Below, one piece after another: positions 1-64,000 of a stretch of 64,000 bases of DNA. A program made the translations under genes and the position numbers. Position 1 is the first letter of the stretch; each line of letters starts with the position of its first letter. The DNA is taken from NCBI GenBank assembly GCA_002951815.1, contig CP019454.1, positions 2,914,001 through 2,978,000 on the forward strand, written 5' to 3'. The notes below the pieces were generated by a model. The model saw nothing but the letters and a program-made list of their open reading frames with translations, searched no databases and had not been told where the DNA came from. Source of the DNA: Sulfobacillus thermotolerans (lineage in GTDB: Bacteria; Bacillota; Sulfobacillia; Sulfobacillales; Sulfobacillaceae).

Positions 1-56
1 GCCAATATGCTACCATGAAAGACATACAATCTAGAAAATTGTAGAAAGGACAAACC

Positions 57-704
57 ATGTATCAGTTCGCAGGATTCGCCCCGGATGATTTCAATATTTT
101 TCTCATTCCCGAATTTCATGATCGCATGACCGCTGTCCGTACACATATTCGCCCCAAATTGGCCATGATTGGCGAAGATCTCGCGCCACAGCTCTCAGAT
201 CTTCTACATCATCCGATCTTCCCCCATACCGCTTCTCACGCCCGTCGGCGGGTTAACCCGCCCGATGATACGTGGGTATCGTTTTCACGCAACGAGCGCG
301 GTTATAAACGATTTGCCCATTTTGAGGTCGGCATTACTCTAAATTATGTGTTTGTCCGCTTTGTCGTCAAGCGAGAAGGCGAAGACGACAAGCCGCAGCT
401 CATGCAACATCTCCGTAGTCATGGCATAGACGCCTTTCGGTTGTCGGACCCCGCCCCTATTTACTGGTACAAGGATGACCACGGGGTCGATCCCTTTCCG
501 CTATCGGAAATCTCGCCGGCCAAAGTGCAAGAGATCATCCGGCATACGGACGTAAAAAGTCATGGCTTCACCGTAGGCGTCACATTCGACCGCACAGATC
601 CCATAGTGGGCACAGCCGAACTGATTACGCGTACTTATAATGTCATCGCTCACTTGGCTCCTCTGTACACCGCAACGGTCCCCGTGGAGGCCCTAAGGCG
701 ATGA
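57..704 (+). CDS. UPF0637 (DUF1054) family protein, YktB-like
   Basis: A 215-residue soluble protein of the UPF0637/DUF1054 family, known mainly from Firmicutes and represented by Bacillus subtilis YktB. The family signature is clear around residues 61-85: a His-Ala-Arg-Arg run, then NPPDDTWVSF and RGYKR. The length matches the family. No biochemical function is established, so none is claimed. The ATG follows an AAAGGA ribosome site. The stop overlaps the start of the next gene by four bases (ATGA), so the two are probably translated together. Confidence 0.9.
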   Translation: MYQFAGFAPDDFNIFLIPEFHDRMTAVRTHIRPKLAMIGEDLAPQLSDLLHHPIFPHTASHARRRVNPPDDTWVSFSRNERGYKRFAHFEVGITLNYVFVRFVVKREGEDDKPQLMQHLRSHGIDAFRLSDPAPIYWYKDDHGVDPFPLSEISPAKVQEIIRHTDVKSHGFTVGVTFDRTDPIVGTAELITRTYNVIAHLAPLYTATVPVEALRR

Positions 705-1120
705 CCTGTGCGCTTGAACATATTCCATCCCAACTGCGTCATACGATTCGGCGTATGGTAACCGAATCGATGACTGCCATCGCCGTGGGCAACCCCACGG
801 CCGTGCCCGTACTGGGCACCCCCATCGTTCTGGGGTGGTTCGAGGTGGCCGCTGCGGAAGCGTTGGCCCCGTTTCTAGACGCCTCGTGCGTCATTGTCGG
901 TGCCCACGTGACGCTAAATCATACCAGTCCCACCCCTGTCGGCTTCGCTGTCGAGATCACCGCTCAGCTGCAAGCACGACATGGCAACAAGTTTACATGG
1001 GACATTGTTGCGACCGATAGTCAAGGCGAAGCAGCGCATGGCACGCTCATCTCGGCCGTTATTCCCAAAGAAGCCTTGAACCGCCGCATTCGCCAAAAAG
1101 AAGAAGCCAGGTCTTCTTAA
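701..1120 (+). CDS. FlK-like hot-dog thioesterase
   Basis: A 139-residue single hot-dog domain resembling the fluoroacetyl-CoA thioesterase FlK, a family that hydrolyses short acyl-CoA esters. Thr40, Glu48 and His73 (the last in an NHTSPTPVG stretch) line up with the FlK catalytic triad, with the same eight-residue Thr-Glu spacing. Many family members act on other or unknown acyl-CoAs, so fluoroacetyl-CoA itself should not be assumed. It overlaps the upstream UPF0637 gene by four bases. It converges on the LysR regulator, whose stop codon it overlaps. Confidence 0.75.
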   Translation: MTCALEHIPSQLRHTIRRMVTESMTAIAVGNPTAVPVLGTPIVLGWFEVAAAEALAPFLDASCVIVGAHVTLNHTSPTPVGFAVEITAQLQARHGNKFTWDIVATDSQGEAAHGTLISAVIPKEALNRRIRQKEEARSS

Positions 1121-2112
1121 CTATGCGTGGATGGATGCCGGGCCGTCGAGCGAGGAGCACTCCATGGCAAGGCAGACTCTTCGGCCCGAGTCTCCCAATA
1201 CCATCCCGGCCACAACCGGGGCTCCACTTGATAATGGTCAAAAAATGTGGCCAGAAGCGCCATCAGGCCCCCGGTCCGCGGGGGATCCTTGGACAAAATC
1301 AAGGAGGTGGTACGCGCCAATGGCGGCAATTCGGGTACTTCGATAGCTGTCAAAGTTCCATTGGCGAGATCTTCGGCCACCACTGAATCTGGGACAAAAG
1401 CCACTCCCAATCCGACTTTGACCATACTTTTGACTAAGTCATGGCTGTTGAATTCCATTAATACGTGGGGGATAATCCCATGTTGCTCTAGCATCCCATC
1501 CATAAACGCGCGGAACCGGGACGGGGTTTGATATGAAATAAAATCCATATGGGCAAGCTCTTCCAAGCTGATCTGAGAGGGTAATTTTCGAGCCCGGTCA
1601 GGATTCACAACCAACCGTACCGTATCTTGAAACAAAGGAATGGAGTCGACTTGGGGATGGATAATCGGGACCGTAACCAATCCTACCGCTAGTTCTTGCC
1701 GGATAATGCCGTCCAATGTGGTTTGAATATCCCCGATGTGGACCCTAATCCGCAATCTAGGAAAATTGCGCGTAAAAATTGCCAGGACTTTGGGCAAAGA
1801 AAACACCGCTACCGTGGACACTGCACCGACATCAATTTCTCCTTGTCCAGGCCGTTCCACCTCTGCTACCGCTTCATACGCCTGTTCCGCCAATGACTGA
1901 ATTCGCTTGGCGTAATGATAAAGCACTTCTCCCGTCGCAGTGAGGCGCATACGCCGCCCTTGACGAATCAGCAAAGTAGTCTGAAATTCTTCTTCGAGCG
2001 CCGCTAATTGTTTGGTCACGGCCGGTTGTGTTAAGGACAGTTGCTCCGCAGCCCGGGTCAAGCTCCCTGCATCGACAATCCGCACAAATGTTTTGAGATG
2101 TGATAAGACCAC
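1117..2112 (-). CDS. LysR-family transcriptional regulator
   Basis: A LysR-type regulator with an N-terminal winged helix-turn-helix (AGSLTRAAEQLSLTQPAVTK region, about residues 15-35 from this start) and a periplasmic-binding-fold effector domain. I chose the GTG at 2112 because an AAGAGGGGG ribosome site lies about eight bases upstream and the protein then begins right before the first helix. An in-frame GTG at 2160 would add 16 residues lacking homology. It is divergent from the 2-oxoacid:ferredoxin oxidoreductase genes across about 180 bp, the usual LysR arrangement, so control of those genes is likely but inferred. The ligand cannot be read from sequence. Confidence 0.9.
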   Translation of the reverse strand: MVLSHLKTFVRIVDAGSLTRAAEQLSLTQPAVTKQLAALEEEFQTTLLIRQGRRMRLTATGEVLYHYAKRIQSLAEQAYEAVAEVERPGQGEIDVGAVSTVAVFSLPKVLAIFTRNFPRLRIRVHIGDIQTTLDGIIRQELAVGLVTVPIIHPQVDSIPLFQDTVRLVVNPDRARKLPSQISLEELAHMDFISYQTPSRFRAFMDGMLEQHGIIPHVLMEFNSHDLVKSMVKVGLGVAFVPDSVVAEDLANGTLTAIEVPELPPLARTTSLILSKDPPRTGGLMALLATFFDHYQVEPRLWPGWYWETRAEESALPWSAPRSTARHPSTHS

Positions 2113-2290
2113 CCCAAGCGCCCCCTCTTGACCTGTTCTCCGGTTGTTATTGTAACTCACCCAAGACTATTCCACTTCGTTATGCCAACAATAAATATTT
2201 GTCATTTTCAATCATCTCACACGGGGACTACAGTAAAGATACGCGCAGCACAATGTGCAATAGCGGGCGCCTTACAAGGAGGGATACGGT

Positions 2291-4036
2291 ATGATCGCGT
2301 GGAAAATTGGCGGAGATCAAGGAGAAGGCATTGACTCCACCGGAGATATTGTCATTCATGTGGCGAATCGTCTTGGCTACTATGTCTACGGCTATAAATC
2401 GTTTTCTTCCCGCATTAAAGGGGGGCATACCCACTACAAGGTGCGCCTTGGGACGCATCCCATTCAAGCCGCTACACGCCATACAGATATTTTAGTGGCG
2501 CTCAATCAAGAAACTATTGAGTTAGAAGGATCGGAACTCCAAGGCGGCGTCATTCTTGCAGACAGTGCCTTTTCGCCCGTTCTGCCTCCAGGCCTAGATG
2601 CGCAACTGTTAGCTTTGCCGATGACCCAAATGGCCAAGGAACTCGGATCTGGCCTCATGCGCAATATGATTGCCGCGGGTGCTTCGGCCGCCTTGATGGG
2701 ACTAGGCATACAGCCCTTTTACGATTATGTGGCCAAACGCTTTGGCACCAAAGGCGCTGAGGTCGTGAAGGCTAATCAAATGGCCTTACAGCGTGGATAC
2801 CAAGCGTTATCCGAATCGGCTCACACCCTCAAAACAACATGGACGCTTACTCCGCCCATACCCGCAGACCGCTTGGTAATGACAGGAAATGACGCCGTAG
2901 CTCTTGGAGCACTAGCTGGCGGATGCCGCCTGATGTGCGGATATCCAATTACCCCCGCCACCGACATCATGGAATCCCTTGTGAAATGGTTCCCCTCCGT
3001 GGGCGGAGCCGTCGTACAAATGGAAGATGAATTAGGATCCATTACTGCCGCCATTGGCGCAGGATTTGCAGGAGCCCGAGCGATGACGGCCACCTCGGGC
3101 CCCGGTCTCTCGCTTATGCAAGAAGCCATAGGGCTTGCGGCTATGACAGAAACGCCCGTTGTTATTGTGGACACCCAGCGCGGTGGACCCAGTACGGGTA
3201 TGCCCACCAAACAAGAACAATCTGACCTGCTCGCCATGATTTACGGCGGACACGGGGAAGCGCCACGCATTGTGATCACTCCCTCATCCCTCGAAGAATC
3301 CTTTGAAGATGGCTACGAAGCCTTTAACTTAGCCGAGATTTATCAAACCCCCGTCTTTATTGCAACCGATCTTTCACTTGCCCTATGGCAGCAATCTATC
3401 GAACGAAGCTACGTCCAAAATCCCGTCCCCATTGAGCGCGGAAAGATTGTCAAAACGTTCGGTAGCAACACATCTGAGCCCTTTCAACGCTACGCCTTTA
3501 CCGCCGACAACATCTCTCCTCGGACATTGCCTGGGACCCCAGGCGGCCAATATCTGGCCACGGGCGTCGAACACGCTCCCTCTGGCAAAGTGTCGGAAGC
3601 CCCCGAAAATCGCGCGCGCATGATGGATAAACGGTTGCACAAGATCCAAAGCATTCATAGCCGGCGCCAAGGATTTCTCGTGCAAGGCCCTGCAAACGCC
3701 GACCTTATGCTGATTGGCATTGGCTCAACAGCAGCCGTTAACCGCGAAGCTGCCCAATTATTGCAGCAATCAGGGATCGCAGCGGCGGTGGGATGGTTCC
3801 GCACCATTGCTCCATTCCCGCATGAGCTCTTCGCCTCCGCGACCCAAGGCTCCTTACACATCCTCGTCGTGGAGCAAAATGCGACCGGTCAAATCGCCCA
3901 ATTGATTCAAATGCAAGGGCTATATGATCAGCGCTTCGCCACCTTGCTAAAGTATGATGGAGTGCCCTTTTTACCGGAAGACGTAGCTCAATACGCCCAA
4001 CAGCTCATTGCATCCTCCATGGAGGTGACCCATTAA
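2291..4036 (+). CDS. korA: 2-oxoacid:ferredoxin oxidoreductase, alpha subunit (fused gamma-alpha)
   Basis: The large subunit of a CoA- and thiamine-dependent 2-oxoacid:ferredoxin oxidoreductase, 581 residues. The N-terminal 180 residues form the gamma (CoA-side) domain with GGDQGEGID and IKGGHTHYKVR. The pyrimidine-binding alpha domain follows (GYPITPATDIME, QMEDELGSI, SGPGLSLM), then a C-terminal transketolase-like domain. This gamma-alpha fusion with a separate small beta subunit is typical of 2-oxoglutarate enzymes (KorAB), but pyruvate and branched-chain versions look similar, so substrate is inferred. A strong AAGGAGGG ribosome site precedes the ATG. The beta gene starts two bases after the stop. 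Confidence 0.88.
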   Translation: MIAWKIGGDQGEGIDSTGDIVIHVANRLGYYVYGYKSFSSRIKGGHTHYKVRLGTHPIQAATRHTDILVALNQETIELEGSELQGGVILADSAFSPVLPPGLDAQLLALPMTQMAKELGSGLMRNMIAAGASAALMGLGIQPFYDYVAKRFGTKGAEVVKANQMALQRGYQALSESAHTLKTTWTLTPPIPADRLVMTGNDAVALGALAGGCRLMCGYPITPATDIMESLVKWFPSVGGAVVQMEDELGSITAAIGAGFAGARAMTATSGPGLSLMQEAIGLAAMTETPVVIVDTQRGGPSTGMPTKQEQSDLLAMIYGGHGEAPRIVITPSSLEESFEDGYEAFNLAEIYQTPVFIATDLSLALWQQSIERSYVQNPVPIERGKIVKTFGSNTSEPFQRYAFTADNISPRTLPGTPGGQYLATGVEHAPSGKVSEAPENRARMMDKRLHKIQSIHSRRQGFLVQGPANADLMLIGIGSTAAVNREAAQLLQQSGIAAAVGWFRTIAPFPHELFASATQGSLHILVVEQNATGQIAQLIQMQGLYDQRFATLLKYDGVPFLPEDVAQYAQQLIASSMEVTH

Positions 4037-4037
4037 C

Positions 4038-4901
4038 ATGGCCACATTACAAGACTTTAAGACGGAAGAGAAATCGTGGTGGTGCCCCGGTTGCGGAGAT
4101 TTTGGGGTTTTGGCGGCTTTACAGAAAGCCTTGGTCAAAGTTGGCGCCGAACCTGCCACGACAGCCATTATTGCTGGAATTGGGTGTTCGGGAAAGATTG
4201 GCAACTACATCAACTCTTATAATATCCATGTGACCCACGGCCGAACGCTGCCCGCGGCTTTAGGCGTTAAGCTGGCCAACCGCACCCTAAGAGTTTTAGC
4301 CGTGGGAGGAGACGGCGATGCCTATGCCATCGGAATGGGGCATTTCATGCATTCGCTTCGGCGCAACGCCGACATCACCTATATCGTCATGGACAATCAT
4401 GTCTATGGATTGACAAAAGGCCAAACGTCTCCAACCTCTGAGACAGGCTTTCACACCAAAACCTCGCCACAAGGCAGCATTGAAGCGCCCGTTCATCCTC
4501 TCATGCTCGCGGTTGCGGGCGGCGCCACCTTTGTGGCTCAAGGCTTCTCGAGTTGGCAGCCCCAACTCGCCGACTTGATTGTGCGGGGCATGGAACATCA
4601 CGGATTTTCACTCATTAACGTGATTTCACCATGCGTAACCTATAACCGCGTCAATTCCTATGACTGGTATAAAAAGACCCTGGTCAATTTGGATGAAGAC
4701 CCGACTTACGATCGATCGAGCCGAGCTCGCGCTCTGACCCGCCTTGAAGAAACCGATGAGCTGGTCACCGGGCTGATTTATCAAGAAGCTTCCACGCCTT
4801 ACGAAGAAAAGATTCCCGGCTTCCTTAAGACGCCCTTGGCTCATCATGACGGACACATTGCTCAAGAGGCGTGGGACGCCCTCCTTGAACAGTTTGAATA
4901 G
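4038..4901 (+). CDS. korB: 2-oxoacid:ferredoxin oxidoreductase, beta subunit
   Basis: The 287-residue beta subunit that binds thiamine diphosphate and the iron-sulfur cluster for electron transfer to ferredoxin. It shows WWCPGCGDFG near residues 14-23, a cluster-ligand Cys pair, then IAGIGCSGK, the GDGDAYAIG thiamine-diphosphate/Mg motif near residue 90, and NHVYGLTKGQTSPTS. Length and motif order match KorB/PorB. It pairs with the alpha subunit just upstream and together they interconvert a 2-oxoacid plus CoA with acyl-CoA, CO2 and reduced ferredoxin. A long hairpin follows the stop. Confidence 0.9.
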   Translation: MATLQDFKTEEKSWWCPGCGDFGVLAALQKALVKVGAEPATTAIIAGIGCSGKIGNYINSYNIHVTHGRTLPAALGVKLANRTLRVLAVGGDGDAYAIGMGHFMHSLRRNADITYIVMDNHVYGLTKGQTSPTSETGFHTKTSPQGSIEAPVHPLMLAVAGGATFVAQGFSSWQPQLADLIVRGMEHHGFSLINVISPCVTYNRVNSYDWYKKTLVNLDEDPTYDRSSRARALTRLEETDELVTGLIYQEASTPYEEKIPGFLKTPLAHHDGHIAQEAWDALLEQFE

Positions 4902-4909
4902 GACGATAT

Positions 4910-4947
4910 GGGCCATTTGGGTACCTCAAAAGTAACCCTAATGGTCC
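4910..4947 (+). terminator. Long hairpin downstream of korB, probable terminator
   Basis: A stem of about 15 pairs (left arm 4910-4924, right arm 4932-4947) with one mismatch and a wobble encloses a short A-rich loop nine bases after the korB stop. It is followed by a pyrimidine-rich stretch rather than a clean T tract, so termination is likely but not certain. Confidence 0.5.
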
Positions 4948-5026
4948 TGTGTCTTCTCTACCCTAGGCGGCATAATCAAATACAACAAGACGAACAAGCA
5001 ACGCCGACATAGGGGAGGACACGACC

Positions 5027-6055
5027 ATGAACTTTAACGAATCGCCCCATATTATCACGTGGGAACTCACGCGCGCTTGTCAACTGCACTGCCGCCATTG
5101 TCGGGCGCGCGCCATTCCGCGGCGTGATTTTCGCGAATTAACCCTCTCTCAAATTGAAGGAGTGCTGGATGATATTGCCCAAATGCATCCCAGACCCATG
5201 GTCATTTTTACGGGCGGAGACCCCTTAGAACGCGAAGACCTGCCCGCCATTATCAAAGCCGCCGTGCGCCGCAACATTCGCACCGCCATCGCGCCAAGCG
5301 TCACGCCGCTTTTGACACCGGAAGTGATTCAAACATGGAAGGATTTGGGCGTAAGCGCCGTGTCTTTGAGTTTAGATGGGGCCACCCAAGCCGTGCACGA
5401 CCGCTTTCGTGGCGTGCTCGGGACTTTTGCACGCAGCATAGAAATAGCACATGCGATTACAGAGAGTGGCATGGCGTTGCAAATCAACACCTCGGTGTCT
5501 CCTTTTACGCTAAATGACATGCCTAAAATGGGTCGATTGGTGCAAATGCTGAAAGCGCGCAGCTGGGAGGTGTTTTTTGTCATTCCCACGGGGCGAGCAC
5601 GTGCCGCTGAAAGTTTGGATGCTGAAAGCATTGAAAAGGCGTTACATTGGCTCAAAGATTATGCCCAGACCGTTCCTTTTCGCGTCACATCGGTAGGAGC
5701 CCCTCAATTTTCTCGCGTCTTAGGGCGGCCTCTTGATTCCGCACCCACGATCCGTGAAGCGCAAGGATTTGCTTTCATTAGTCATTATGGCGACGTGTAC
5801 CCGCCTGGTTACCTGCCGATTTCTGCGGGCAACTTGAAGCAACAAAGCTTTAGCGAGATTTACCGTCATTCCGAACTCTTTTGCACCTTGCGGGATTCTA
5901 GAAACTTCGAAGGACGCTGTGGGATCTGCGACTATCATGATATCTGTGGCGGGTCACGAGCCCGCGCATATGCCGTGACCGGAAACTATTTGGCCCAAGA
6001 TCCCGGTTGCCCTGAGCCCTCAGACGAAGAACAAGACGCTGTGCTCCCCGTTTAG
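5027..6055 (+). CDS. Radical SAM/SPASM protein (TIGR04053-like)
   Basis: A 342-residue radical S-adenosylmethionine enzyme. Cys18, Cys22 and Cys25 form the CxxxCxxC cluster motif, followed by TGGDPLER, a typical SAM-contacting region. The C-terminus has a SPASM-type Cys cluster (CGICDYHDICGG and later Cys) for auxiliary iron-sulfur centres. Overall it resembles the TIGR04053 group, which is related to haem and peptide-modifying enzymes such as NirJ and AhbC. The substrate is unknown: there is no haem-biosynthesis gene and no obvious precursor peptide beside it. It starts at an ATG after a GGGGAGGA ribosome site and is probably monocistronic. Confidence 0.85.
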   Translation: MNFNESPHIITWELTRACQLHCRHCRARAIPRRDFRELTLSQIEGVLDDIAQMHPRPMVIFTGGDPLEREDLPAIIKAAVRRNIRTAIAPSVTPLLTPEVIQTWKDLGVSAVSLSLDGATQAVHDRFRGVLGTFARSIEIAHAITESGMALQINTSVSPFTLNDMPKMGRLVQMLKARSWEVFFVIPTGRARAAESLDAESIEKALHWLKDYAQTVPFRVTSVGAPQFSRVLGRPLDSAPTIREAQGFAFISHYGDVYPPGYLPISAGNLKQQSFSEIYRHSELFCTLRDSRNFEGRCGICDYHDICGGSRARAYAVTGNYLAQDPGCPEPSDEEQDAVLPV

Positions 6056-6211
6056 CCTAAGAGTCTTGTTGGGCCTTTCGGGCGTCTTGAACCCACAGCG
6101 TGCATAGAGCGGCTCACCACACTGGTTCGTGCGGACCGCTTTCTTTTCCTGTTGTGAGCGCGTGCCTGTGCCTCGCCGTAGTGTGTCATCTTAATCTCAC
6201 CTTAAGTTGAG

Positions 6212-6250
6212 AACCGGGGACATGACACAAGTCTTGTTCCCGGTTTTTTT
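6212..6250 (+). terminator. Rho-independent terminator
   Basis: An 11-pair stem (6212-6222 with 6235-6245, one wobble) is followed by a run of T to 6250. It lies about 155 bases after the radical SAM gene and just before the toxin-antitoxin promoter region, separating the two units. Confidence 0.8.
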
Positions 6251-6252
6251 GG

Positions 6253-6300
6253 TTGACCCCATTCCTCTGTTAGACTAGACTAGACTAGACTAAACTAAAC
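6253..6300 (+). promoter_or_regulatory. Candidate promoter overlapping TAGAC pentamer repeats
   Basis: TTGACC at 6253-6258 and TAGACT at 6276-6281 are 17 bases apart, a good sigma-A layout. The -10 element falls inside a tandem array of four TAGAC units (6271-6290) followed by two TAAAC units (6291-6300). The array ends 27 bases before the antitoxin start codon. Promoter activity is inferred from spacing only. Confidence 0.5.
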
Positions 6301-6327
6301 TATGTTCAATCATTCGAGGTGACTTGA

Positions 6328-6570
6328 GTGAAGTCTGTAAACATTCACGAGGCAAAGACTCACCTTTCGCGGCTTCTGGATGAGGTGAGTCGGGGTGAAG
6401 AAATAACAATTGCCAAGGCGGGCAAACCCATTGCGCGGCTTGTCCCGGTAACGGCGTCTCGGCCAACTCGAACACCTGGCTTTTTACGTGGAAAGATCCG
6501 GATTTCCGATGATTTCGACGAACCATTGCCCGTCGATATCCAAAAGAGTTTTGAAGGGTCTGATGATTGA
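6328..6570 (+). CDS. Type II antitoxin, Phd/YefM family
   Basis: An 80-residue antitoxin. The N-terminal 50 residues show the Phd/YefM pattern: VNIHEAKTHLSRLLDEV, then ITIAKAGKPIARLVPV, which forms the DNA-binding dimer. The C-terminal tail is polar and probably wraps the toxin. It starts with GTG after a GAGGTGA site. It overlaps the PIN-domain toxin by four bases, the standard order. It is expected to neutralise the toxin and repress the operon. The pair sits between unrelated genes, so it may be a small mobile cassette, but no ends are visible. Confidence 0.9.
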   Translation: MKSVNIHEAKTHLSRLLDEVSRGEEITIAKAGKPIARLVPVTASRPTRTPGFLRGKIRISDDFDEPLPVDIQKSFEGSDD

Positions 6571-6947
6571 TGCTACTGCTCGATACACATATCTACTTAT
6601 GGTATCTCATGGATTCTCCTCGTATTACGCAAGAGATTTCCGATCAGATATTGAACGCCGATGTGGTTTTTGTTAGTGCAGCCTCTATCTGGGAAGCTGC
6701 CATCAAAGTCGGTCTAGGAAAACTTGATGCCAAGATTTCCGATCTTGTCAAAGGTATCGAGGCCAGCGGTTTTTCAAAACTGCCTGTAACTGCCGAGGAT
6801 GCAAGTATGGTCGTGAGCTTACCGCCAATTCATAACGATCCATTTGATCGGCTACTCATTGCCCAAGCCTTGACCGGCCCATTTCGCCTACTCACTGCCG
6901 ACTCGACTGTTGCCAAATACTCTGACGTGGTTAAACTGGTGAGGTAA
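6567..6947 (+). CDS. Type II toxin, VapC-like PIN-domain ribonuclease
   Basis: A 126-residue PIN-domain protein, expected to be a Mg-dependent RNase. Acidic active-site residues are in place: LLLDTHIYLW near the N-terminus, the Glu of ASIWEAAIK near residue 43, and HNDPFDRLLIAQA near residue 90, followed by a TADS motif. This arrangement matches the PIN group usually paired with Phd-type antitoxins. The start overlaps the antitoxin stop. The RNA target cannot be predicted. Confidence 0.9.
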   Translation: MMLLLDTHIYLWYLMDSPRITQEISDQILNADVVFVSAASIWEAAIKVGLGKLDAKISDLVKGIEASGFSKLPVTAEDASMVVSLPPIHNDPFDRLLIAQALTGPFRLLTADSTVAKYSDVVKLVR

Positions 6948-7347
6948 TAGGAAGCTCAAGGTTTCCTGTTCTAAAGAGAGAATGATTATCCGTGCTTGAG
7001 ACGGCGAATTTAGCCCCGCGATACAAACTCCGTTCTTGTTGCCACCGTGAGGAGAAGAAACACCGGTTGCCAATATGAGATTCGTACAGATTACGACTAG
7101 CGCGCTCGCTAGCATCCGTCTTTCTTTTCTTTATGTATAAACAGCATAGAGAGAATCCTATTGTGACTAAATTTAGCCTCCTGGACAAGAAGGTTTACAA
7201 GGCGGTGGGCGACCCGAACACGGATCGACAGGCCCTTAATCGAGAACTCTAGGACCCCCTGCCAATTCTCTCGAAACATTGAGCGATCTGCCCATCGGGT
7301 TCTGGACGTTTTACGTTGTGATTCATCTCAACGCCTTCTGGTTTTCT
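6948..7347. other. Intergenic region with no gene recognised
   Basis: Between the toxin gene and the regulator's operator region I find no ORF with a ribosome site or recognisable protein, and no clear RNA element. Minus-strand open frames here lack homology and look accidental. It may be decayed sequence left by the toxin-antitoxin insertion. Confidence 0.5.
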
Positions 7348-7379
7348 AGAATATCCTAAATTTATTTGTAGGATATTCT
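7348..7379 (+). promoter_or_regulatory. Perfect palindrome, probable operator of the MerR-like gene
   Basis: Two exact 11-base arms (7348-7358 and 7369-7379, AGAATATCCTA and its complement) flank a 10-base AT-rich spacer. The right arm meets the -35 element of the promoter that follows. This fits a dimeric regulator, most simply autoregulation by the next gene. Binding itself is inferred. Confidence 0.65.
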
Positions 7380-7407
7380 TGTAATAGAATAACCTTAGGT
7401 ATATACT
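7379..7407 (+). promoter_or_regulatory. Sigma-A type promoter of the MerR-like regulator
   Basis: TTGTAA at 7379-7384 and TATACT at 7402-7407 are separated by 17 bases. The predicted start lies about 10 bases before the ATG, so the leader is very short and consists mostly of the AAGGGAGGTGAG ribosome site. Confidence 0.65.
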
Positions 7408-7424
7408 GCAAGGGAGGTGAGAAC

Positions 7425-8078
7425 ATGTTTGGCCATTACTTACGTGTCCAAGAAGTCGCGGTACTGCTGGGTGTTTCGCCCGCCACGGTGCGGTGGTATG
7501 CCAAACAATACAGTCTGCCGACCTACCGCATCGGTCAAGGACAAGTTCAACATCGGCGTTTTAAATATGAAGATGTTCAACGCTTAGCGCTTCAATTGGG
7601 AAAGGCGTTGCCACCAGAACCTCTGTGGGATGCCAATGGCCCCCTTAGTCCCGCCGATGCGGCCAAATATCTAGGCCTATCGCTTAAATTTCTCGTCGAT
7701 GGGCACTATCTCATCCCCGGACAAAAATTGACGGCACAGGATTTACAACAAGTGGAAGCCGTTATTTACCACCTTGATCCGGATGAGTCAATACAATCTA
7801 CCGAAAAAGGGGAAATTGCGATGATGAACCACGCAGAACAATGTTGCCAAGGACGACACGGGATGCACCACAACATGGGACCTGGTGGACACGGCATGCA
7901 AGGAGGACGCAGAAATCACCGCGGAGGCATGATGCCCAATCCGTTTTTTGATCCCGAGGATTTACTCAGCCTGAAAAGCATGAAACGACACCTTGAAGCC
8001 CAACAGGCTGACATCGCAGACCGCATCAGCGAAATTGACAAACTCATTGCCAATCATCCAGACAATGAGCAGCAATAA
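7425..8078 (+). CDS. MerR-like helix-turn-helix regulator with Met/His-rich domain
   Basis: A 217-residue DNA-binding protein. Residues 1-60 form a MerR/excisionase-type helix-turn-helix (VQEVAVLLGVSPATVRWYAK). Residues 75-125 look like a second weak winged helix. Residues 130-165 are very rich in Met, His, Gly and contain a Cys pair, including GMHHNMGPGGHGMQGG, which resembles a copper or other soft-metal binding segment. The C-terminus is a short predicted coiled coil. A metal-responsive regulator is the obvious inference, but no efflux pump is adjacent. A strong ribosome site, promoter and palindrome lie upstream and a terminator downstream, so the gene is monocistronic and probably autoregulated. 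Confidence 0.75.
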   Translation: MFGHYLRVQEVAVLLGVSPATVRWYAKQYSLPTYRIGQGQVQHRRFKYEDVQRLALQLGKALPPEPLWDANGPLSPADAAKYLGLSLKFLVDGHYLIPGQKLTAQDLQQVEAVIYHLDPDESIQSTEKGEIAMMNHAEQCCQGRHGMHHNMGPGGHGMQGGRRNHRGGMMPNPFFDPEDLLSLKSMKRHLEAQQADIADRISEIDKLIANHPDNEQQ

Positions 8079-8084
8079 CCCCAT

Positions 8085-8109
8085 GGGCTGATACCATTCA
8101 GCCCTTTTT
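8085..8109 (+). terminator. Rho-independent terminator
   Basis: GGGCTGA (8085-8091) pairs exactly with TCAGCCC (8098-8104) and is followed by five T. It lies six bases after the stop of the MerR-like gene. Confidence 0.85.
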
Positions 8110-8227
8110 CTTCGACTAGTACCCCGACAAGAAACGGCTTAGAATGGACGTCCCGCGTATTTGCCCTGTGAGTCCCTGAGCGATATGCTACAATGCGGAC
8201 AAGAAGTACGATAAGGGGGGCCTCCAA

Positions 8228-8686
8228 GTGGCCATGACCATCAATATTCCTGGCATCGGCAAACAAACCTATGAACACGTTGTCTTTGACCTTAATGGTA
8301 CCCTGGCTACCGATGGCCATATCAGCGAAACCTTGGCTATCGCCTTGCAGGAATTGAGCACGCACCTCGAGGTACATATTCTCACCGCCGGCACTCATGG
8401 CGGGGTGGACGTCATCGCTGGCATCACCGGGATTACTCCGGTCATGATTCAGACCGGCGAAGATAAAGAGCGCTACGTGCGGCGTTTAAGCCATGTCATC
8501 GCCGTCGGCAACGGCGCTGTCGATACGTTTATGCTCAACGCGGCGGACTTGTCTATTTGTGTCCTCGGGGAAGAAGGCGCTTATACCAAAACACTCATGG
8601 CGTCCGATATTGTCGTTCAAAGCGGCCAAGACGCGGTGGACTTGCTTCTGAAGCCCAACCGCTTAATCGCCACCTTACGTCTTTAA
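8228..8686 (+). CDS. HAD-family soluble P-type ATPase-like phosphohydrolase (COG4087)
   Basis: A 152-residue HAD protein resembling the free hydrolase domain of heavy-metal P-type ATPases. Motif I is DLNGTLATDG at residues 21-30; the Asn in place of the second Asp is normal for this group. LTAGT serves as motif II, a Lys in GEDKERYV as motif III, and VGNGAVDTFML as motif IV. No membrane segment is present, so it is cytosolic. Its substrate is not known. A GTG at 8228 is well placed after an AAGGGGGG site; an ATG two codons later is the alternative. Its stop overlaps the convergent methionine sulfoxide reductase stop. Confidence 0.8.
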   Translation: MAMTINIPGIGKQTYEHVVFDLNGTLATDGHISETLAIALQELSTHLEVHILTAGTHGGVDVIAGITGITPVMIQTGEDKERYVRRLSHVIAVGNGAVDTFMLNAADLSICVLGEEGAYTKTLMASDIVVQSGQDAVDLLLKPNRLIATLRL

Positions 8687-9180
8687 AACGTGCGCATCGA
8701 GGACCAATTTTTGCTCAACAGCGCCGCGATGCTCTCAAGCAGGAACTGGTCCTCCGCTTGAAATCTGTCTAAAATCGGCGCATCCACATCTAACACCGCC
8801 ACCACGTCATGACTATCTCTAATAGGCACCACAATTTCTGACCGGCTCGCCTTGTCACAAGCGATATGTCCGGGGAACTGATCCACGTCGGGCACCACAA
8901 TCGTCTTCCCTTGTTGGGCACAAGTGCCCACCACGCCTGACCCCAAGGCAATGCGCGTACACGCAATCTGGCCTTGAAACGGCCCTAGTACTCCCTCTTG
9001 CGTGCCAGGGGCAAAGAGATAAAAACCAGCCCAATTAATCCTAGGCAAATATTGTCCAATCAAGGCCGATATGTTCGCTAACGTGGCGATACGGTCAGAC
9101 TCCCCTTCAATAATAGCCTGCGCAAAAGCAATCACCTCATGAGGCGTTGCTGCGTCGCTCACGGTGTTTTCAAATTCCAT
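8683..9180 (-). CDS. Free methionine-(R)-sulfoxide reductase, GAF domain
   Basis: A 165-residue single GAF domain of the fRMsr (YebR/YtsP) type, which reduces free methionine-R-sulfoxide using active-site cysteines and thioredoxin. The three characteristic Cys are at 74 (QIACTRI), 87 (VVGTCAQ) and 108 (GHIACDKASRSEIVVP); INWAGFYLF and LDVDAP are also typical. I chose the ATG at 9180 because AAGGAGGG lies seven bases upstream; the longer frame would place this site inside the coding region. It is a stand-alone oxidative-damage repair gene. Confidence 0.9.
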   Translation of the reverse strand: MEFENTVSDAATPHEVIAFAQAIIEGESDRIATLANISALIGQYLPRINWAGFYLFAPGTQEGVLGPFQGQIACTRIALGSGVVGTCAQQGKTIVVPDVDQFPGHIACDKASRSEIVVPIRDSHDVVAVLDVDAPILDRFQAEDQFLLESIAALLSKNWSSMRTF

Positions 9181-9317
9181 AGAGCAACCCTCCTTGCCTC
9201 GAATCAACGAGTCATTCTAGCATAGGATCGAATGTCTTGGCACCAATCGACGCACATAGCCAACTCCAGTGCAATTTTGTACAATACCTTTATCATGTTG
9301 TCAGTTAAGGGAGGGCC

Positions 9318-11045
9318 TTGGTGGACCGTCTACCTCTTATTGTTCAATCAGACCGCACCTTATTACTTGAAGTCGATAACGCCCTGTTTGAGGAAGCACG
9401 CGATAGTTTGGTAGGATTTGCTGAGCTTGTCAAAAGCCCGGAACACGTTCACACCTACCGAGTCAGTTCCTTATCGTTGTGGAATGCCGTAGCCTCTGGG
9501 ATGACAACGGCCACAATCTTAGACAGACTCACGCGATTTTCGCAATATCCCGTTCCTCAGGAAGTTATCACCTTTATTGAGGACCAAGGACGCCGCTATG
9601 GCAAACTCCGTCTGGAAATCTCTCCAGACGGCCACGGCTTGTGGTTGACATCGGACGACTCCCATTTGTTGACGCAGTTGACCCATCAAAAGGCGGTGCA
9701 GCCGTATTTAGGCGAAGCCTTGCACCCTGGATACCGCATTGATCCCAGCCACCGGGGCCTCCTAAAGCAAGCCTTGGCCAAAATCGGCTGGCCGGCCGAT
9801 GACCGCGCGGGCTATTCGCCGGGCCTCCCCTTGACCATCGCCTTACGTGAGCGTGAGCCAAATGGTCAACCATTTACTTTACGCCATTACCAGCAAGATG
9901 CTATTCGTGCTTTTTGGGGAGACGGAGGGATTGACCGCGGTAGTGGTGTAGTGGTCCTGCCATGTGGCGCGGGAAAGACGATGGTTGGCATTGGCGCCAT
10001 GGAGAAGGTCCAGGCCCACACGCTGATTTTGACCACGTCTGTTGCGTCCTTACACCAATGGCGTGACGAATTGCTGCACAAGACCACGCTGACCCCCGAA
10101 GAGATTGGCGAATACAGCGCGCGCACCAAGGTGATCCGCCCTGTGACCTTGACTACCTATCAAATTCTTAGCCACCGCCAAAAGGGAGAATTTGTGCACT
10201 TTGCGGCCCTTGATGACCATGATTGGGGCTTAATTATCTACGACGAAGTGCATCTACTGCCTGCGCCCGTATTTCGTCTGACAGCGAGTTTGCAAGCCCG
10301 CCGCCGTTTGGGATTAACCGCTACGTTGATTCGTGAAGACGGCCGCGCTGACGATGTCTTCTCCCTTATTGGCCCCAAACGGTTTGACATGCCGTGGAAA
10401 GATCTCGAAGCTCAGGGCTGGATCGCCGAAGCCGCCTGCCGAGAAATCCGCGTACGGTTACCCGAGTCCTGGCGAGAACGCTATGCAATGGCTGAAGACC
10501 AAGATCGGGCGCGCATTGCAGCATCCAATCCTGCAAAGGTTGGGGCCTTACATACATTATTGGCAGAACATCAAGACGATCATATTCTCATTATTGGCCA
10601 ATACCTTGACCAATTGGAGGCCATTCATCAGGAAATTGGCGCCCCTCTCATCACGGGGCAAACGCCTACGGCCGTGCGTGAAGAGCTCTATCAAAAATTT
10701 CGGTCAGGTGAAGTGCCGGTGCTCATCGTCTCGAAGGTCGCGAACTTTTCTATCGATTTGCCAGACGCCAACGTGGCCATCCAAGTGTCTGGGGCATTCG
10801 GATCGCGCCAAGAAGAGGCGCAGCGTCTTGGCCGCATTTTGCGTCCCAAAAAGGACGGAGGTATGGCCACCTTTTATAGCTTAGTCACAGAGGATACCAA
10901 GGAGCAAGATTTTGCCCAAAAACGCCAGCTGTTTTTATGTGAGCAAGGCTACCGCTATGACATTGCCCATGCCGATGAAACAGGCGCTCCGGCAAAGACA
11001 AACCAGGCCCCTGTCATTCCGTTTCCAGGAGGTCTGCGCTCGTGA
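9318..11045 (+). CDS. XPB-type DNA repair helicase
   Basis: A 575-residue superfamily 2 helicase resembling bacterial XPB/Rad25. The N-terminal 190 residues form the XPB damage-recognition-like region. Walker A LPCGAGKT is near residue 214 and DEVH near 308, followed by LGLTATLIREDG and the C-terminal helicase lobe with QEEAQRLGRILRP (motif VI). XPB proteins unwind DNA with 3'-to-5' polarity; in bacteria the pathway role is unclear. The start may be TTG at 9318 or GTG at 9321, both behind AAGGGAGGG. It overlaps the next gene by four bases, indicating an operon with its partner. Confidence 0.9.
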   Translation: MVDRLPLIVQSDRTLLLEVDNALFEEARDSLVGFAELVKSPEHVHTYRVSSLSLWNAVASGMTTATILDRLTRFSQYPVPQEVITFIEDQGRRYGKLRLEISPDGHGLWLTSDDSHLLTQLTHQKAVQPYLGEALHPGYRIDPSHRGLLKQALAKIGWPADDRAGYSPGLPLTIALREREPNGQPFTLRHYQQDAIRAFWGDGGIDRGSGVVVLPCGAGKTMVGIGAMEKVQAHTLILTTSVASLHQWRDELLHKTTLTPEEIGEYSARTKVIRPVTLTTYQILSHRQKGEFVHFAALDDHDWGLIIYDEVHLLPAPVFRLTASLQARRRLGLTATLIREDGRADDVFSLIGPKRFDMPWKDLEAQGWIAEAACREIRVRLPESWRERYAMAEDQDRARIAASNPAKVGALHTLLAEHQDDHILIIGQYLDQLEAIHQEIGAPLITGQTPTAVREELYQKFRSGEVPVLIVSKVANFSIDLPDANVAIQVSGAFGSRQEEAQRLGRILRPKKDGGMATFYSLVTEDTKEQDFAQKRQLFLCEQGYRYDIAHADETGAPAKTNQAPVIPFPGGLRS

Positions 11046-12703
11046 GTGTGACATCCCTCGTTGGAATTCTTGATCGACTAGACCCACAAACGCTCTATAG
11101 ATTGTTCGAACAATACCACCTAAGTCAGCAAGATCTTTTTGGTTGGCTGTTAAATCCTGTTCGTGTGGACGACGTTATGCATACCTTCAGCCCAGACGAA
11201 TTAGCAGATCTCCGGTCTTATCTGCTTCAAGCAGAGCACATGCGCAGTCCTTTAAGCAAATTGGCTCACGGCAGAAACTTGGCGAAGAATTTAGGGGAGA
11301 CTCTCATCGCCTTTACCTTGCGCGATACCTATGCGCGCGATGTCATTCCCTTTGACTACTTTCCTCTGTTGTTGCCACATGTTTTCGAGTTGCCCAAGAC
11401 CTTGCGCTCCGCCGAACGCAGCCCCAGAAACGCTCCCACTTACGGATTCGAAGCCTTGTTGCCGTTGTTTCACCTAGTCACCGAAGCCCGCCGCGAGCCT
11501 TTGCCGCAAACCAATTCGGGCCAGCTGTATCGGCGCACCATCGGGAAAATGAGGAAAGTCCTTCCCCCTTGGATCAGCGCTGAAATGCTAGATAGTGCCG
11601 CTAACTTAGCCTATTACTTTCGACTGGTCACACTGTCTGGGGACGGATCATTGGTTGCCACGTCTGAAGCAACGAATTTTTTTTCGCACCCGACCCCACA
11701 AATTTTGAGTTTCATTATGCAGTGGGCGCTGGATCATCATAATCTGTTTCTTGTGGTGATTACAGCCTTGGCAGCCGTATTAGACCCCGACGAATGGCTC
11801 GATACGCAAGCGGTGTTAAAGTGGGGAAAAGCGCTTAAGATCCCAGGAGCCTACGATTCTTATAGCCTCGAATATTCCCTGACAAGCCTTATTGCCGCCG
11901 GCATTTGGGAGAATCACGGCCGCTTCTTAGGACGATTGACGGATGCTTATTATTACGGAGGATTTCGCCAGCAACTGTTAGCTGAGAAAGAGCGAACCCT
12001 GCTGATTGAACCCACGGGCGATGTGTTAGCTCCTCCGGAAACCTCCCCCTACGTTTTATGGACAATCAGCAGCATGGCGCAATTGGTGAAATATGATTTG
12101 ATGACGGTTTACCACATTGACCGCCCTGCCATTTCCCAAGCCGTTATGCAGCAATGGGATGCCACCACCTATCTCGCTGATTTAAGGCACATGGCGCGCG
12201 TCGATATTCCCACCAACTTGCAGCACAATATCCAAGACTGGTTCAAACAGTTGACGCGTCACCGGCTATTGCATGCAACCCTTTTGCACAGCGAAGATAC
12301 CAAGGATTCTGTGGCAGCTGAGAAAATTCTGCAGCACTTTGTAATCGCCCGCCTATCGCCGACCGATCTCATTGTCCGGGCGGATAACCGCAAAGCCTTA
12401 TTCAAAGCACTCGAACAATCGGGAGTCCCCGTCATCCCCCACATCGAAGAATATGACGACCCAGATGATTTAGCCTATGACGACTTTTTAACCACACCGT
12501 TTGACAGCACCTTGCACCGCGCTTTGGTTCGCGCCTTAAGAGGGCAACAGTGGGTGGTCATTCAACATATTGGCGACAAGAACCCAGTACGCCTATTGCC
12601 CATTCATATCACGCTCATGAACGTAGAAGGCGTCCTTGAGAATCGCGATATTGTCACAATCCCCTTGCCGGACATTCAAACCGTAGAGGTTGTTCCCTCA
12701 TGA
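11042..12703 (+). CDS. XPB-associated helicase partner protein
   Basis: A 553-residue protein of the helicase-associated (XPB/Ssl2 N-terminal-like) group often found beside bacterial XPB genes. I see no ATPase motif. Residues 380-500 resemble the domain linked to XPB in this family. The N-terminal part is alpha-helical without a recognised domain. It starts at a GTG overlapping the helicase stop and ends overlapping the kelch-protein start, so all three are translated as one unit. A role as regulator or loader of the helicase is inferred from conserved pairing only. Confidence 0.65.
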   Translation: MSVTSLVGILDRLDPQTLYRLFEQYHLSQQDLFGWLLNPVRVDDVMHTFSPDELADLRSYLLQAEHMRSPLSKLAHGRNLAKNLGETLIAFTLRDTYARDVIPFDYFPLLLPHVFELPKTLRSAERSPRNAPTYGFEALLPLFHLVTEARREPLPQTNSGQLYRRTIGKMRKVLPPWISAEMLDSAANLAYYFRLVTLSGDGSLVATSEATNFFSHPTPQILSFIMQWALDHHNLFLVVITALAAVLDPDEWLDTQAVLKWGKALKIPGAYDSYSLEYSLTSLIAAGIWENHGRFLGRLTDAYYYGGFRQQLLAEKERTLLIEPTGDVLAPPETSPYVLWTISSMAQLVKYDLMTVYHIDRPAISQAVMQQWDATTYLADLRHMARVDIPTNLQHNIQDWFKQLTRHRLLHATLLHSEDTKDSVAAEKILQHFVIARLSPTDLIVRADNRKALFKALEQSGVPVIPHIEEYDDPDDLAYDDFLTTPFDSTLHRALVRALRGQQWVVIQHIGDKNPVRLLPIHITLMNVEGVLENRDIVTIPLPDIQTVEVVPS

Positions 12704-13725
12704 CGCACCGGTTTTCTAAGCGGCGCATTAAGCCTCGGTTTTTTGTGTTTGTGCTCGCGGTGATAGGCGTAGCCGGATGGGGTGTGCATCTTCTAAGCTT
12801 TCGCCCCAGCCGCATCGTAAACGCATCACAGCGTATGCACCAAGGATCCCTAACCCCTTCCCTCATCCAAAGCTGGCCGACCACCCGTCAACTCCAGGCC
12901 ACAAGCTTTGATCTTCCCCAACCCTTATGGGGATTTGCTTCGCTTGCTCAAGGCTCTCTTTTAGAGATGGCAGGCGGCCACAATTCTCAAGGGCTGAGCT
13001 CATTCTCCGCCACGATTACCCCTCAAGGACTCATCCAAGGCCCTTCGGGCACTTTCGCGCGAGGAAGCTTCATGCTGGTTTCGCATGGTCATTTCATTGT
13101 CGCAGGCGGCGTTGAACACGCGCAGCCCATCACTGCCGGAGTTGCTGTCGCTAGTGGACACACCGTACCCCATGTGTTGCCTGAAGCGTTAGCCTATGCG
13201 GGAACCGCTATAGGGCCCCACGGATCAACATGGATAGTGGGAGGGCAAAGCACCCCAAGCCTCTCTCGCCTCATCTGGCATCTTCACCGGGGACACTTTA
13301 GCGTTTGGGGTCATCTGCCACTCGCCGTTGAAAACCCTGCCATAGCCGTATCTCGGCAGTTTCTTGTGGTCGCTGGGGGTCTCACCACTCAAGGGCAGGA
13401 CAACCCCGACATTTGGATTTTTGCAAGGGACACCCATCGTCTGGTAGCGACCTTGCGGTTGCCATCCGGCCTCGAAAACGCTCAATTAGTTTCTATCCGA
13501 GGCAATTTTTGGCTCTTAGGCGGGACGCACGGTACTTCGCCTTTGAGCACCATCTGGCTTATTCATCACCAACACCTCTACCGTGCCTCCGTCACGCTCC
13601 CGACGCCGCTATCGGGCTTTGGAACCTTCGTTCGTGGGTCGGTCATATGGCTCGTAGGCGGTATGACCCCTCATGGACCTACAAATCACATCGAAGGCTT
13701 ACGCCTTGTACCCCATCACCAATAA
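12700..13725 (+). CDS. Membrane-anchored kelch-like beta-propeller protein
   Basis: A 341-residue protein with a basic N-terminus (FSKRRIKPR), one hydrophobic segment at about residues 13-32, then an extracytoplasmic domain. At least six kelch-like blades are visible by their Gly-Gly turns: AGGHN, VAGGVE, VGGQST, VAGGLTTQ, LLGGTHG and LVGGMTPH. There is no Lys after residue 11 and about 20 His, an unusual composition that may suit acid exposure. Function is unknown. The start overlaps the XPB-partner stop by four bases, which is odd for a surface protein. Confidence 0.7.
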   Translation: MTHRFSKRRIKPRFFVFVLAVIGVAGWGVHLLSFRPSRIVNASQRMHQGSLTPSLIQSWPTTRQLQATSFDLPQPLWGFASLAQGSLLEMAGGHNSQGLSSFSATITPQGLIQGPSGTFARGSFMLVSHGHFIVAGGVEHAQPITAGVAVASGHTVPHVLPEALAYAGTAIGPHGSTWIVGGQSTPSLSRLIWHLHRGHFSVWGHLPLAVENPAIAVSRQFLVVAGGLTTQGQDNPDIWIFARDTHRLVATLRLPSGLENAQLVSIRGNFWLLGGTHGTSPLSTIWLIHHQHLYRASVTLPTPLSGFGTFVRGSVIWLVGGMTPHGPTNHIEGLRLVPHHQ

Positions 13726-13733
13726 GCTGGTCT

Positions 13734-14927
13734 TTAGACGGCTTCGATCACACACGCAATCCCCTGCCCACCCCCAATGCAAAGTGACGCAAGGCCAAAC
13801 TGTTGATGACGACGGCGCATCTCCAGGGCTAGCGTGAGAAGCAAGCGTGCGCCGGAAGCGCCGACGGGATGCCCTAACGCAATAGCGCCGCCATTGACGT
13901 TGGTTTTGTCTCGGTCAAGCCCTAGTTCTTGTTCGACGGCTAAATACTGGGAAGCAAACGCTTCATTGATTTCGACGAGCCCCACGTCTTCAATATCAAG
14001 CCCGGCATTTTCCAGGGCAATACGAGAGGCAGGAACGGGGCCAATGCCCATAATCCGGGGGTCGACCCCCGCAACGCCGTAGCTGACAATCCGAGCCAAA
14101 GGGCGCAATCCATGGGCCTGCACAAAATCACCGGTCGCTAAAACCAACATGGCGCTACCGTCGTTGATACCCGATGCATTGCCGGCCGTGACCGTACCGG
14201 GTGTCTTAAAGGCTGGCTTCAGGCGCGCCAACGTTTCGACAGTCGTCCCCGGACGCATGTGCTCATCAAGAGCAAACTCCGTGATTTGTCCTTTGACGCG
14301 CACTGGCACGGGAACAATTTCTTCTTGCAAAAGCCCCGACACCTGCGCCTGGTAGGCCCTTGCTTGACTCAGCGCCGCATAGGCATCTTGGGCTTCCCGC
14401 GTGATGCCATATTGTTCTGCGAGATTTTCAGCCGTCGCTCCCATCCCTAAACCGCACCCCATATCCGTAAGCACATCAAGCAACCCGTCGGTCAACACCG
14501 GCGCCCCAGCCTTGACGCCAAACCGACTATTGCGGAGGTGAAAAGGCGCTTGACTCATATTCTCCGTTCCTCCTGCCAGAGCCACCTGCCCTTCTCCAAG
14601 CACGAGAGATTGCGCGGCCGATATGGCAGCTTGCAGACCCGACCCGCACAGGCGATTGACCGTCAAAGCCGGGGCGCTTATAGCCATACCCGCATTAAGC
14701 GCGACGTGGCGCGCGGTATATGCCGCATCGGGACTGGAAGGCAGCACGTTGCCAACAATCGCAAAATCCATGTGAGCCGGCTCTAACCCCGCACGCCGGA
14801 TCGCTTCTTCTGCCGCAATACGTCCAAGTTCTGTCGAATCGATGTCTTTTAGCGTGCCACCGTAGGTTCCAAATGGCGTACGCGCTCCCGCTAATAAATA
14901 GATTTCGGTTGACCGAGAAACCAGCAT
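13734..14927 (-). CDS. Acetyl-CoA C-acetyltransferase (thiolase)
   Basis: A 397-residue type II thiolase that condenses two acetyl-CoA to acetoacetyl-CoA, or cleaves 3-ketoacyl-CoA. The nucleophilic Cys is near residue 94 (NRLCGSGLQ). The C-terminal NEAFA, GGAIALGHPVGASG (catalytic His) and CIGGGQG (second Cys) motifs are intact. I chose the ATG at 14927, which has AGAAGAGG upstream and gives the normal family length; an earlier start adds 25 residues without homology. It stands alone between the kelch gene and a divergent flavin reductase, so its direction of use in fatty acid or ketone metabolism is not shown. Confidence 0.92.
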   Translation of the reverse strand: MLVSRSTEIYLLAGARTPFGTYGGTLKDIDSTELGRIAAEEAIRRAGLEPAHMDFAIVGNVLPSSPDAAYTARHVALNAGMAISAPALTVNRLCGSGLQAAISAAQSLVLGEGQVALAGGTENMSQAPFHLRNSRFGVKAGAPVLTDGLLDVLTDMGCGLGMGATAENLAEQYGITREAQDAYAALSQARAYQAQVSGLLQEEIVPVPVRVKGQITEFALDEHMRPGTTVETLARLKPAFKTPGTVTAGNASGINDGSAMLVLATGDFVQAHGLRPLARIVSYGVAGVDPRIMGIGPVPASRIALENAGLDIEDVGLVEINEAFASQYLAVEQELGLDRDKTNVNGGAIALGHPVGASGARLLLTLALEMRRRHQQFGLASLCIGGGQGIACVIEAV

Positions 14928-15025
14928 CGCGCACCTCTTCTCTGCCCGCTCACCCCATGTCCGCGGGTTTTCATTTCGTTGAGCCCATGATACCATGATC
15001 ATGTCAGCTAGAAAGGACTATCACG

Positions 15026-15526
15026 GTGAATAGCCAACTTTTCCGAAAAACTATGGGACATTTTGCCACAGGGGTTAGCGTCATTTTGGCCGAATTGACG
15101 CCCGATTTGCATGCCATGACGGCGAACTCCTTGACATCGGTGTCATTGGATCCGCCGCTGATTTTGGTATCAGTCGATCATAACGCCCGCATGCACACGG
15201 CCATGACACTGGGGGCTCCTTTTACCGTAAATATTTTAAAGGCCTCCCAGAGTCAACTGAGTACCCGCTTTGCCAACCCGCACCCTCCGGCTAATCTCTT
15301 TGAAAATCTCACGCTGATTCCAGCGCCTCACGGCATTCCCTATCTCGCCGCAGCACTGGCCTATATCGCCTGCCGCGTTGAGGCGATCTACCCTGGGGGC
15401 GACCATTCTGTCGTGCTCGGCCGCGTCGAGGACATGGCGGTATTATCGGAGGATCCTCCGCTACTGTTCTATCAAGGCCAGTACCGTACGCTGGAGCGCT
15501 TAGCCCCGCCCGGGCCGTTGACCTAG
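15026..15526 (+). CDS. Flavin reductase-like FMN-binding protein
   Basis: A 166-residue split-barrel flavin reductase of the HpaC/RutF type, which supplies reduced FMN or FAD to a partner monooxygenase. The opening FRKTMGHFATGVSVI, then TANSLTSVSLDPPLILVSVD, and a terminal YRTLER region are typical. It starts with GTG about eight bases after AAAGGA. No partner oxygenase of the two-component type is beside it; the nitronate monooxygenase further on uses its own FMN. The stop overlaps that of the convergent 89-residue gene. Confidence 0.85.
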   Translation: MNSQLFRKTMGHFATGVSVILAELTPDLHAMTANSLTSVSLDPPLILVSVDHNARMHTAMTLGAPFTVNILKASQSQLSTRFANPHPPANLFENLTLIPAPHGIPYLAAALAYIACRVEAIYPGGDHSVVLGRVEDMAVLSEDPPLLFYQGQYRTLERLAPPGPLT

Positions 15527-15792
15527 GCCGGCGGGGCCACAGGCAAATCCTCAAGGTCGTTTTCATCCAACACAATGCCCCCCAGCGGCAATACCCCGTT
15601 ATGACGGGCGATTTGCCGCGCAATCAAGGCGTCAATGACGGGTCGTAACAACTTGGGGCGATACGCCTTATAGCCCAACTTTGCTAGCGCCGCTTTCGGC
15701 ATGGTAATACGGCAATGCAATAAATCCACCGAGGTATTGGCAATCACAACATCTGGTCGAGACCGGTCTACACTGACCACGACGATATCCAT
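15523..15792 (-). CDS. Small protein of unknown function
   Basis: An 89-residue protein I do not recognise. It begins MDIVVVSVDRSRPDVVIAN, has a basic centre and an acidic, proline-rich C-terminus, and shows no membrane segment. The ATG lies three bases after the glycosyltransferase stop with an AGGCAGG site, so it is the last gene of the leftward operon. Tight coupling argues that it is real; a link to the glycosyltransferase is only positional. Confidence 0.6.
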   Translation of the reverse strand: MDIVVVSVDRSRPDVVIANTSVDLLHCRITMPKAALAKLGYKAYRPKLLRPVIDALIARQIARHNGVLPLGGIVLDENDLEDLPVAPPA

Positions 15793-15795
15793 CTT

Positions 15796-16836
15796 TTATC
15801 CTGCCTTTCGTTGCACTTGTCTGTAGAGCTCTTGTATCTGTCCTAAATTATGAGCAAAATCATACCGTTTGGCGACCCAAGCAGGCCCTTGCGCGCCCAA
15901 CAGACGAATCGCATCCGGATCTTTGACCGCTTGCTGTAGCACTTGCTGCCACAGACCCGGGACTTGGGGATCCACCAACAGGCCATTGACGTGGTCGTCA
16001 ATCACCTCACCCAGTCCCCCGATCCGGTGTGCGATAGCCGTTCGTCCCAAGGCCATCATTTCTAATGGCGCCACCCCAAATGATTCACGCCGTGACGCGT
16101 ATAAACCCACATCGGCCCATGCCAGTTCTTCTGGCAACCGAGACGCCGGTACGATGCCACGCCATTGCAGACGGTCATCCCAACTGGCGTCGTGCGCCAT
16201 TTGTCGCAACCTCTGCTCTTGACTGCCTGTACCCAACACCCGTCCCTGCCAAGGACCCTGGACATGGCGCAGCGCTTCAAAAATGATGTCAATCCCGTAC
16301 ACCGGCTCTAGTGCCTTATTGATAATAAAACGCAGGGGGCCAGTATTGGGCGCTTGAGGTCGAAACCGATTTAAGTCAATGCCAAACGGGATAATGGCAA
16401 TAGGTTTCGCGGTATATTGTTGGGTCACCTTTTGAAGATATTGGCTAGAAACCGTAATCGCATCGGCTCTTTGCAAAATCCATTGGACAAGACTTCGGGT
16501 GAGCCACCCACGACTGTGCGGAAAGCACTCAATATCGGCCCCCCATACAGACACGACCAGCGGGACGAGGTGCGCTGCAGCGCCTAAAAGCCCGTAATGG
16601 GAAAGATAGTGGGCATGCACCACGTCAGGTTGGAAAGCCATGACTTGCTTGCGAATTTGCCACACCGCCGCCGGCGTATCTAACCGCCCGCGGCGCGGAG
16701 GCGGCAAACGTCGAATGTCTCCAACCGGGCCCGAACGCTGTGACCAAGTCACCACACGATGCCCCTGCTCTTGGAGTCCTTGAATCCAGCGCTGGGTATG
16801 CACACTACCGGCATCCGCTAACAACGCAATTCGCAT
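15796..16836 (-). CDS. GT4-family glycosyltransferase
   Basis: A 346-residue GT-B fold glycosyltransferase. The N-terminal acceptor domain shows HTQRWIQGL and VVHAHYLSHYG. The C-terminal nucleotide-sugar domain has the retaining-enzyme E-x7-E motif as ESFGVAPLEMMALG near residue 250. No signal peptide or membrane helix is present. The donor and acceptor are unknown. The ATG directly follows the guanylate kinase stop and the gene is coupled to the downstream 89-residue gene. Confidence 0.85.
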   Translation of the reverse strand: MRIALLADAGSVHTQRWIQGLQEQGHRVVTWSQRSGPVGDIRRLPPPRRGRLDTPAAVWQIRKQVMAFQPDVVHAHYLSHYGLLGAAAHLVPLVVSVWGADIECFPHSRGWLTRSLVQWILQRADAITVSSQYLQKVTQQYTAKPIAIIPFGIDLNRFRPQAPNTGPLRFIINKALEPVYGIDIIFEALRHVQGPWQGRVLGTGSQEQRLRQMAHDASWDDRLQWRGIVPASRLPEELAWADVGLYASRRESFGVAPLEMMALGRTAIAHRIGGLGEVIDDHVNGLLVDPQVPGLWQQVLQQAVKDPDAIRLLGAQGPAWVAKRYDFAHNLGQIQELYRQVQRKAG

Positions 16837-17448
16837 TTAGCGCTCATCCTGCAACTGGTGCATCATATGGTCTAAGGCATATTGTCCCGATCGTCGAGCC
16901 CGCTCTACCGCAACAATCGCTTGCACCTGAGCGATGCAGACGCTTAAATCCGTATTTTGCACAATATAGTCATAGCTCTTCGCATGGCGCAACTGCTCCA
17001 CCGCATTATCCATCCGCGCTCCAAGGTTCGAGACAGCCGACCGTGCCACAATCCGGTTTTTCAGTTCGTCCAAACTGGGTGGTAACAGAAATATCGACAC
17101 AACACGGCGGTGCCGTTCCTGATATTTGAGCCGGCCTTTGTAATCAAGCTCAATAATTCCGTCATGGCCTTCCACAAACAGTTCGCGCGGCGACCCATAA
17201 AAATGATCGCGATAGACGTTTTCGTATTCAAAAATCTTCCCTTGTGCAATCAACTCCTGAAACTGTTCCGTCGTTACAAAACGGTAATCAAATCCATCCA
17301 CTTCCCCGTCTCGTGGCGCACGCGTCGTATACGTCACCACCTTACGCAAGGAGGGGTCGTCTGCTAGCAGCGCTTGCATCACCGACCCCTTGCCCGCACC
17401 TGAAGGGCCGGTAAAAATAAATAATATCGGTTCCACCATATCCTCCAT
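16837..17448 (-). CDS. gmk: Guanylate kinase family protein
   Basis: A 203-residue guanylate kinase that would phosphorylate GMP to GDP with ATP. It has the P-loop GPSGAGKGS (residues 14-22), the GMP-binding block TYTTRAPRDGEVDGFDY, EYENVYRDHFYGSP and an ELDYKG segment keeping the GMP-contacting Asp. The usual DVQG is DYKG here, and the gene is not next to rpoZ or remA as normal in Firmicutes. It may be the sole enzyme or a paralogue. An AGGAGG site precedes the ATG at 17448. It sits between a transporter and a glycosyltransferase in a leftward operon. Confidence 0.85.
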   Translation of the reverse strand: MEDMVEPILFIFTGPSGAGKGSVMQALLADDPSLRKVVTYTTRAPRDGEVDGFDYRFVTTEQFQELIAQGKIFEYENVYRDHFYGSPRELFVEGHDGIIELDYKGRLKYQERHRRVVSIFLLPPSLDELKNRIVARSAVSNLGARMDNAVEQLRHAKSYDYIVQNTDLSVCIAQVQAIVAVERARRSGQYALDHMMHQLQDER

Positions 17449-17476
17449 TATGAGCCTCCTGCTCGGCGCTCTTTGA

Positions 17477-19006
17477 TCACGAGATTTCTTGAGGCTGATG
17501 CGTCTTAGGCAGCCACCACTCTAATGCAATAGCGAGCACACTCACCAACAATAAAGCCCAAAAAATTTGGTGAATGCCCCCATATAAGCCTTGACGCACG
17601 TAGAACACCGCCGATTGCGGCATATTGAGATGTGTCTGAGTTCCTGACGTTAAAGCCGCCACATTTAACCCGGGCGGTAATATGTGCGCAATCGCCCTAG
17701 GAGCCCGACGCAACCACCCCAGCAAAAAGGCGTTAACCAGCGTGCCAAAAATCGCAACACCGACCGTAGACCCTAGAGTCCTGGTAAACATATTGCTCCC
17801 CGTCACCACGCCCCGCTGATTCCATGCCACCATCGACTGCACGCCGACCAATAGCGATGTGGAGTTGAGTCCAAGCCCTGCGCCCATCAGCAACGATGCC
17901 AGCGCCACCTGCCATGGGGCGGAATGCAGGGTGAGAACTAAAAAGCCCAAGCTGGCTAAGATCATGACACTCGAACCAATGAGCGCTGTCCCCCGAAACC
18001 CAATGCGCAAATACAACTTCCCGGAGAAGGCAGAAGCCACGGGCCAACCAATGGACATTGCCGCCAAGGCAAACCCCGCGACTAATGGTGTACTGCCCAG
18101 CCCACTTTGCACGAAAATAGGCAAATAGGAGCTAAGCCCCATTGATACCACACCCACGACCAAGCTACCGGCATTGGCTAAGGCAATAAAGCGGTGGCGA
18201 AAAACCCAGATCGGCAATATCGGCTCTGAGGTTCGCCCTTCGTGGCCGTAGAATATGCCCAAAGACACAATACTCACGGCAAAGACCATGATACTTGGCC
18301 AGGACAGCCACGGCCACCCCACACCGCCTTCTAAAAGGCCTAAGACCAATGCCCCGGTGCCAATCAAGAGCAGACTCGCTCCCAAAGCATCAATGCGGTG
18401 CGCATGCGGCGCAAGCCGTTCGTGAAGATAGCGCCCAATCATGAACAGCGCGGCAAGGCCTATGGGCACATTAATATAGAAAATCCAGTGCCACGACGCG
18501 TACTCAACCAAAAATCCGCCAATGGCTGGCCCTACCACCGCCGATATGCCCCATACACTGGACAGGTACCCTTGCATTTTAGCCCGTTCTTGAAGCCCAA
18601 ACAAATCACCCACGATTGTGGTCGAAATCGGGATAATCGCCGCGGCGCCAATACCCTGAATGCCCCGAAACACAATAAGCTCAATCATGCTACCCGACAA
18701 TCCAGACAACGCAGAACCCAATAAGAAAATGGCGCTGCCGACCATTAGCATGGGTTTTCGGCCAAACAGGTCGGCCAGCTTCCCATAAATGGGCACCATC
18801 ACCGCTTGCACTAATAAATAAATAGAAAAAACCCAAGGGAACAACGAAAATCCCCCTAAGTCATGAACGATCGTCGGAATGGCGGTCGCGACAATGGTTC
18901 CATCCATTGCCGCAAGCGCCATGGCCAGCATCAAGCCGACCACAATCAGCCGACGCGACAAGGGGCTTATCGGTTGGTCGACATGTTCTGGTTGAGTTGA
19001 TCCCAC
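17477..19006 (-). CDS. MFS multidrug exporter, DHA2 (EmrB/QacA) family
   Basis: A roughly 509-residue, 14-helix major facilitator of the proton drug antiporter DHA2 type. AMDGTIVATAIPTIVHDLGG in helix 1 and GKLADLFGRKPM in the first cytoplasmic loop are family signatures. I place the start at the GTG at 19006, behind a GAGGCGG site; this overlaps the monooxygenase stop by 40 bases. Earlier frames add residues without homology. The exported compound is unknown. The guanylate kinase gene follows after 28 bases. Confidence 0.87.
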   Translation of the reverse strand: MGSTQPEHVDQPISPLSRRLIVVGLMLAMALAAMDGTIVATAIPTIVHDLGGFSLFPWVFSIYLLVQAVMVPIYGKLADLFGRKPMLMVGSAIFLLGSALSGLSGSMIELIVFRGIQGIGAAAIIPISTTIVGDLFGLQERAKMQGYLSSVWGISAVVGPAIGGFLVEYASWHWIFYINVPIGLAALFMIGRYLHERLAPHAHRIDALGASLLLIGTGALVLGLLEGGVGWPWLSWPSIMVFAVSIVSLGIFYGHEGRTSEPILPIWVFRHRFIALANAGSLVVGVVSMGLSSYLPIFVQSGLGSTPLVAGFALAAMSIGWPVASAFSGKLYLRIGFRGTALIGSSVMILASLGFLVLTLHSAPWQVALASLLMGAGLGLNSTSLLVGVQSMVAWNQRGVVTGSNMFTRTLGSTVGVAIFGTLVNAFLLGWLRRAPRAIAHILPPGLNVAALTSGTQTHLNMPQSAVFYVRQGLYGGIHQIFWALLLVSVLAIALEWWLPKTHQPQEIS

Positions 19007-19929
19007 GCATCTACCGCCTCTCGCTCGATTCGGTCGAGCAATTGTCTGACCGTCGGAATATCTGTAATTAAGCCGGTAACCTGCCCGGCCCAGGCAAAGC
19101 CATGGTCCCAATCACCATTTAGTGCCGCTGCCGCATTTTTCTCTCCCGCTACCCATGGCCACAAGTCTTCGGGTTGGGTCACCTGCTGTTCTTGCGCTAA
19201 AATCTTATCAACATAGGGCGATGACAATACCCTCCCCGGCCGTCCAATAGAGCGTTCAATGACGACGGTCTGGTTTTCCGGCGTTTGCACCAGGCGCTGT
19301 TTATAGCTGAGGTGGGCTTGACATTCTTGGGTGGCCACAAAACGAGTGCCCATCTCAATCCCTTCAGCGCCTAACGCCATGGCAGCCAATAGCCCACGTC
19401 CGTCGCCAATACCGCCTGACGCCACCACAGGCACCTGCACCGATTGCACAACACGCCGCGTAAGGACCATCGTCCCCACGTCGTCCCGTCCTAGATGTCC
19501 CCCGCCTTCGGCGCCGACCGCAATAATGATATCAGCCCCTAACCCTTCGGCTTTCTGGGCCGCACGCACACCGGCCGTTAACACCAGAAACAGTGCCCGG
19601 GCCTCTTTAATGCGGTGCGCATAAGGAGCCGGATTGCCCCCGGTAAGACTGACAGCTGGCACCTGTTCTTCCAAAGCCACTTCGAGCAATAGGTCGATCG
19701 GCTGATGGCCCAATGCAAAATTAACCGCAAAAGGCTTTGCGGTTAAGCGTCTGACGGCCCTAATCTCTTCACGCAAAGCCTGCGGCGTGCCGAGTGTGGC
19801 GGCTGTAATTTGACCCATGCCCCCTGCTTCCGAAACAGCGGCCGCCAAAGGCGCACGCGCAAGATAAGCCAGGCCTCCTTGTATGATAGGCCGTTCAATC
19901 CCACATAGCGTCGTCAGCCGCGTTTTCAT
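18967..19929 (-). CDS. Nitronate monooxygenase / FabK-like flavoprotein
   Basis: A 320-residue FMN-binding TIM barrel of the 2-nitropropane dioxygenase group. It shows PIIQGGLAYLA at the N-terminus, AVGAEGGGHLGRD around the catalytic-His region, and VVASGGIGDGRGLLAAMALGAEG for phosphate binding of FMN. The family includes nitronate monooxygenases and enoyl-ACP reductase FabK. Absence of fatty-acid genes nearby favours a detoxifying oxidase, but this is not firm. Its ATG overlaps the HIT gene stop by four bases. Confidence 0.82.
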   Translation of the reverse strand: MKTRLTTLCGIERPIIQGGLAYLARAPLAAAVSEAGGMGQITAATLGTPQALREEIRAVRRLTAKPFAVNFALGHQPIDLLLEVALEEQVPAVSLTGGNPAPYAHRIKEARALFLVLTAGVRAAQKAEGLGADIIIAVGAEGGGHLGRDDVGTMVLTRRVVQSVQVPVVASGGIGDGRGLLAAMALGAEGIEMGTRFVATQECQAHLSYKQRLVQTPENQTVVIERSIGRPGRVLSSPYVDKILAQEQQVTQPEDLWPWVAGEKNAAAALNGDWDHGFAWAGQVTGLITDIPTVRQLLDRIEREAVDAWDQLNQNMSTNR

Positions 19930-20321
19930 GCCGATAACGCCTGGCGAATCCGTTCTCCCATCTCGGCGAGCTCTGCGGGAGTACTGGGTGTGGCGTGAGC
20001 GAAGTTCAAATCGGACATATCCGACGCAGGAATTAAGTGTAGATGCGCATGAGGCACATCAAATCCTGCGACGACCGCTGCAACACGCTCACATCCTGTG
20101 ACCCGCTTTAGAGCTTGAGCCAGAGGCTTAGCAAAGAGCCAAATATGCTCGAGCAAGGGATCCTCCATATCAAAAAAGTAATCGACTTCTTTCTTCGGTA
20201 CGATGAGCGTATGTCCTGGGGTCACCGGACGAATGTCCAAAAACGCTAAGAACTCGTCGTTCTCACGAACTTTTACACTCGGCAATTCTCCTGCGATAAT
20301 TTGTGAGAAAATGGATGGCAA
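19926..20321 (-). CDS. HIT-family nucleotide-binding hydrolase
   Basis: A 131-residue histidine triad protein with the active motif HAHLHLIP near residue 90, and the HIT N-terminal pattern SIFSQIIAGELPSVKV and PVTPGHTLIVPK. Such proteins hydrolyse nucleoside phosphoramidates or dinucleoside polyphosphates. It is the first gene of the leftward operon running to 15523. The ATG follows AGGAGAG. Confidence 0.92.
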   Translation of the reverse strand: MPSIFSQIIAGELPSVKVRENDEFLAFLDIRPVTPGHTLIVPKKEVDYFFDMEDPLLEHIWLFAKPLAQALKRVTGCERVAAVVAGFDVPHAHLHLIPASDMSDLNFAHATPSTPAELAEMGERIRQALSA

Positions 20322-20404
20322 TTTCGTTCTCTCCTCTGTTTTATGCCGTCAACGCCTGCAAGTCTTCAAAATAATTCTTAGTATACTGGGTTTGCGTTCT
20401 TTTT

Positions 20405-21556
20405 TCATGCCGCCCATGCCCTGGACTCAGGCAGTCGCGGTACGGCTATCAGTGAGAAAACCGTGAGCACCAATAAACACCAAATGGGTGCCAAGGGGTG
20501 CGTGTGGCCAGCCATCGCGGTCAGCGGCATTACCATTAAGGCCCCTAGGCCATTGGCCAATCCCAACGCCACTCCGGAGCCCATAGCGGGATTGTCTGGA
20601 AAAATATCTTGTCCCATGAGCATCGTCAAAGATGACGTACCAAATAAGGCCACACCGAGCACGGATAAAATAAGCCATAAATAAGCTTGGGGCAAGGCAA
20701 TATACAAGGCTAACGCTACCGCAGCCAACACTGTGGTGACCCATACGATGGGACGGCGCCCCGTCTTGGCACTTAAATATCCGCCGTAAAGATTGCCCGC
20801 AATTCCCACGCCAATAAAGACGGTCACTAACGATGCAGCGCTGACCAAAGAGCCGCCTCGCGCATGCCATACAATAGGCGACAATGTCACAATTTCATAA
20901 ATCGTTGCGGACCGTACCGACGAAAAGCCAATGAGCCATCCGGCCCGACGTCCGTGTCCACGCCAGTGAAACGTGGCCGAGCGCGCTTTGTGCAAAGACG
21001 TGCCCAATGGAATGTACCGGAACAGCGCCGGCAATGACACCAACAACGGCAGAGCCATGAGGCTCAATGCCGTCAGTCCCATGTGTCCCACCAGATATCC
21101 CGCGGCAGCCGGAGAAAGGGCCCGCCCCAGTTCGCCGCCGACTAAAAATACGGCCATGAAAAGTCCGGGATGGACCGTCGCCAACTTGCGGGCTTGGGAC
21201 AAGGCTTGCGGATGAAAGAGCGTATTGCCTAGCCCCGTTAAAATCAAAACAATAATCATCACCAGAGGCCGATGAAAAATGCTGAGCAGTAGGGCTCCTA
21301 ACGCCGTCAACAAAACTCCACCTAAAATAAGGCGCCGTCCTCCCAAATGGTCCGCCCACAATCCTGACAACGGCTGAAGAGTCTGAGCCAGTAAGAGTGC
21401 CGTCATAAGCGATCCCACGAGAGGCAACGGCATATGGCGATCAACGGCTAAAAAAGGCAAAATCCCGGGCAGAAAATTAGCCAGCCCATCATTCATAAAA
21501 TGCGTCCACGTCAGAGCCGCCAATCCTGACTTCCATGTTGTCGTGCCAGCCGCCAT
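20405..21556 (-). CDS. MFS transporter, fosmidomycin-resistance (Fsr)-like
   Basis: A 383-residue, 12-helix major facilitator resembling the Fsr group: opening helix with LTWTHFMNDGLANFLPGILPFL, then loop motif LWADHLGGRRL and GLGNTLFHPQALS. In this operon it follows NagB by 48 bases, so it may export or import a sugar or antibiotic rather than fosmidomycin; substrate is unknown. It is the last gene of the recycling operon. An AT-rich gap of 83 bases separates it from the HIT gene. Confidence 0.82.
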   Translation of the reverse strand: MAAGTTTWKSGLAALTWTHFMNDGLANFLPGILPFLAVDRHMPLPLVGSLMTALLLAQTLQPLSGLWADHLGGRRLILGGVLLTALGALLLSIFHRPLVMIIVLILTGLGNTLFHPQALSQARKLATVHPGLFMAVFLVGGELGRALSPAAAGYLVGHMGLTALSLMALPLLVSLPALFRYIPLGTSLHKARSATFHWRGHGRRAGWLIGFSSVRSATIYEIVTLSPIVWHARGGSLVSAASLVTVFIGVGIAGNLYGGYLSAKTGRRPIVWVTTVLAAVALALYIALPQAYLWLILSVLGVALFGTSSLTMLMGQDIFPDNPAMGSGVALGLANGLGALMVMPLTAMAGHTHPLAPIWCLLVLTVFSLIAVPRLPESRAWAA

Positions 21557-21604
21557 ATAGTCACCCCATCATATTATACCGAGACGGCTTGGAGTTTTGA
21601 AACA

Positions 21605-22363
21605 TTAGGTTCCTGCGCGCCCCGCCAAGGCATTGATACGCGACGCTGCGGCTTGATCGGCAATCACAAGGACATGAGGATGCTGCGTCAACACCGACGC
21701 CGGCACAGCCGGCGTGGGAGGCTCTTTCAATAGTTTCTCTAATGCCCACGCCTTGCTCTCCCCAAAAGCGGCTAACACGATGGTGCCAGCTGCCATAATT
21801 GTGGCCAGTCCCATGGTCACCGCCTGTTGCGGCACATCATCCAAATGACCATCAAACCACGCGGCATTAGCCTGGCGCGTAGATTCGGAAAGGGTCGCCA
21901 CATGCGTCAAACTATCAAAGGGTGTCCCCGGTTCGTTAAAGCCAATATGCCCATTGCGTCCAATGCCTAACAGTTGCCAGTCAATGCCGCCATGATCAGC
22001 GATTGTCTGGTCATAACGTGGTGCTATCTGAGCTAAATCGGGCCCACAATGCGGAGGCATAAACCATTTCTGTTTCCGCATGCCTAACGGCCCAAAGAGA
22101 TGCTGTTGCATATAATAGGTAAAAGAATGCGGATCTGAGGCACAAAGGCCGACATATTCATCAAGATTAAATGTCGTCACCTGATCCCATACAACGCGCC
22201 CAGCCCGAACTTGGCGCACAATATCTTGGTAGATTGCAATAGGCGTCGAGCCCGTCGCCAGTCCCAAAACCGATGCGGGCCGCGCCGCGACCTGTTCCAA
22301 AGCGAGTTCCGCGACGCGGTGGGCCGCATCAGACGCTGTCTGAAAGATTTCGAGCTCAATCAT
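21605..22363 (-). CDS. nagB: Glucosamine-6-phosphate deaminase
   Basis: A 252-residue NagB that converts glucosamine-6-phosphate to fructose-6-phosphate and ammonia, feeding amino sugars into glycolysis. LGLATGSTP binds the phosphate; TFNLDEYVGL carries the catalytic Asp, and GIGRNGHIGFNEPG the His/Glu pair. The length fits the shorter Gram-positive enzymes without the allosteric extension. It overlaps nagZ by eight bases. No nagA, the usual partner, is in this window. Confidence 0.93.
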   Translation of the reverse strand: MIELEIFQTASDAAHRVAELALEQVAARPASVLGLATGSTPIAIYQDIVRQVRAGRVVWDQVTTFNLDEYVGLCASDPHSFTYYMQQHLFGPLGMRKQKWFMPPHCGPDLAQIAPRYDQTIADHGGIDWQLLGIGRNGHIGFNEPGTPFDSLTHVATLSESTRQANAAWFDGHLDDVPQQAVTMGLATIMAAGTIVLAAFGESKAWALEKLLKEPPTPAVPASVLTQHPHVLVIADQAAASRINALAGRAGT

Positions 22364-23930
22364 CAGACCCCAACTCCTTTGGTGTCACATCGTCGCTTAT
22401 CGCTTCCACCATCACGGGCAGATGACCTTGGCCAGATTCTTGAAAGGCTAACGCGCGCACCGCTGCTTGAATCATCCAAGGCGTATTTTCGTAAAGGGCA
22501 TACACGCGCTTCGCTGGTGAAAACATCGGCCATTTATAGGGGGTATGCACTAACAGCACGGCCGAATGCCCATGACGCCTTAATTGGTCAATCATGTCCG
22601 GGTCTACCTTTTGCCCGGCTGTGACGAACAAAAGCCAGTCGGCTTCATGCAGCCGTAACTCCTGCGCGATGTGGTCGTAAGCAACCCCTTCCACTACGGC
22701 TCCCGGTAACACTTCGCGCACTGTCTGAACAGTCCGGTCGAGAGGATCCAAGCCCGCTGCCACCATATGCGGCTTATAGGGATCTATCACCACCGCCACG
22801 CGGCGCGGATACGGCCAATGAGGTTCCTGATCGACCAACGGGGTAAGACAAGCCCGCGCACTCTGCCGCTGCAGATCATAAGCTGCCACGCGCAGATCAT
22901 CGGGCATGTCCAATGAAGATGCCGAAGAGCTCACCGTCGCTTTTAATTGGGCAATACGGCTTACCGCTTCTTCAAGCCGTGCAACGGGCAGTTCGTGACT
23001 GTGGACAGCCTGAGCAATCGCCAAGATGGCCTCTTCTTGGCGATCGAGGCGATGGGAAATCATCACCATGTCTGCACCTGCCAATAAGGCCATCACCGCC
23101 CCACGACCTACTCCCACCCCGTTGGCGATTGCGTTCATCTCCAAGCAGTCTGTGGTAATCATGCCCTCAAACCCCAAGCGCTCGCGTAAAAGGCCCGTTA
23201 ACACGGTAGGAGATATCGTTGCAGGCCGCTCGGGGTCAAGTTGTTCGAATACAATATGCGCCGTCATCACGGCACGAACGCCCGAGTCGATAGCGGCTTC
23301 AAACGGTACTAATTCGGTACGCTGCATACGTTCGAATGGATGACGAATGATGGGAAGGGCGAGATGGGAATCGACTTGCGTATCCCCGTGGCCAGGAAAA
23401 TGTTTGGCACAGGCAATCACTCCCGTTTCCTGCAAGCCTTGAATCATACGCGTCCCCAGTCGGCTCACTTCCTGCGGGTTATCGCCATAAGACCTCACAC
23501 CGATCACGGGATTGTCCGGGTTATTATTGATGTCCAATACCGGGGCCAAATTCATATTAATGCCGCAAGCGGCCAAGAGCTTCCCGGTCATGACCCCGAT
23601 TTGATAACTGAGTGCCGGATCATGACTGGCCCCCACCGCCATATTGCCCGGCAATCCCGGCACATCGGGGCTCAGGCGGCGCACTAAGCCATTTTCTTGA
23701 TCTGTACAGATCAGAAGCGGATGGGTTTGGCCATTCGCGCGCGCCAAGTCTTGCAAATCTGCGGTAAGTTTTTGCACCTGTTCCACATGGTGGATATTAC
23801 GGGAAAAGAGAATAATATTTCCCACATGATGCTCTTCAATTAAGCGACGTGCGTGATCATCGAGCATATCGCCTGCAAATCCACAGACCAATACTTGTCC
23901 AATAAGGTCCCGTAATCCCGAATCAATCAC
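22356..23930 (-). CDS. nagZ: Beta-N-acetylhexosaminidase (GH3)
   Basis: A 524-residue glycoside hydrolase family 3 enzyme that removes terminal GlcNAc, typically from muropeptides. CTDQENGLVRRL, ACAKHFPGHGDTQVDSHL (substrate Lys-His and the acid/base His loop) and MITTDCLEMNAI (nucleophile Asp) are clear in residues 70-280. The C-terminal 180 residues form the extra domain seen in Bacillus NagZ. No signal peptide is visible, so it probably acts in the cytosol on imported substrates. Start and stop overlap neighbours by four and eight bases. Confidence 0.92.
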   Translation of the reverse strand: MIDSGLRDLIGQVLVCGFAGDMLDDHARRLIEEHHVGNIILFSRNIHHVEQVQKLTADLQDLARANGQTHPLLICTDQENGLVRRLSPDVPGLPGNMAVGASHDPALSYQIGVMTGKLLAACGINMNLAPVLDINNNPDNPVIGVRSYGDNPQEVSRLGTRMIQGLQETGVIACAKHFPGHGDTQVDSHLALPIIRHPFERMQRTELVPFEAAIDSGVRAVMTAHIVFEQLDPERPATISPTVLTGLLRERLGFEGMITTDCLEMNAIANGVGVGRGAVMALLAGADMVMISHRLDRQEEAILAIAQAVHSHELPVARLEEAVSRIAQLKATVSSSASSLDMPDDLRVAAYDLQRQSARACLTPLVDQEPHWPYPRRVAVVIDPYKPHMVAAGLDPLDRTVQTVREVLPGAVVEGVAYDHIAQELRLHEADWLLFVTAGQKVDPDMIDQLRRHGHSAVLLVHTPYKWPMFSPAKRVYALYENTPWMIQAAVRALAFQESGQGHLPVMVEAISDDVTPKELGSDD

Positions 23931-25108
23931 AGTCCCACCTCCTTGGGGTCGGTCGTTCCATATAAGCGGTCCTCTGCCGTTTCTTCCATAAAGCGCGCGC
24001 GTTCATGGCTCTCTCGGGTAAAAATTTCCTCAATATGGCCTAAAGATAGGGCCGTGCGCAAATCCTCCGAACCGGCCAACAGATCAAAAAACAAGGGACC
24101 TCGCTGGTGGGGATTCAAAAATTCCACCTTATCCGGGTAATCTTTCAAAAGTTGATATAGTAACATGACCCCCGCGCGCCATGCCGCGACTTGACGCCGA
24201 TGGGTCACATGCAGCTGTACGCCTTGGCATAACGTCCCTTGGTACTGCGAACGCCACGGCACAAAGAAGACCGGCCGCGCCCGGATCCCCGCCATATCCC
24301 AATGATTAAAAGCATCCGCCAAGGCAAACCCGTCAATAAAGGGGGCTCCAATCATCTCAAACGGTTTAGCCGTCCCGCGGCCTACCGAGACATTTACCCC
24401 TTCAAACAAGCACGTGCCAGGATAAAGCGTCATCATATCCAGTCCGGTCGTATTGGGAGATGACGGCACCCAAGGTAGACCGGTTTCATCCCAGTACATC
24501 TTCGGGTTCCACCCGCCAAGCGTCATCACCGACAGATCCAACCCTACAAAGCGCGTGCGGCGTATCCATCGCGCGATTTCTCCCAGCGTCAGTCCGTGGC
24601 GCGCTAGCACGGGAACCGCTCCCACAAACGAGCGGCACTGCTCCTCTACCAGCCATCCTTCGGCGCGGTCGGCAATGGGATTGGGCCGGTCCAAAACCAG
24701 AAGGCTCACCCCTGCCGTTTCACACGCCTCCATCACACCCACAAGCGTGCTTAAATTGGTATAATATCGACTACCGATATCTTGTAAATCAAAAATCACC
24801 ATGTCCAACCCACGAAGCATGCTCGGGTCCGGTTTTCTTACCTCCCCATATAAGCTCTGCACGGCAAGCCCTGTGTGCCCATCACGGCTTGAGGCGACGT
24901 GTTCCCCTTCCAGTGCGGCATTATAAAGTCCATGCTCGGGGCTAAACAATCGCAGCAGTTCGTGCCCAAACGCCTGATACAAACGTTCAATGACAGGCTG
25001 CAACTGCCCATCACACACGCTGTAGTTACTGACCAAGCCCACCCTTCGTCCTTGTACACGCTCGGGTTCCATTAATAGACGATCAATGCCTAAGGCCACC
25101 ATACTCAA
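23927..25108 (-). CDS. namZ: Exo-beta-N-acetylmuramidase, DUF1343 family
   Basis: A 393-residue DUF1343 protein matching NamZ (B. subtilis YbbC), an exo-lytic muramidase that releases terminal MurNAc from peptidoglycan chains. LFSPEHGLYNAA, QSLYGEVRKP, FDLQDIGSRYYT and VLDRPNPI are diagnostic. B. subtilis NamZ is secreted, but I see no signal peptide here, so this version appears cytosolic. Its stop overlaps nagZ and its start overlaps the PIG-L deacetylase, matching the ybbC-nagZ gene order in Bacillus. Confidence 0.9.
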   Translation of the reverse strand: MSMVALGIDRLLMEPERVQGRRVGLVSNYSVCDGQLQPVIERLYQAFGHELLRLFSPEHGLYNAALEGEHVASSRDGHTGLAVQSLYGEVRKPDPSMLRGLDMVIFDLQDIGSRYYTNLSTLVGVMEACETAGVSLLVLDRPNPIADRAEGWLVEEQCRSFVGAVPVLARHGLTLGEIARWIRRTRFVGLDLSVMTLGGWNPKMYWDETGLPWVPSSPNTTGLDMMTLYPGTCLFEGVNVSVGRGTAKPFEMIGAPFIDGFALADAFNHWDMAGIRARPVFFVPWRSQYQGTLCQGVQLHVTHRRQVAAWRAGVMLLYQLLKDYPDKVEFLNPHQRGPLFFDLLAGSEDLRTALSLGHIEEIFTRESHERARFMEETAEDRLYGTTDPKEVGL

Positions 25109-25806
25109 TATCCCGTCCCCAAGAGACTCATTTTCCGGTGCAGATCGCCATCTGGGACCATAAAGGCCTGCGCCATCGGAAATCCCCGAGGAGCCCCCCG
25201 CACCACCATCAACGCGTTATAGTAGGCAATAAAGGGAAAATGACTGGTCTCCCCCCGAGCATACGCGTAATGCGAAACGCCCTGCAGCCAACGCTCATAC
25301 GCATCCGGCTGTATCTCCACAAAGACTTGGGGCTCAAACCCCGCACTGTCTTCCCAATTGTCGGCATAATAAACGAAAGGCACAAAATGAGAAGGGGCAG
25401 GGCGTTCATAGGTTTTCAAACTCGCATAAAACAGCGCCTGTTCGACAACTTGATGGGTGTTGGCGTGGTCGGGATGAATGCTGTGTTTCCAATGCGTGAC
25501 AACAATCTGGGGTTTCAATTCTCGAATCAGGTCTACCACTTCGTCCACCACCGGCCCCGTGGCCGGCAGTTCCGCGTCATGATACGAGAAAAACCGCACG
25601 TGCGCCCCAATCGCCGTGGCAAAACCTTGGGCTTCATCGCGCTTTTGGATAGCATAATCCGCCACCGGCATGGTCGGATGCCCTTTCTCTCCAAGGGTTA
25701 AGTGCGCTATCGTCACCTCATCATGGCTCAAGACATGTTGAGCCAACACGGCCCCGCAGGTTAAATCCATGTCGCCGGCATGGGCGCCAATCGCCAGCAC
25801 TCTCAT
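25105..25806 (-). CDS. PIG-L/LmbE-family deacetylase
   Basis: A 233-residue PIG-L fold protein, a Zn-dependent family that deacetylates GlcNAc conjugates and chitobiose. The start at 25806 gives the expected opening MRVLAIGAHAGDMDLTCG and a four-base overlap with the GNAT gene. The metal ligands appear present (His9, Asp12, and His111/His114 of HPDH), but the usual AHPDD is AHAGD, so the first Asp, taken as the general base, is Gly. In a locus without nagA it could provide free glucosamine. Because of the substitution, activity is uncertain. Confidence 0.8.
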   Translation of the reverse strand: MRVLAIGAHAGDMDLTCGAVLAQHVLSHDEVTIAHLTLGEKGHPTMPVADYAIQKRDEAQGFATAIGAHVRFFSYHDAELPATGPVVDEVVDLIRELKPQIVVTHWKHSIHPDHANTHQVVEQALFYASLKTYERPAPSHFVPFVYYADNWEDSAGFEPQVFVEIQPDAYERWLQGVSHYAYARGETSHFPFIAYYNALMVVRGAPRGFPMAQAFMVPDGDLHRKMSLLGTGY

Positions 25807-26768
25807 GCGCGCTTCTCCCCTTTCACCTCTTTGACCAACACATGAAAACGCCTCGTGACCGAAAATCCTGCCCGCCGATATAAATGACCCGCTGGCTCGT
25901 GCTCCCCCGTCCATAAAAACCACGCCGTATGGTGCCCCGCCTGTTGCATCCGTTCGAGCGTCCGGTACAACAACACCTTGCCAAGACCAGTGCCCCTTAG
26001 GTCTTTGGCGACGCCAAAAGGCCCAAACCGTTCGCCTATGTCGTCATAACCGCCAAACATGGCAAAGCCTGCAACATCCCCAGCGTCCCCTCGGGCTATC
26101 ATGATACGGGAATCCGGTACACCACTAGACAATCCCTCGCGCACCGCCCGCAACCAGTCGGGGTCAAATTCTTGCTCAACGAATCTCAACAAAGGCCAGA
26201 TCGTCGTGGTGGACAAAGTCTGAAATGTATACCCCTTCTCCATCAAGCGCTTCTCTACGGCGCGCACGTCGGGGTCAACCCTAAAGGTGACTAAGCTTTT
26301 GTCCATTGCGGCAGCTGTATAAAGCAGGCGGAAGCCTTCGCGCTGAAAAAATTGCTGTGCCTCGGGATATACCACCGCATCGAGTCCTGGAACAAAATAG
26401 TGGGGGGCATAAGACGCAAAGAACACATGGGAACGTCCTTGCCTTAGAAAAAACTCATAGGCCTCGGAAAATAAGGCGGTCGCAATATGTTGACGGCGAA
26501 AATGGGGATCGACCCCAAACGCGGTAATCCACCCATTGTGTGGCTCTAAGTCTTGACCGTATAAAGGCAGTCGGCGCACAACGGCTAAGACAAACCCCAC
26601 GATCTGGGCACCTTGCACCGCCACCAACAGCCCTTGCGGATTGAAATTAGCGTCGAGCAATACTTTGCGCCGCCACCGTTCTTCCGTCATGCCATCGTAG
26701 GGCGCAGCCCGGTTCCATACATCGATGAGAGCCCGGTCGTCACCAGGTTGATAGGGTCGAATAATCAT
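25803..26768 (-). CDS. Tandem GNAT-domain N-acetyltransferase
   Basis: A 321-residue protein with two GNAT folds. The first (residues 1-130) has VDPHFRRQHIATALF, an acetyl-CoA pyrophosphate-binding motif A. The second (about 170-315) has VAKDLRGTGLGKVLLYRTLE and HTAWFLWTGEHEPAGHLYRRAGF. The substrate is unknown. Its position between another GNAT and an amino-sugar deacetylase suggests amino sugars or muropeptides. It overlaps the PIG-L gene by four bases. Confidence 0.85.
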   Translation of the reverse strand: MIIRPYQPGDDRALIDVWNRAAPYDGMTEERWRRKVLLDANFNPQGLLVAVQGAQIVGFVLAVVRRLPLYGQDLEPHNGWITAFGVDPHFRRQHIATALFSEAYEFFLRQGRSHVFFASYAPHYFVPGLDAVVYPEAQQFFQREGFRLLYTAAAMDKSLVTFRVDPDVRAVEKRLMEKGYTFQTLSTTTIWPLLRFVEQEFDPDWLRAVREGLSSGVPDSRIMIARGDAGDVAGFAMFGGYDDIGERFGPFGVAKDLRGTGLGKVLLYRTLERMQQAGHHTAWFLWTGEHEPAGHLYRRAGFSVTRRFHVLVKEVKGEKRA

Positions 26769-26814
26769 GCGAGTTCATCCTCGTCCTATTGACATTAAGA
26801 GGTTTTACAACCCC

Positions 26815-27858
26815 TCAAATATAGTTGAGATCATCCGTTAACATTAACGGCAGGTTGTATTGGCCCTTATTTCTGCCAAAATAGCGAGCCGTCACATCGC
26901 CCCAATCCCCCTCTTCCCTGGGCCAGGGCTCATACTCCGCAAGCCATGCACGATAAGCACTGCGTAACACGTCCTCATTGACAACCTTGACCGTTCCTTG
27001 CAAAGGACCAGGGACTAGGGTCCATCCCTTCTCATCGGCTAGTCGGTGCATAGAGAAATCCGCCTCATGAATGTGAAACTGCAAATGTCTAATGTTCATA
27101 TGCGTCATCACATAAGGCAACGCTTGGACAATGGCGGCCCGGTCCCCCGCCCACTCCATAATCGTGCCTTGGTCAATCGAGCGCGCGGACACATAGACCA
27201 CCACGTAAGCCACCGGATGGTCCTCGGGGCCAATGACAAACAATTGTTGGTCAAATCCGGGACGTTGAAACCACAGTGCGTTCAGCAAAACTTCCATGTG
27301 TGCCGTGGTCCGCATAAAGCGGTAGGGCTCTTGCCGGTAGAGACGGATTAAACGCGAAGCGTACGAGGCTCTGAGGTGCGCCGGAACTTGGCGCAGAGGA
27401 TAAGACAATCGGGGCATGGATGGTGTCAACTCGATAAAAACGGTCTCCATCTGGCCCACGGCGATGGCCCCCTGGCGCAAGTACAAATCCCGGTCTCCAG
27501 ATATCAAACATAACGCTTGCTGCTCATCGCGCATGGTATCAAATACGACTTGGAGGATGCGAGAAGCCAGGTGGCGCCCGCGATATTCCGGCACAGTGGC
27601 CACCGACCCAATAGATGCCACTGGAACCGCCGCCCCCGGCACCATGCCAATTTGCTTCAGCACCCCCACCATGCTCACCGGACGCCCCCGGTCCTCAACA
27701 AAAAATAAGTTGTCCGCATTGCGGGGGTCAAACAAATGAGGGAATTCTCGGGGCATTCCTTCTCCCGGCGGCCGCTGGGGCCGGTATATGCGGTCCACCA
27801 TCTCTCCTAATGCCCCGAGATCGTCTGGGGCGGCACGCTTCACCCTAATCGCATCCAT
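26815..27858 (-). CDS. GNAT-family N-acetyltransferase with C-terminal extension
   Basis: A 347-residue protein with a GNAT domain in residues 1-150; IGSVATVPEYRGRHLASRIL is the acetyl-CoA site, followed by CLISGDRDLYLRQGA. The second half resembles an Eis-like or sterol-carrier-like extension but I cannot assign it. It is second in the recycling operon, 19 bases after the serine hydrolase, and 46 bases before the other GNAT. Substrate unknown. Confidence 0.8.
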   Translation of the reverse strand: MDAIRVKRAAPDDLGALGEMVDRIYRPQRPPGEGMPREFPHLFDPRNADNLFFVEDRGRPVSMVGVLKQIGMVPGAAVPVASIGSVATVPEYRGRHLASRILQVVFDTMRDEQQALCLISGDRDLYLRQGAIAVGQMETVFIELTPSMPRLSYPLRQVPAHLRASYASRLIRLYRQEPYRFMRTTAHMEVLLNALWFQRPGFDQQLFVIGPEDHPVAYVVVYVSARSIDQGTIMEWAGDRAAIVQALPYVMTHMNIRHLQFHIHEADFSMHRLADEKGWTLVPGPLQGTVKVVNEDVLRSAYRAWLAEYEPWPREEGDWGDVTARYFGRNKGQYNLPLMLTDDLNYI

Positions 27859-27877
27859 TATGCCTTCGTCCTTTCAC

Positions 27878-28942
27878 CTACTCAAATAACGTTTGGGCGA
27901 CGGCGTTATGAAATCGCCGACGTAAATCACCAATTTCCGTTTGCCGTCCAAAATGGACGCGATTCGTCAAGAGAATCGCCCAATGGCGACTGATGGGATC
28001 AAAGATGCACGACGTTCCCGTAAACCCGGTATGTCCTGCCGTGCTCTGGGGCCACAAGTCTCCCGTGACGCTTTGCGGATCGCCCGGCAGAACCCATCCC
28101 CATCCTCGGCGCCCATGGGCCATTTCGGTATGCAGTAAAACGGCTCGCTGCCTCACCGCACGGCCGAGGACCGGGGTTTTCTCATCGGGATCTGCGGTCC
28201 ACAAGCTTAGATACTTCGCAAGATCCTTAGCCGGTGCAAACACCCCCGCATGTCCCGCCACTTTGTCCATGGCCTCCGCGTTTTCGTCATGCACGATCCC
28301 CACTTTGGGCTGGCCGTTGATTACCTCGGTCGCTGCAATATCCGCATCAGAGTCAGGACAGTAGCGGGTAGAGTGCATGCCTAAGGGTTTAAACACCTGC
28401 TCTTCCACAAATGTCGCAAGAAAAGTTCCCGTGATTTTCTCGACTAATGCCCCTAAGATAATAAATCCCAGATCGCTGTAGACCACTTGTTGCCCGGGTG
28501 GATACGCTAAAGGCTCTTTGAGAACCCGGTCTATCATGTCTTGGCGTCCTTTGGCATGCGCATAAAATGGTTGATGGGACACCAATCCCGCGGTATGCGT
28601 TAGAAGTTGACCGATGCGTACCTGCGCTTTATCCCCCTCGCGAAAGGCCTCAAAATACCGTGAGAGCGGTGCCTCCAGCGAGAGGTCGCCGGACTGAACC
28701 AACACCAAGACGGCAGGCAATGTCGCCACCACTTTGGTTAACGAGGCTAAATCGAACACCGTATCCTTATGCATGGGCCGACTCTCCCCATACACTTGCG
28801 CACTGCCCATCGCCTCACGCCACAAGACTTTGGCACCACGACCAGCAGAGGCCACAGCTCCAGGAATCATCCCTGTCTCAACAGCTTGCCGAACCACTCG
28901 CTCGGCCGCGCTAAAATCTCCCAACGTTTCTCCTAGTTTCAA
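27878..28942 (-). CDS. Serine hydrolase, beta-lactamase class C family (AmiE-like)
   Basis: A 354-residue penicillin-binding-fold hydrolase. Ser67-x-x-Lys70 (DLASLTK) is the nucleophile motif and YSDLGF supplies the second-motif Tyr. In B. subtilis the equivalent gene beside ybbC and nagZ is amiE, an N-acetylmuramoyl-L-alanine amidase that strips the stem peptide; this is the likely role here by context. No signal peptide is seen. The frame opens at TTG 28942 close behind GGGAGG; TTG 28924 behind AGGAG is an equally good start. It is the first gene of the operon. Confidence 0.82.
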   Translation of the reverse strand: MKLGETLGDFSAAERVVRQAVETGMIPGAVASAGRGAKVLWREAMGSAQVYGESRPMHKDTVFDLASLTKVVATLPAVLVLVQSGDLSLEAPLSRYFEAFREGDKAQVRIGQLLTHTAGLVSHQPFYAHAKGRQDMIDRVLKEPLAYPPGQQVVYSDLGFIILGALVEKITGTFLATFVEEQVFKPLGMHSTRYCPDSDADIAATEVINGQPKVGIVHDENAEAMDKVAGHAGVFAPAKDLAKYLSLWTADPDEKTPVLGRAVRQRAVLLHTEMAHGRRGWGWVLPGDPQSVTGDLWPQSTAGHTGFTGTSCIFDPISRHWAILLTNRVHFGRQTEIGDLRRRFHNAVAQTLFE

Positions 28943-29240
28943 AAACCTCCCTAATCCTGAGGCTTTTAAGTCCTAATAGACCCGTGGCGTCCCAGATTAA
29001 GCGGCTGAGACCTAAAAGCCCAAAGCCCCGCAAAATCGCAGGTCTTTCCTATGGGCTCAGTCTGAACCTTCCTGCACGAGGAATTTTATTCGGATAAGAT
29101 GTTCTAGGCTTTTACGCCTGAAACATTCTCAATGCCACAAATTCCCGGTGCCTTGTCGGGACCACGAAACCAGGGTTCCTCCTTTCTCTTTTTGGGGTTT
29201 TACTGCAATTGTGTGATGGTGTTTCGTCCAAAGGCCTGAG
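28943..29240 (-). promoter_or_regulatory. Structured leader of the amino-sugar operon
   Basis: No protein gene is evident in this roughly 300-base gap. On the minus strand the arms 29009-29020 and 28961-28972 can form a 12-pair stem with one wobble just before the first gene's ribosome site. The same 29008-29013 bases can instead pair with 29040-29045, so two structures compete. A further 12-pair hairpin with one mismatch lies at 29098-29127. It does not match a riboswitch class I know. The wobble pairs only on the minus strand, which supports a leftward RNA. Confidence 0.45.
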
Positions 29241-30242
29241 TTATTCGCTTAAGGGAACGGCCACGACATGGCGCTCCTTAGGATAATGACAGGCATATTG
29301 ATGGGCCGTCCCCACGAGTTCTGGTTTTTCTTGCCCACACAATGGTTGTGCATAAGGGCAGCGCGGGGCGAAGGCACACGCGTGTTCCGGAGGTTGACCA
29401 TGTCCAAATTCTTTTAAGGGGATATACCGATCAGGCCCTGGCTCTTCTAATCCTTTGAGCACGGGCACGGCGCTTAAGAGCGCTTGCGTATAAGGATGCT
29501 GCGGATGCAAGATGACCTCATCGGTAAGCCCGTGCTCGACAATCCTGCCCTTGTAAATAACAAACATTTGCCCGTCATCGCCGACGTAACGGGCAGAGGC
29601 CACATCGTGGGTGATAAACAAGACTGAAATCTTAAAGCGCTCCCGCAAGTCCCGCAACAGTTTCAACACCCCTAGCCGCAAGGACACATCAATCATAGAG
29701 ACAGCCTCATCCGCCACCAGCACCGATGGGTCCACCGTTAAGGCCCGAGCAATCACAATGCGCTGGCGTTGTCCCCCTGAGAGCATATGCGGATATTTAT
29801 AAATGACTGCATCGGGGTCAAGCCCTACCAACTCCAGCACCTCGTGCAACCTGTGCATAATCCACGCTTTATCCGCGCCCCGCTCTTTCGCAATGACTTT
29901 TAACGGATCAGTCAAAGCTTGTTCAATCGTGCGCGCCGGGTTGAGTGCCTGATAGGGATCTTGCTGAATCAATTGCACCCGGCGTAACAACACCGCACGC
30001 TGACGTCGGGGCAACTGTGCGAGGTTCTGTCCGTCCATGACCACCTCGCCGGCGGTATACGTCTCTAATCCGGCCAAGATACGACCGATGGTGGTTTTCC
30101 CGCACCCCGACTCTCCAATAAATGACACCGCTCCGCCGTCAGGAATGTGAAACGAGACATCATTGACGGCCTTTATGGCATCATGGCCTAATAAGCCGCG
30201 GGTTCCGGGAAACGTCTTCTCCAAATGTCTGACCTCAATCAT
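29241..30242 (-). CDS. Oligopeptide-type ABC transporter, ATPase (OppF/DppF)
   Basis: A 333-residue ABC ATPase of the Opp/Dpp family. Walker A GESGCGKTTIGR, signature LSGGQRQRIVIARAL and Walker B VLVADEAVS are intact. The C-terminal Cys pattern (CAFAPRCPYAQPLC) is the OppD/F signature that often holds an iron-sulfur cluster. The start overlaps the OppD-like gene stop by four bases. It powers uptake together with the OppD-like subunit and is last in the importer operon. Confidence 0.93.
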   Translation of the reverse strand: MIEVRHLEKTFPGTRGLLGHDAIKAVNDVSFHIPDGGAVSFIGESGCGKTTIGRILAGLETYTAGEVVMDGQNLAQLPRRQRAVLLRRVQLIQQDPYQALNPARTIEQALTDPLKVIAKERGADKAWIMHRLHEVLELVGLDPDAVIYKYPHMLSGGQRQRIVIARALTVDPSVLVADEAVSMIDVSLRLGVLKLLRDLRERFKISVLFITHDVASARYVGDDGQMFVIYKGRIVEHGLTDEVILHPQHPYTQALLSAVPVLKGLEEPGPDRYIPLKEFGHGQPPEHACAFAPRCPYAQPLCGQEKPELVGTAHQYACHYPKERHVVAVPLSE

Positions 30243-31240
30243 TTCGCCATCACCTTAAAACATGCGACTTTGCGGCCAGGGCCTGCTATCTCATAGGGAG
30301 GCCGATGATTTTGGCATTGGGCCATGCGTTCGGGGCAACGATCGTAAAATAAGCAAGCGTTTTGCACAAACGTCTGAAGGTCTGGAGGCGAGCCCGCAAG
30401 AGCCACGGCCTGATCAAGATTTCCCGAAATTCGGGGAATCGCGCGAATCAGCCCGCGCGTATAAGGATGTTGGGGATGGGCCAAGACATCCTCAGTCTTC
30501 CCTTCTTCCGCCAGTTCGCCACCGTACATAACGATGACGCGGTCGGCTAAGTCTGCCACCACTCCCATATCGTGCGTAATCAAGATAATGGTTAGGCCGC
30601 GTTCTTCCTGGATACTCCGCACAATTTCTAGAACCGATGCCTGCGACAACATGTCGAGGGCCGTTGTGGGTTCATCGAGAATCACGATTTGGGCGTCGAG
30701 CACCAATGCAAACATGATGCCCACCCGTTGGCGCATTCCACCGGATAACTCGTGCTGATACGAGGTTAAGACCCGGTCCGCATCCATACCCATGCGTTCC
30801 AAAAGCTCCTTAGCTCGGCGTAACAACGCCCGCAAGTCTTTGACATTATGGGAACGTCCTAAATCCAGCACCTGATGTCCAATGCGCGTTAAAGGATTCA
30901 GAGAGTTTTGAGCGGCTTGGAAAACAAATCCCACATGACGGCCCCGCGCCCTGCGCTGACTCTCCTTGTCCAGCGTCATCATATTGCCGACACCATCGAT
31001 AATCACGGAACCTTTGACAATTTTGCCTGGATGCGGTACGGCATTCATCATAGCCATTGCCAATGTCGACTTGCCCGATCCCGATTCCCCAATGATGCCG
31101 GTAATCTGACCCCCGACAATGTCCAAATTAATTCCGTTGACGGCCGGAATTTGTCCTTGACCCGTGGTATAGACCACTTCCAGCCCACGAATGGTAATCC
31201 CCGCAGCAGGCGGCGCTGTCGGCAATGAATTGGCACTCAC
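30239..31240 (-). CDS. Oligopeptide-type ABC transporter, ATPase (OppD/DppD)
   Basis: A 333-residue ABC ATPase paired with the previous one. Walker A is GESGSGKSTLAM, signature LSGGMRQRVGIMFAL, Walker B IVILDEPTTALD, and the C-terminal Cys motif is CLFYDRCPERMAQC. It forms a heterodimer with the OppF-like subunit. It lies four bases after the permease gene. Confidence 0.93.
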   Translation of the reverse strand: MSANSLPTAPPAAGITIRGLEVVYTTGQGQIPAVNGINLDIVGGQITGIIGESGSGKSTLAMAMMNAVPHPGKIVKGSVIIDGVGNMMTLDKESQRRARGRHVGFVFQAAQNSLNPLTRIGHQVLDLGRSHNVKDLRALLRRAKELLERMGMDADRVLTSYQHELSGGMRQRVGIMFALVLDAQIVILDEPTTALDMLSQASVLEIVRSIQEERGLTIILITHDMGVVADLADRVIVMYGGELAEEGKTEDVLAHPQHPYTRGLIRAIPRISGNLDQAVALAGSPPDLQTFVQNACLFYDRCPERMAQCQNHRPPYEIAGPGRKVACFKVMAK

Positions 31241-31244
31241 GAAA

Positions 31245-32159
31245 TTACGCCTCCTTCAACCGCGGATTGAAAATTTCATCGACGGCATCCAAGAACAACA
31301 CCACGCCCAAGGTCAGAATCAACAATGCGAGAAGCGGAGAGAGCAAATACGGCAAGGCCTGCGCACTAGACATGGCGCCGGCAGAGAATACCGCCAAATT
31401 GAGCATCACACCCCAGTTGTTGACCTGAAACGGTACGACGCCTAAGAAGAACAACCCGACTTCGGCATAAATGCTACCCGTCACGGCTAACAACAAGTTC
31501 ATCGCGATATAGGATCCAACGTTCGGCAAAATTTCTCTAAACAAAATGTGAAACGGAGACAACCCCAAAGTCCTGGCCGCCTCAATAAAACCCCGTTCGC
31601 GCAACGACAGAGTTTGCGACCGCACCGCTCGCGCCAACCCACCCCATCCGGTAATGCCCAACACAAATCCCATGGCCACAGGCTGTCCAAAGTTCCATAC
31701 CGTAGACAAGACCACCAGTAAGGGAAATCCAGGAATGGTCAGAATAAAGTCGGTAATGCGCATAATCACGGAATCGGTCCAGCCCAAGTAGTAGCCTGAA
31801 ATCAAGCCCAAGGCGGTTCCGAACACGACGGTAAAGACAGCCGCCATGGCAGCCGCGAACAAAACGTAACGCGCCCCGGTGATAATTAAGGCTAAATTAC
31901 TTGTCCCCTCAAAATCGGTGCCCAGCGGATAGCGCCAGCTGATGGGCGCATAAATCGCATTAGGGTTAATCGGAAGTTGCTTGGGATACAAATAGGGCCC
32001 GAAAATCGCCATCAAGGCAAACAGCACAATAATCCCCAGCCCAATCAGGCGCCCAGGCTTCTTGACAATAATCCGCCAAGCATTCTTAAGAAATGAGGGA
32101 TGGCCCGAGGGTCCATTGGATGGTCTAGACGAACTGCTGGTGCTAACGGCTAAAGACAT
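31245..32159 (-). CDS. Oligopeptide-type ABC transporter, permease (OppC/DppC)
   Basis: A 304-residue inner-membrane subunit with about six helices. A hydrophilic N-terminus precedes the first helix (LIGLGIIVLFALMAIFG), and the C-terminal half carries the EAARTLGLSPFHILFREILPN coupling loop that contacts the ATPases. It follows the OppB-like permease by six bases. Confidence 0.92.
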   Translation of the reverse strand: MSLAVSTSSSSRPSNGPSGHPSFLKNAWRIIVKKPGRLIGLGIIVLFALMAIFGPYLYPKQLPINPNAIYAPISWRYPLGTDFEGTSNLALIITGARYVLFAAAMAAVFTVVFGTALGLISGYYLGWTDSVIMRITDFILTIPGFPLLVVLSTVWNFGQPVAMGFVLGITGWGGLARAVRSQTLSLRERGFIEAARTLGLSPFHILFREILPNVGSYIAMNLLLAVTGSIYAEVGLFFLGVVPFQVNNWGVMLNLAVFSAGAMSSAQALPYLLSPLLALLILTLGVVLFLDAVDEIFNPRLKEA

Positions 32160-32165
32160 CTCGGC

Positions 32166-33158
32166 TCACCTCCGAATCCTAGGATCGACGACCGAATACA
32201 AGAAATCTGCGACAATGTTCGCGACAATGACCGCCACCGTAATCAGCAAAAACGCTCCACTCATCAAAGGGTAGTCGCGCGAATCAATCGCATGCAACAA
32301 CAGATTGCCAAGCCCCGGATAATCGAAGATATCCTCAATGAACAAAGAGCCGCCGAACATAAAACCAATCGACAGCGCAAAGATCGTAAACAGTGGCAAA
32401 ATGGCATTGTGCGCAATATAGCGTAAGCGCGTCGACGCTTTGATTCCACGCACCTCAGACGCCAGGATAAAGTCATCACCTAATACGCTGATAACGCTGG
32501 ATTTCATGGTCAAAAGCCATCCCCCATAACTGGATAACGCATACGTCGCTACGGGTAAAATGGCATGCCGGATCAAGGACATGATAAAGGGGCCATTAAA
32601 TCCGGGTGTCAACGCAGCATTATAGGGCGCACCAAATGGTAATAGCGCCCATATCGTCGTAAAGACATAGGCAAGAAACAGTCCCATGACAAACTGCGGA
32701 ATTCCATGCATAATCGAGCCGGACAGCGTAATCGCGCTTCCCACCGGTGAGGAACGTTTGACGGCTGCAATGACCCCCGCTAACACGCCCACAATAAAGC
32801 TAGCAATCAGGCCTGTCGTCACCAAGATAATGGTCCAAGGTGCTGCGTTGAGAATGATATGAAGCACTGGGACCCCTTCATAAGAAATTGATCGCCCCAA
32901 ATTCAAGTGCAAGATTTGCCCAATGTAATGCAAATACTGCTGCCACAGCGGTTGATGAGGGATAAAGCCATACATCACACGCACCGCATCCATCGCTTGC
33001 ACTGGTGTCATTCCGCGCATAATCAGCTCATTATACTTGGCGGACACCGGATTTCCCGGCATCATGCGCACAAGGAAAAAGGTAAACGACGCAACGACCA
33101 GCACCATAACGATTCCCGCCACGATCCGTTTCGCTAATCGGATGAGGATGTTTTTCAC
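32166..33158 (-). CDS. Oligopeptide-type ABC transporter, permease (OppB/DppB)
   Basis: A roughly 330-residue permease with six predicted helices, opening with KNILIRLAKRIVAGIVMVLV and including the N-terminal FFLVRMMPGNP signature of the OppB group. The coupling loop ASEVRGIKASTRLRYIAHNAILP is present. I chose GTG at 33158 because GGAGGG lies seven bases upstream; a longer frame to 33203 has no ribosome site. Confidence 0.92.
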   Translation of the reverse strand: MKNILIRLAKRIVAGIVMVLVVASFTFFLVRMMPGNPVSAKYNELIMRGMTPVQAMDAVRVMYGFIPHQPLWQQYLHYIGQILHLNLGRSISYEGVPVLHIILNAAPWTIILVTTGLIASFIVGVLAGVIAAVKRSSPVGSAITLSGSIMHGIPQFVMGLFLAYVFTTIWALLPFGAPYNAALTPGFNGPFIMSLIRHAILPVATYALSSYGGWLLTMKSSVISVLGDDFILASEVRGIKASTRLRYIAHNAILPLFTIFALSIGFMFGGSLFIEDIFDYPGLGNLLLHAIDSRDYPLMSGAFLLITVAVIVANIVADFLYSVVDPRIRR

Positions 33159-33227
33159 GTGTGGTCCCTCCGCATACACCATGATGAGCCAGGTCAGGCC
33201 CAAAAGACCTGACCCGACACATTTCCC

Positions 33228-35033
33228 TTATTTCGGCTGCACGTAGCCGCTCATAATCCAAACACCCGGGGGGTTGTCTAGCATGCCATTGTTATGCACG
33301 GGGAAATCCGTAAAGCGGGTGGTATTAATAAACTGCACATTGATGTAGTTCCACAGCGTGATCATCGGCAAGCTTTCATTCGTGGCCAAAGCCAGCTTTT
33401 GCACAATGGGACGCTGTTGCGCAGCGGTCAGGCTGTTGAGATCATAGGTCAACTGGCCAGGATTGACCATTTTCCCGTTCGGCAAGGGAATTTCTTGCGG
33501 AGAGTCGACCCAATTACCTTCCGTCTTGTTACTGTATGGATAGTACACCAACTGGCCGCCTACCACGTTATAACCATCATTGGGCCCATATATCCGCTGG
33601 AAAGTCGGATACGCTTCGGGGCCTAACGCATTGATCCAGAAGGCCAGCGCGTACTTGTCCAGTGCAATATCTTTAAGGTATTCTGAATAGCTGCTCACAA
33701 TGTCTGGAGAGGTGGGAATGCCAAACTGCGTCATTTCAGTCGAAATCACCTTCGCGGCCTCAATCCAGTCGCTAAAACCGTTCACGGTATAAATCGTCGC
33801 CGTCCACGGCTTGCCATTAGGCATCATCCACTTGCCATTGACCTTCTTGAACCCAGCCTTTTCTAACTCTTTGGTGGCTTCACTGAGGTTATAGCTATAG
33901 GGATTCAGCTCCTTAATTTGGGCAGGGGTCAGCCATTTTTCGGTAGCCTGATCGACCATACCATCTGAGTACTTAGACACCGTCCCGACCACCGGTTCCG
34001 CCACTTTCTGGACAACATCGCGGTTAATGACATGCGCCAGAGCATGACGGACAGCCGGCATACCGTAAGGATAAATGCCTTGGTTGAATGCTAAAGCGGC
34101 GCCCACGTATGATGGCGATACGACTTCCTGATTGCCCTTCACCTGCAAAATACGGTGAAGGATGTCCGTCGGCATGGCGGTAAAAGGCGCCATGTCAAGT
34201 TGACCCGCAATCAGATAGTTCCAGATTTGCTGGTTGCCTGTATAGTTGCGAAAGACCACTTGTTTGATATGAATTTTATTCGCAGCGTAGAAGTCAGGGT
34301 TTTTGACAAGCAGCGCTTCACCCGGGTTCAAGTTCTTGATCAAAAAGGGTCCGGCCGAAATATCGGTCTTGGGCGCGTAGTCGACCACGGACTTGCCAAT
34401 GTTCGTCAGTTCTGTCTGCGCTTTCGTTGCTAAGGCTTTCAGCGTGGGGTTGCTGCCGGTATACATCGATTCGTCAATAATCGTCCAGATGTTCTTGCCC
34501 ATAATGGGGTCGTATTCAAAAGCGGGAATAATGGGTTGCTGCATAAGCGAATTGAAAAACAAATTGTAGTTTTGGCCTGGCACTTGTGTAAACTGCACTT
34601 CTGTCGGCGAAATGACTTTGACACTGCCCAAATAAAAAGCTTGCGAGTTGCCCTGGGTAAAGCCTGCAGCCATGGACGCCTTGACATCCTGCGCCGTAAC
34701 CGGCTGCCCATTCGACCATTTTGCATTAGGCTGCAGCCACACGGTCACAGTTCGCCCGCCATCAGAAATTTGCCATTTCTTAGCTAATCCGGGATAGAAG
34801 TCATTGGGATTCGTCGCCGAATTTGTGAACCATCCCAATTGCATCACATCAAAACTCATAAAACTGTTCCCATTGGTGTTGAAGGGGTTCATCGGAGCCC
34901 CGTCGGTAATGCCGTGAGCTTCATCAATCGTGGTGAAGGTCTGAGCTGCGGCACTGTGTGTTGGGGAGGCGCCACAGCCTGCTGCCAACACTCCTAAGCT
35001 AGCAATTAGCGCTAGAGGAAGCACTTTCTTCAT
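33228..35033 (-). CDS. ABC transporter substrate-binding lipoprotein (SBP family 5)
   Basis: A 601-residue extracytoplasmic binding protein. The N-terminus is a lipoprotein signal (KKVLPLALIASLGVLAAGC) with the modified Cys at about residue 20. The mature protein has the family 5 pattern (YPGLAKKWQISDGGRTVTVWL, WSNGQPVTAQDVKAS). ATG 35033 follows AAGGAGA by six bases. First gene of the leftward importer operon, so it gives the importer its specificity. It may bind peptides, muropeptides or chitooligosaccharides; the neighbouring recycling genes favour cell-wall-derived ligands. Confidence 0.92.
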   Translation of the reverse strand: MKKVLPLALIASLGVLAAGCGASPTHSAAAQTFTTIDEAHGITDGAPMNPFNTNGNSFMSFDVMQLGWFTNSATNPNDFYPGLAKKWQISDGGRTVTVWLQPNAKWSNGQPVTAQDVKASMAAGFTQGNSQAFYLGSVKVISPTEVQFTQVPGQNYNLFFNSLMQQPIIPAFEYDPIMGKNIWTIIDESMYTGSNPTLKALATKAQTELTNIGKSVVDYAPKTDISAGPFLIKNLNPGEALLVKNPDFYAANKIHIKQVVFRNYTGNQQIWNYLIAGQLDMAPFTAMPTDILHRILQVKGNQEVVSPSYVGAALAFNQGIYPYGMPAVRHALAHVINRDVVQKVAEPVVGTVSKYSDGMVDQATEKWLTPAQIKELNPYSYNLSEATKELEKAGFKKVNGKWMMPNGKPWTATIYTVNGFSDWIEAAKVISTEMTQFGIPTSPDIVSSYSEYLKDIALDKYALAFWINALGPEAYPTFQRIYGPNDGYNVVGGQLVYYPYSNKTEGNWVDSPQEIPLPNGKMVNPGQLTYDLNSLTAAQQRPIVQKLALATNESLPMITLWNYINVQFINTTRFTDFPVHNNGMLDNPPGVWIMSGYVQPK

Positions 35034-35188
35034 GATGTCTCTCCTTATCATTCGATTGAAAAGCTGTTTAATCGCCAAATTTTCCGACATAAACACGCTG
35101 CATACTGTAAAATTTCAGGGAATTTGCTATAAGCTGTATAGAAATCTGGGGCTTATGTTATCATATTTCAAAAGTAGAACCAATAGAG

Positions 35189-35228
35189 TGAAAAAAATAT
35201 TCATCTTCAATTACAAAATATTTTTTCA
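35189..35228. promoter_or_regulatory. Large inverted repeat, probable MurR/RpiR operator
   Basis: The arms at 35189-35201 (TGAAAAAAATATT) and 35217-35228 are reverse complements except for one extra A. They lie in the AT-rich 228-base gap between the divergent importer and regulator genes. RpiR-family operators known in other bacteria contain TGAAA/TTTCA half-sites, which this repeat has at both ends. Binding is inferred. Confidence 0.55.
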
Positions 35229-35261
35229 TTCCACATGGTTAGGGGAAAGAGAGGACAAGCC

Positions 35262-36146
35262 ATGGCTATCTCTGGGGTATTAGACCGTCTGAGCAGCACG
35301 TTACCAACCTTGGCAAACTCGGAGGCACGCATTGCTCGCTGGATTTTAGAAAATCCCCACCAGCTCGTTGACTTAACCGTTAAAGACCTAGCGCAACTGA
35401 CTGGAAGCAGTCAAGCCGCCGTCATTCGCCTGTGTAAATCGATTCAGGTCCCAGGCTATCAAGCCTTAAAAGTGGCTATTGTCGCCGATATTGCTCGCGA
35501 AGATCCACCAGCGGGTAACCGATTTGTCGAAATCGATCCGGCCGCCTCCCTTTCACGGTCCATTCAGTCTTTGCGCCGCAACGCCATCATGGCCATCAAT
35601 CGCACCCTAAATGATGTGCGCGAGCATGATATTGAAGAACTGGTGACACGCATTCAGAAAGCCCGCTGGATTGTACCGTACGGCATTGGGGCTTCCGCGG
35701 TCGTGGTCAAGGATTTTCAGCAAAAACTTTGGCGCCTTGGCCTCCCAATCTTTTTCTCTGAGGATTTCCATGTGATGGCGACCATTGTCGGGCAGCTGTC
35801 CGACCAAGACGTGTTCTTTGCGGTGTCCTATTCAGGCGAAACCGCCGAAGTGCTCGAACTCGCTCAATTGGCCCGGTCTAAAGGGGCAAGCGTTGCCGCT
35901 TTGACACGTTTCGACCGAAAAAATCCCTTAGCCCGCATGGCCGATTTGCCATTTTACGTCTATGCCTACGAAGCCTCGCCACGCATTGGCGCGGGTTCGT
36001 CGCTCATCGCGTCGTTGGTGGCTCTCAACGTGCTGCTCCTTGCTCTTGCCAACGCCTTCGCCGATGATGCGCAGTCAAAACTGTCGGATAGCTTACAAGC
36101 GGTGCTAACGCACCGCCGTCCTCCACGCGTAACTGGAGAAAACTAG
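35262..36146 (+). CDS. MurR/RpiR-family transcriptional regulator
   Basis: A 294-residue regulator. Residues 1-75 form the RpiR helix-turn-helix (LTVKDLAQLTGSSQAAVIRLCKS in two halves) and residues 115-260 a sugar-isomerase (SIS) domain (GIGASAVVVKDFQQKLWRLG, AVSYSGETAEVLELA). The family senses phosphosugars such as MurNAc-6-phosphate or GlcN-6-phosphate. ATG 35262 follows AGAGGA; an earlier ATG at 35235 lacks a site. Being divergent from the importer and near nagB, nagZ and namZ, it probably controls this locus. Confidence 0.9.
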   Translation: MAISGVLDRLSSTLPTLANSEARIARWILENPHQLVDLTVKDLAQLTGSSQAAVIRLCKSIQVPGYQALKVAIVADIAREDPPAGNRFVEIDPAASLSRSIQSLRRNAIMAINRTLNDVREHDIEELVTRIQKARWIVPYGIGASAVVVKDFQQKLWRLGLPIFFSEDFHVMATIVGQLSDQDVFFAVSYSGETAEVLELAQLARSKGASVAALTRFDRKNPLARMADLPFYVYAYEASPRIGAGSSLIASLVALNVLLLALANAFADDAQSKLSDSLQAVLTHRRPPRVTGEN

Positions 36147-36209
36147 CTTTGCCAAATGCTCAAAATGAGCCTATTATGGTAAGCAACTTGGGTCGGGAGG
36201 TCATCCAAC

Positions 36210-36299
36210 ATGCTCTGGATTCTCGGAGGGATTGCCATGGTCGTTGCCTTGATTATTGGCATCCGGTATATGAAAGACCATCAAGAAGAAGAACCCTAA
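36210..36299 (+). CDS. Small membrane protein, 29 residues
   Basis: A short frame with a good GGGAGG site eight bases before the ATG. It encodes an N-terminal hydrophobic helix (LWILGGIAMVVALIIGI) then a charged tail ending in DHQEEEP. It resembles a single-pass microprotein. It lies 63 bases after the MurR-like gene on the same strand and could be cotranscribed. A hairpin follows immediately. No homologue is recognised. Confidence 0.55.
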   Translation: MLWILGGIAMVVALIIGIRYMKDHQEEEP

Positions 36300-36317
36300 A
36301 TGAGGATGGCTTTCCAA

Positions 36318-36354
36318 AAGACCGGGACGGCCTGTTATTCGCCCCGCCCGGTCT
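36318..36354. terminator. GC-rich hairpin between convergent genes
   Basis: An AGACCGGG arm pairs with CCCGGTCT across a short loop, with further G-C pairs after one mismatch. It begins about 20 bases after the 29-residue gene and extends over the end of the convergent dehydrogenase gene. There is no T tract, so termination is possible rather than certain. Confidence 0.4.
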
Positions 36355-37189
36355 CTACAAAGGCCATATCTTGTCCGCCTCTCTCACTTTGTCCGTCCTG
36401 CCGAAACACAGATTCTAAGCATGCTAATACGGGGAGTTCTACACCGATACGTGCTGCGAACTGCAAAGCCAGTCCTAAATCCTTGGCCAGCATGCGAATG
36501 GGAAACTCTGCCGATGCATCGCCTGATTCCCATTTTGGCCGCTTGACGTGCATCACAGGCGCATCTAATGACGACATTTGAAGAATATCAAGAACTTGAC
36601 TGCGTGTCACGTGTGCTGCGTCCGTAATTTTTAACATTTCCGCCATGCCGTCCATATAAAAACCCAACAGCGTGTTCATGGCCAATTTCACGGCTACCGC
36701 CTGTTCTGCACGTTTTGTTTCAACCACCCGGCCAAACCGCTCCAATATGCTCATGACCCCTGAAATCGCTGACGGCGTTCCTCCAGCTATCACCACTAAA
36801 TTCCCGGCTTCTGCCGGCTTTAAAGAACCGAGCACCGGAGCTGCAACAAAATGGGCTTCCCGATTGGCGCAGACCGCCTCATACCGTCTCGTGCTGGCCA
36901 CATCTCCCGTTGTCATATCCACCCATGTAGACCCCGGCGCTAAATGCCCATAGAGCGCTTGTTGCCCGATGTCTTCCACCGCATGATGGTCTGTCAGCAT
37001 CGTGATCACGCACTGGGCCTGCGCAACGTCTTGCGCCAGGTTTGATGATACCTGATACCCATAATCGTGATGCAGCTGCAACGCCACATCCTCGGTACGG
37101 TTGTATATAATCGTGGTCGCAGGATCTAATCGCCGCACCATGCGCCGCCCCATTTGTCCTAGGCCAATAAAGACTGTGGTTTGCACCAA
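36335..37189 (-). CDS. NAD(P)-dependent beta-hydroxyacid dehydrogenase
   Basis: A roughly 285-residue protein of the 3-hydroxyisobutyrate / tartronate semialdehyde reductase family. VFIGLGQMGRRM is the N-terminal Rossmann motif; WVDMTTGDVAST, PVLGSLKPAEAGNLVVIAGG (substrate-binding region) and VKLAMNTLLGFYMDGMAEML (with the catalytic Lys) follow. TTG 37189 or GTG 37186, both behind AAGGGGGC, are the likely starts; the longer frame begins in unrelated sequence. Substrate unknown. Confidence 0.87.
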   Translation of the reverse strand: MVQTTVFIGLGQMGRRMVRRLDPATTIIYNRTEDVALQLHHDYGYQVSSNLAQDVAQAQCVITMLTDHHAVEDIGQQALYGHLAPGSTWVDMTTGDVASTRRYEAVCANREAHFVAAPVLGSLKPAEAGNLVVIAGGTPSAISGVMSILERFGRVVETKRAEQAVAVKLAMNTLLGFYMDGMAEMLKITDAAHVTRSQVLDILQMSSLDAPVMHVKRPKWESGDASAEFPIRMLAKDLGLALQFAARIGVELPVLACLESVFRQDGQSERGGQDMAFVETGRGE

Positions 37190-37337
37190 CCATGCCCCCT
37201 TATGACAACATTTGTATTTAATGGTAACACACAGGAAACCTACCTTGATTGGCGAAACATTAAGAACGAAGTAAGATAAGGCTAATGCCACCGTGAAGCT
37301 CATTTTAGCCACCCTAGGGAGTGTTCCGTGTTTGACT

Positions 37338-38690
37338 ATGAAAGCCGCAGTGTATAAGATTTGGTTTCTTCTTCTCGCGCTCTATGTGATAAGTGCTCCG
37401 TTTGAAGGGTATATTGTGGTGCCAGGAACCGGCGGGCACTCCATCGTCTCTTTGCTTCAGCGCCTTATTGTCCTACCTTTGCCTCTTTACGTGCTGTATC
37501 AGACCCTGCGCCAAGAGCCCCATACTCCTTGGTGGTATCTCGTGCTGTTGACTGCATGGCTTCTCTGGGTCGGATTGACGTTTGCCATCTTTAGTCCCCA
37601 TACCTACTATTATGTCTATTACACGTGGGAGCAAATCGCCGGATATCTTCTTGTTCTTAGCCTTTGGACATTAAGTCGACATCGTACCTGGGTTAAAGTC
37701 ACGGTGCTTGTCACCTTGTTTCTCTATTATGGCGCCACACTCATGGTAAGTTTCTGGGAAATTCGCACGGCACATCATTTGGGTCATTCCAGCGAAGGGG
37801 GCGCCCACCCCAAGCCCATTCCTACAGCATTTTTCTATGGTCCGAATCATTTAGGCGCAGCGCTTGCCTTAGTCCTGCCGTTTATCGCCTTCGCCGCCTC
37901 CTTAGTACGCACCCGCTGGGCATATATCATAAGCAGTCTTTTTACGCTAGCAGGGCTGTATGTGCTCTATAAAACAGGGAGCCGGGGAGGAGAACTTGCA
38001 ATTATCATCGAATTCGCGGCACTGCCGTTCGTCTTGCCTCGACCCTATAAACGCCTCGCACTAGTAGCCCTAGCCGCGGTGCTGGTTGTCTTTACGAGTC
38101 TGATGCTCTACATGCAGGCCTTACCTCAGACCGCTCACCTGCCTTTTGCCTTGACGAAAGTCCGTCACATTGCCGATTTATTTGCGTATCACCCACACCG
38201 CGTCACTGCGCATCAGGGGCCTGGATCTTTGGCGATTCGATTAGCGTTGTTGCACAGTGGTCTTCAAGCCTTAAGCCACCATCCGTGGGGATTAGGGCCC
38301 CGGGGAGCCGAGCGATATTACTTATATTATGTCCACCATAAAAGCCCTTATAATACCTACGGTGTCATCGATGCCCATAACATGTGGCTAGAAATCGCCA
38401 TCGATTTTGGCTGGCTCGGCTTAAGCCTGTATGTCGTCTTTTATGCCGCCTTGCTACAAGGACTCTACCGTCTGCGCCATGCCTCCGACGCCTTTCAGCG
38501 CTATGTGGCGTGGAGTGGCTTTATCGCCCTCACCGGTTTTATCATCGGGTCGGTATCTCCCTCGAGTGTGATGATTGGGTTTAATATTATGTGGATTGTA
38601 TACGGAACAGCCCTCGTAGCCATACGCCAAGGAACAGAAGATGGCGCAATCAACAAAAAAAGGCACCGTCAAGACACGGCACCTTTTTAA
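37338..38690 (+). CDS. O-antigen ligase / polymerase-like membrane protein
   Basis: A roughly 450-residue polytopic membrane protein with about ten helices and a large extracytoplasmic loop, the pattern of the O-antigen ligase (Wzy/WaaL/RfaL) family. The long loop around residues 270-340 contains QGPGSLAIRLALLHSGLQAL and GLGPRGAERYYLYYVHHKS, and a conserved HNMWLEIAIDFGWLGL helix follows. It probably joins or polymerises surface glycans. The ATG at 37338 was chosen; TTG 37332 and GTG 37293 are alternatives. No other polymer genes adjoin it. Confidence 0.8.
   Translation: MKAAVYKIWFLLLALYVISAPFEGYIVVPGTGGHSIVSLLQRLIVLPLPLYVLYQTLRQEPHTPWWYLVLLTAWLLWVGLTFAIFSPHTYYYVYYTWEQIAGYLLVLSLWTLSRHRTWVKVTVLVTLFLYYGATLMVSFWEIRTAHHLGHSSEGGAHPKPIPTAFFYGPNHLGAALALVLPFIAFAASLVRTRWAYIISSLFTLAGLYVLYKTGSRGGELAIIIEFAALPFVLPRPYKRLALVALAAVLVVFTSLMLYMQALPQTAHLPFALTKVRHIADLFAYHPHRVTAHQGPGSLAIRLALLHSGLQALSHHPWGLGPRGAERYYLYYVHHKSPYNTYGVIDAHNMWLEIAIDFGWLGLSLYVVFYAALLQGLYRLRHASDAFQRYVAWSGFIALTGFIIGSVSPSSVMIGFNIMWIVYGTALVAIRQGTEDGAINKKRHRQDTAPF
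38655..38688 (-). terminator. Rho-independent terminator of the alpha/beta hydrolase gene
   Basis: On the minus strand an eight-pair stem (38676-38683 with 38662-38669, two G-U pairs) is extended by A-T pairs and followed by seven T. It overlaps the end of the convergent membrane-protein gene; on the plus strand the wobbles become mismatches, so it works best leftward. Confidence 0.75.
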
Positions 38691-38712
38691 TACACCACTC
38701 GAATTTCGGCAG

Positions 38713-39324
38713 TTACTCTTGCTGTGCTGAGACAGTGGCCAAAAACGCGGACACCTCGGCTTCCAACAGGGAACGATCAGGCCCCTGCCAAATCTTTTGG
38801 GCGTGACGTCCGCCCGGAATCTCTTTGAGAGTTTTCGGCTCAGGGGCAATCCGAAATACCGCTAAGGTTTGATCATGCATCATTTCACTCTCACTCACGA
38901 TGAACAGTTTAGGCATGGTTCCAAGACGAACAGCGGTCGCGTCAGGCACAGCCACCGTGGACCATGTAATCAATGCCGCAAAAAGTTCAGGACGTAGGGC
39001 CGCCGCGCGCAAAACCCCGCCGCCACCGCGAGAGGCACCCAAAGCCACCACGTGGTGGCCGCGTGAACGCAATTCGCTCGCTACGGCAATAACGTCAAGC
39101 TCAATGGCGTCGGGCCCTTCCGATCCCACTGAAGACGCCCCGTAACCCCGAAAATTAGGAATAGCGACCGTATAGCCAGCTTGTTGCAGCGTCTCGCCAT
39201 ATTCCACAAAACTATCGCGGTCAAAAGCCTTGCCGTGGCACAAGATAACCCCGACCTTGCCCCCTGTGGCAAAATAGGTCTCAATGCGCGCCCCATCGGC
39301 CGCGACGACGGTAAATTCATCCAT
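38713..39324 (-). CDS. Alpha/beta hydrolase
   Basis: A 203-residue small alpha/beta hydrolase. LCHGKAFDRDSF supplies the oxyanion region, LGASRGGGG carries the nucleophile Ser (GxSxG) near residue 93, and the C-terminal GGRHAQKIW gives the catalytic His. An Asp or Glu around 145-155 completes the triad. ATG 39324 follows AAAGAGGTGA. Substrate unknown; it resembles dienelactone-hydrolase-like esterases. A terminator lies just beyond the stop. Confidence 0.85.
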   Translation of the reverse strand: MDEFTVVAADGARIETYFATGGKVGVILCHGKAFDRDSFVEYGETLQQAGYTVAIPNFRGYGASSVGSEGPDAIELDVIAVASELRSRGHHVVALGASRGGGGVLRAAALRPELFAALITWSTVAVPDATAVRLGTMPKLFIVSESEMMHDQTLAVFRIAPEPKTLKEIPGGRHAQKIWQGPDRSLLEAEVSAFLATVSAQQE

Positions 39325-39399
39325 GAGCTTCACCTCTTTCAAAATATTACCATACTTTAGTTCTCTCGCCCAATGAATCAACATCACCCGATTGAACAA

Positions 39400-39613
39400 T
39401 GTTGCTTGGCCAACTCAGTATGGTCGATCCCAGGTACTGGAGGGCTCAGGTGCGAAATGCGTGCTACCATTGGGCGACCCACAGAGACTAGGACGGGGAC
39501 AAGGGCACAGTGTTACCGTCACCTTGCTTCCGTCTCCATTGCCATATGGTCTTGTTCCGCCCCAGACGTCGGAGCGAAAAACCTCATAGGTGTCTTAACG
39601 CTCACTTTTACAC
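39400..39613. other. Intergenic region with no feature recognised
   Basis: I find no convincing coding frame or RNA structure between the hydrolase start region and the microprotein terminator. Open frames on the plus strand have no ribosome site. Confidence 0.5.
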
Positions 39614-39651
39614 AAAAAGAAAGCAGCTCCGTGGTGGCGGGAAGCTGCTTT
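39614..39651 (-). terminator. Rho-independent terminator of the microprotein gene
   Basis: AAAGCAGCT (39643-39651 read leftward) pairs with 39620-39628, nine pairs extended by two G-C pairs after a bulge, and is followed on the minus strand by a T-rich tract. It begins about 30 bases after the stop of the 27-residue frame. Confidence 0.8.
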
Positions 39652-39679
39652 GCTTTGAAATCTCCCTAAACCTCTTTAG

Positions 39680-39763
39680 TTATTCGGCAACGTCAAACCA
39701 TTCCCTCATTACATCAAACCATTCCTCGAATTTCTCCTCGACCTCGCGCGTTTCCTTTTCCAT
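39680..39763 (-). CDS. Acidic 27-residue microprotein with internal repeat
   Basis: A tiny frame with a strong AGGAGGT site seven bases before the ATG at 39763 (another ATG one codon earlier) and a terminator beyond its stop. The product is acidic and amphipathic, with two copies of the pattern EWFDV separated by MR (EEWFDVMREWFDVAE at the C-terminus). It has no membrane helix or Cys. I recognise no homologue. It may be a free regulatory peptide or precursor; function unknown. Confidence 0.6.
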   Translation of the reverse strand: MEKETREVEEKFEEWFDVMREWFDVAE

Positions 39764-39900
39764 CATCCACACCTCCTGATCAAAAGTTCCGCCGCTGATG
39801 CCCTTATTTTGTGCCTAGGTGCTTTAATCGACCAGAACTTTACCGCGAAAGGTGTGAAAAAGGTTGTGAATGCCACGAGACGGGTGTTGAGGTGCGAATA

Positions 39901-40455
39901 TTAGATGCTTAGCCGTGTCTTTCGAAAAACGCGACGAACGTGGGCCATCACCTCATCTGCCCACGCCAATTCTTGGCCCCATCCCAAGAGAAACAAACGC
40001 AAAACCGTTGTTCCGCGCCATCTTCGGCATCCTGGGCTACCAAATACCACACGCTCTAAGTCTTCGGCGATAATGGAGGCAAGCATTGCCTGGACCGCTG
40101 GGTCGCGCATGTCCACCGCATAAGCCCACCCCATTTGCACTCCCCACAGGAGGAGAATCCATGCCAAAATCGGTATGCCTACGGCCGGAGACAACGGGCC
40201 CGCCAATTGACTGATTCCCATCTCACCCAAAATATACGCACGGTAACGCCCGCGCAGGAGCGTAACCCGATACTCGCGCAACGTATAAGGTACCGATGCG
40301 ATATCTCCTAACGTATTGACCTTATATCCCTTGGCCTCATAGAAATTCCAAATTCCCCGCGGGTCCACGTGCGCTGTCATGATCTGAATAGCACGCTCGA
40401 AGGCTAATCGCGTATCCACCCAAAATCGTGGACGCTCTATAGACGGCTGAATCAT
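39901..40455 (-). CDS. Hypothetical protein with one hydrophobic segment
   Basis: A 184-residue protein I do not recognise. A mostly soluble N-terminal half (DTRLAFERAIQIM, VNTLGDIASVPYTLREYRV) is followed by one hydrophobic segment (VGIPILAWILLLWGVQMGWAY) and a C-terminal half rich in Arg. ATG 40455 follows AGGAGGCGAGGGG; an upstream frame to 40587 has no site. It is divergent from the 116-residue gene. Confidence 0.6.
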   Translation of the reverse strand: MIQPSIERPRFWVDTRLAFERAIQIMTAHVDPRGIWNFYEAKGYKVNTLGDIASVPYTLREYRVTLLRGRYRAYILGEMGISQLAGPLSPAVGIPILAWILLLWGVQMGWAYAVDMRDPAVQAMLASIIAEDLERVVFGSPGCRRWRGTTVLRLFLLGWGQELAWADEVMAHVRRVFRKTRLSI

Positions 40456-40542
40456 CCCCTCGCCTCCTCTTTGTGGTACCATACGGCACAGAGGGATTTC
40501 GGGTTCCATCAACACGCCACGAGCGTAGAAAGAAGGGGAACA

Positions 40543-40893
40543 GTGGGTTTCGGTCCGACAACCAATGACCCCCAAAAAGGGGTCCAAGCCATTTTAGATC
40601 TTGTCGAATTGCTCTATCCCGAGCGCAGTACCGCCTCTTGCCAAACGTGGCTAGGCCATATCAGTCTGGCCGTTCTGAGCGCCCACGCCCCTTTATCTTT
40701 TGTTACGATTGACCGATTTTTAAAAGACGCGGAGTATCGGTCTATGATTCTTAGCCACCCCGCCGTTCCCAAAGCCCTTGCCGAATTATGGAAGGATTTT
40801 TCGGGACCTCTGGATGCGTCGCAGCTTGACCCCGATTTAGCTTGGCTGATAAACGACCGTTTATCCACTCTGCATGACGAGGAAGACCACTAG
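40543..40893 (+). CDS. Hypothetical protein, 116 residues
   Basis: A soluble protein of unknown function with predicted helices (VQAILDLVELLYPERS, FVTIDRFLKDAEYRSM, VPKALAELWKDFSG). GTG 40543 follows GAAGGGGAACA; a longer frame from 40471 lacks a site. It has no recognised domain. It converges on the aminotransferase gene with four bases between stops. Confidence 0.55.
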   Translation: MGFGPTTNDPQKGVQAILDLVELLYPERSTASCQTWLGHISLAVLSAHAPLSFVTIDRFLKDAEYRSMILSHPAVPKALAELWKDFSGPLDASQLDPDLAWLINDRLSTLHDEEDH

Positions 40894-40897
40894 CGGC

Positions 40898-42052
40898 CTA
40901 CGCATCAATTGTACGCAAGCCTTCCGTCAAGGCGTGCACATCTTGGCTGGTATTAAATAACGCAAAGGAGACCCGCACGCCTTGATAAGCATTGACAGGC
41001 TTGACCACGATCCCTCGTTGCCACAGCTTTTCCGCTAAACCTGCTCCATAGCGTTTGGACCGAATCGTCATCAAGGCCGTAGGACGATATTCTGGTCTGG
41101 GACACGGCACCACCTCACATTCTGGGATTAGGGCCACCTCCCGCGCCGCTTCGAGCGCTAAACCACTTTGATAAATCGCATGGGCAGCAAACCCCTCTTC
41201 TTCGAAATAATCCCAGGTGACCGACCAGCCGACAACCCGGAGCCAGTCGCGACTACCGTATTCCAATCCCTGCCCCGTCACGTGATCCACCGGCCATAAC
41301 TCCTCGCGCTCGAGAACATGCGGATCGTAATCACCATCTGGCGGCCAGCAGGTGACGAGCTCTTGAAGGCGAGTATGGCGCACCCACAGCCCCGCCCATC
41401 CCACGGGCGCCATCATCCATTTGTGGCCACAAAATACGTAGTAATCGGCCCCCGTGCGCAAGGGATCTACCGCAATATTGCCCAATGCTTGGGCCCCATC
41501 CACCAACACGCGGGCATCGGGCTGTTGGCGCATCACACGCGCTAAGGATTCCACGGGCAACTGCCATCCCGTGAGATAGGACACGTGACTCACCGCTAAG
41601 AGCTTAGTTCGAGGACTCAGTCTTTGTTCAAGCTGATCTGCCAGACTGACGGAGCTATCCACACGCAAAACCTTTATTTTAACACCAAACTGACGAATAA
41701 GTGACGAGAGTGCAAAGATCATTGCCGGATGCTCGTGATCTGTGGTAATAATTTCGTCACCAGCCCTCCAATGGAGTCCCCACAAAACCCGCGCAATGGC
41801 TTCCGTATTATTATGAACCAAACTCACCGTGCCTTTAGGCATCGTCTGTTCAATCCGAAGGGCAAATTGACGTGCTTTGTCGCGAGCGCTGAGATAATAA
41901 GGGACATGCCCTGGCCCCATCTCCTCCCACTCCATCTCGGCAGCACAGGCGGCAGCCGATGCGGGAGTGGGGGTCGGGCCTAGTGTTCCCGTATTTAAAT
42001 ACGTTTGCCTAAGGGCAGCCGGGATTAACAACCGCAAGTCTTCCCCAAACAC
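40898..42052 (-). CDS. Class V aminotransferase family protein
   Basis: A 384-residue pyridoxal-phosphate enzyme of the class V group (cysteine desulfurase, isopenicillin-N epimerase and kynureninase relatives). TTDHEHPAM, LLAVSHVSYLTG, VLVDGAQALGNIAVD and CGHKWMMAPVGWAGLWV (the Schiff-base Lys) are visible. There is no desulfurase active-site Cys loop, which favours an epimerase-like or lyase-like activity. Reaction unknown. It stands beside the M14 carboxypeptidase gene, same strand, 26 bases downstream, so they may share an operon. Confidence 0.85.
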   Translation of the reverse strand: MFGEDLRLLIPAALRQTYLNTGTLGPTPTPASAAACAAEMEWEEMGPGHVPYYLSARDKARQFALRIEQTMPKGTVSLVHNNTEAIARVLWGLHWRAGDEIITTDHEHPAMIFALSSLIRQFGVKIKVLRVDSSVSLADQLEQRLSPRTKLLAVSHVSYLTGWQLPVESLARVMRQQPDARVLVDGAQALGNIAVDPLRTGADYYVFCGHKWMMAPVGWAGLWVRHTRLQELVTCWPPDGDYDPHVLEREELWPVDHVTGQGLEYGSRDWLRVVGWSVTWDYFEEEGFAAHAIYQSGLALEAAREVALIPECEVVPCPRPEYRPTALMTIRSKRYGAGLAEKLWQRGIVVKPVNAYQGVRVSFALFNTSQDVHALTEGLRTIDA

Positions 42053-42078
42053 GCAATCCCTCCTTGTCTAGTCCCCAT

Positions 42079-43761
42079 TTACAGTACGATCAATTCCTGC
42101 ACCGTTCCCGCACGGGGTGCCGAAAAGGTCAACATCAGGTGCGTACCGGGTTGTGCCCGCACAACCCACTCGGCGACCTTGCGGTTTTTACCAGGCGGCA
42201 TCGCTGAGGTGATTTCCCCATACCCTGCTAAATGCCCTAGTTGACAAGGTGATTCCCCCGCAATCATTTCAAAATTACCCGCTAGCTCAGCTTTCACTCC
42301 CATGACACGCTTCATCTCTCCGCCACGTTTCGTCGACGAAGTCGGCAAAAATCCCTGATTTTTCACCATCGCGGCAATGCGGTACACATTATCTCCAATT
42401 CTCTCGCTCGTAATAGGACCCACCTGCAATTGGGCTGTGCTAAGACCCAACGTGGTGAGAAATCGTCCGACGCGTTCGCACTCTTCTTCCAAAAAGCAGA
42501 GGGGAGGATTTTGCACAACAAATTTGGGATCCAAGCCGCCAATTTCCACCATCCCTAAATCGGGGTGATGAAACGGCATCCACGGGAAGAAGCCCTGAGT
42601 TGGCACCTTGTCTTCAACAAAATGGAGAATCTTACGCAAGTCCTCTTGGCGTTCTTCCTCAGAAAGTTTCATGAGTCCTTTAACCCCATATTCTGCATAT
42701 CCTCTGGCTCCTGCGTGGCGGGGCAAATCCCAGATTTCCACGGTAAAGCCTAGAACTCCTTGATGATCATACATCCAATCATCCGCAGCACCCGGCATTA
42801 ACACGGGATCATAGCCGTTATGAAAGGTCTCATAATTGGAACGTGAAAAATACCCGCTAACGCGTGCCCCTTCTTCTCCCATGCGGCGATATAGCACCGC
42901 GTCGAGCGCCGGTATCGCGCTGTCATCTCCCGTAGAAGGTTGCCGCAAGATCACGCCCCCTGACGTGTGCAATGCCACATACGCCGCAATATTGGGATGC
43001 GCCTCAATAAATTTAGCGAGCGCATAGATTTCTGGCTCAGACAACGGGAAAGGGCCAGCCCCGTTTTGGACATCTTCCGTAGCCCAGCGAATAGGGAAAT
43101 TGCGATTAAAATCCATCCCTTGCCGCACACTTAAATCAAGGCGGCTGCCTTCCAAATCTGTTCCGTGATGAGTGGGAGGATGGACACGTCCTTCCGTAAA
43201 GACATGGTAGTAGCGTTGACCAAACTCGCCCGGGCGTCTGGGCCGCATCAACCGGGGATCGCGTTCATCGATGGCGTAAGCTCCATCGGGACTCGGTACC
43301 CGCATCTGCAAAATATGGCCATTGCCGTCCACATCACTGGGCACCCAGCCCGCGGGCGGTTCACTTAATGGATAATCATGTGGACTCGAACGCAACCGTG
43401 CTGGCGTTGTCAAATACTCTTCCGCACCATCAACGGCAATCCGCGGAACGACATATACTGCGCGGGTCTGCAAGAGTTGTTGAATGGCCGGCGCATTCCC
43501 AAATCCTTCAAGCAATGTTGCAATCCAGTGCATGGCGACGGCATTGCCAGCCACTTCCCCCGCATGAATATTAGCATCCACCAAAAGACCCGGAAAGCGC
43601 TCCGCATGTTCTATATCGGCGCATAGTGTGACGGCCCATAAATCCCGGCCGCGCCGACTTTTTCCGATAGACGTGAAGGAAAAAATGTCGGGATAGGCAC
43701 GTTGCCAATCCTGTAATGCCTCTGTCATGTCTTGGTATGTCCAGTATCTGGCTTCTGTCAC
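42079..43761 (-). CDS. M14-family zinc carboxypeptidase
   Basis: A 560-residue M14 metallopeptidase. IHAGEVAGN carries the HxxE zinc ligands near residue 66, the third zinc His is in ALHTSGGVI near residue 265, and a late Glu (TVEIWD) supplies catalysis near residue 346. The C-terminal 150 residues look like a beta-sandwich. There is no signal peptide, so the protein may be cytosolic. Family members cleave C-terminal residues or amide-linked amino acids from peptides or cell-wall fragments. A possible operon partner of the following aminotransferase gene. Confidence 0.85.
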   Translation of the reverse strand: MTEARYWTYQDMTEALQDWQRAYPDIFSFTSIGKSRRGRDLWAVTLCADIEHAERFPGLLVDANIHAGEVAGNAVAMHWIATLLEGFGNAPAIQQLLQTRAVYVVPRIAVDGAEEYLTTPARLRSSPHDYPLSEPPAGWVPSDVDGNGHILQMRVPSPDGAYAIDERDPRLMRPRRPGEFGQRYYHVFTEGRVHPPTHHGTDLEGSRLDLSVRQGMDFNRNFPIRWATEDVQNGAGPFPLSEPEIYALAKFIEAHPNIAAYVALHTSGGVILRQPSTGDDSAIPALDAVLYRRMGEEGARVSGYFSRSNYETFHNGYDPVLMPGAADDWMYDHQGVLGFTVEIWDLPRHAGARGYAEYGVKGLMKLSEEERQEDLRKILHFVEDKVPTQGFFPWMPFHHPDLGMVEIGGLDPKFVVQNPPLCFLEEECERVGRFLTTLGLSTAQLQVGPITSERIGDNVYRIAAMVKNQGFLPTSSTKRGGEMKRVMGVKAELAGNFEMIAGESPCQLGHLAGYGEITSAMPPGKNRKVAEWVVRAQPGTHLMLTFSAPRAGTVQELIVL

Positions 43762-43931
43762 CGTATGATTGCGCCTCCTGTGAGCGGTCCGTACACTCGC
43801 TATTCTTTTCCCTTAATTGTTCTCTCTTGACCCGCCTAATTCCTCTAAATTTGTGACGTCTTTGCTCACGGCTTGACGTCTTTTTCAGATTTCGTCATGA
43901 TTGATGCTATTGATGAAATGGGGCGAGACAA

Positions 43932-44786
43932 ATGACACGGATTGGATGCCATCTCAGTGTGGCAAAAGGCTTCACCAAAGCAGTCGAAACGGCACCAAAA
44001 CTCGGCGCCAACTGCTTTCAATACTTTACGAAAAATCCTCGTGGATTTCGGGGGGCAAAACCGCTCAATATCGTGGACGCCGAACGAGGACGCGCTTTAA
44101 TGGCAGAACTCGACTTAGTGGCTATTGGCCATACCCCCTATTTAATAAATTTGGCGACAGCCGATGATGAATTGTGGCATCTTTCTATTGATGCCCTAAT
44201 ACAAGATCTGGTTATTGGCGAAGCACGCGGCAGCTATGGGGTCGTTGTTCATTGTGGCAAGCCCAAAGATAAGGGGATAGACTACGGCATTCAACGCATG
44301 CGCGACGCGATTGCCCAAGTCCTGGATCAGAACACCACGACCCAGACTATGCTGCTTTTGGAAAATACGGCGGGCCAAGGTTCTGAGATTGGCACCACGA
44401 TCGAACAGCTATTAGCCATAGCCGATCCCTTTCCCGCCAACCAAGTCGGCTTCTGTCTAGATACCCAGCATGCTTTCTCTGCGGGTATCTTGGAAGCAGG
44501 CAATCTTGACGGCTTTTCGGGCTTTAAGCACCCGGAGTTCATGGCGCGCTTGAAGGCCATTCACCTTAACGACAGTAAAGTCCCCTTTGGCGGGCGCAAA
44601 GATCGTCATGAATTGATTGGCCGCGGATATCTTGGCTTGGAAATGATTGGTTCGTTATTGAATGATCCGCGTATGCGGGACATTCCGTTCTATTTGGAAA
44701 CACCCGTCGAGTCGGAAGCGCAGTATGCTGATGAGATTCGCGAATGCCGAGCACTTTTGACCCCAAGGCAGGAACTTGCGCCTTGA
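43932..44786 (+). CDS. nfo: Deoxyribonuclease IV (AP endonuclease, Nfo)
   Basis: A 284-residue TIM-barrel endonuclease IV that cuts 5' of abasic sites during base-excision repair. Metal ligands are in IGHTPYL, VVVHCGKP, LLLENTAGQG, LDTQHAFSAG, HLNDSKVPFGGRKDRHE and the closing YLETP. Length and motif order match the family. It begins with ATG after GGGGCGAGA. The lipid kinase gene follows after 50 bases. Confidence 0.93.
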   Translation: MTRIGCHLSVAKGFTKAVETAPKLGANCFQYFTKNPRGFRGAKPLNIVDAERGRALMAELDLVAIGHTPYLINLATADDELWHLSIDALIQDLVIGEARGSYGVVVHCGKPKDKGIDYGIQRMRDAIAQVLDQNTTTQTMLLLENTAGQGSEIGTTIEQLLAIADPFPANQVGFCLDTQHAFSAGILEAGNLDGFSGFKHPEFMARLKAIHLNDSKVPFGGRKDRHELIGRGYLGLEMIGSLLNDPRMRDIPFYLETPVESEAQYADEIRECRALLTPRQELAP

Positions 44787-44836
44787 TCGCGAATCTAAGG
44801 TAGGGAATTTGGTGAATTGGGGGAATCCCGGTAGTT

Positions 44837-45709
44837 ATGGCAGCGCGGATCATTTTTAATCCGGCGGCAGGCAACGGCAAAGCCGTCAAGATACTCGAAT
44901 CAGTCAAGCCTTATTTAAGGGATCAAGACATTGAAATTGTGACAACTAAAGGTCCAGGACACGCCACCGAACTGGCTCGAGAAGTCGCGAACGAAAAGGA
45001 CCTGACCGTCATCTCGTTAGGTGGGGATGGCACCCATCATGAAGTGATTAATGGGCTCATGCCTATGGGCAAAACGATCTTCGGAGTGATTCCCGCAGGC
45101 ACCGGTAATGATTTTGTACGCGTCTTGCATTATCCTGCCAGTCTTGAACAGATGGTACATACGGCGCTATATGGGCCTAATCGGTGGTTTGATCTCGGAG
45201 CCATTGACGACCAATATTTTTTGACGGTAGCAGGCGCAGGGTTTGACGCCGAGGTCGCCGGCTGGGCCAACAAACATAAGAAACAGGGCAACGGCACGTG
45301 GGTCTTCATTCGCGGCATACTATATAATGCGCTGGGATATCGTCCCCAGCCCATGACCGTTACCATCGATGGCCACAGCACAACGCAAAATACCTTTATG
45401 ATTGCGATGGGTAACACGCAATATATTGCAGGAGGAATGAATATCTGTCCTCAGGCTGATCCCCATGATGGGCAATTCGAAATCATGTGGGTTGAAGGGA
45501 TCAAGCCGTGGCAAATTCTTCCGTTATTAACCCGTGTTTTTCGCGGCACTCATGTCAAAAGGTCTGTCGTGAAAACCTTCCCGGCGCGCGAATTGACGGT
45601 CGAAGGTCCCTCCGGCTTGTGGGTCCATGCTGATGGAGAACTTATCGGTCATTTGCCCGTTCACGTGAAGACTATTCCCAAAGCCATTCGCGTCCACATG
45701 GGAATTTAA
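44837..45709 (+). CDS. Diacylglycerol/lipid kinase (YegS/DgkB family)
   Basis: A 290-residue lipid kinase of the DgkB/YegS/BmrU group, which phosphorylates diacylglycerol or similar lipids. IIFNPAAGNGK, SLGGDGTHHEVINGLM (catalytic region) and IPAGTGNDF are intact in residues 1-90. No membrane helix; it works at the cytoplasmic membrane face. It follows nfo and precedes the GH1 gene by 17 bases. Confidence 0.9.
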   Translation: MAARIIFNPAAGNGKAVKILESVKPYLRDQDIEIVTTKGPGHATELAREVANEKDLTVISLGGDGTHHEVINGLMPMGKTIFGVIPAGTGNDFVRVLHYPASLEQMVHTALYGPNRWFDLGAIDDQYFLTVAGAGFDAEVAGWANKHKKQGNGTWVFIRGILYNALGYRPQPMTVTIDGHSTTQNTFMIAMGNTQYIAGGMNICPQADPHDGQFEIMWVEGIKPWQILPLLTRVFRGTHVKRSVVKTFPARELTVEGPSGLWVHADGELIGHLPVHVKTIPKAIRVHMGI

Positions 45710-45726
45710 GGCGAGGAATTCAGCAC

Positions 45727-46965
45727 ATGATACATTGGCCCACCGATCTACCCCCATTCTTATGGGGCGCTGCGACCTCGAGCCACCAGATCGAAGGGAA
45801 TAATCACAACAGTTGGACACAGTGGGAAGAGGCAGGACGGCATCAAGGCCGCATAGCGTCCGGGCAAGCCTGTGACCATTATGCACGATTTGCGCAAGAC
45901 TTGCCCTTATTTCACAGCCTGGGCATCAATGCCTACCGCTTTTCTATTGAGTGGAGCCGAATCGAGCCTGAACCCGGACAATTTGATACGCGTGCTCTCA
46001 ATCATTACGAGGCCATGATTGATTTATGCCATGATTTAGGAATGGAGCCGGTCATGACCTTGCACCACTTTACCCTCCCCATATGGTTCGCTCAGGCGGG
46101 CGGGTTTCTTCAGCCCCAGGCTCCTGCTCTCTTTGAACGTTTTGTCCAACAGGTGGTCGAGCACCTTGGCCCCAAAGTACGTTTCTATGTCACGATTAAT
46201 GAACCCATGATCTATGCCGTCATGGGTTATGGCATCGGCACCTGGCCGCCTGGGCACAAACGTTTACGAGACATCTGGGCACTGGGTCCCCAACTTATCA
46301 AGAGCCACCGCCGTGCCTATCACGTCATTAAAACCCGGCAGCCAGGCGCTCTAGTCGGACTAGCCCATCATATGGTGGCCTTTGAGCCCTTCGATCCCCA
46401 CTCGGTGTGGGACCGTGCGAGCAGCAAGATGCTCCATTACTTGTTCAACCGTCGCTTCTTGCAAGCCGCAGATAGCACGCAAGATTTTATTGGCATCAAT
46501 TATTACACACGCCAATACACCCATCGTCCGCACGTGCTGGTCCCTATTGCCTCGAAACCCGGGTCCTTCGTCACCGATATGGGATGGGAGATTTACCCCC
46601 AAGGGCTCGAACACTTTCTCAACGAGCTGAGGTCCTTTGGCAAGCCCATCGTGGTTACGGAAAACGGCATCGCCGCCGACGACACCGTTCGTCAACAATT
46701 TATTGCAGATCATGTGGCCGCTGTGAGCCGAGCCCAACAACAAGGTGCTGATGTCCGGGGCTATTTTTACTGGTCAGCGTTGGACAACTTTGAATGGGCC
46801 GAGGGCTTTCGGCCTCGATTTGGATTAATTGAAGTCGATTACTCGACACAAGAACGGACCTTACGCCCTAGCGCCGCCTTTTACCGTCAGCTGATTGCAG
46901 CCAATGCTCAGGCCTGGCCCATTAGCGTACCATCAAAACTGGCACCACCGGCTTCTCATCCTTAA
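45727..46965 (+). CDS. GH1-family beta-glycosidase
   Basis: A 412-residue family 1 glycoside hydrolase (beta-glucosidase or galactosidase). Its opening FLWGAATSSHQIEGN is typical, TINEPMIYA supplies the acid/base Glu near residue 160 and VTENGIA the nucleophile Glu near residue 315. Slightly shorter than the usual 440-480. It has no signal peptide, so it cleaves imported oligosaccharides. Its 3' end overlaps the convergent hypothetical gene by 44 bases. Confidence 0.93.
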   Translation: MIHWPTDLPPFLWGAATSSHQIEGNNHNSWTQWEEAGRHQGRIASGQACDHYARFAQDLPLFHSLGINAYRFSIEWSRIEPEPGQFDTRALNHYEAMIDLCHDLGMEPVMTLHHFTLPIWFAQAGGFLQPQAPALFERFVQQVVEHLGPKVRFYVTINEPMIYAVMGYGIGTWPPGHKRLRDIWALGPQLIKSHRRAYHVIKTRQPGALVGLAHHMVAFEPFDPHSVWDRASSKMLHYLFNRRFLQAADSTQDFIGINYYTRQYTHRPHVLVPIASKPGSFVTDMGWEIYPQGLEHFLNELRSFGKPIVVTENGIAADDTVRQQFIADHVAAVSRAQQQGADVRGYFYWSALDNFEWAEGFRPRFGLIEVDYSTQERTLRPSAAFYRQLIAANAQAWPISVPSKLAPPASHP

Positions 46966-47428
46966 AGCATTGCACGTAGTCCTCCGGGGAGAGCTTCTGC
47001 TGCGCTCCCAACGTTTCTAACCACTCGGGCGTAATGACAGGACGTTGCCCCAAGGCCCCATGATAATACTTTTCCAAGGCCACCTGGGTCAAAGGCGGCA
47101 TAGGCAAATCCACAATCGCCTGCCCTAGAGCCGAGCAGGTTGCCTCATCCAGCACATACGGCTCCCGGGGTGCCTCGTCTAAGAGCCCTGCCGCACGCAA
47201 TATTTCCATCGCCGCATCATAATCCACCCGACCCTTCCGGTAGCTCACGCGCACAGCATGTACGCCCACCTTCAAAGGAAAGGCCTCGGGCGGCCATGAC
47301 GCCAACTGACTTGTTAGCGTCTGCCGCAACTGCTGCTCTTCTAATTCCAGCTGTTTTATGGTGCGACGCACAGTAGCCAAACGCAGAATATCTTGCGCTA
47401 TTTCGGGTGTTAAGGGGGGTATGTCCAT
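46922..47428 (-). CDS. Hypothetical protein, 168 residues
   Basis: An unrecognised cytosolic protein. The first 60 residues form a coiled-coil-like helix (RRTIKQLELEEQQLRQTL), followed by HAVRVSYRKGRVDYDAAM and an acidic, mixed C-terminus. The start half has a faint resemblance to phage helper proteins. ATG 47428 follows AAGGAGG; a frame to 47458 has no site. It overlaps the end of the GH1 gene. Confidence 0.65.
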   Translation of the reverse strand: MDIPPLTPEIAQDILRLATVRRTIKQLELEEQQLRQTLTSQLASWPPEAFPLKVGVHAVRVSYRKGRVDYDAAMEILRAAGLLDEAPREPYVLDEATCSALGQAIVDLPMPPLTQVALEKYYHGALGQRPVITPEWLETLGAQQKLSPEDYVQCFKDEKPVVPVLMVR

Positions 47429-47559
47429 GCGTGCCTCCTTGCTCTTTGTCCTAGTCAATGCATAGAAGGCAAGCAGAAGATTTAGACCAAAAACTTTTAA
47501 GGCTTTATTGTTTTAAGCAGTCAGCGCAGAGTAATTTGGGGAGGACATCGAGTTCATGC

Positions 47560-48543
47560 TCAAAACTGCGTAGGAGCCGCTAAGATTTTTTGGGGATCTA
47601 ACACAAAAGGGCCGTCACGTTCCACCCGTAATGACACCGGTTCATCAGGGCGCAAGACTACGGTCCGTTCGCCATCTAAGGCTACTGATCCTCCTTGGGG
47701 CCGTGACCACACCACGGGGCTGTTCAGATCCACGGTAGCAGAAGCTTTTACATAAAAAGGCACCACGAGCCCAGGCGCCATCACCGCCAGAACCGGGCGC
47801 TGACCCATCGTCTCGTCTCCTAAGGTAAGATGTAATGCCACATCATCATCGGCATAGGTGGGCTGAAAAAACCCCCCGACATTTGACAAGCCGGGACGAA
47901 CGGGATCGGCCATACTCAAAAACAATTGTTCCACATCCTCGGGACGCCATACCGCTAAAGCCCCGGTATAGGTTTGGCGGACCAACGCCGCATCAATTAA
48001 TGCCAGTTCCTCATGGCCATTGTCCAATTGCACGTGAATGAGTTTGGCTTGCCGGCCGACCAGAAGCGGGTCGTCTCCACGGACGGCATACAAGGCGGCG
48101 GCAAACCCTGCGGCGGTCTGGTCGCCCGTCCAACACGCGACGTTATTGGTTCCTCCCGCGATCGGCAGCATGGGAATGCGTAATCCTGCTTGAGCCACGT
48201 TACGCTGCGTCCCGTCTCCCCCCACGGACACGACAACACGCGCTCCCTCATCTTGCAAGCGTCTCGCCCAATCTGTCGTCGACGCTCCATTACTGGGTTC
48301 CTTTTCTGCTGCGACTAGGCGTACGGGTAAGAGTTCGCCCAGTTCGTGTAATGCATAGCGCCCAAAACCCTCGTAGTCATTGACCATCACCACTTCGGTG
48401 TCAGGGACCGCGGCCATCCCCGACAACAAGCGGCGCGCGGTCAACATCTTCTCGGGTGCCGACTGCAATGATGCGGCCGCCACCAAACGCCGAATATCAC
48501 GTCCCGCCATCGGATTGATAATCAGGCCAATTGTCGTCATCAA
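47560..48543 (-). CDS. ATP-NAD kinase / AcoX-like family protein
   Basis: A 327-residue protein of the NAD-kinase fold. IGLIINPMAGRDIRR at the N-terminus, VVSVGGDGTQRNVAQAG and LPIAGGTNNVACW are the nucleotide-binding motifs. Family members include NAD kinase and the poorly known AcoX proteins. The substrate cannot be assigned. It starts four bases after the MarR-family gene stop and may be controlled by that regulator. Confidence 0.8.
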   Translation of the reverse strand: MMTTIGLIINPMAGRDIRRLVAAASLQSAPEKMLTARRLLSGMAAVPDTEVVMVNDYEGFGRYALHELGELLPVRLVAAEKEPSNGASTTDWARRLQDEGARVVVSVGGDGTQRNVAQAGLRIPMLPIAGGTNNVACWTGDQTAAGFAAALYAVRGDDPLLVGRQAKLIHVQLDNGHEELALIDAALVRQTYTGALAVWRPEDVEQLFLSMADPVRPGLSNVGGFFQPTYADDDVALHLTLGDETMGQRPVLAVMAPGLVVPFYVKASATVDLNSPVVWSRPQGGSVALDGERTVVLRPDEPVSLRVERDGPFVLDPQKILAAPTQF

Positions 48544-48547
48544 CGTA

Positions 48548-48991
48548 TCACCTGTTTTTCGCCATTGATTCCGGCGGAATCAGCTTGTTCAAAAGCCCAA
48601 TCAATTGGTCTTGTTCCTCCGGCGTCAACCGTTCATCCGCGCGTTGTGCCAAAAACTCGACATGTTCACGCCGTTCCCGTGTCAACAACGCTTCTCCGCT
48701 TTCCGAGAGCCTAAGCCACACCATACGGCGGTCTTGAGGGTCACGGTCTTTAGACAATAACCCTTTTTGCGCTAAAGCATCCACCGCCCTTGTCGCCGTC
48801 GGAGCCGATACCTGCAAATGCTTGGCCATGTCCATAAGCGTCAATGTCCCTTGGTCTCGAATCATGTACAGCGTATGGTATTGGGTAGGGGTAATATGCC
48901 ATGGGGCTCGGTCACGAGCAAACTGACGCCCCATCATGCGCAAGACGCGAAACGCCCCATCAAACAAAGATTCTGCCTTTTCTTGATCCAC
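48548..48991 (-). CDS. MarR-family transcriptional regulator
   Basis: A 147-residue winged-helix regulator: TPTQYHTLYMIRDQGTLTLMDMAKHL, then VSAPTATRAVDALAQKGLLSKDRDPQDRRMVWLRLS, the recognition helix and wing. GTG 48991 gives a family-sized protein behind AAGGAG; longer frames to 49099 have no site. It is followed by the NAD-kinase-like gene. The ligand is unknown. Confidence 0.83.
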   Translation of the reverse strand: MDQEKAESLFDGAFRVLRMMGRQFARDRAPWHITPTQYHTLYMIRDQGTLTLMDMAKHLQVSAPTATRAVDALAQKGLLSKDRDPQDRRMVWLRLSESGEALLTRERREHVEFLAQRADERLTPEEQDQLIGLLNKLIPPESMAKNR

Positions 48992-49088
48992 GGCCTTGTG
49001 TCTCACTCCTTCTGCATAGCATACCATCTGAGACGCATAAGCGGTAGATTTCCCGCCAAAAGAAGCCAGATTTCTCAACAAAATGGAC

Positions 49089-49114
49089 GGCGGAGGCATT
49101 GAGCCCCCGCCGCC
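49089..49114 (-). terminator. GC-rich hairpin after the Tau-like operon
   Basis: An imperfect GC-rich stem with a TCAAT-like loop lies just past the ATPase gene stop on the minus strand and is followed by a T-rich stretch. It probably separates the transporter operon from the MarR unit; readthrough is possible. Confidence 0.5.
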
Positions 49115-49116
49115 AT

Positions 49117-49893
49117 TTAGCCTGCTGTTTGGCTATGCGGTGGTCGTAGGATATGGAGCACCTCTTTCTTATAGCGCAAAAATTCCGGAGAAAGCACCAT
49201 ATCCCAATTGCGTGGGCGGCCTAACCCAATATCAATCACCTGCGCAATCCGCCCAGGTCTAGGTGTCATAACGATAACACGGTCCGCCAACACAATGGCC
49301 TCTTCGACGTCATGCGTGATAAAGAGAACCGTGGGCCTTAAGCGGTCCCAGATGGTCAACAGAAACTTTTGCATGTCGGTTCGCGTTTGCGCGTCAAGAG
49401 CGCCAAAAGGCTCATCCATGAGAAGCATTTGCGGTTCTGTAATCAAGGCCCGCGCAATCGCCGCCCGTTGCTGCATACCGCCCGAGAGCTGATAGGGAAA
49501 ATGGTTCTCGAAACCTTTGAGTCCCATAATCTCGATGATTTTGGCCACTTTATCGTGCGAACGCGTCTTGCGTCCCTCTTGCAGCGTTAAGCCAAAGCCA
49601 ATATTGTCGAACACGGTCATCCAAGGAAGCAACGAAGGCTGTTGAAACACCACCGCTCGGTCTGGTCCAGGCTTGCGAACGGGTACGCCATTAACCACGA
49701 TGTCGCCTTGTGAAACAGATTCAAAGCCTGCGACCATGTTCAAGACCGTTGTTTTCCCACATCCCGAAGGGCCGACAATGCAAACAAACTCGCCAGCTTC
49801 AATTTGCGCATCAAAATCATCCACCGCCAGCACGGGCTTCCCCCCTTTTTGCGTGGGGGGGTAGAACTTGCTGACATTTTGCAGTGATATCAC
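49117..49893 (-). CDS. Taurine/sulfonate-type ABC transporter, ATPase
   Basis: A 258-residue ABC ATPase of the TauB/SsuB/NrtD group. Walker A GPSGCGKTTVLN, LSGGMQQRAAIARAL and LLMDEPFGALD are intact. Last gene of a three-gene leftward operon, 12 bases after the binding protein gene. The transported compound is read from the other subunits. Confidence 0.9.
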   Translation of the reverse strand: MISLQNVSKFYPPTQKGGKPVLAVDDFDAQIEAGEFVCIVGPSGCGKTTVLNMVAGFESVSQGDIVVNGVPVRKPGPDRAVVFQQPSLLPWMTVFDNIGFGLTLQEGRKTRSHDKVAKIIEIMGLKGFENHFPYQLSGGMQQRAAIARALITEPQMLLMDEPFGALDAQTRTDMQKFLLTIWDRLRPTVLFITHDVEEAIVLADRVIVMTPRPGRIAQVIDIGLGRPRNWDMVLSPEFLRYKKEVLHILRPPHSQTAG

Positions 49894-49905
49894 CGTCTTT
49901 CCCCC

Positions 49906-50949
49906 TTACCCCTGATGTTCTTGGTGATAGACCGTCTCGCAATAACTCGGATCGACGTATTGACTAAGATTGGGGGGGACGCTGGAAATTTGACCGGTCT
50001 GCTTCAACCACTGCGCCGCTGAAGTTAACGAGCGCGTCACAAGGGAATCTTTGACGGTACTGGCCGTCCCCAAGCGGCGGGGTGTCAATTCCTGGGCCAG
50101 CGTGGTAAAGCTGAGGCCTGCCGCCTGGCTACGCGCTTCGGCAGGAGAAATCCCATTGAGTTTGGCAATGTCTTCAAACGATTTCGTTGGGTGTTGGTAA
50201 AAGAACTTTACGCCGTCCTCTTCGGCCTTCACGAACTCATCGACTAGCTGGGGATTTTTAGCGGCAAAGTGCGCATTGACCACCGCTAAATTAAAAATCG
50301 GCGCTTTGTCCACCTGATCCTGGTCATAAATCAGAATATGTCCATCATCTTGCTGCATTTCATTGAGAAATGGCGCCCACACATAGGCGGCATCAATGCG
50401 GCCCGTTTTCCACGCGGCCACCATATCCGGCGGTGACATATTGTTGATTTGCACCGATGATACGGGGAGATGGTGCATGGCCAGCGCCGTATCTAGCTCA
50501 AAAGGCGAAGTGGAACCGCTTACCAATGCCACCGTCTTCCCCTCTAAATTTTGCAGCGAATGGATATGACTGCCGTTTTTCACCACCAATCCCTCGGCCG
50601 TCGTATACCGCTCCATGGCCCAAACCACTTTAAGCGGCACACCCCGAGCAATCGCCGCTGCTGTTGGAGGATTGCCCAGAGTTGTCATAAAGTCCAAGGA
50701 TCCTGATGCAAGTGAGGTCAGCGCGTCAGGGCCGGAGGAAAAATACTTCAACACCACGTGGGCATGCATCGTCTTTTGAAAAAAGTTTTGTTCTATCGCC
50801 ACAGACTCCGGATCGGGCGCATTTTCGTAGCCAATCGTCACCGTCGGTTCACTGGCTGCCCCAGACGTGCCGCACCCGGCCACGATGGCCATTAATGGCA
50901 ACACCATTAATCCGGCCAGAAACGGCTTCAAGGTCTTCTTTTTCTCCAC
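49906..50949 (-). CDS. ABC transporter substrate-binding lipoprotein (TauA/SsuA-like)
   Basis: A 347-residue binding protein with a lipoprotein signal (lipobox AIVAGC near residue 26). It has the TauA/SsuA pattern: VTIGYENAPDPESVAIEQ, SGSLDFMTTLGNPPTAAAIARG, VALVSGSTSPFELDTAL and DAAYVWAPFLNEM. Best match is taurine-type binding proteins, so taurine or another sulfonate or small zwitterion is likely, though not proven. Middle gene of the operon. The gap before it (51 bases) holds its AGGAGG site. Confidence 0.87.
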   Translation of the reverse strand: MEKKKTLKPFLAGLMVLPLMAIVAGCGTSGAASEPTVTIGYENAPDPESVAIEQNFFQKTMHAHVVLKYFSSGPDALTSLASGSLDFMTTLGNPPTAAAIARGVPLKVVWAMERYTTAEGLVVKNGSHIHSLQNLEGKTVALVSGSTSPFELDTALAMHHLPVSSVQINNMSPPDMVAAWKTGRIDAAYVWAPFLNEMQQDDGHILIYDQDQVDKAPIFNLAVVNAHFAAKNPQLVDEFVKAEEDGVKFFYQHPTKSFEDIAKLNGISPAEARSQAAGLSFTTLAQELTPRRLGTASTVKDSLVTRSLTSAAQWLKQTGQISSVPPNLSQYVDPSYCETVYHQEHQG

Positions 50950-51001
50950 ATAACATCCTCCTTCGTTTTATGGCTGTGGGTTTTTGCCATCTTGATTGTG
51001 T

Positions 51002-51853
51002 TTATGCTTTCCCCTTCCATGGTGTGACACGGTGCTCAATGGAGCGAATAATCAACTCCATGCCGTATCCCAACAACCCAATCATGACGATGCCGACAAA
51101 GACTACCCCAATTTGTAATTCATTGCCGGCCGACTCAATCATCCATCCTAGGCCCTTGGAGGCAGCAATCATTTCCGCTGCCACTAAACAGGTCCAGGCA
51201 ATTCCAATGCCAACCCGCATGCCCGTAAAGATTTCTGGAAGCGCTGAAGGAAAGATGACATAGCGGAAAATCTGACGCTTGTTAGCGCCTAAGCATTGCG
51301 CTACGCGAATGCGCGTTTCTTGAACACTCTTAACGCCTGACATCGCGCTGATGATGATAATCGGGATGGTGCAGAAGAAAATCAAAACCACCTTGGACGT
51401 CTCCCCAATGCCAAACCAGACAATCATGACGGGGATGTACGCCAAGGGCGGAATCGGCCGCAAAAATTGCAACAGCGGATCAATCGCTAAGAACACCCAA
51501 TCCGTGGACGCCATCCAAAATCCAATCGGCACGCCCACGACCACTGCTGCTATAAATCCGGTCGTAATCCTCCCCAAACTGTAAAGCGTACTGGTTAACA
51601 GTGGCTCCCCACTATAACCGACCGTCGCGACGGTGATAAAGTCATGGACAACGGCCCCGGGTGAAGGCAAGGCCGTTGGAGGAAAGAGATTTAAGGCCGT
51701 CACTCCCCACCACAAGGCTATCATGATAACGGCGACGAGCCATGGCACGTAGCCACGATAGGGCTTTTTGTCTTCCTTCCACACTTTTTGCTCCAGTGCG
51801 CCTTCGGCGCTTTCGGCGTCAAGCTCATCAGACGCCATGTAGCTATACCCCAT
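51002..51853 (-). CDS. Taurine/sulfonate-type ABC transporter, permease
   Basis: A 283-residue membrane subunit with about six helices and the conserved coupling loop CLGANKRQIFRYVIFPSALPEI. ATG 51853 follows AAGGAGG by eight bases; a frame to 51922 runs into the leader terminator and is not coding. First gene of the operon, directly downstream of a c-di-AMP riboswitch. Confidence 0.9.
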   Translation of the reverse strand: MGYSYMASDELDAESAEGALEQKVWKEDKKPYRGYVPWLVAVIMIALWWGVTALNLFPPTALPSPGAVVHDFITVATVGYSGEPLLTSTLYSLGRITTGFIAAVVVGVPIGFWMASTDWVFLAIDPLLQFLRPIPPLAYIPVMIVWFGIGETSKVVLIFFCTIPIIIISAMSGVKSVQETRIRVAQCLGANKRQIFRYVIFPSALPEIFTGMRVGIGIAWTCLVAAEMIAASKGLGWMIESAGNELQIGVVFVGIVMIGLLGYGMELIIRSIEHRVTPWKGKA

Positions 51854-51924
51854 GTCAGCAGCCTCCTTGCAAATGCATAATCTCTTCTCATCTCCTATCC
51901 AACTGAACAGTCGCCCCATCAAAG

Positions 51925-51946
51925 AAAAAACCGGGCTAAAGCCCGG
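51925..51946 (-). terminator. Riboswitch-associated intrinsic terminator
   Basis: On the minus strand a six-pair GC stem (51931-51936 with 51941-51946, four-base loop) is followed by six T. It lies between the riboswitch aptamer and the permease start, 72 bases upstream of it, so it can stop transcription before the operon. Confidence 0.85.
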
Positions 51947-51960
51947 GCATAGTCCAAGCC

Positions 51961-52072
51961 TTCCAAGCCGACGAGGTAAGCTGACGGGCTAGGGCGGATG
52001 GCTGCCCCCTTGCGTACGCCCCGAAAATTGGGTCCCCCGTTCGTGTGATGACACGATTTGGCGATTGATTCA
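51961..52072 (-). ncRNA. c-di-AMP riboswitch (ydaO/yuaA class)
   Basis: Read leftward this region carries the conserved core of the ydaO/yuaA riboswitch: ACGGGGGACCCAAT, then GGGGCGTACG, and CCCGTCAGCTTACCTCG near the 3' end, closed by GCC/GGC ends (5' side near 52060, 3' side 51967-51972). B. subtilis ydaO has nearly the same blocks in the same order. The class normally binds c-di-AMP and turns genes off. A terminator follows 15 bases later. Coordinates of the 5' edge are approximate. Confidence 0.87.
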
Positions 52073-52265
52073 ATTGGCACGCCGCTCTCTAGCCTAGAAT
52101 ATGCTGTAGATGCAACGCTTGTGCTTTTTAAGGCTACCATGGATAAGCGGATGTTGGCAATTTCGACCTATACTGACAAATATCGCAACCGAAAATTTAA
52201 GCTCCCCATTCTTCCCCAAATTGGGTAAGATAATGGGCATACCTGATTTTCCAGGAGGTTCTGTG

Positions 52266-52886
52266 TTGCCCTCATTTGCAGATATCATACTCATTCGACA
52301 TGGTGAAAGCGAAGCCAATGCCGCCGGTCGCTTTGCCTGTCGCTCATGGGATCCAGCCCTTACGGCAACAGGACGGGCTCAAGCACAACAACTGGCCCAC
52401 CAATGGCATAACGCGCCCATACGCTATTTGGTTACAAGCCCGTTGCTCAGAGCCCAAGAAACGCTAGCCCCTTTAGCCCAAGATCATGACTTGACTCCCG
52501 TGATTTTGCCTGATTTAGCCGAAGTCAATCTAGGCCAATGGGATGGAAAGCGCCTGCGCGATCTTGAGGAAGCGGAGTCCCCGTCCTTTATCGCATGGCG
52601 TCAAGATCCTGATCGCAATCCACCCCCTGGCGGCGAAAGCATTCGGGCGGTGGGGCAACGCGTGTTGAACGCCCTGGCCCACTTTGTGGAACCCCGAGAA
52701 CGCCATACCTTGACGATTGCTGCCACCCATGCGGACTGCATTAAAGGCGCGGTGATGCTGATTATGAACGCTGAAGGTCCCATGGCGCGTCGCCTGGTTG
52801 TCCCTAATGCGGGTCACGTTGTCTTGCGCTGGTACGAGACGGGCGTGTGGACCATGGTCTTTGCCGATCCCAGAGTCCCGTCGTAA
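52266..52886 (+). CDS. Histidine phosphatase family protein
   Basis: A roughly 206-residue phosphatase of the cofactor-dependent phosphoglycerate mutase superfamily. LIRHGESEAN gives the phospho-His near residue 13, SPLLRAQETLAPL the substrate pocket, and the second His is in AATHADCIKG near residue 160. TTG 52266 (or GTG 52263) follows AGGAGG; the longer frame upstream has no site. Substrate unknown; such enzymes include GpmB and CobC-like phosphatases. Confidence 0.83.
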   Translation: MPSFADIILIRHGESEANAAGRFACRSWDPALTATGRAQAQQLAHQWHNAPIRYLVTSPLLRAQETLAPLAQDHDLTPVILPDLAEVNLGQWDGKRLRDLEEAESPSFIAWRQDPDRNPPPGGESIRAVGQRVLNALAHFVEPRERHTLTIAATHADCIKGAVMLIMNAEGPMARRLVVPNAGHVVLRWYETGVWTMVFADPRVPS

Positions 52887-52889
52887 CCG

Positions 52890-53183
52890 CTAAACAATTT
52901 GAGAGTCTAGGGGCAAGTCCCAAGCAATACGCCGGATCATATCCGCGGTTTTCAGCATATCCTCGGTGCAAAGGCCGGCCCACAAGTAAAGCGGCGGTTG
53001 ACCAGGAAGGCGATACTCGTGTACCCACCCCCGCTGAGTCAAGGCGGTTAACACGCGGGCAACCACGCTGGGATCAAGCCGTGCGTACCCAGCCAAGGTT
53101 CCAATTGCCGCTGCGCGCCTCTGAACCCATAGAGCCGCCAACACTTGCGGCATCTTTTGTGCGTCGCCATTTTCATCCCACAT
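52890..53183 (-). CDS. Small winged-helix protein of unknown function
   Basis: A 97-residue protein with a MarR/FeoC-like winged-helix look: LAGYARLDPSVVARVLTALTQRGWVHEY then a beta-wing GQPPLYLW. ATG 53183 follows AAGGAGGCGG. No Cys ligands of FeoC are seen. It lies beside, and divergent from, a metal or cobalamin importer, so it might regulate it; this is positional. It ends four bases after the phosphatase stop. Confidence 0.55.
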   Translation of the reverse strand: MWDENGDAQKMPQVLAALWVQRRAAAIGTLAGYARLDPSVVARVLTALTQRGWVHEYRLPGQPPLYLWAGLCTEDMLKTADMIRRIAWDLPLDSQIV

Positions 53184-53336
53184 GCTCACCGCCTCCTTTG
53201 TGTTCTTAAGCAATGGATATGCGTCAACAACATGGTCCGTTCGTCCCTTTTTCTTGTGTTTACCAGCTATTCAGCATACACTTCCATTATGGCAAAGAAT
53301 TCTTTGTAAAAATTCGTGATGTAAGGAGAAAGATCT

Positions 53337-54302
53337 GTGATTCGCTTGTCATTAGCATGGCGTTTAGCTGTTCTCGCCCTAGGATCCACCCTTATCGCCG
53401 GTTGCGGAACCACCCCAAGTGCCGCTGCCCCCAACCACGTGTCTCATAGCATCCGGATTGTAGATGACACCGGACGCACGGTAACCTTGCCGAAACCGGC
53501 AACACGGATCGTTACTATCGATCCCAGCAATACCGAGATTGCATTAGATTTGGGATTAAAATCGGACATTGTCGGCACCGATTCCTCGACGTTCCAGTAT
53601 GCCCCAGCGCCTTGGGCATCAGAGCTCAAAGGGCTGCATGACATTGGGTCCTCGTATCCTGGGGTCAGTGTCGAACAAATCGTTGCGACCAAGCCAGACC
53701 TCGTCTTGGCCATGCCCGGCATTAAGGGGCTCTCGGCGCTCAGCCGGTTTCACATTCCTGTTCTTATCTTGAGTCCTGAAAGCATCGCCGGTGTGTATCA
53801 CGACATTGAGATTGTGGGTCAAGCCACGGGGCGCGTCCATCAGGCGAGCGCGATTGTCGCCCATCTCAAAAGCCAACTGACAACCCTTGAAGACCTGGTC
53901 AAAAAGAATACCCACCATACGCCGCGGGTTTTTCTTGACCTCGGGCAATTATATACCGCTGGGCCCAACAGTTACCTCAATAGCTTATTAACCATGGCCG
54001 GTTCTCAAAATGTTGCGGCAAGCTTTAGCCACACCGCCTATCCACAAGTAACACCCGAACAGGTCGTCAAAGCCGATCCGCAAATCATCATTTTTGACCC
54101 GGCTGATGGCAGCACCCAGGTTATCGATCAATTGCCCGGCTTTTCTCAACTGGCCGCTGTCAAAAATCACAAGGTTCTAGCCATTCCCCAAGACTCATAT
54201 GTCGATGAACCCTCCCCTGCCGTAGCCATGGGGCTGGTAGAACTGATTCAACTCATCCACCCGCATCTGGCGATTCCTCATGACCTCATCCAGAATTTTT
54301 AG
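53337..54302 (+). CDS. ABC transporter substrate-binding lipoprotein (BtuF/FecB-like)
   Basis: A 321-residue binding protein with a lipobox (LIAGC, Cys23) and two lobes joined by a helix, as in BtuF and FhuD. IRIVDDTGRTVTLPKPATRIVTI and VEQIVATKPDLVLAMP are typical. The ligand may be cobalamin or an iron chelate. The GTG at 53337 has AAGGAGAAAG upstream. I find no cobalamin riboswitch in the 123-base gap before it. It overlaps the permease gene. Confidence 0.87.
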   Translation: MIRLSLAWRLAVLALGSTLIAGCGTTPSAAAPNHVSHSIRIVDDTGRTVTLPKPATRIVTIDPSNTEIALDLGLKSDIVGTDSSTFQYAPAPWASELKGLHDIGSSYPGVSVEQIVATKPDLVLAMPGIKGLSALSRFHIPVLILSPESIAGVYHDIEIVGQATGRVHQASAIVAHLKSQLTTLEDLVKKNTHHTPRVFLDLGQLYTAGPNSYLNSLLTMAGSQNVAASFSHTAYPQVTPEQVVKADPQIIIFDPADGSTQVIDQLPGFSQLAAVKNHKVLAIPQDSYVDEPSPAVAMGLVELIQLIHPHLAIPHDLIQNF

Positions 54303-55269
54303 GATCAGCATGGGCATCGCCCTGCTTGCAGCCGTGATCTTCCTAGGGCTCACCTATGGGCCCGTGACACTCTCCTGGCAACAAGTCGGACAGAGTCTCA
54401 TTCATCCCTTCAGTTCCTCCATTCCTGCCATCATTATCTGGGATATCCGTTTACCGCGATTGATTGCCGCCGCCCTCGTGGGCGGCGCTTTAGGTACCGC
54501 AGGGGCCGTCATGCAAGCCTTGTTTAAAAATCCTTTAGCCGATCCCTATATTGTTGGGGCGTCAGCAGGTGCCGGATTTGGCGCGATGCTCTTAAGTCTA
54601 TTGCTGCCGGCATCGGGTCTCATGGGAGTGGGCGCATTTCTTGGTGCGATTACCGCGGTTTTTGCGGCATATCTACTGGCCCGCGGGCAAGGCCGCGTCC
54701 ATATGCTCACCTTGATTTTAGCGGGATATGCCTTAAGTTTGGTCCTAGGTGCGTTAACCACGTTTGTCATGCTAGCGCATCAAAAGACATTGACGCAGGT
54801 TCTATCATGGGAACTTGGCGGCATTCATGGCATTGGCTGGCATGAACTGTTATGGCCGTCCATTATGATCATCGTGGCGCTAGTGGCCACGTGGCCCTTT
54901 GCTCCTGAGTTAAACGCCTTTTATCTCGGAGAAGAACAAGCGCACTATCTGGGCGTCAACGTGATGCGAGCACAAACGCTCCTGCTAATTCTAGCCAGCT
55001 TGTTAACCGCCGCCTCTGTCTATCTAGCGGGTTTAATCGGCTTTGTCGGATTGGTCATTCCCCACATTATTCGCAGGTTGCAAGGCTCGAATCACCATTT
55101 GCTGCTTCCCCTCTCGTTTTTTGCCGGCGCTATCTTTTTAGTCGGTGCCGACATTTTAGCTGAACAAATCCCGTGGATTGGCACGGTCCCGGTCGGCTTG
55201 GTCAGTGACTTAATTGGCGGTCCTTATTTCGTCTATATTCTCTTCAAAACCCGGGTGGTGTCAGGATAA
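54280..55269 (+). CDS. FecCD/BtuC-type ABC transporter permease
   Basis: A 329-residue polytopic permease with about ten helices. IRLPRLIAAALVGGALGTAGAV (family motif), GASAGAGFGAML, and GLIGFVGLVIPHIIRRL with the coupling loop are clear. It overlaps the binding protein by 23 bases if ATG 54280 is used; an internal ATG at 54310 is the alternative. Its stop overlaps the ATPase ATG by one base. Confidence 0.92.
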   Translation: MTSSRIFRISMGIALLAAVIFLGLTYGPVTLSWQQVGQSLIHPFSSSIPAIIIWDIRLPRLIAAALVGGALGTAGAVMQALFKNPLADPYIVGASAGAGFGAMLLSLLLPASGLMGVGAFLGAITAVFAAYLLARGQGRVHMLTLILAGYALSLVLGALTTFVMLAHQKTLTQVLSWELGGIHGIGWHELLWPSIMIIVALVATWPFAPELNAFYLGEEQAHYLGVNVMRAQTLLLILASLLTAASVYLAGLIGFVGLVIPHIIRRLQGSNHHLLLPLSFFAGAIFLVGADILAEQIPWIGTVPVGLVSDLIGGPYFVYILFKTRVVSG

Positions 55270-56051
55270 TGTCTTTTGAGAGACTCCATTGTGAAAACCT
55301 CCAATATATTTGGCCGTCATCCACGGCTTCTTTTGGACCATTAACCGGCTCATTTCAACCTGGCGCGATTACGGCCTTGATTGGGCCCAATGGAGCGGGT
55401 AAATCCACCCTCTTGCGTCTGTTAGGAGGTTACTTGAAACCAACCAGCGGATCGGTCTATTACGGCGACAGCGCCCTCTTGGATATAGCTGCATCAGCAC
55501 GGGCTAACTTGGTGACCTTAGTGTCTCAATTGATGCCCTTGGGATTTGACCTGACGGTTGCCGAAATTTTAAATTTAGGCAAGCTCCCCAGCATGTCGTG
55601 GAAGACCCGCATAACCGGCGACACCGCCCCGCAGATTGGTCCCGTGCTCGAGCAATTGGGTCTGAGCGCTTTTCACGACCGATCCTACCGGTCATTGTCT
55701 GGCGGCGAACAGCAGCGCACCTTACTCGGCATGGCGCTGGTTCAAAATACGCCCGTGTTACTTCTTGATGAGCCCACGGCCCATTTAGATCCCGGTCATG
55801 CTCAAGCCATCATTCATGTCCTCGAAGACCTCGCCCACGTTCACGGTAAGACCGTCATCATGGCTTACCACGATTTAGCCACAGTGGGCCTTTTTGCTGA
55901 CCACATATGGCTGATGCAGCACGGGCAGGTATCCCTTGCGGCTTCCCCTGAACAGGTTTTGGTATCCCCCCTCTTAGAGCAGGTCTTTCACACCACGTTG
56001 CAGCGCATTAGCCATCCGGTGTCTGGCAAAATGATTGTGCTGGCTTTATAA
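55269..56051 (+). CDS. BtuD/FhuC-type ABC transporter ATPase
   Basis: A 260-residue ABC ATPase: Walker A GPNGAGKSTLLR, signature LSGGEQQRTLLGMAL, Walker B VLLLDEPTAHLD, and a HDL switch. It completes the three-gene importer. A roughly 90-base AT-rich gap follows before the glycosyltransferase. Confidence 0.93.
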   Translation: MSFERLHCENLQYIWPSSTASFGPLTGSFQPGAITALIGPNGAGKSTLLRLLGGYLKPTSGSVYYGDSALLDIAASARANLVTLVSQLMPLGFDLTVAEILNLGKLPSMSWKTRITGDTAPQIGPVLEQLGLSAFHDRSYRSLSGGEQQRTLLGMALVQNTPVLLLDEPTAHLDPGHAQAIIHVLEDLAHVHGKTVIMAYHDLATVGLFADHIWLMQHGQVSLAASPEQVLVSPLLEQVFHTTLQRISHPVSGKMIVLAL

Positions 56052-56143
56052 CAAATATCAAACTTAACCGTCCTTATTTTTTCTTCCCCAAGCGACCATG
56101 GCCTATCATAAAATCAAGACGTGTCAGATAAGGGAGAGATCGT

Positions 56144-56983
56144 GTGGACTTTGAGATTACCATCTTGCAGCCCGATAATTACATTCATTCGCTAGCCTTC
56201 GCTGAAGTATTGGAATCCTTGGCTTATGGGCTAGATTCCTTAGGCCACCGCGTGCACGTGACCAAAAACCACATTGACTCTACGCATCCCACAATTATTT
56301 TAGGGGCGAACTTGTTGCAACCTCAGCACATTGCCGCTCTTCCGGCTGAAGCCATCGTTTACAACCTTGAACAAATTACCCAGAGTTCTCCTTGGATGAC
56401 CCCACAGTGGCTTCAATCCCTCCAAGGACGTGTAGTATGGGAATACAGCCTCCAGAATATGCCTTACTGGCAAGCCCATAATGTCCATGCTGTGCATGTG
56501 CCAATAGGCTATGTGCCTTCATTAACACGTATTAACCGAACTGGGGAAAAAGATATTGACGTCGTATTTTATGGGTCGCGCAACGAGCGGCGCACGAAAA
56601 TCTTAGAGGCCCTTGCCGCTCAAAATCTTCGCGTGGTCCCCTTGCATGGAGTTTACGGAGCCCAACGCGACAGTATCATCGCCCGAAGCAAACTAGCGAT
56701 TAACATTCACTTTTACGTTCCGAACATTTTCGAAGAGGTTCGCGTCAGTTATTTAGTAGCCAATCAAGTGCCGGTATTGTCTGAGCGCAATGCTGATACC
56801 TACGTCCCGGATCAGTGGGAAGCTCTAGCCTATTGGGCCCCGTATGAGAAACTCGTCGATATTTGCCAAAACCTGCTCACGCATCCGGATTTAGAACTCG
56901 AAGCCGCCAAACGACAACATACCTTTATGCAAAACACCATGGCGCGCATCCTTCTCCGGGCTCTCGAGATATACAGTCCTTAA
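56144..56983 (+). CDS. Glycosyltransferase-like protein
   Basis: A 279-residue protein resembling a GT-B glycosyltransferase with a shortened N-terminal half. DVVFYGSRNERRTKILEAL starts the nucleotide-sugar domain near residue 137, and FEEVRVSYLVANQVPVLSE near residue 205 matches the donor-sugar region. GTG start after AAGGGAGAG. Convergent with the GT2 gene and close to the flagellar genes, so filament or surface glycosylation is the likely role. Confidence 0.7.
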   Translation: MDFEITILQPDNYIHSLAFAEVLESLAYGLDSLGHRVHVTKNHIDSTHPTIILGANLLQPQHIAALPAEAIVYNLEQITQSSPWMTPQWLQSLQGRVVWEYSLQNMPYWQAHNVHAVHVPIGYVPSLTRINRTGEKDIDVVFYGSRNERRTKILEALAAQNLRVVPLHGVYGAQRDSIIARSKLAINIHFYVPNIFEEVRVSYLVANQVPVLSERNADTYVPDQWEALAYWAPYEKLVDICQNLLTHPDLELEAAKRQHTFMQNTMARILLRALEIYSP

Positions 56984-56995
56984 GATGACTCCTGC

Positions 56996-58291
56996 CTAGA
57001 CTAAAAGCGGCACGATATTCTTGGCTTGATCATAAAACATATAGGACTCCAGGCGCGTATCAAAACCCACAACGGTCGCGTGGAAATTCTTTGCACTCGA
57101 ACCCAAGAGGTCAACGGTCTCTTTACGGCTATGGGTAACTCTAACCACAACGGCCGAGGATACCTTGACCTCGCGCAAAACCGGGGTTAATAAGGAGGCA
57201 GGCCCAAGCAACAAGGTGGGCTCCGTCGCATTCGTCAGGCGCTCGATGGCTATGACGTTGTAAGAAAACATAGTCGATATGAGAAGCAAAAGAAACCGCG
57301 AATGCGCATGATTTAACAGATGACTTTTCCAATGCGCATCATGAGATTGTAGCAGTGCAATCCACGTCATTAAATCCAGGCGCAGTCGGCCCTGGTCATA
57401 GGTGTTGATATAATCGTCATTCAACACCGTTTGTTCTAGCATGTACAAGGCCTCTGATTCGCGGTGTTCTTGAGATGCAGCAGCGGCCATCAGTAAAAGA
57501 AGACCACAATGGGCTGCAAAGGCTTGCCGAATGATCGGTGGTGATACCAAAGCCTCCTCGCGAATCCTGCGCAGCCAATAATAGCGCATATGAACTTCCG
57601 CATCATCAAAGCCGCCCGATGAAATCTGATTTTTGTGTCGGCGGTACTCCACGAGTTCCTCGGCCAAAAGGACCGCATCGCCTTGCTTGGCCACCTTCCA
57701 AATAGCATACCAATCAAAACCCCAGTCTCGGTGCAGCAAATCCCCTCCCGGATCCTCGTATAACCCACATGCTTCAAAGGCATCCCGCCTGATAGCATGA
57801 GCCGAAGGTACCCATGCTGGATTCCAACCAAGGATATTCGCCACAAAAAACCGTGTAGATTCTAGAAATGTCTCACTCGCCACCGCTCGTGTCAGCCCAA
57901 CTGTCTGTCCGCGTTCATCAATTGTCCTTGTCGCTGCGCCTACCACAACAGCTGACGGATATTGCTGAAATGCTCGGTAATAAGATTGCAAGGCGCATGG
58001 TAGGAGACGATCATCAGCATGCAGCACCTTGACAATATCAGCCTGACTTTCGCGTATTCCTACGTTATGTGCCCCGATTTGGCCTTGATGGGCCGTTACG
58101 TTGATAAGGCGTACGCGTCCGTCGCGTACGGTATAGGCTTGCACAATCTCTTTGGTATTGTCCGTCGACATATCATTGACCACAATCAGTTCCCATGCAT
58201 CAAAGATTTGCATGATGATACTATCAATGGCCTCGGCAATGAACGCTTGAGCATTAAAAGCCGGCATGACCACACTAATTAACGGCTTCAT
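56996..58291 (-). CDS. GT2-family glycosyltransferase
   Basis: A 431-residue enzyme. Residues 1-230 form a GT-A glycosyltransferase 2 domain: LISVVMPAFNAQAFIAEAID, VVNDMSTDNT, and the DxD-type metal site KVLHADDRLLP. The second half is helical and unassigned. ATG 58291 behind GGGGGGCT gives a 17-base overlap with the upstream gene; a frame from 58387 has no site. Last gene of the leftward flagellar operon. It probably adds sugars to flagellin or a surface polymer. Confidence 0.83.
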   Translation of the reverse strand: MKPLISVVMPAFNAQAFIAEAIDSIIMQIFDAWELIVVNDMSTDNTKEIVQAYTVRDGRVRLINVTAHQGQIGAHNVGIRESQADIVKVLHADDRLLPCALQSYYRAFQQYPSAVVVGAATRTIDERGQTVGLTRAVASETFLESTRFFVANILGWNPAWVPSAHAIRRDAFEACGLYEDPGGDLLHRDWGFDWYAIWKVAKQGDAVLLAEELVEYRRHKNQISSGGFDDAEVHMRYYWLRRIREEALVSPPIIRQAFAAHCGLLLLMAAAASQEHRESEALYMLEQTVLNDDYINTYDQGRLRLDLMTWIALLQSHDAHWKSHLLNHAHSRFLLLLISTMFSYNVIAIERLTNATEPTLLLGPASLLTPVLREVKVSSAVVVRVTHSRKETVDLLGSSAKNFHATVVGFDTRLESYMFYDQAKNIVPLLV

Positions 58292-60068
58292 GGGAGCCCC
58301 CCAACGCTTGGTCGATATTCTGAAGTGCTTGGATTCCTTGGGCAAAATAGTCGCTAATTTGATAAAGGTTGTGGATATGGTGTGCAATCAAGGCCTTAAC
58401 ATCGCTTCTCTTGACTTGAGCGGCTATGCCATATAGTTGGATTTGTTCAGAGATCATCAACGGATTTTTTGCAATGGCGTCTTTGGCAATCTCCAGCGCA
58501 TCAGGCGTCGGCCCACTCACTAATGTAGCCGCCGCATATTTATACCAAATGGACGCCCAGTGCGGCATCATATGAAGTGCCAGCTGGTAGTCTTGGCGAG
58601 CTTGCACCCATTGCTGCAAATTCTGATAGCAATCCCCGCGCAAGACGAGAATTCTGCAAAAAAAACTCGACCGTAATTTATCAAGATGACCGACTCTTAA
58701 ATCGCTAAACACTGACTCGATGTCGCTTCGAAATTCGTCAAAACCGGCTAAGGCAATAGCGCCCGCAAACGCTTGCCGCGTATTGGCCTTTGTTATCGCA
58801 TCGAAGGCGCTGGGAGCCGTGTCAATCACAACCTGATACTGACCTAAAGAGAAGGCTAACTGCAACTGATTGAAATAGACAGCAATATTCGTGGACCATT
58901 TTGCCAGAGCAGACTGCAGTAGCATGCGGACCCGTTGCCAATACTCACCCGGAATTGTTACCACAAAATTAGGCTGAGTAGCCGCGTAGCCAATTAAGCT
59001 TGCCGCCAAGCTGTTTAAAAATAGGGATTCATCTTCACTCTCCACCTCTTGCGCGATGGAATCGCGAGTCATGGAGCGGGATGTGATGGCATACCTATCT
59101 TGCGTCACAGACCAGAGTCTTTGTTCTTGCAACCCTATCTCGGCACGAAAGGTGCGAGTTCCTCTAGCCCGCGGCACCCGCTCCGTAATGAGGTTTATAA
59201 TACGCGCAGCATGCACCTTATACGATTCCGAAGGGACAATGCGTTCATGCCCTCTAACCGCCATTTCTTGAAGTTTTTCCTCATTAGAAAGTAGATTAGC
59301 CACCACTTCTTCAAAATTCTCCACAGTATATGTCTGATACTCAATGTTTGGTTGCATAACCCATGGGGTTTCATCATTATCTTCTTCTAACAACAACACA
59401 CTACCGGCTGCTGGAGCCTCATAGCAGCGAAGATTCATTTCTGAACGGATGGTTAGATTAAATACTATCTTGCAACTTTGAAGAAACCGCCAATACTCTT
59501 CGCGGTATACGCCTGTCGCAACTTTAACAATCCATCCATGGCGCTTGTGAAGATAAGCTAATCGGTCGATCCAAATCGCACGCTGCCTTTGCACATGGCC
59601 ATTTAAATTGCCAACAAATCCAATATCAATAGGGCGCTGCAAAAGATCATCCGGTGCGTGAACCATACCAGGTTCGTAACTATAAAGGGGCGCGTATTCC
59701 ACGTTGGGGTATCCCAAATTCTTAAACCGCCTAGCACCTTCACGGTCCATGAGCACAAGGTCGTAGAGATCTAAATGGTTCAAAATGGCACGGGTCCCGA
59801 GGTTCCAGTCACTAATAGCAGCTACCACAGGCACTCCACACGCAAACAGCCCTTCCGGCAACGCATGAAACTCCGGCCAGAAGACAAAAATCAAATCCGG
59901 CTGAAATGTACCGAACACCTGCAAAACCTTGTCTATATCAAAGTTTTGAACAGAAAGAACCAAATCCGCATCAGAGTCCCACGACACCACACGAAAATCT
60001 ACCAAATCGGCGAAAAAACTCGTCGCTAACGCCCTGGTTCCATTAATCACCAAATATTTAGGCCGCAT
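58275..60068 (-). CDS. CgeB-like glycosyltransferase with TPR-like C-terminus
   Basis: A 597-residue protein. Residues 1-310 resemble spore-coat CgeB-type GT-B glycosyltransferases (ISDWNLGTRAILNHLDLYDLVL, IDIGFVGNLNGHVQRQRAIW, IVFNLTIRSEMNLRCYEAPAAGSVLL). Residues 380-590 look like degenerate TPR repeats (LQQWVQARQDYQLALHMMPHW). TPR regions often bind the protein acceptor. Fourth gene in the fliD operon. Confidence 0.72.
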   Translation of the reverse strand: MRPKYLVINGTRALATSFFADLVDFRVVSWDSDADLVLSVQNFDIDKVLQVFGTFQPDLIFVFWPEFHALPEGLFACGVPVVAAISDWNLGTRAILNHLDLYDLVLMDREGARRFKNLGYPNVEYAPLYSYEPGMVHAPDDLLQRPIDIGFVGNLNGHVQRQRAIWIDRLAYLHKRHGWIVKVATGVYREEYWRFLQSCKIVFNLTIRSEMNLRCYEAPAAGSVLLLEEDNDETPWVMQPNIEYQTYTVENFEEVVANLLSNEEKLQEMAVRGHERIVPSESYKVHAARIINLITERVPRARGTRTFRAEIGLQEQRLWSVTQDRYAITSRSMTRDSIAQEVESEDESLFLNSLAASLIGYAATQPNFVVTIPGEYWQRVRMLLQSALAKWSTNIAVYFNQLQLAFSLGQYQVVIDTAPSAFDAITKANTRQAFAGAIALAGFDEFRSDIESVFSDLRVGHLDKLRSSFFCRILVLRGDCYQNLQQWVQARQDYQLALHMMPHWASIWYKYAAATLVSGPTPDALEIAKDAIAKNPLMISEQIQLYGIAAQVKRSDVKALIAHHIHNLYQISDYFAQGIQALQNIDQALGGSHEAVN

Positions 60069-60083
60069 CTCATCCTCCGGTAT

Positions 60084-61325
60084 TCATACCGCTGATGTTT
60101 TGACTTGCTCTTGACATAATCTCAACAAATTCTCCTCAAGCGGCGTCCGGTGAAAGACCATTTGCAAAGCACCAGCGAGTGCCCTGGGCGAAAGCACAAG
60201 ACATAATCGCTGGAGAATCGCTTGGGGTTCAGTGGCTGATAGCATTTCAATATATTCGTGCAGGGCTGGATAAAAAGCCGTTTTCATTTGTATCGTCTTG
60301 AGATAGTAGGCTTCTGCTTGCGTCATCTTCCCCTGCATGCGCGACACACGCGCCATTTGCCATAATGCTTTAAAGGTCCCGACACCCAACTCGGATTGCA
60401 AATACGCCTTCGGCACGCCTAATTGCAGGGCGTGTTGAAAGGACTCCCAAGCCCGGTCCCAATTGCCCTCATTGATGTAAACCATGCCTTCCCAATACAC
60501 AAAGTCGGTATAATCGGGAAAAAGTCGCAATCCTTCCCGAATTGTCTGATGCACCTTGCGAAAATCTTTTTTGACCGTATAGACCTTGGCCAACGTCAAC
60601 CAAAATAGCGGCTGCAAAGGCGCGGTGGGATGCATGAGAGCGATGGCTTGTTTCATATCTTTGGCCGCATCATCTAACCTCTGCAAGGCCATAAGGGTTT
60701 GCGCACGCTGCCACAACATGTAGGCTTTCCAATCGCTCGTACCCCGTTCTTTGATACTCAGATCCAACAAATCAAGGTTGCGTTGCAACTTGTCACGGCT
60801 GGTCATAACCTCATTGAGGTAGCCATAATGCATCAGGCGCACATCCAACGGGCCTAAATTAAAGCCCGCTCGCCCTATCGAGGGAATAATCTGTTCATGA
60901 ATCCGCCCTTCCCAGCGGATACGAGGATCCGTCCGAAAAAGGCGCGTCACCCGAGCTTCGGACAAATCTTCCGCACGGTCTGTTAAAGAGACAATGCGAA
61001 GATTGTATGCATCGGCGGTAGGCTGAGTCACCCCCGCTAAAAGGTTAGGGATGTCATCAGCCAACAGTACCTCATCGGCATCCAGCATTAACGTCCATGG
61101 AGTTTTAACTTCCTCAAGCGCCCAATTGCGGGCTCTGGCAAAATCTTTCGGCCACGGCCTTGAAAACACGCGAGCGCCCTCACGCTGTGCGATGCTAATG
61201 GTATTGTCGTCACTGCCTGTATCGATGACGACGATATCATCCGCTATGGCGTGAACCGATTGCAAACATTGTTGAATAAAGCGTTCTTCATTACGTGCAA
61301 TTAAAGCTACGGTAATCCCACTCAT
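60084..61325 (-). CDS. GT2 glycosyltransferase with TPR domain
   Basis: A 413-residue enzyme. The N-terminal 230 residues are a GT2 domain of the WaaE/KdtX type: ITVALIARNEERFIQQCL, VVIDTGSDDNTISIA, WTLMLDADEVL (DxD), and RWEGRIHEQI. The rest is TPR repeats (KDMKQAIALMHPTAPLQPLFW, WDRAWESFQHALQLG). ATG 61325 overlaps the fliS stop by four bases. Such GT2-TPR proteins modify flagellins in other bacteria, so filament glycosylation is the likely job. Confidence 0.8.
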   Translation of the reverse strand: MSGITVALIARNEERFIQQCLQSVHAIADDIVVIDTGSDDNTISIAQREGARVFSRPWPKDFARARNWALEEVKTPWTLMLDADEVLLADDIPNLLAGVTQPTADAYNLRIVSLTDRAEDLSEARVTRLFRTDPRIRWEGRIHEQIIPSIGRAGFNLGPLDVRLMHYGYLNEVMTSRDKLQRNLDLLDLSIKERGTSDWKAYMLWQRAQTLMALQRLDDAAKDMKQAIALMHPTAPLQPLFWLTLAKVYTVKKDFRKVHQTIREGLRLFPDYTDFVYWEGMVYINEGNWDRAWESFQHALQLGVPKAYLQSELGVGTFKALWQMARVSRMQGKMTQAEAYYLKTIQMKTAFYPALHEYIEMLSATEPQAILQRLCLVLSPRALAGALQMVFHRTPLEENLLRLCQEQVKTSAV

Positions 61326-61726
61326 CCGGACCAACCTAATACGGCAGGCTCTTGGGATACCGGCTTTTGTAACCGGTAGTCGAGCTGATGAATCAGCTCG
61401 GTAATGGTTTGGGTTAAATCCGCCAACGTCCCCGCATCATGTTTGCGAATGATGTCATTAAGCATACGCCACATGGCCAAATGTGCCGTTTTGAAGGCCA
61501 TGCCTTCGGGAGTGTCCGTTTTGGCCACGTCGTGCAGAGCTGTAATAATCAGTTGCGCATGGCTCCCAAGATTGGTTAACCGATCCCACCGTTGCTCTTT
61601 CAAGGCCGCATCCATGCCCAAAAGATCCCGGTATACGGCCCGGTATAATTCCCGGCCCAAGAAATCGGGATTGTCCGAGAGCACACGGCTCTGATGATAG
61701 GCGTTGACTGACGATTCCATGTCCAT
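61322..61726 (-). CDS. fliS: Flagellar export chaperone FliS
   Basis: A 134-residue helical-bundle chaperone that binds flagellin's C-terminal helix before export. AYHQSRVLSDNPDFLGRELYRAVYRDLL at the start, the LGSHAQLIITALHDVAK helix and a conserved C-terminal LIHQLDYRLQ match FliS. ATG 61726 follows AGAAGGG; longer frames back to 61933 lie in the fliD gene. Unlike FliD and flagellin it has a normal content of Lys and Arg. It follows fliD by 16 bases. Confidence 0.88.
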   Translation of the reverse strand: MDMESSVNAYHQSRVLSDNPDFLGRELYRAVYRDLLGMDAALKEQRWDRLTNLGSHAQLIITALHDVAKTDTPEGMAFKTAHLAMWRMLNDIIRKHDAGTLADLTQTITELIHQLDYRLQKPVSQEPAVLGWSG

Positions 61727-61742
61727 ACTAGCCCTTCTCTCC

Positions 61743-63197
61743 CTACGCCAAAGTCCCGTTTTGTCCATTAGTTTGCTGCGCATACGCTGAGAATGCGTTC
61801 TCTGTCTCCGCCATTGCACTGAGCGTTGATACGAAAGAGTCATATTGCGTTTGAGCGGCAGCAATGGCCTGCTGAATTTCCGATTGCAGCTGGGTAATTT
61901 GCTCGTTGGTCTGACTCTCTTGATTGGTATCACTGGTAATCGCTGTCCCAGCCACGCTTAAAGAACCCGAACCACTAAATCCCGCCAATCCCTGCACAAT
62001 GCCAGGAGGCGACTGAGCCATCTGTTGGAAAAATGACTGCACTCCCGCCAAGTTATTTTGCAAAGCGGATGTCAAGGTTGTCATATTTACCGAAAACGTA
62101 GCCGTTTGGGCATTATAGGTGATGCCTAATGACCCCAACGACAAACCTTGACTATCTTGGAATGACGCTAATTGCTGAGTCACCTGATTTAGTTCATTCA
62201 TGGGTACAGGGGAATGAATAACCTGGTTAGGATTTGTTTGATAAGAGCTCGCGGTACTCGACGACACGGATGCGGCGGGTCCCTGCTCCGTAGCATAGGC
62301 CAAATTCCACGTATCTTTAGACCATGTATTAAAATCGTTAAACACGGCTTGAATGCTTTGCGCATCTTGCGAGTAATTCGCTGACACCGTGACGTCAGTC
62401 GTCCCCGTCGACGCTAACTGTACTGTCACATCAGGAATCAAATTGGTAAAAAGATTGGTCGTGTTTTGCACCGTCGCCCCTTGGAATTGAACGACGGCAG
62501 GCTCTGCCACTTGCACCGAGTTCACCGTGTATCCTGACGATGTGCTAGTCAGAATGCCCACGCTTGCCAAGGCGGCGCTTCCCCCCGTATAACTAATCGC
62601 TTGGTCGGTGACCGTCCCATAGAGTTTCAAATAATAATCGCTTCCCGACTGTGCGGCCTGCGCTTGAACTGGCGCCCCACTTTGATTGATATCCGTCACT
62701 AACTGGTCCAACGTCGTCGTCGACGTGACGGCAATCGACACCGAAACGCCGCCAATCGAAAACGCCACCGTCGTCGCCGCAAGTCCTAACGCCGCCGTAG
62801 GGTCGGTGATGGTCATGGCTGTCGACGCATAGCCATCAATTTCTGACGTAGCCAATTGGCTCACATCAATCGCATAAGTCCCGGGCGGTGCATTGCCATC
62901 CGCCGCGGCCGTGGCCACCGCCGTATTCGAAGACACCGCCTCCATGGCTTGCAAGGCGGTACTCGAGCCCAGGGAATTCAGCCCCGATTGAAACGCCGCC
63001 GCATCCCCTTGTAACGTAGTCCACGCCGCACTATTGTTTTGCAGGGCTGTTAATTGCTGTTCCAGCGTATTGAGTTGTTGCGTCAACGGCTCAATGGCCA
63101 TACTTTCCATCTCGTTTAAGGAGAGATCCGATAACATTTGAGCCGCCACATTATTCGTGCCATAAACGGCCGTCCAGTTCACCGCTATCCCTGACAT
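61743..63197 (-). CDS. fliD: Flagellar hook-associated protein 2, filament cap FliD
   Basis: A 484-residue FliD that caps the growing filament. The N-terminal coiled coil (SLNEMESMAIEPLTQQLNTLEQQLTAL), a central beta region (DGNAPPGTYAIDVSQLATSEI, TLDQLVTDINQSG) and a helical C-terminus (QLQSEIQQAIAAAQTQYDSF, TENAFSAYAQQTNG) are as expected. The protein has only two Lys and no Arg. ATG 63197 follows GGGGGTG; GTG 63203 is an alternative. First gene of the leftward operon. Confidence 0.9.
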   Translation of the reverse strand: MSGIAVNWTAVYGTNNVAAQMLSDLSLNEMESMAIEPLTQQLNTLEQQLTALQNNSAAWTTLQGDAAAFQSGLNSLGSSTALQAMEAVSSNTAVATAAADGNAPPGTYAIDVSQLATSEIDGYASTAMTITDPTAALGLAATTVAFSIGGVSVSIAVTSTTTLDQLVTDINQSGAPVQAQAAQSGSDYYLKLYGTVTDQAISYTGGSAALASVGILTSTSSGYTVNSVQVAEPAVVQFQGATVQNTTNLFTNLIPDVTVQLASTGTTDVTVSANYSQDAQSIQAVFNDFNTWSKDTWNLAYATEQGPAASVSSSTASSYQTNPNQVIHSPVPMNELNQVTQQLASFQDSQGLSLGSLGITYNAQTATFSVNMTTLTSALQNNLAGVQSFFQQMAQSPPGIVQGLAGFSGSGSLSVAGTAITSDTNQESQTNEQITQLQSEIQQAIAAAQTQYDSFVSTLSAMAETENAFSAYAQQTNGQNGTLA

Positions 63198-63381
63198 GGC
63201 CACACCCCCATGCCAAAGCTCGCATCACACGCCTTTGAAATCGTGACATTCATGGACAACTTCCTCCTTGAAGTGAAATACCCGGTCCATCGGGCATAGA
63301 ATGACAGATTCGCTACTGCAATCAGTGTACATGGACCTCCATATGGAAACAAAATTTATATCAACAATTCCTCTCAAGAAT

Positions 63382-63410
63382 TTGGTTTCCGCAAGAAAAG
63401 TGCGTATGAT
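63382..63410 (+). promoter_or_regulatory. Candidate flagellin promoter
   Basis: TTGGTT (63382-63387) and TATGAT (63405-63410) are 17 bases apart, a sigma-A-like layout. I do not see a convincing SigD (TAAA-N15-GCCGATAT) motif. The predicted leader is about 85 bases long. Confidence 0.5.
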
Positions 63411-63455
63411 AAACATGGGAATTGCACCGAAAGGATTCCTAAGTCTACCAACAAC

Positions 63456-63475
63456 GGTTTCGAAGGAACGAAACC
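63456..63475 (+). promoter_or_regulatory. CsrA-like hairpin in the flagellin leader
   Basis: GGTTTCG (63456-63462) pairs exactly with CGAAACC (63469-63475) around the hexaloop AAGGAA, which is the ANGGAN motif that CsrA prefers. The ribosome site AAGGAGG at 63487-63493 offers a second GGA, as in the B. subtilis hag leader. Binding is inferred. Confidence 0.6.
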
Positions 63476-63501
63476 TGACCATTCTCAAGGAGGAAAAATC
63501 C

Positions 63502-64000
63502 ATGATTATCAACACAAACGTTTCGGCTCTCTTTGCTGAGAACGCGGTGAATAACACCACCAACGCCCTATCGAATTTAGAACAGGAAATGTCTACCGGA
63601 TATCAAATCAACTCGCCGGGCAACAACCCTGCAGGACTCGCTATCTCCACGTTGATGAGCGGCGAGCTTGGCGGGATTAACGCCAGTGTCAACAACGCGA
63701 ACCAAGCGCTAAACTTACTTGACACGGCTAACGGCGGAATACAAAACGATGTACAGATTGTGACGCAGATTCAACAATTAGCCACGCAAGCTTCAAACAG
63801 CACCGAAACGTCTCAGGACCAACAAGATTTGCAAAACCAGATTAATAAACTGCTGACGCAGCTCGACAACAACTCGAACTCTGTCAACTACAACAACCAA
63901 GTCTTATTAAATGGACAAAATGGCTTTGGGGCCACCCTCAATGCATCGTCCGCAATCGCAGGAACCGCTACCGTCACGCTGGGCGCTGACAGCGGTGGTG
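63502..64000 (+). CDS. Flagellin, N-terminal part (runs off the window)
   Basis: The first 166 residues of a flagellin filament subunit. The D0/D1 pattern is clear: MIINTNVSALFAENAVNN, NPAGLAISTLMSGELGGINA, ANQALNLLDTANGGIQ and a helix with SNSVNYNNQVLLNG. It has no Arg and a single Lys, and the usual RINSAxDDAAG is QINSPGNNPAG. ATG after AAGGAGG, divergent from the fliD operon. Surface glycosylation sites cannot be predicted from this part. Confidence 0.93.
   Translation, partial: MIINTNVSALFAENAVNNTTNALSNLEQEMSTGYQINSPGNNPAGLAISTLMSGELGGINASVNNANQALNLLDTANGGIQNDVQIVTQIQQLATQASNSTETSQDQQDLQNQINKLLTQLDNNSNSVNYNNQVLLNGQNGFGATLNASSAIAGTATVTLGADSGG

Follow-up and report, generated by a model that had tools for sequence, protein, structure and literature searches.

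Does the c-di-AMP riboswitch standing ahead of a Tau-type ABC operon in Sulfobacillus thermotolerans mark this importer as an osmolyte transporter and, if so, for which solute? The locus lies in a 64-kb stretch of the genome, which we call the window. We consider it fairly probable that a c-di-AMP OFF riboswitch, working via transcription termination, controls a TauABC-type importer which would be the c-di-AMP-regulated osmolyte importer of Sulfobacillus; the regulation and its conservation are solid, and they are best read as pointing to an osmolyte role.

The riboswitch leader and the operon

The only Rfam match found by cmscan in the window was to RF00379. The elements of the leader, in order of transcription, are the following.

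51950..52073, minus strand: ydaO/yuaA c-di-AMP riboswitch aptamer, RF00379 (cmscan 58.4 bits, E 5.9e-11, model positions 1-134)
51991..51995, minus strand: GCCCU, the 3′ strand of one aptamer stem and the proposed antiterminator strand, which would compete for the 5′ arm of the terminator (complementarity and covariation)
51925..51947, minus strand: intrinsic terminator CCCGGGC-TTTA-GCCCGG-TTTTTT (6-bp G+C stem, 4-nt loop, six T)
51862..51868, minus strand: Shine-Dalgarno sequence of the permease gene, AAGGAGG (conserved in relatives)

The initial annotation had recognized the ydaO/yuaA core in this leader and named a search with the RF00379 model in Infernal as the check; run as cmscan, the search gave a match over the full length of the covariance model, with a score above the gathering threshold of 38 bits. 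The intrinsic terminator that had been placed ahead of the permease gene is also there. It begins three bases downstream of the aptamer match, therefore the span first marked, 51925-52072, equals the aptamer plus the terminator. The riboswitch of the Tau-type operon is an ordinary member of its known class. We infer that the aptamer binds c-di-AMP; the S. thermotolerans genome codes for two proteins with a diadenylate-cyclase (DAC) domain (146 and 91 bits). The leaders of B. subtilis kimA/ydaO and B. thuringiensis kdp are similar in having a full aptamer, a terminator directly downstream and a transport operon under control; however, known targets of ydaO/yuaA riboswitches are K+, Opu, amino-acid or cell-wall genes, whereas the target in the window is a TauABC-type importer. 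A scan for sigma-70 promoters found none on the minus strand ahead of the aptamer; this region was no richer in matches than shuffled sequences.

The genes downstream, with their conserved neighbours, are listed in the same order.

51002..51853, minus strand: TauC-like ABC permease (BPD_transp_1; NCBIfam TauC NF007545, 262 bits; PF00528)
49906..50949, minus strand: TauA-like substrate-binding lipoprotein with the signature of the clade, YEN...FNL (E42, N220; TIGR01729, 187.5 bits)
49117..49893, minus strand: TauB-like ATPase (SaoA, 256 bits; TauB NF008421, 245 bits)
49086..49114, minus strand: 12-bp hairpin after the ATPase gene, with a weak U-run (such sites are frequent by chance)
48548..49099, minus strand: MarR-type regulator, a conserved neighbour (model matches; neighbourhood comparison)
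47560..48543, minus strand: NAD-kinase/diacylglycerol-kinase-like protein, a conserved neighbour of the MarR gene (domain match; neighbourhood comparison)

The genes for permease, binding lipoprotein and ATPase follow one another in this order, separated by 52 and 12 bases, and form a Tau-type ABC operon, as had been claimed from the open reading frames. The reading frame of the permease can open at TTG 51922, the start chosen by the ORF finder; judging from AAGGAGG at 51868 and from relatives, the likely start is ATG 51853. The Pfam domains PF09084, PF00528 and PF00005, as well as the fold and the subunit make-up, place the system in the TauABC/SsuABC-like importer superfamily. None of the three subunits reaches its curated taurine cut-off: 187.5 versus 304 bits for TauA (TIGR01729), 262 versus 342 for TauC (NF007545) and 245 versus 357 for TauB (NF008421); the best model for the ATPase is SaoA, slightly above TauB and also under its cut-off (256 versus 360).

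The hairpin at 49086..49114 is a possible end of the transcription unit, and the MarR regulator may or may not be co-transcribed with the importer. We did not assign the MarR and kinase-like genes to the regulated core: they accompany the importer in many relatives, but the spacing between the MarR and ATPase genes varies there, with 17 bp as the shortest and about 1.5 kb as the longest. Beyond the riboswitch, away from the importer, lies a divergent gene of the histidine-phosphatase family (52263-52886), conserved in many relatives. A further neighbour, on the plus strand at 53337-56051, is an ABC importer of the iron-siderophore/B12 type (binding protein, permease, ATPase).

Conservation of the pairing and a proposed switching mechanism

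Orthologs of the permease were drawn from 60 relatives, and loci with at least 50% identity were counted (25 with the window included). RF00379 directly preceded 19 of the 25 orthologous operons, the one in the window and 18 others, within the Sulfobacillus family and order; the remaining six operons had no RF00379 match when scanned down to E 1. On the tree of binding proteins the riboswitch label required 3 changes versus 9.6 in shuffles, a contrast inflated by near-copies; the pattern is compatible with one gain and a few losses of the riboswitch.

For comparison, we searched 398 genomes from the phylum for TauA-like loci and scanned 20 of these loci for riboswitches. The sole bearer of RF00379 was a Sulfobacillus-family member counted already; the scanned loci from elsewhere in the phylum had none. 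A search of genome contigs with the binding protein returned two loci (one Sulfobacillus sp.). Judging from the 19 of 25 orthologs, the pairing of riboswitch and importer in the Sulfobacillus family is not accidental. In another Bacillota genome we saw a SAM riboswitch near a TauA-like gene (locus L173, 492-600, minus strand of the locus), which may be a sulfur-starvation counterpart.

How the leader would switch is suggested by its anatomy. The aptamer strand GCCC (51992-51995) is complementary to GGGC in the 5′ arm of the terminator (51941-51944); mutually exclusive pairing of an aptamer stem and a terminator is the usual riboswitch design. With turgor and K+ sufficient, c-di-AMP would be high and the aptamer would hold its stem strands, letting the terminator form and turning the operon off. 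Under osmotic stress c-di-AMP would fall, the freed strand (GCCC/AGCCCG) would pair with the terminator 5′ arm, and RNA polymerase, with this arm sequestered, would read through into the operon. The OFF polarity is that expected from the known class together with this anatomy.

Strand and arm change together in some relatives: an aptamer strand GCUC faces an arm GAGC in L043-L045, and GCCCC faces GGGGU in L054 and L055; there was no compensation in L051-L053. When strands and arms were shuffled, the true assignment was equalled or beaten once in 5000 trials. The covariation probably reflects two evolutionary events; therefore we take the alternative pairing as supported, not proven.

A G+C-rich hairpin beside a U-run lies between the aptamer and the Shine-Dalgarno sequence in 16 of 18 relatives. 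In L046 and L049 the aptamer is kept and the terminator is replaced by a hairpin, GUCCCCG/CGGGGAC, directly before the Shine-Dalgarno sequence, which suggests translational instead of transcriptional control. In these two relatives a hairpin at the ribosome site seems to do the work of the terminator, unlike in the known ydaO/yuaA leaders named above.

The solute and its use

The nearest solved structure to the binding protein, both by sequence and by fold, is E. coli TauA (6ssy). The predicted model (pLDDT 87.7) matched it with a Foldseek E-value of 7e-28 and a VIA-align Z-score of 33.7 over 291 residues (rmsd 3.1, about 30% identity). In TauA, Gln30 holds the sulfonate together with backbone amides of three residues (Gly61, Gly79, Thr132). 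The amine is contacted by Thr132, Asp205 and Glu106, of which Glu106 is essential for taurine binding and Asp205 distinguishes taurine from other sulfonates (PMC6906117). In TauA numbering, the Sulfobacillus clade keeps Gly61, Gly79, Glu106, Thr132 and Trp176; in contrast to TauA, every ortholog covering the two positions, with or without the riboswitch, carries Q30->E and D205->N. The Gln and Asp are retained in TauA-like proteins of Shinella (at an xsc locus), Sinorhizobium and Caballeronia. One could speculate that an extracytoplasmic Glu at position 30 may be partly protonated in an acidophile and thus Gln-like. The window's system shares with E. coli TauABC the fold and these pocket residues; it differs, besides the two substitutions, in the absence of tauD from the genome and in the c-di-AMP riboswitch ahead.

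The closest homolog beyond the Sulfobacillus group with the YE...N signature is a protein of the proteobacterium Paraburkholderia phymatum (pBPHY01, locus L135; 39% identity). Its importer has the gene order of the window's operon; however, the binding protein lacks the TauA-type Glu106 and Thr132 (E106->A, T132->Q), and the neighbouring genes are pta, a gene for a TauE-like exporter and a clear xsc (1072 bits).

The ligand is likely to be a sulfonate or a similar zwitterion. Plain taurine or sulfonate is less secure, because the subunits miss the curated cut-offs and two side chains that contact taurine are changed. Of the importer family proposed in the initial annotation, the Tau-type operon stands, while taurine or sulfonate specificity loses ground to the curated taurine scores and the missing Gln30 and Asp205. 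It is possible, if as a minority reading, that the importer carries a small solute other than taurine: a different sulfonate, or a zwitterion resembling betaine or an amino acid. The solute would still serve as an osmolyte, and to that extent this reading overlaps with the explanation we prefer. The two clade-wide substitutions beside a retained essential E106 and T132, scores under the taurine cut-offs, and the match of the binding protein to PF04069 OpuAC (47 bits, cut-off 21; NMT1 and TauA models score higher) point that way; yet TauA is the nearest structure on both counts, and the nearest outside homolog sits in a sulfonate locus. In the preferred explanation the importer would bring in a small zwitterion to be kept as a compatible solute; taurine or something closely related to it is the most likely candidate.

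Related families offer a parallel: among the related genomes searched, those with classical Opu betaine importers usually have the riboswitch in front of them. In family f2 RF00379 directly precedes Opu operons in all four genomes with OpuAC proteins; in G043 it stands directly before both Opu operons and in G009 before one of two. The stretches read at the second G009 operon and at four OpuAC loci of the more distant G045 had no RF00379. The riboswitch-controlled Opu importers (L150-L156) resemble the window's operon in riboswitch class and in the ABC importer operon directly downstream, and probably hold the same physiological place; they differ in the OpuAC-type binding protein and in gene orders other than permease, TauA-like protein, ATPase. 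In the window's genus, g1, the TauA-like protein is the sole match to the OpuAC family, and no true Opu or BCCT importer was found in the genus genomes searched.

Taurine catabolism was sought in the S. thermotolerans genome in the form of three enzymes, TauD, SsuD and Xsc. Neither TauD nor SsuD was found, and for Xsc there were only acetolactate-synthase-like relatives below the cut-off (best 287 versus 676). The conserved neighbourhood of the importer holds no catabolic gene. As the pairing with the riboswitch is conserved across the family, we suggest that the importer would carry an osmoprotectant rather than food. The original proposal that the ligand serves as an osmolyte is thus favoured on comparative grounds, by the Opu riboswitches in related families and by the absence of Opu and BCCT importers and of TauD, Xsc and SsuD.

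We regard it as unlikely that the importer is a scavenger of taurine or another sulfonate for S, N or C, with c-di-AMP control reporting the state of growth or cell wall. Taurine was indeed proposed as a nutrient of Sulfobacillus in a passage of PMC4378227, and the P. phymatum homolog keeps company with genes such as xsc. Against a scavenger speak a genome without the three catabolic enzymes, a conserved neighbourhood free of catabolic genes, RF00379 before Opu importers in related families, and, outside the Sulfobacillus group, a TauA-like locus of the phylum with a SAM riboswitch nearby instead.

Passages of PMC4768214 describe taurine in acid-mine biofilms, report acid-mine bacteria and archaea without taurine synthesis, and note that sulfobacilli have taurine transporters, which might respond to unfavourable conditions. 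Whether in Sulfobacillaceae a TauABC-type importer whose pocket has been remodelled (Glu 30, Asn 205) took over the role of c-di-AMP-regulated osmolyte importer, filled elsewhere by Opu and BCCT systems, is in our judgement an evenly balanced question. Its cargo would be taurine, or a sulfonate or zwitterion yet to be named, that acid-mine communities offer.

A taurine transporter of sulfobacilli has thus been described already, in passages of PMC4768214 and PMC4378227; the taurine passages of the two papers do not mention a riboswitch. In the literature we found no paper joining the c-di-AMP riboswitch and taurine (those mentioning ydaO, riboswitch and taurine together draw no link) and no mention of riboswitch control of sulfobacillus taurine transporters; surveys of ydaO gene associations (Block 2010, Nelson 2013) could list the target earlier. 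With such an earlier listing possible, the well-supported new part is what the riboswitch controls: a TauABC-type importer with an altered pocket, from a lineage mostly without Opu and BCCT. If the osmolyte reading is true, the c-di-AMP osmotic regulon extends to sulfonate-type ABC importers, and regulation can reveal the function of a transporter where annotation cannot; we would also predict that acid-mine sulfobacilli take up taurine for osmoprotection under second-messenger control.

Other c-di-AMP riboswitches in the genome

The S. thermotolerans genome has six copies of RF00379, the window copy included, and only for the latter was a transporter target found. The other five precede genes for two PG-binding/3D-domain proteins, a PG-binding/GH18 protein, a LysM-NlpC/P60 protein and a GT4 glycosyltransferase, mostly targets of the cell-wall type; therefore, the c-di-AMP targets here are not osmolyte transporters alone. 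The window copy scores lowest of the six, as a non-functional relic or a chance resemblance might; nevertheless, such an origin is extremely improbable and we rejected it on score and conservation, given the E-value of 5.9e-11, an aptamer kept with terminator and Shine-Dalgarno sequence across many species, and compensatory changes between the aptamer strand and the terminator arm.

The best-scoring copy of the genome (L066, 4437-4564; genome positions 2384436-2384563) lies upstream of the gene for the GT4 glycosyltransferase; wall hydrolases are the more usual kind of RF00379 target.
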